Source: Clostridia bacterium (GTDB lineage Bacteria > Bacillota_A > Clostridia > Oscillospirales > CAG-382). Taken from it: 8,494 nucleotides of DNA. The stretch covers positions 1-8,494 of the forward strand of contig JAFWWX010000308.1 in assembly GCA_017517985.1 (NCBI GenBank). Reading direction: 5' to 3'. This document shows, piece by piece, positions 1-8,494 of this stretch. The notes under the pieces are model-generated. The model made no database searches. It was not told the DNA's origin and saw nothing but the letters and a program-made list of their open reading frames with translations. Made by a program: the position numbers and the translations under genes. Every line of letters begins with the position of its first letter. Positions within the stretch are counted from its first letter, which is position 1.

Positions 1-2
1 TC

Positions 3-461
3 AGAAATATGCTCTGGGAAATTTGCGAGTCCTGCGGTGCAAATTACAGAGAGATGATGGCAAACTCCAAGTGCCTTTCAGCAGATGTAAATACTTGCTT
101 TGACCCCAATTTTGGCGATGCCTATGAAAAGAGAAACGCCTGCTGTATTAATCAAGGCGTATGCGTTACCAAGTTTACAGGCTCCGGCGGCAAGAGCAGT
201 ACGAACGATGCAAGCGCCGAATACTGCGCAGAGGTCAGAAAGATATTTGATGATGGAAATGTTCTCTGGCAGACAGGAGAGCTTGGCAAGGTTGATGGCG
301 GCGGTGGCGGAACTGTTGCAAAATATATTTCAGAGCTTGATGTTGATACTATTGACGTGGGGGTTCCGGTTCTGTCAATGCACGCTCCATTTGAGGTTGT
401 TTCAAAAATGGATGTATATATGACACACAAGGCTTTTACAGCATTCTTTATGAGAGGCTAA
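3..461 (+). CDS. M18-family zinc aminopeptidase, C-terminal part (5' end outside window)
   Basis: This is the end of a cytoplasmic M18 metallo-aminopeptidase, which removes N-terminal residues (often acidic ones) from peptides using two metal ions. The frame is open to the left edge, so the ATG at 9 is internal and most of the protein is missing. The visible 151 residues match the C-terminal part of the family. The segment LSADVN near the start carries the Asp that serves as a metal ligand. The block TGSGGKSSTNDASAE is followed by TGELGKVDGGGGG, which reads DQGGGG in most relatives I know. LSMHAPFE carries the last metal-ligand His. The remaining ligands and the catalytic Glu lie in the unseen part. 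The gene ends in TAA and is followed 21 bases later by a strong terminator, so it is the last gene of its transcript. Family assignment is secure; substrate preference is not visible. Confidence 0.93.
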   Translation, partial: RNMLWEICESCGANYREMMANSKCLSADVNTCFDPNFGDAYEKRNACCINQGVCVTKFTGSGGKSSTNDASAEYCAEVRKIFDDGNVLWQTGELGKVDGGGGGTVAKYISELDVDTIDVGVPVLSMHAPFEVVSKMDVYMTHKAFTAFFMRG

Positions 462-482
462 TAAGGGCAGATTTATCTAACA

Positions 483-522
483 TTTCCGGTGATGGTTTGT
501 AAACCACACCGGAAACCTTTTT
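483..522 (+). terminator. Intrinsic terminator of the M18 aminopeptidase gene
   Basis: TTTCCGGTG (483-491) pairs with CACCGGAAA (507-515), and TGGTT with AACCA continues the stem inward after one bulged A. The loop is TGTA. The stem is followed by CC and then five T (518-522). This is a textbook Rho-independent terminator that isolates the aminopeptidase from tepA. Confidence 0.9.
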
Positions 523-525
523 ATG

Positions 526-531
526 TATAAT
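526..531 (+). promoter_or_regulatory. Candidate -10 element for tepA
   Basis: A TATAAT lies just after the terminator and about 66 bases before the tepA start, preceded directly by TG. A second weaker box, TATAAA, is at 539-544. I find no convincing -35 hexamer at 16-19 bases from either, so this is only a candidate. Confidence 0.3.
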
Positions 532-597
532 ATATCGCTATAAAGTGCAAACTAAAACACAGAAAATATTTTAAAAAGAAGCATAAAGGCGGTAAAA

Positions 598-1422
598 ATG
601 AATAATCAGAAAAACAGAAAAGATAAAAATGATACCAACGCAGGTACGAGTTCTGACAACGAATACGAAAAGAATAACGAAGAAAACACAGAAGACAAAA
701 ATTCAGACGAAGAAAAGTCAATGGCAGACAAAAATTCTGCCCAGTTTACAAACATCGAAGATACCGGAAGTATTACAACCAAAAACGGTGACATTTCAAT
801 TCATACAATAATAATAGCAGGGCAGGTGGAGGGACATCAGGCGCTGTCCCCGCAGGCGAAAACAACAAAGTATGAGCATATACTTCCTCAGCTTGTCGGC
901 ATTGAAGACAGAAGTGATATTGACGGACTTCTGCTTCTTCTCAACACTGTTGGAGGAGATGTTGAAGCAGGACTTGCAATTGCAGAAACCGTTGCAGGTA
1001 TGTCAAAGCCCAGTGTTTCTCTTGTTCTTGGAGGCGGACATTCAATAGGAGTACCGCTTGCAACCTGTGCGGATAAATCCTTTATTGTTCCGTCAGCTAC
1101 AATGACACTTCATCCTGTCCGTATGAACGGACTTGTTATAGGAGTACCGCAGTCCTTCACATATTTTGCAAAAATGCAGGACAGAATTCTGAATTTTATA
1201 GTCGCTCATTCAAAGGCAGAAAAAGAAAAGCTCCTTGAGCTTATGATGGAAACGGATGAGATAGCAACTGATGTAGGAAGCGTTATAGATGGGGAAGAGG
1301 CTGTGAAAATAGGTCTTATCGACTCTGTAGGGGGGCTTGCGGATGCTATGGAGTGCCTTAAAGGGCTTGTTCGCGAAAAGAAAAACGCAAATAATAAACA
1401 AAATGTAAATTATGAGAAATAG
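598..1422 (+). CDS. tepA: TepA-family ClpP-like serine protease
   Basis: A cytoplasmic ClpP/crotonase-fold protein of the TepA (translocation-enhancing protein, YmfB) family, 274 residues. In Bacillus the family has been linked to export of pre-proteins and degradation of signal-peptide remnants. Residues 1-45 are a low-complexity tail rich in Asn, Lys, Asp and Glu, probably disordered. The fold follows: NTVGGDVEAGLAIAE (106-120 region), then GGGHSIGVPLA with the presumed nucleophile Ser149, then MTLHP with His172. Asp225 in ATDVG is the best third triad residue by position relative to the VKIGLID motif near the C-terminus; Asp220 is an alternative. The ATG at 598 has a weak ribosome binding site (AAAGGCGG, 585-592). 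An internal Met42 at 721 would remove the tail and is a possible alternative start. The rplJ promoter begins two bases after its stop, with no terminator between, so tepA transcripts can enter the L10 leader. Confidence 0.88.
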   Translation: MNNQKNRKDKNDTNAGTSSDNEYEKNNEENTEDKNSDEEKSMADKNSAQFTNIEDTGSITTKNGDISIHTIIIAGQVEGHQALSPQAKTTKYEHILPQLVGIEDRSDIDGLLLLLNTVGGDVEAGLAIAETVAGMSKPSVSLVLGGGHSIGVPLATCADKSFIVPSATMTLHPVRMNGLVIGVPQSFTYFAKMQDRILNFIVAHSKAEKEKLLELMMETDEIATDVGSVIDGEEAVKIGLIDSVGGLADAMECLKGLVREKKNANNKQNVNYEK

Positions 1423-1424
1423 TG

Positions 1425-1453
1425 TTGACAAATAAATAAAGTAGTGATATAAT
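1425..1453 (+). promoter_or_regulatory. Consensus sigma-A promoter of rplJL
   Basis: TTGACA at 1425-1430, a 17-base spacer, and TATAAT at 1448-1453: both hexamers are exact consensus. Transcription should start near 1460, just before the L10 leader. Such strength fits an abundant ribosomal protein operon. Confidence 0.93.
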
Positions 1454-1460
1454 CCATATG

Positions 1461-1602
1461 TTGACCTAAGAAAGCAGGTTGCGATATGCTCTAACGATTG
1501 GGAATTCCGGTCGCCTGCCGAGGAAAGCATTGACATAATTTTGTGTATTGCTTGCTCTGTGCTGTTTTGGTCACAGGGCAATTTTTATATATGTGTGTCA
1601 AT
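1461..1602 (+). ncRNA. Ribosomal protein L10 leader RNA (rplJL autoregulatory leader)
   Basis: Position, size and structure match the Firmicutes L10 leader. GCAGG (1474-1478) pairs with CCTGC (1514-1518), enclosing a large 5'-side internal loop and an apical 7-bp helix CGATTGG (1495-1501)/CCGGTCG (1507-1513) with loop GAATT. The closing strand runs into CTGCCGAGG, a conserved signature of this RNA as I know it. In Bacillus subtilis the L10-L12 complex binds this leader and promotes termination. Here a terminator hairpin follows at 1552-1586 and a competing helix can form at 1520-1557, so the same logic can be read. A further pairing, ATTGACA (1529-1535) with TGTCAAT (1596-1602), encloses the terminator. 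Confidence 0.85.
1552..1586 (+). terminator. Attenuator terminator inside the L10 leader
   Basis: TTGCTCTGTG (1552-1561) pairs over ten positions (one T-G wobble) with CACAGGGCAA (1572-1581), loop of ten bases, followed by TTTTT (1582-1586). It sits 78 bases before the rplJ start codon and after the strong promoter, so it must be conditional. The rival helix AAGCA (1525-1529)/TGCTT (1549-1553), extended by GAG (1520-1522)/CTC (1555-1557), takes up the 5' arm and would act as antiterminator (inference). Confidence 0.85.
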
Positions 1603-1648
1603 CCTTCCGTCAACTACAATCGTGGAGTATTTCTCTACGAAATATTAC

Positions 1649-1657
1649 AGGAGGTGA
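1649..1657 (+). promoter_or_regulatory. Ribosome binding site of rplJ
   Basis: AGGAGGTGA is an exact Shine-Dalgarno match, seven bases before the ATG at 1665. It fixes the start of L10 there and excludes the open frame that reaches back to 1548 through the leader RNA. Confidence 0.93.
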
Positions 1658-1664
1658 AACACAA

Positions 1665-2186
1665 ATGCCAAGTGCAAAGATTCTCGAACAGAAGAAGGCT
1701 ATGCTTGCTGAACTCGTTGAATCAATGAAGAATGCAGAAAGCGGTGTTCTTGTTAACTACTGCGGTATTACCGTTGAAGAAGACACAAAGCTTAGAAAGT
1801 CCCTTCGTGAAGCAGGTGTTGATTACAGAGTAATCAAGAATACCTACATCAGAAAGGCATCTGCAGAAGCAGGTCTTGAAGGTTTTGACAATGTTCTCGA
1901 AGGTATGACAGCTATTGCTATGTCTTCTGACGCTGTTGCTCCCGCAAAGATCCTCTGCAAGTATGCAAAGGACCACGAAAACTTCACAGTTAAAGCAGGC
2001 TTCATTGACGGCAGAGTAATTGATGTCGCAGAAGTTGAAGCTCTCGCAGCTATTCCCGGCAGAGAAGGCCTTATCGCAAAGATGCTCGGTTCTATCCAGT
2101 CCCCGCTTTATGGTCTTGCTATCGCTCTTCAGGCAATCGTCGACAAGAGTGGCGAAGCAGTTGCAGAAGCTCCCGTGGAAGCGTAA
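1665..2186 (+). CDS. rplJ: 50S ribosomal protein L10
   Basis: L10 anchors the L7/L12 dimers to the large ribosomal subunit at the base of the stalk, where translation factors bind, and also represses its own operon by binding the leader RNA. The 173-residue product has the usual family length. The N-terminal rRNA-binding domain shows the typical pattern ILEQKKAMLAELVESMKNAE, then GITVEEDTKLRKSLREAGVDYRVIKNT. The middle has EGMTAIAMSSDAVAPAKIL and the later block GREGLIAKMLGSIQSPLYGL, followed by the C-terminal helix and a short Ala/Glu tail that binds L7/L12. The start is set by a strong ribosome binding site. It is followed by rplL after 130 bases and is transcribed from its own consensus promoter through an attenuated leader. 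Confidence 0.97.
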   Translation: MPSAKILEQKKAMLAELVESMKNAESGVLVNYCGITVEEDTKLRKSLREAGVDYRVIKNTYIRKASAEAGLEGFDNVLEGMTAIAMSSDAVAPAKILCKYAKDHENFTVKAGFIDGRVIDVAEVEALAAIPGREGLIAKMLGSIQSPLYGLAIALQAIVDKSGEAVAEAPVEA

Positions 2187-2196
2187 TTCTGCTTTT

Positions 2197-2284
2197 TGGC
2201 AGTATGTTCTGCCATATGTGTGCAAAGCACAATCACAAACAATCACACCAATGTGTGTGAACTACATTAAAGGTGTATAACACC
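2197..2284 (+). other. rplJ-rplL spacer with a run of small hairpins
   Basis: The 130-base spacer holds four short stem-loops: TGGCAG/CTGCCA (2197-2202/2209-2214), TGTGC/GCACA (2219-2223/2227-2231), TCACAC/GTGTGA (2243-2248/2255-2260) and GGTGT/ACACC (2272-2276/2280-2284). None is followed by a T run, so they are not terminators. They may be sites of mRNA processing or stabilisation that let rplL be made in excess over rplJ, as the 1:4 protein ratio needs (inference). Confidence 0.45.
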
Positions 2285-2316
2285 AGAAAATTTATTTAAT
2301 TTGGAGGATTATTAAA

Positions 2317-2700
2317 ATGGCTACAGAAAAGTCTCTTGCTATCCTTGAAGAAATCAAGGCTCTTACTATTCTTGAACTCGCAGATCTCGTAAAGGCAATC
2401 GAAGAAGAATTCGGTGTATCCGCAGCTCCCGTTGCAGTTGCAGCAGCTCCCGGTGCAGCAGGTGATGCTCCCGCAGCAGCAGCTGAACAGACAGAATTCA
2501 ATGTTGAACTCACAGAAGCAGGCGCTTCCAAGCTCAATGTTATCAAGGTTGTTCGTGAAATCACAGGTCTTGGTCTTAAGGAAGCTAAGGATCTCGTTGA
2601 AGGCGCTCCCAAGGTTCTCAAGGAAGGCGTTTCCAAGGAAGATGCAGAAGCTCTCAAGACACAGCTTGAAGCAGCTGGTGCAAAGGTTACAATTAAGTAA
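2317..2700 (+). CDS. rplL: 50S ribosomal protein L7/L12
   Basis: L7/L12 forms the flexible ribosomal stalk that recruits and activates the GTPase factors EF-Tu, EF-G, IF2 and RF3; several dimers bind one L10. The 127-residue product has all three family parts. The N-terminal dimerisation and L10-binding region is about residues 1-33 ([28 protein letters not shown] with its family spacing). The Ala/Pro/Gly hinge is about 36-57. The globular factor-binding domain starts near residue 60 and contains [27 protein letters not shown] split by its usual turns. GGAGG at 2303-2307 lies nine bases before the ATG. A terminator 31 bases after the stop ends the operon; rpoB does not follow. Confidence 0.98.
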
Positions 2701-2731
2701 TCAACTTTACACAGGTAATTTAAACAGAGAT

Positions 2732-2765
2732 AATGAGTTCGGATTTTCCGGACTCATTTCTTTTA
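2732..2765 (+). terminator. Terminator of the rplJL operon
   Basis: AATGAGTTCGGA (2732-2743) pairs with TCCGGACTCATT (2747-2758) across twelve positions with one wobble pair and a TTT loop. It is followed by TCTTTT. No rpoB or other gene on this strand follows before the convergent gene, so this ends the operon. Confidence 0.88.
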
Positions 2766-2832
2766 TATACAGGAAGAATATCCGGAAGAAAAAGAATTTA
2801 TTCTATTAAACAACATATAACATTTTTATAGC

Positions 2833-2875
2833 AAAAATGCACCCCAAAGGATTCTGCTCCTTTGGAGTGCGTTTT
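2833..2875 (-). terminator. Terminator of the histidine phosphatase gene, possibly bidirectional
   Basis: GCACCCCAAAGGA (2839-2851) pairs with TCCTTTGGAGTGC (2858-2870) with one C-A mismatch. On the minus strand the stem is followed by TTTTT (2833-2837), 20 bases past the stop of the phosphatase gene. On the plus strand it is followed by GTTTT, so it may back up the rplJL terminator. Confidence 0.8.
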
Positions 2876-2889
2876 GTACTTTTTAAGTC

Positions 2890-3537
2890 TTAAATGGTTT
2901 TGGGAAGGGATGTTATCATATCGGCAAGAAATTCCGCCTCTCCGATAACAAGCGGTGTTACCTTATGATTTTCAATATCATAATCAACAACCGAAACAGA
3001 GGCATTTTTTACCCAAATGTGGTCTTTCATGTTTTCGTAAGGTTCGCCTCTCCACTCACATTCAAGAGAACGGATTGGGGTTGCGTGCAGTGCAAGAAGG
3101 ACGGTTTTTCCATCATTTTTCTCTGCAATTTCCCATACAGCCCTTCTTACTCTCTCGCAAAGATCCTTTACCGCCTCGCCACCTGTCGGGCAGGAGTTGT
3201 ATATGTCGGTTTTCCAAAGGTCGTAGTCCGCTGCGTATGTGGCTTGTATATCTGTAAAAAGCTCATTTTCCCATTTTCCGGCACTTATCTCACGAAGTCC
3301 GGTGTCGGCAATAACTTCAAGTCCTTGTTTGGATGCAATTCTACATCCGGTATCAAGTGCTCTGCCAAGGTCGCTTGCATAGGCTACATCCAGTTTATAG
3401 TTTTTAGCAATATATTCTCCGGTTCTGTCTGCCTGCATTTTTCCAAGGTCTGTAAGTCCTCTGTCAAAAATGCCGTAGAATCGCCTTTCGTGATTTCCGA
3501 AGCTTTCGCCGTGTCGTACAAATATCATTCTTGTCAT
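2890..3537 (-). CDS. Histidine phosphatase superfamily protein (phosphoglycerate mutase-like)
   Basis: A cytoplasmic 215-residue phosphatase/phosphomutase of branch 1 of the histidine phosphatase superfamily. Arg8-His9-Gly10-Glu11 in FVRHGES carries the nucleophilic His that becomes phosphorylated. Arg59 in SDLGRALDT matches the phosphate-binding Arg. Glu83 in LREISAGKWE is the likely proton donor. His151 in LALHATPIR is the second active-site His. The pattern TDLGKMQA after the first motif is typical. Members act on sugar phosphates, cobamide precursors, nucleotides or phosphoproteins, and the sequence here does not decide which; no cobalamin genes are near. The start is the ATG at 3537, eight bases after AGGAG (3546-3550). 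The open frame extends to an ATG at 3585 but has no ribosome binding site there. It has its own promoter and terminator. Confidence 0.9.
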   Translation of the reverse strand: MTRMIFVRHGESFGNHERRFYGIFDRGLTDLGKMQADRTGEYIAKNYKLDVAYASDLGRALDTGCRIASKQGLEVIADTGLREISAGKWENELFTDIQATYAADYDLWKTDIYNSCPTGGEAVKDLCERVRRAVWEIAEKNDGKTVLLALHATPIRSLECEWRGEPYENMKDHIWVKNASVSVVDYDIENHKVTPLVIGEAEFLADMITSLPKTI

Positions 3538-3614
3538 AAACAGTTCTCCTATGTATTTCCGACAATGCCGCTTTTGTGTAGGCACTATCGTATATTTGCA
3601 TTTTCTGTGACTTT

Positions 3615-3643
3615 ATTTTACCACAAAAATGATAAAAAGTCAA
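3615..3643 (-). promoter_or_regulatory. Promoter of the histidine phosphatase gene
   Basis: On the minus strand TTGACT (3638-3643), a 17-base spacer and TAAAAT (3615-3620) form a good sigma-A promoter. The predicted start near 3608 gives a leader of about 70 bases before the ATG at 3537. It lies between the membrane-protein gene and the phosphatase, so the phosphatase need not depend on its upstream neighbour. Confidence 0.75.
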
Positions 3644-3689
3644 CAAACAGAAATTAACTGCATTAGGATTTTTTGTTTATACAGAAAGA

Positions 3690-4556
3690 CTACTTTCTTC
3701 TGCTGTGTTTCTTACGTTGTTTTTCGAGTGGCGTATCCGAAATCGGTTCTATTTCCGTATCTGTTTCTTTTGCTTCTTCTGTTGTTTTCAGTTGTGGAAT
3801 GAATTTTGAGGCAAAAAATCTCCTATTCCTTCCTATTAAATAAAAATATCCGATAATAGAAAAAACAACAGCACCGATGAGATTTACTATAAGGTCCTTC
3901 ATTGTGTCGGATATACCTATGTCAAGGTATCCATTTTCAATAACATAAGGTTCCTTTCCATCCGAGAAATATAATACTGTTTTTTTTATATTTTCAAGTT
4001 TAATTGGATCATTTATCCCGTCAGGGTGTAGCTTTACGGAGGAAATATCTGTCATAATCCGGTCTTTCTGCATATCAGAAAGTGTAAAGGTGTCCATGCC
4101 AAATTCAAAGAACTCCCAGAGAATACCGACTGTCATTGAAAAACTGAAGGCAACAAAAGCAACAAACAGGGGAGAAAGACTAAAGTGGAATCTTGGCGAA
4201 TTATTAAGAATATCAATCATCGCAAAGCCGATAGCCGCCATAAGAAAGCCGTTGAGTGTATGAAGCATTGTATCCCACCAGGGAATTCTTGTGTAGAAAT
4301 TACCAATTTCACCAAGTATCTCTGCAGCAAAGATAAAAAGAAGTATTATTGCCTGAAGTTCCGGCGTGAGTTTTACCTTGAAGGTTCTGTCCACAAAAGC
4401 GGGGATATAAAACAGTAGAAGGGTAAGAGTGCAGAGAAAAACTGAATAATAGTCACCCCGTAAAAATCGTGCAATAAGTATCCCCATAACAACAAAGGAA
4501 AGTACAGAATGAAGAACACCTTTTTTTCTTCTGCCAGTCTTTGTTTTTTCTTTCAT
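3690..4556 (-). CDS. Polytopic membrane protein of unknown function (possibly DUF2238/YjdF-like)
   Basis: I do not know a function. The 288-residue product starts with a basic cytoplasmic end (KEKTKTGRRKKG) and has about six membrane segments, near residues 14-30, 36-55, 66-87, 98-116, 126-150 and 222-243. A soluble loop of roughly 70 residues lies between the fifth and sixth, and a charged Lys/Arg/Glu tail ends the protein. Segments 3-5 carry charged or polar residues that should be buried: Glu79 and Glu83, then PWWDTMLHTLNGF with Asp95, His99 and Asn102, and GILWEFFEFGMD with Glu148 and Glu151. This WD...H...WEFFE pattern recalls the small integral membrane family DUF2238/YjdF, an assignment from memory only. 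AGGAGG (4563-4568) is six bases before the ATG. No clear terminator separates it from the phosphatase gene downstream on the same strand. Confidence 0.75.
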   Translation of the reverse strand: MKEKTKTGRRKKGVLHSVLSFVVMGILIARFLRGDYYSVFLCTLTLLLFYIPAFVDRTFKVKLTPELQAIILLFIFAAEILGEIGNFYTRIPWWDTMLHTLNGFLMAAIGFAMIDILNNSPRFHFSLSPLFVAFVAFSFSMTVGILWEFFEFGMDTFTLSDMQKDRIMTDISSVKLHPDGINDPIKLENIKKTVLYFSDGKEPYVIENGYLDIGISDTMKDLIVNLIGAVVFSIIGYFYLIGRNRRFFASKFIPQLKTTEEAKETDTEIEPISDTPLEKQRKKHSRRK

Positions 4557-4600
4557 AATAATCCTCCTTTATTGTATTAGTTGTCGTTACAATATATTTT

Positions 4601-4630
4601 AATATATTCAGGGGAAATTTATTCTGTTAA
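4601..4630 (-). promoter_or_regulatory. Candidate promoter of the membrane-protein gene
   Basis: On the minus strand TTAACA (4625-4630), an 18-base spacer and TATATT (4601-4606) precede the gene by about 45 bases. Both hexamers depart from consensus and the area is AT-rich, so this is tentative. Confidence 0.35.
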
Positions 4631-4740
4631 AAGTAGTTTCCGTATGTTACAAAACGACTTTTAATTTTGTTATGTGCTAAAATATTTTGCATTAATAATT
4701 TGATGAAAATTCTTATAAATAAATCACATTAAAATTATTG

Positions 4741-4780
4741 AACTGCACCACTTTGTAAGACTTTACAAAATGGTGCAGTT
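4741..4780 (-). terminator. Long hairpin after the rubrerythrin gene, probable terminator
   Basis: AACTGCACCA (4741-4750) pairs with TGGTGCAGTT (4771-4780). Inside, after one C-A mismatch, TTTGTAA (4752-4758) pairs with TTACAAA (4763-4769), leaving a four-base loop. The 17 pairs lie 27 bases past the rubrerythrin stop. The T run that should follow on the minus strand is poor (CAATAATTTT), so the stem is strong but the release signal is weak. Confidence 0.65.
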
Positions 4781-4806
4781 TGTAATAAAATAATGCTTAT
4801 TATTTA

Positions 4807-5457
4807 TTAATAGTTTTCTTCGCGGAGTTCAAAGTAGCTCTGGGGATGAGCACAAACCGGGCAAATCTCGGGAGCCTTTATACCAACCACGATGTGTCCG
4901 CAGTTACGGCATTCCCAAACCTTCACTTCACTCTTTTCAAATACCTTTGCGGTTTCAACATTTGAAAGCAGCTTTCTGTATCTTTCTTCGTGTGTCTTTT
5001 CGATTTCAGCCACCATTCTGAACTTCTGAGCAAGCTCAGTAAAGCCTTCCTTTTCAGCTGTATCGGCAAAATTCTTGTACATATCTGTCCATTCGTAGTT
5101 TTCACCTTCGGCAGCATGGAGGAGGTTTTCTGCTGTATCGCCAAGTCCGCCCAGTTCCTTAAACCACATCTTTGCGTGTTCCTTTTCATTGTCTGCAGTC
5201 TTCTGGAAGATAGCTGCAATCTGCTCAAAGCCTTCCTTTTTTGCTTTTGAAGCAAAATATGTGTACTTGTTTCTTGCCTGAGATTCGCCTGCAAATGCCG
5301 CTTCAAGATTCTTTTCGGTTTCTGTTCCTGCATACTTGTTTGTTGCCAGGATCTGTTCGAGCTTGTCACCTGTTGCCTTACACTTGGGGCATACAGCTAC
5401 CTCGCCGTCCTGAACTTCAAAAATGATGCCGCACACTTTACACTTGTACTTTTTCAT
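4807..5457 (-). CDS. rbr: Rubrerythrin with rubredoxin-like knuckles at both ends
   Basis: A cytoplasmic non-haem di-iron peroxidase that reduces hydrogen peroxide to water with electrons from NAD(P)H via rubredoxin-type centres, part of oxidative-stress defence in anaerobes. The 216-residue protein has three parts. Residues 1-30 form a rubredoxin-like Cys4 site: Cys6, Cys9, Cys23, Cys26. Residues 45-165 form the four-helix ferritin-like domain: Glu58 in FAGE, Glu91 and His94 in EKEH, Glu119 and Glu122 in GENYE, Glu153 and His156 in EKTH, a complete di-iron set. Residues 180-216 form the classical C-terminal rubredoxin: Cys183, Cys186, Cys199, Cys202. Classical rubrerythrin has only the C-terminal centre and reverse rubrerythrin only the N-terminal one. 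The N-terminal knuckle has a short Cys9-Cys23 spacing, so it could bind Zn instead of Fe. AAAGGA (5464-5469) lies before the ATG. Confidence 0.95.
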
Positions 5458-5499
5458 AATGATTCCTTTCTGTATCGTAATAAAATTTTACTTAAATAG

Positions 5500-5508
5500 A
5501 TTTTATCA
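5500..5508 (-). promoter_or_regulatory. Extended -10 promoter of the rubrerythrin gene
   Basis: On the minus strand the sequence TGATAAAAT fits an extended -10 element (TGn then TAAAAT at 5500-5505). The -35 position reads CTTTAT, which is poor, so it may need an activator. The leader to the ATG at 5457 would be about 35 bases. Confidence 0.55.
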
Positions 5509-5527
5509 CATTGTGCCAATAAATAAA

Positions 5528-5558
5528 GTAAAATTAATTACTTATTTGTAAAATTAAT
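5528..5558. repeat. Direct repeat GTAAAATTAAT with a 20-base period
   Basis: GTAAAATTAAT occurs at 5528-5538 and again at 5548-5558, so the two copies lie about two helical turns apart. They cover the -35 to -65 zone of the rubrerythrin promoter. They may be a regulator site or an AT-rich UP element; the composition is low enough in complexity that chance is possible. Confidence 0.5.
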
Positions 5559-5708
5559 AATACTATTTGCGAAAAAACATTATCTTATACACACTATTAA
5601 AGCATACTAATGTTCTTCTATATAAATTTTTTGGGGGTAGAAGGCGAAGTTAATAGTTAGTGACGCTGGATTATATGTATTATTATTCAATGCAAATTCA
5701 CGAAATAT

Positions 5709-5754
5709 TGTATATATATGTGCTATAATATGGTATAATAATTTTGCTTATAAT
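5709..5754 (+). promoter_or_regulatory. Tandem -10 boxes of the mgtE promoter region
   Basis: TGCTATAAT (5721-5729) and TGGTATAAT (5731-5739) are both extended -10 elements ten bases apart, and a third TATAAT lies at 5749-5754. A TTGTAT at 5709-5714 is 19 bases before the second box. Initiation near 5735-5747 would leave a leader of about 30-40 bases. Confidence 0.6.
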
Positions 5755-5760
5755 GGGGAA

Positions 5761-5767
5761 AAGGGTG
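5761..5767 (+). promoter_or_regulatory. Ribosome binding site marking the original mgtE start
   Basis: AAGGGTG lies seven bases before the ATG at 5775. No comparable site precedes the TTG at 5865 or the ATG at 5895, which shows that 5775 was the original start. Confidence 0.7.
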
Positions 5768-5774
5768 ATATAAT

Positions 5775-5864
5775 ATGCACGAAAAGCTGACGGAACTTAT
5801 TGCATAAAAGAAATATACGGAAATCCGTCATATACTTAACGACATAAACAGTGCGGACATAGCA
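5775..5864 (+). pseudogene. mgtE: 5' segment of mgtE cut off by an in-frame TAA
   Basis: From the ATG at 5775 the frame reads MHEKLTELIA, then TAA at 5805-5807, then KKYTEIRHILNDINSADIA, and runs without a shift into the long open frame. MgtE proteins typically begin in the style of KLLELIEEKKYxELRxLLxxLNPADIAELLEE, so both sides of the stop are genuine MgtE N-terminal sequence. A single base change at the TAA, for instance from GAA, would restore a 452-residue protein of normal family length. Possible readings are a nonsense mutation, a sequencing or assembly error, or rare readthrough. Confidence 0.8.
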
Positions 5865-7133
5865 TTGCTTCTTGAAGAATTTGAAAGAACCAATATGCTT
5901 CGTCTGTTCAGACTTTTGCCGAAGGATATAGCCTCTGAGGTTTTCACATACTTATATTCGGATTCTCAAGCCCAGCTTATAAGTGCGTTTAACGATAATG
6001 AACTTCGTGCGGTGCTTTCAGAACTTTATGTGGACGATACTGTTGACATAATCGAGGAGATGCCTGCGAGTGTTGTTACAAGGATTCTTGAAAACTCAGC
6101 CCCAGATACAAGACGCGAAATAAACGAGCTTCTTAATTACCCTTCGGAAAGCACCGGAAGTGTTATGACTACCGAATATGTTGCATTCCGTGAAAATATG
6201 GACTGTGACAGTGCTTTGAACTATCTCAGAAAGTGCGGTATAGATAAAGAAACTATTTATACCTGTTATGTTACGGACAAGAGAAAGCTTATTGGTGTTG
6301 TCACGGTAAAGGATATTCTTCTTGCAAAGGAAAATGCCTTAATAGGTGATATAATGGAAAGAAGTGTAATTTCCGTATCCGCCTATGAGGACAAGGAGAC
6401 CGCCGCAAGAATGTTTGATAAATATGACTTTCTTGCACTTCCTGTTGTAGATAAGGATAACAGACTTGTTGGTATTGTTACGGTAGACGACGCTATTGAT
6501 GTTATGCGATCTGAAAGCAACGAAGACTTTGAAGTGATGGCGGCTATCACTCCTACAGAAAAATCCTACTTAAAGACCGGAGTTTTTGAACTTGTATGGA
6601 AACGTATTCCGTGGCTTCTGCTCCTTATGCTTTCTTCTGTGTTCACCTCCGGAATAATAAGCTCCTTTGAAGAGGCACTTGGAGTAATGCCTGTGTTGAC
6701 CGCATATATACCTATGCTTATGGGTACGGGAGGTAATGCAGGAGGTCAGTCCTCGGTTACAATAATAAGAGGACTTGCTCTTGAAGAAATAAGCGGAAAG
6801 GATATATTCAGGATTTTGTGGAAAGAATCACGGGTTGCCGTTGTTTGCTCCTGTATTCTGTCAATTGTAAACTTTGCAAAAATCGTGCTGTTTGATAAAA
6901 TGCTTCTTGGGAATGACAGTATCACATATCCCGTTGCAATTTCGGTATGTTTGACACTTGCTGTAACGGTAATAGCTGCAAAGCTTATAGGTTGTTGCCT
7001 TCCGGTTGTGGCAAAGAAAATAAAACTTGACCCTGCAGTTACCGCAAGTCCGTTTATAACAACTGCAGTCGATGCAATTGCCCTTGTGGCATACTTTAAA
7101 ATATCCGTAATGTTAATAGAGGGACTTATGTAA
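5865..7133 (+). CDS. mgtE: Magnesium transporter MgtE (N-terminus interrupted)
   Basis: MgtE is a dimeric inner-membrane Mg2+ channel whose cytosolic N and CBS domains sense intracellular Mg2+ and close the pore. Counting from the first codon of this 422-residue frame (TTG), residues 1-100 are the MgtE N superhelical domain (LRLFRLLPKDIASEVFTYL). Residues about 100-225 are two CBS domains (LIGVVTVKDIL, then LVGIVTVDDAI). Residues about 245-420 are the five-helix pore domain. The pore signature GTGGNAGGQSSVTIIRGLAL starts near residue 287, and LDPAVTASPFITTAVDA has Asp389, the conserved acidic residue of the last helices. All domains except the first helices are intact. Without the upstream 30 codons, initiation would need the TTG at 5865 or the ATG at 5895, neither with a good ribosome binding site, so the gene may be silent or weakly expressed. 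Confidence 0.9.
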   Translation: MLLEEFERTNMLRLFRLLPKDIASEVFTYLYSDSQAQLISAFNDNELRAVLSELYVDDTVDIIEEMPASVVTRILENSAPDTRREINELLNYPSESTGSVMTTEYVAFRENMDCDSALNYLRKCGIDKETIYTCYVTDKRKLIGVVTVKDILLAKENALIGDIMERSVISVSAYEDKETAARMFDKYDFLALPVVDKDNRLVGIVTVDDAIDVMRSESNEDFEVMAAITPTEKSYLKTGVFELVWKRIPWLLLLMLSSVFTSGIISSFEEALGVMPVLTAYIPMLMGTGGNAGGQSSVTIIRGLALEEISGKDIFRILWKESRVAVVCSCILSIVNFAKIVLFDKMLLGNDSITYPVAISVCLTLAVTVIAAKLIGCCLPVVAKKIKLDPAVTASPFITTAVDAIALVAYFKISVMLIEGLM

Positions 7134-7143
7134 ACAAATAACC

Positions 7144-7174
7144 AAAGGTGTGTCGCAAAATGCGACACACCTTT
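7144..7174. terminator. Shared terminator hairpin between mgtE and dnaX
   Basis: AAAGGTGTGTCGCA (7144-7157) pairs perfectly over 14 bases with TGCGACACACCTTT (7161-7174) around an AAA loop. It lies 10 bases after the mgtE stop and 23 after the dnaX stop. The stem is strong and AAA/TTT ends serve both directions, though a long separate T run is absent on either side. Confidence 0.82.
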
Positions 7175-7197
7175 AAATATTCATATCAAAAGAAGAA

Positions 7198-8494
7198 TTA
7201 AAGATCCCATTCTTCCTCTTTGTCGTTACCGATAATCTCAAATTTTACAGTAACATCTCCCACATACTTGCGAACACAGTTTTCGATTACGCTGGACTTT
7301 TTGCTGTTGCCCTTCAGCATAACAGAGACAAATGAGGGGATAGAGATTACAACGGTATCTGTCCCCAAAGAGTACGCTTTTGCATTTGAAAGAAGCGAGC
7401 CGAGAAGTTTGTCCTTTTCCTTGATTTCCTCCATAATGTCAGGGAATGCAGTTAAGGGATTTCTGCTTGCAGACACATCAGCTGTATTGGCCTTTGAAGT
7501 TTTTTTATTTTCCGTTTTGCTAAAATTCTGTTCTTCTTCATTCGACTTTGAAACAGCAGGAATGTCAGCCGGCAACGGATTGTTGTCCGGCAGATCCGGA
7601 ATAAATACATCCGGGGGCGCAATGTCAAAGGGAGGAATATCTGGAATAGCATCCGGAATATCAAAATCAGTTATATAAGATTCTACGCTCGTTTGCTTCG
7701 TAATATCCGTATTATTGTTCTTGAAGTCCCTTTGTGCTTCTGCGTTATTATCTGCAGAGGCTACTGATGGCTTCACTACGGAAACTTCTGCAACAGTAAT
7801 ATTTCCGTTTGAAATTTTATCCTCAAGCTCGGATATCCTTGTGTTAAGTGATTCCGGAAGTGTCCATAGCTTTATATCACAAAGTCTGATAACACAAGTT
7901 TCAAGTACAGCCCTTCCTGAAAAACCGGTTTTTGTAAGTCTTGTCTGGGCATCATCAAGAATTTCAGTACTGTATATAAGACGTTCCTTTGTAAATTTCT
8001 TTGCACATTCGGAAAGTGTACTGAGAACATCGGCAGAGCCTTCAACAAACTTTTCAGGATTTCTTGTATACTTTATCATAAGCATATCTCTCACAGCATC
8101 CGCACATTCAGAGAGAAGAATACCCATATCCTTGCTTCCGTTGTATGCCTCGGAGATGACAGAAAGTGCAGTAGCACAATCATTGTCAGCTATTGCGGAA
8201 AGAAGCTTCATAACAGGGCCTCTGCCAACAACACCCAATGCTCTTGCGCACATTTCCTCAGTTACCGTATCTTCTTTTCCGACAAAAAGCTCAAGCATAG
8301 AAAGGGCATCACGCATAGCACCGCCTGCCAGCCGTGCAATAAGCATAACAGCGCCGTCAGTCATAGGAATATTTTCTGCTTTACATATATCTTTAAGCCT
8401 CTTTGCAATATTGTCCGGAGTGATTCTGTGGAAATCAAATCTTTTGCATCTTGAAAGAATTGTAGCAGGTATTTTGTTAAGCTCTGTGGTGGCA
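7198..8494 (-). CDS. dnaX: DNA polymerase III subunit gamma/tau, C-terminal part (5' end outside window)
   Basis: DnaX is the ATPase core of the clamp loader that places the beta sliding clamp on primed DNA, and its tau form ties polymerase to helicase. The frame is open to the right edge, so the ATG at 8364 is internal. The first visible residues read ATTELNKIPATILSRC; the SRC arginine finger is encoded at 8446-8454. GGAMRDALSMLE follows, with the sensor-2 Arg as residue 61 from the window edge. The oligomerisation domain III continues to about 7850. A variable linker follows, with repeated Pro-Asp-Ile/Phe units (about 7570-7670) and a Lys/Asn/Ser-rich stretch. A compact C-terminal domain of some 80 residues ends the protein, with SLGTDTVVISIPSFVSVML. 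The Walker A and zinc-binding parts are beyond the edge. It converges on mgtE and shares its terminator. Confidence 0.95.
   Translation of the reverse strand, partial: ATTELNKIPATILSRCKRFDFHRITPDNIAKRLKDICKAENIPMTDGAVMLIARLAGGAMRDALSMLELFVGKEDTVTEEMCARALGVVGRGPVMKLLSAIADNDCATALSVISEAYNGSKDMGILLSECADAVRDMLMIKYTRNPEKFVEGSADVLSTLSECAKKFTKERLIYSTEILDDAQTRLTKTGFSGRAVLETCVIRLCDIKLWTLPESLNTRISELEDKISNGNITVAEVSVVKPSVASADNNAEAQRDFKNNNTDITKQTSVESYITDFDIPDAIPDIPPFDIAPPDVFIPDLPDNNPLPADIPAVSKSNEEEQNFSKTENKKTSKANTADVSASRNPLTAFPDIMEEIKEKDKLLGSLLSNAKAYSLGTDTVVISIPSFVSVMLKGNSKKSSVIENCVRKYVGDVTVKFEIIGNDKEEEWDL

Follow-up and report, generated by a model that had tools for sequence, protein, structure and literature searches.

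The mgtE locus and its window

The nine reading frames examined in the window, i.e., the whole stretch of 8,494 nucleotides that was analyzed, include an mgtE gene with an in-frame TAA at codon 11. The parts of this gene and its surroundings, described with reference to an otherwise identical public protein termed P0001 (452 residues), are the following:

5721..5739 (+), two extended -10 elements (TGN-TATAAT) 5′ of mgtE, read directly from the sequence, that may form a promoter
5775..5804 (+), the ten codons that open mgtE, which match P0001 exactly (residues 1-10) and are preceded by a moderate ribosome-binding site
5805..5807 (+), in-frame TAA, codon 11 of mgtE, read directly from the sequence
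5808..7133 (+), the 441 codons of mgtE that follow the stop, with the terminal TAA, covering the rest of the N domain, the CBS pair and the membrane domain (Pfam MgtE_N, CBS and MgtE; sequence alignment of P0001 to Thermus thermophilus MgtE, 2yvx)
5865..5867 (+), TTG at codon 31, the first of the common start codons to occur in frame beyond the stop (-3.2 kcal/mol, close to the 25% mark of the background)
5895..5897 (+), ATG at codon 41, the first in-frame ATG after the stop (-0.9 kcal/mol, below the median strength of the background)
7198..8494 (-), dnaX (gamma/tau of DNA polymerase III; Pfam), convergent with mgtE and cut by the window end

The ATG (5775-5777), the ten codons that follow it, the TAA (5805-5807), 441 sense codons and the terminal TAA (7131-7133) share a single frame. 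An earlier, sequence-only reading of this DNA had placed the start codon, a ribosome-binding site and MgtE-like residues on both sides of the stop in one frame, with all 441 subsequent codons open; this description holds in full, the ribosome-binding site being of moderate strength. No further stop occurs within the 441 codons, which under a simple composition model would stay open by chance with a probability of ~8e-14. The part of the gene located after the TAA matches the Pfam families MgtE_N (codons 25-124), CBS and MgtE, in this order and all above the curated cut-offs. It thus has the three domains of T. thermophilus MgtE (PDB 2YVX; PF03448, PF00571 and PF01769), to which residues 5-450 of P0001 match with an E-value of 5.6e-79. 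The gene is therefore predicted to encode a CBS-regulated Mg2+ transporter of an Oscillospiraceae-like bacterium, with Mg2+ transport and gating expected by homology. It differs from MgtE transporters by the stop at codon 11, found only in the window, whereas P0001 is an ordinary member of the family.

Several neighboring features were recorded as well. A terminator-like hairpin of 16 pairs, overlapped by a sub-threshold rli61 match, lies at 7142-7176 (-), directly 3′ of dnaX and between the convergent dnaX and mgtE. The ribosomal protein L10 leader (RF00557; 1447-1594, +; 56.3 bits for a gathering score of 44) is found 5′ of rplJ and is an ordinary autoregulatory leader. The ClpP-like protease encoded at 598-1422 (+; 274 residues), presumably of the TepA type after which it is named here, has a best public match, among those listed, that is 95% identical over 81%; unlike for mgtE and the membrane protein of the window, an identical protein is absent among the matches listed. 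This membrane protein (3690-4556, -; 288 residues) has no Pfam match in the window search and is identical over its 288 residues to the public protein P0121, which has the precomputed domain PF09997.

The genetic code of the window

Could the TAA at codon 11 simply be decoded as an amino acid, through an altered code or a suppressor tRNA? The open frame and the homology found on either side of the stop would fit such decoding. However, TAA terminates seven of the nine reading frames, including rplJ, rplL and mgtE itself (TAG terminates the other two), so the code is unaltered, as had been concluded earlier from the termini of rplJ, rplL and other genes. Moreover, the eight other frames, two of which (M18 peptidase and dnaX) lack their starts because the window ends within them, contain no internal stop, and there is no tRNA gene within the window. 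Decoding of TAA as sense is hence close to inconceivable, and an altered genetic code was rejected on the ground that TAA is the terminator of conserved genes.

Signals upstream of mgtE and candidate restart sites

The two extended -10 elements at 5721..5739 are not part of a two-hexamer promoter detectable by consensus scan, and a search for RNA families at E ≤ 1 gave neither an Mg2+ riboswitch nor any other known leader before mgtE, the two RNA-family matches of the window being located elsewhere. The window background has a median of -1.2 kcal/mol and a 5% tail at -6.4; the best anti-Shine-Dalgarno pairing before the ATG at 5775 reaches -6.0 kcal/mol and narrowly misses this tail, whereas tepA and rplL, also located in the window, have values of -8.4 and -9.3 kcal/mol, respectively.

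If the stop is real, translation from the ATG at 5775 would yield a ten-residue peptide, and a restart at the TTG at 5865 or the ATG at 5895 would strip the start of the N domain. Early nonsense mutants, for example of Escherichia coli lacI, yield restart proteins, and the window resembles them in having an early stop followed by an in-frame TTG and an in-frame ATG. It differs from them in that neither candidate restart site has a ribosome-binding site above background, and in being known from sequence alone. The reinitiation from a weak start invoked by the sequence-only reading is mechanically possible, but a start with a ribosome-binding site soon after the stop, as expected of a restart gene, was not found, both the TTG and the ATG falling within background. 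A literature search returned no paper on lacI-type restart, and the four papers retrieved on premature stops with downstream starts concerned eukaryotes only, as far as their titles and the beginnings of their abstracts indicate.

Codon 11 in P0001 and in relatives

A protein search that gave 8000 matches, of which the best 120 were listed, identified P0001 as 100% identical to the part of mgtE located after the stop. Indeed, the ten residues before the stop (10/10) and the 441 after it (441/441) are the same, i.e., 451 of 451 in all, and P0001 has a sense residue at position 11, with the same spacing and the same length. As the two frames are equal in length, the difference between them is a substitution rather than an insertion or deletion. 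P0001 represents a cluster of three members from four contigs of up to 48142 bases, some or all of which would carry exactly the intact sequence; the P0121 cluster consists of a single contig of 14015 bases. P0001 may come from a different assembly of this population, or even of the very same contig, which would favor an error in the record.

Among the 120 listed homologues (best 120 of 8000), 119 have a residue in the column of codon 11 and one has a gap (P0048), a count that is weak by itself because predicted proteins cannot contain stops, so that genome-level counts decide. The column is variable, with 12 different residues among the listed homologues, and therefore does not require any particular residue. 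At the DNA level, 50 fetched loci correspond to 45 distinct places (five were fetched twice), of which 43 have a sense codon at position 11 and two are not aligned there: one is truncated at a contig end (L039), and the alignment of the other starts at residue 14, although its frame stays open upstream of this point and includes a methionine there (L041). Of the 63 genomes in the family to which the nearest genome belongs, 46 have an mgtE match at E ≤ 1e-100; 44 of these matches cover codon 11, and no stop was found within the 46. The same stop in at least two genomes, the mark of a conserved stop, was thus not observed among the family matches or the distinct loci, and a conserved stop was rejected given that no relative examined has TAA at codon 11. 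For the same reason, readthrough as a conserved mechanism is unsupported.

The genome-contig scan recovered four relatives, the nearest with 66% identity. The family of that nearest genome (63 genomes) and sampled genomes from its order (394) and its class (391), sets that overlap, gave no match above this value, which places the species of the window outside these genomes. DNA copies of the region were absent from plasmids, and no viral contig had the exact pattern over the start of mgtE. Judged from the sense residue of the otherwise identical P0001 and from the sense codons of the loci of relatives, the TAA at codon 11 is not a property of the lineage. The sequence-only reading had proposed that a sense codon in close relatives would reveal an error or a strain-specific change; P0001 and 43 of the 45 loci point to one or the other of these.

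Mg2+ transporters of the nearest genomes

MgtE was found in 47 of the 63 family genomes, as a single match in 46 of them and, in G022, as two partial matches located at contig ends and covering different parts of the domain; in effect, mgtE is a single-copy gene in this family, that of the nearest genome. CorA occurs in 10 of the 63 genomes, one of which also has MgtE, and an MgtA-type ATPase exceeds the curated cut-off in 2 of 63, the weaker matches to P-type ATPases found in 62 of 63 being probably, in view of the cut-off, other P-type ATPases. MgtE and CorA almost never co-occur in these 63 genomes (G001 and G005-G066; completeness not given, including for the nearest two), with MgtE only in 46, CorA only in 9, both in 1 (G024) and neither in 7.

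G001 and G036, the two genomes nearest to the window, each have a single MgtE and neither CorA nor MgtA above cut-off, and both show the convergent arrangement of mgtE and dnaX seen in the window (loci L001 and L040). At another locus (L002), a divergent rubrerythrin gene lies upstream of mgtE at a distance of ~1.4 kb. Since mgtE is effectively single-copy, the nearest two genomes have no CorA or MgtA above cut-off and the dnaX neighbor is kept, the mgtE of the window is best viewed as the resident orthologue and is unlikely to be a spare copy, and its loss should be costly. Judged on these nearest genomes, MgtE is likely the only recognized Mg2+ importer of the MgtE, CorA and MgtA types in this lineage. 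A decaying spare copy was rejected on the same observations, relatives having one MgtE and the dnaX neighbor being retained. Nor does the gene look like an established pseudogene: extra lesions or substitutions are absent from its 441 codons without stop and its 451 residues out of 451 shared with P0001.

Origin of the stop

The confidence attached to each reading below is a matter of judgement and was not computed. The most probable explanation, which we hold with modest confidence, is that the TAA at codon 11 arose from an error at one base, made in reading or in assembly, or from some other change to the record in this copy. According to this explanation, the bacterium would have an ordinary resident mgtE, the TAA would exist only in the record, and the cell itself would make a normal MgtE of 452 residues. 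The window has the stop, and the public databases contain a protein that is identical except for a sense residue at this position; we infer an error rather than a real allele. An error is favored by the single lesion, by the 451 of 451 other residues shared with P0001, by the lack of a stop in the 46 family matches and the sense codons of 43 of the 45 loci, by the eight other frames of the window being free of internal stops, and by the price that the cell would likely pay if its resident Mg2+ transporter were lost. An error predicts that reads, or a second assembly of this DNA, would lack the stop; P0001, which may come from such an assembly, lacks it. The record is not generally poor, which counts against an error: the rest of the window looks clean, and the membrane protein equals P0121 throughout. 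The sequence itself bears no mark of error. A literature search on errors in metagenome assemblies returned no paper.

The next most probable reading, less probable than an error and yet a serious contender, is a real, very recent and strain-private nonsense mutation, which would leave the ten-residue peptide and either a null allele or an MgtE shortened to 422 or 412 residues through the TTG at 5865 or the ATG at 5895. The frame, the start and the other codons are intact, as in a newborn allele, and every other residue is that of P0001. In-frame stops are also widespread in bacterial genes, with sequencing error as one of four sources, according to Belinky et al. (2021; PMC7918605). On the other hand, the gene likely encodes the only recognized Mg2+ importer of these types, as judged from the nearest genomes only, and neither restart site rises above background. 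In these frames, about 3.9% of single substitutions create a stop, a share that is equal for an error and for an allele and therefore does not separate them. Belinky et al. accepted only stops common to at least two genomes in order to exclude sequencing errors; the mgtE of the window resembles the isolated in-frame stops described there by its single stop, its otherwise intact frame and its homology on both sides, but differs from them in that its stop was seen once.

A functional stop, by which leaky readthrough of the TAA or regular restart within the N domain would set a low dosage of MgtE or weaken its Mg2+ gating, is very unlikely. The only points in its favor are that the gene is otherwise intact and that the MgtE proteins studied so far have a regulatory N domain (PMC3435302); however, none of the relatives examined has the stop, P0001 lacks it, there is no RNA family match near the TAA, and the restart codons have no ribosome-binding site above background. 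The narrower proposal of a strain-specific regulatory allele, with MgtE dosage lowered or Mg2+ gating loosened by readthrough or restart while sister strains would keep the full frame, is similarly improbable. When the N domain of Bacillus subtilis MgtE was deleted in its entirety, Mg2+-dependent downregulation of the protein in vertebrate B-cells was largely abolished and the growth of MgtE-dependent cells was stunted, results that do not fully fit, according to the authors, the earlier view that the deletion favors the open state (PMC3435302). The effect of a shorter cut in the N domain is not predictable from this whole-domain deletion. Recent gene loss, an error in the sequence, and readthrough or reinitiation, the latter with a suggested weakening of Mg2+ sensing, had been put forward together by the sequence-only reading; the comparison with relatives speaks for an error or a strain-specific change, and conserved readthrough finds no relative with the stop.

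Significance

The mgtE of the window is an ordinary gene with a lone stop in one copy, and the finding is itself an ordinary one. Its significance is small: a lone in-frame stop in one contig calls for a check of near-identical public proteins before one proposes any mechanism. Should the stop prove both real and functional, it would provide a natural test of the role of the first part of the N domain of MgtE.
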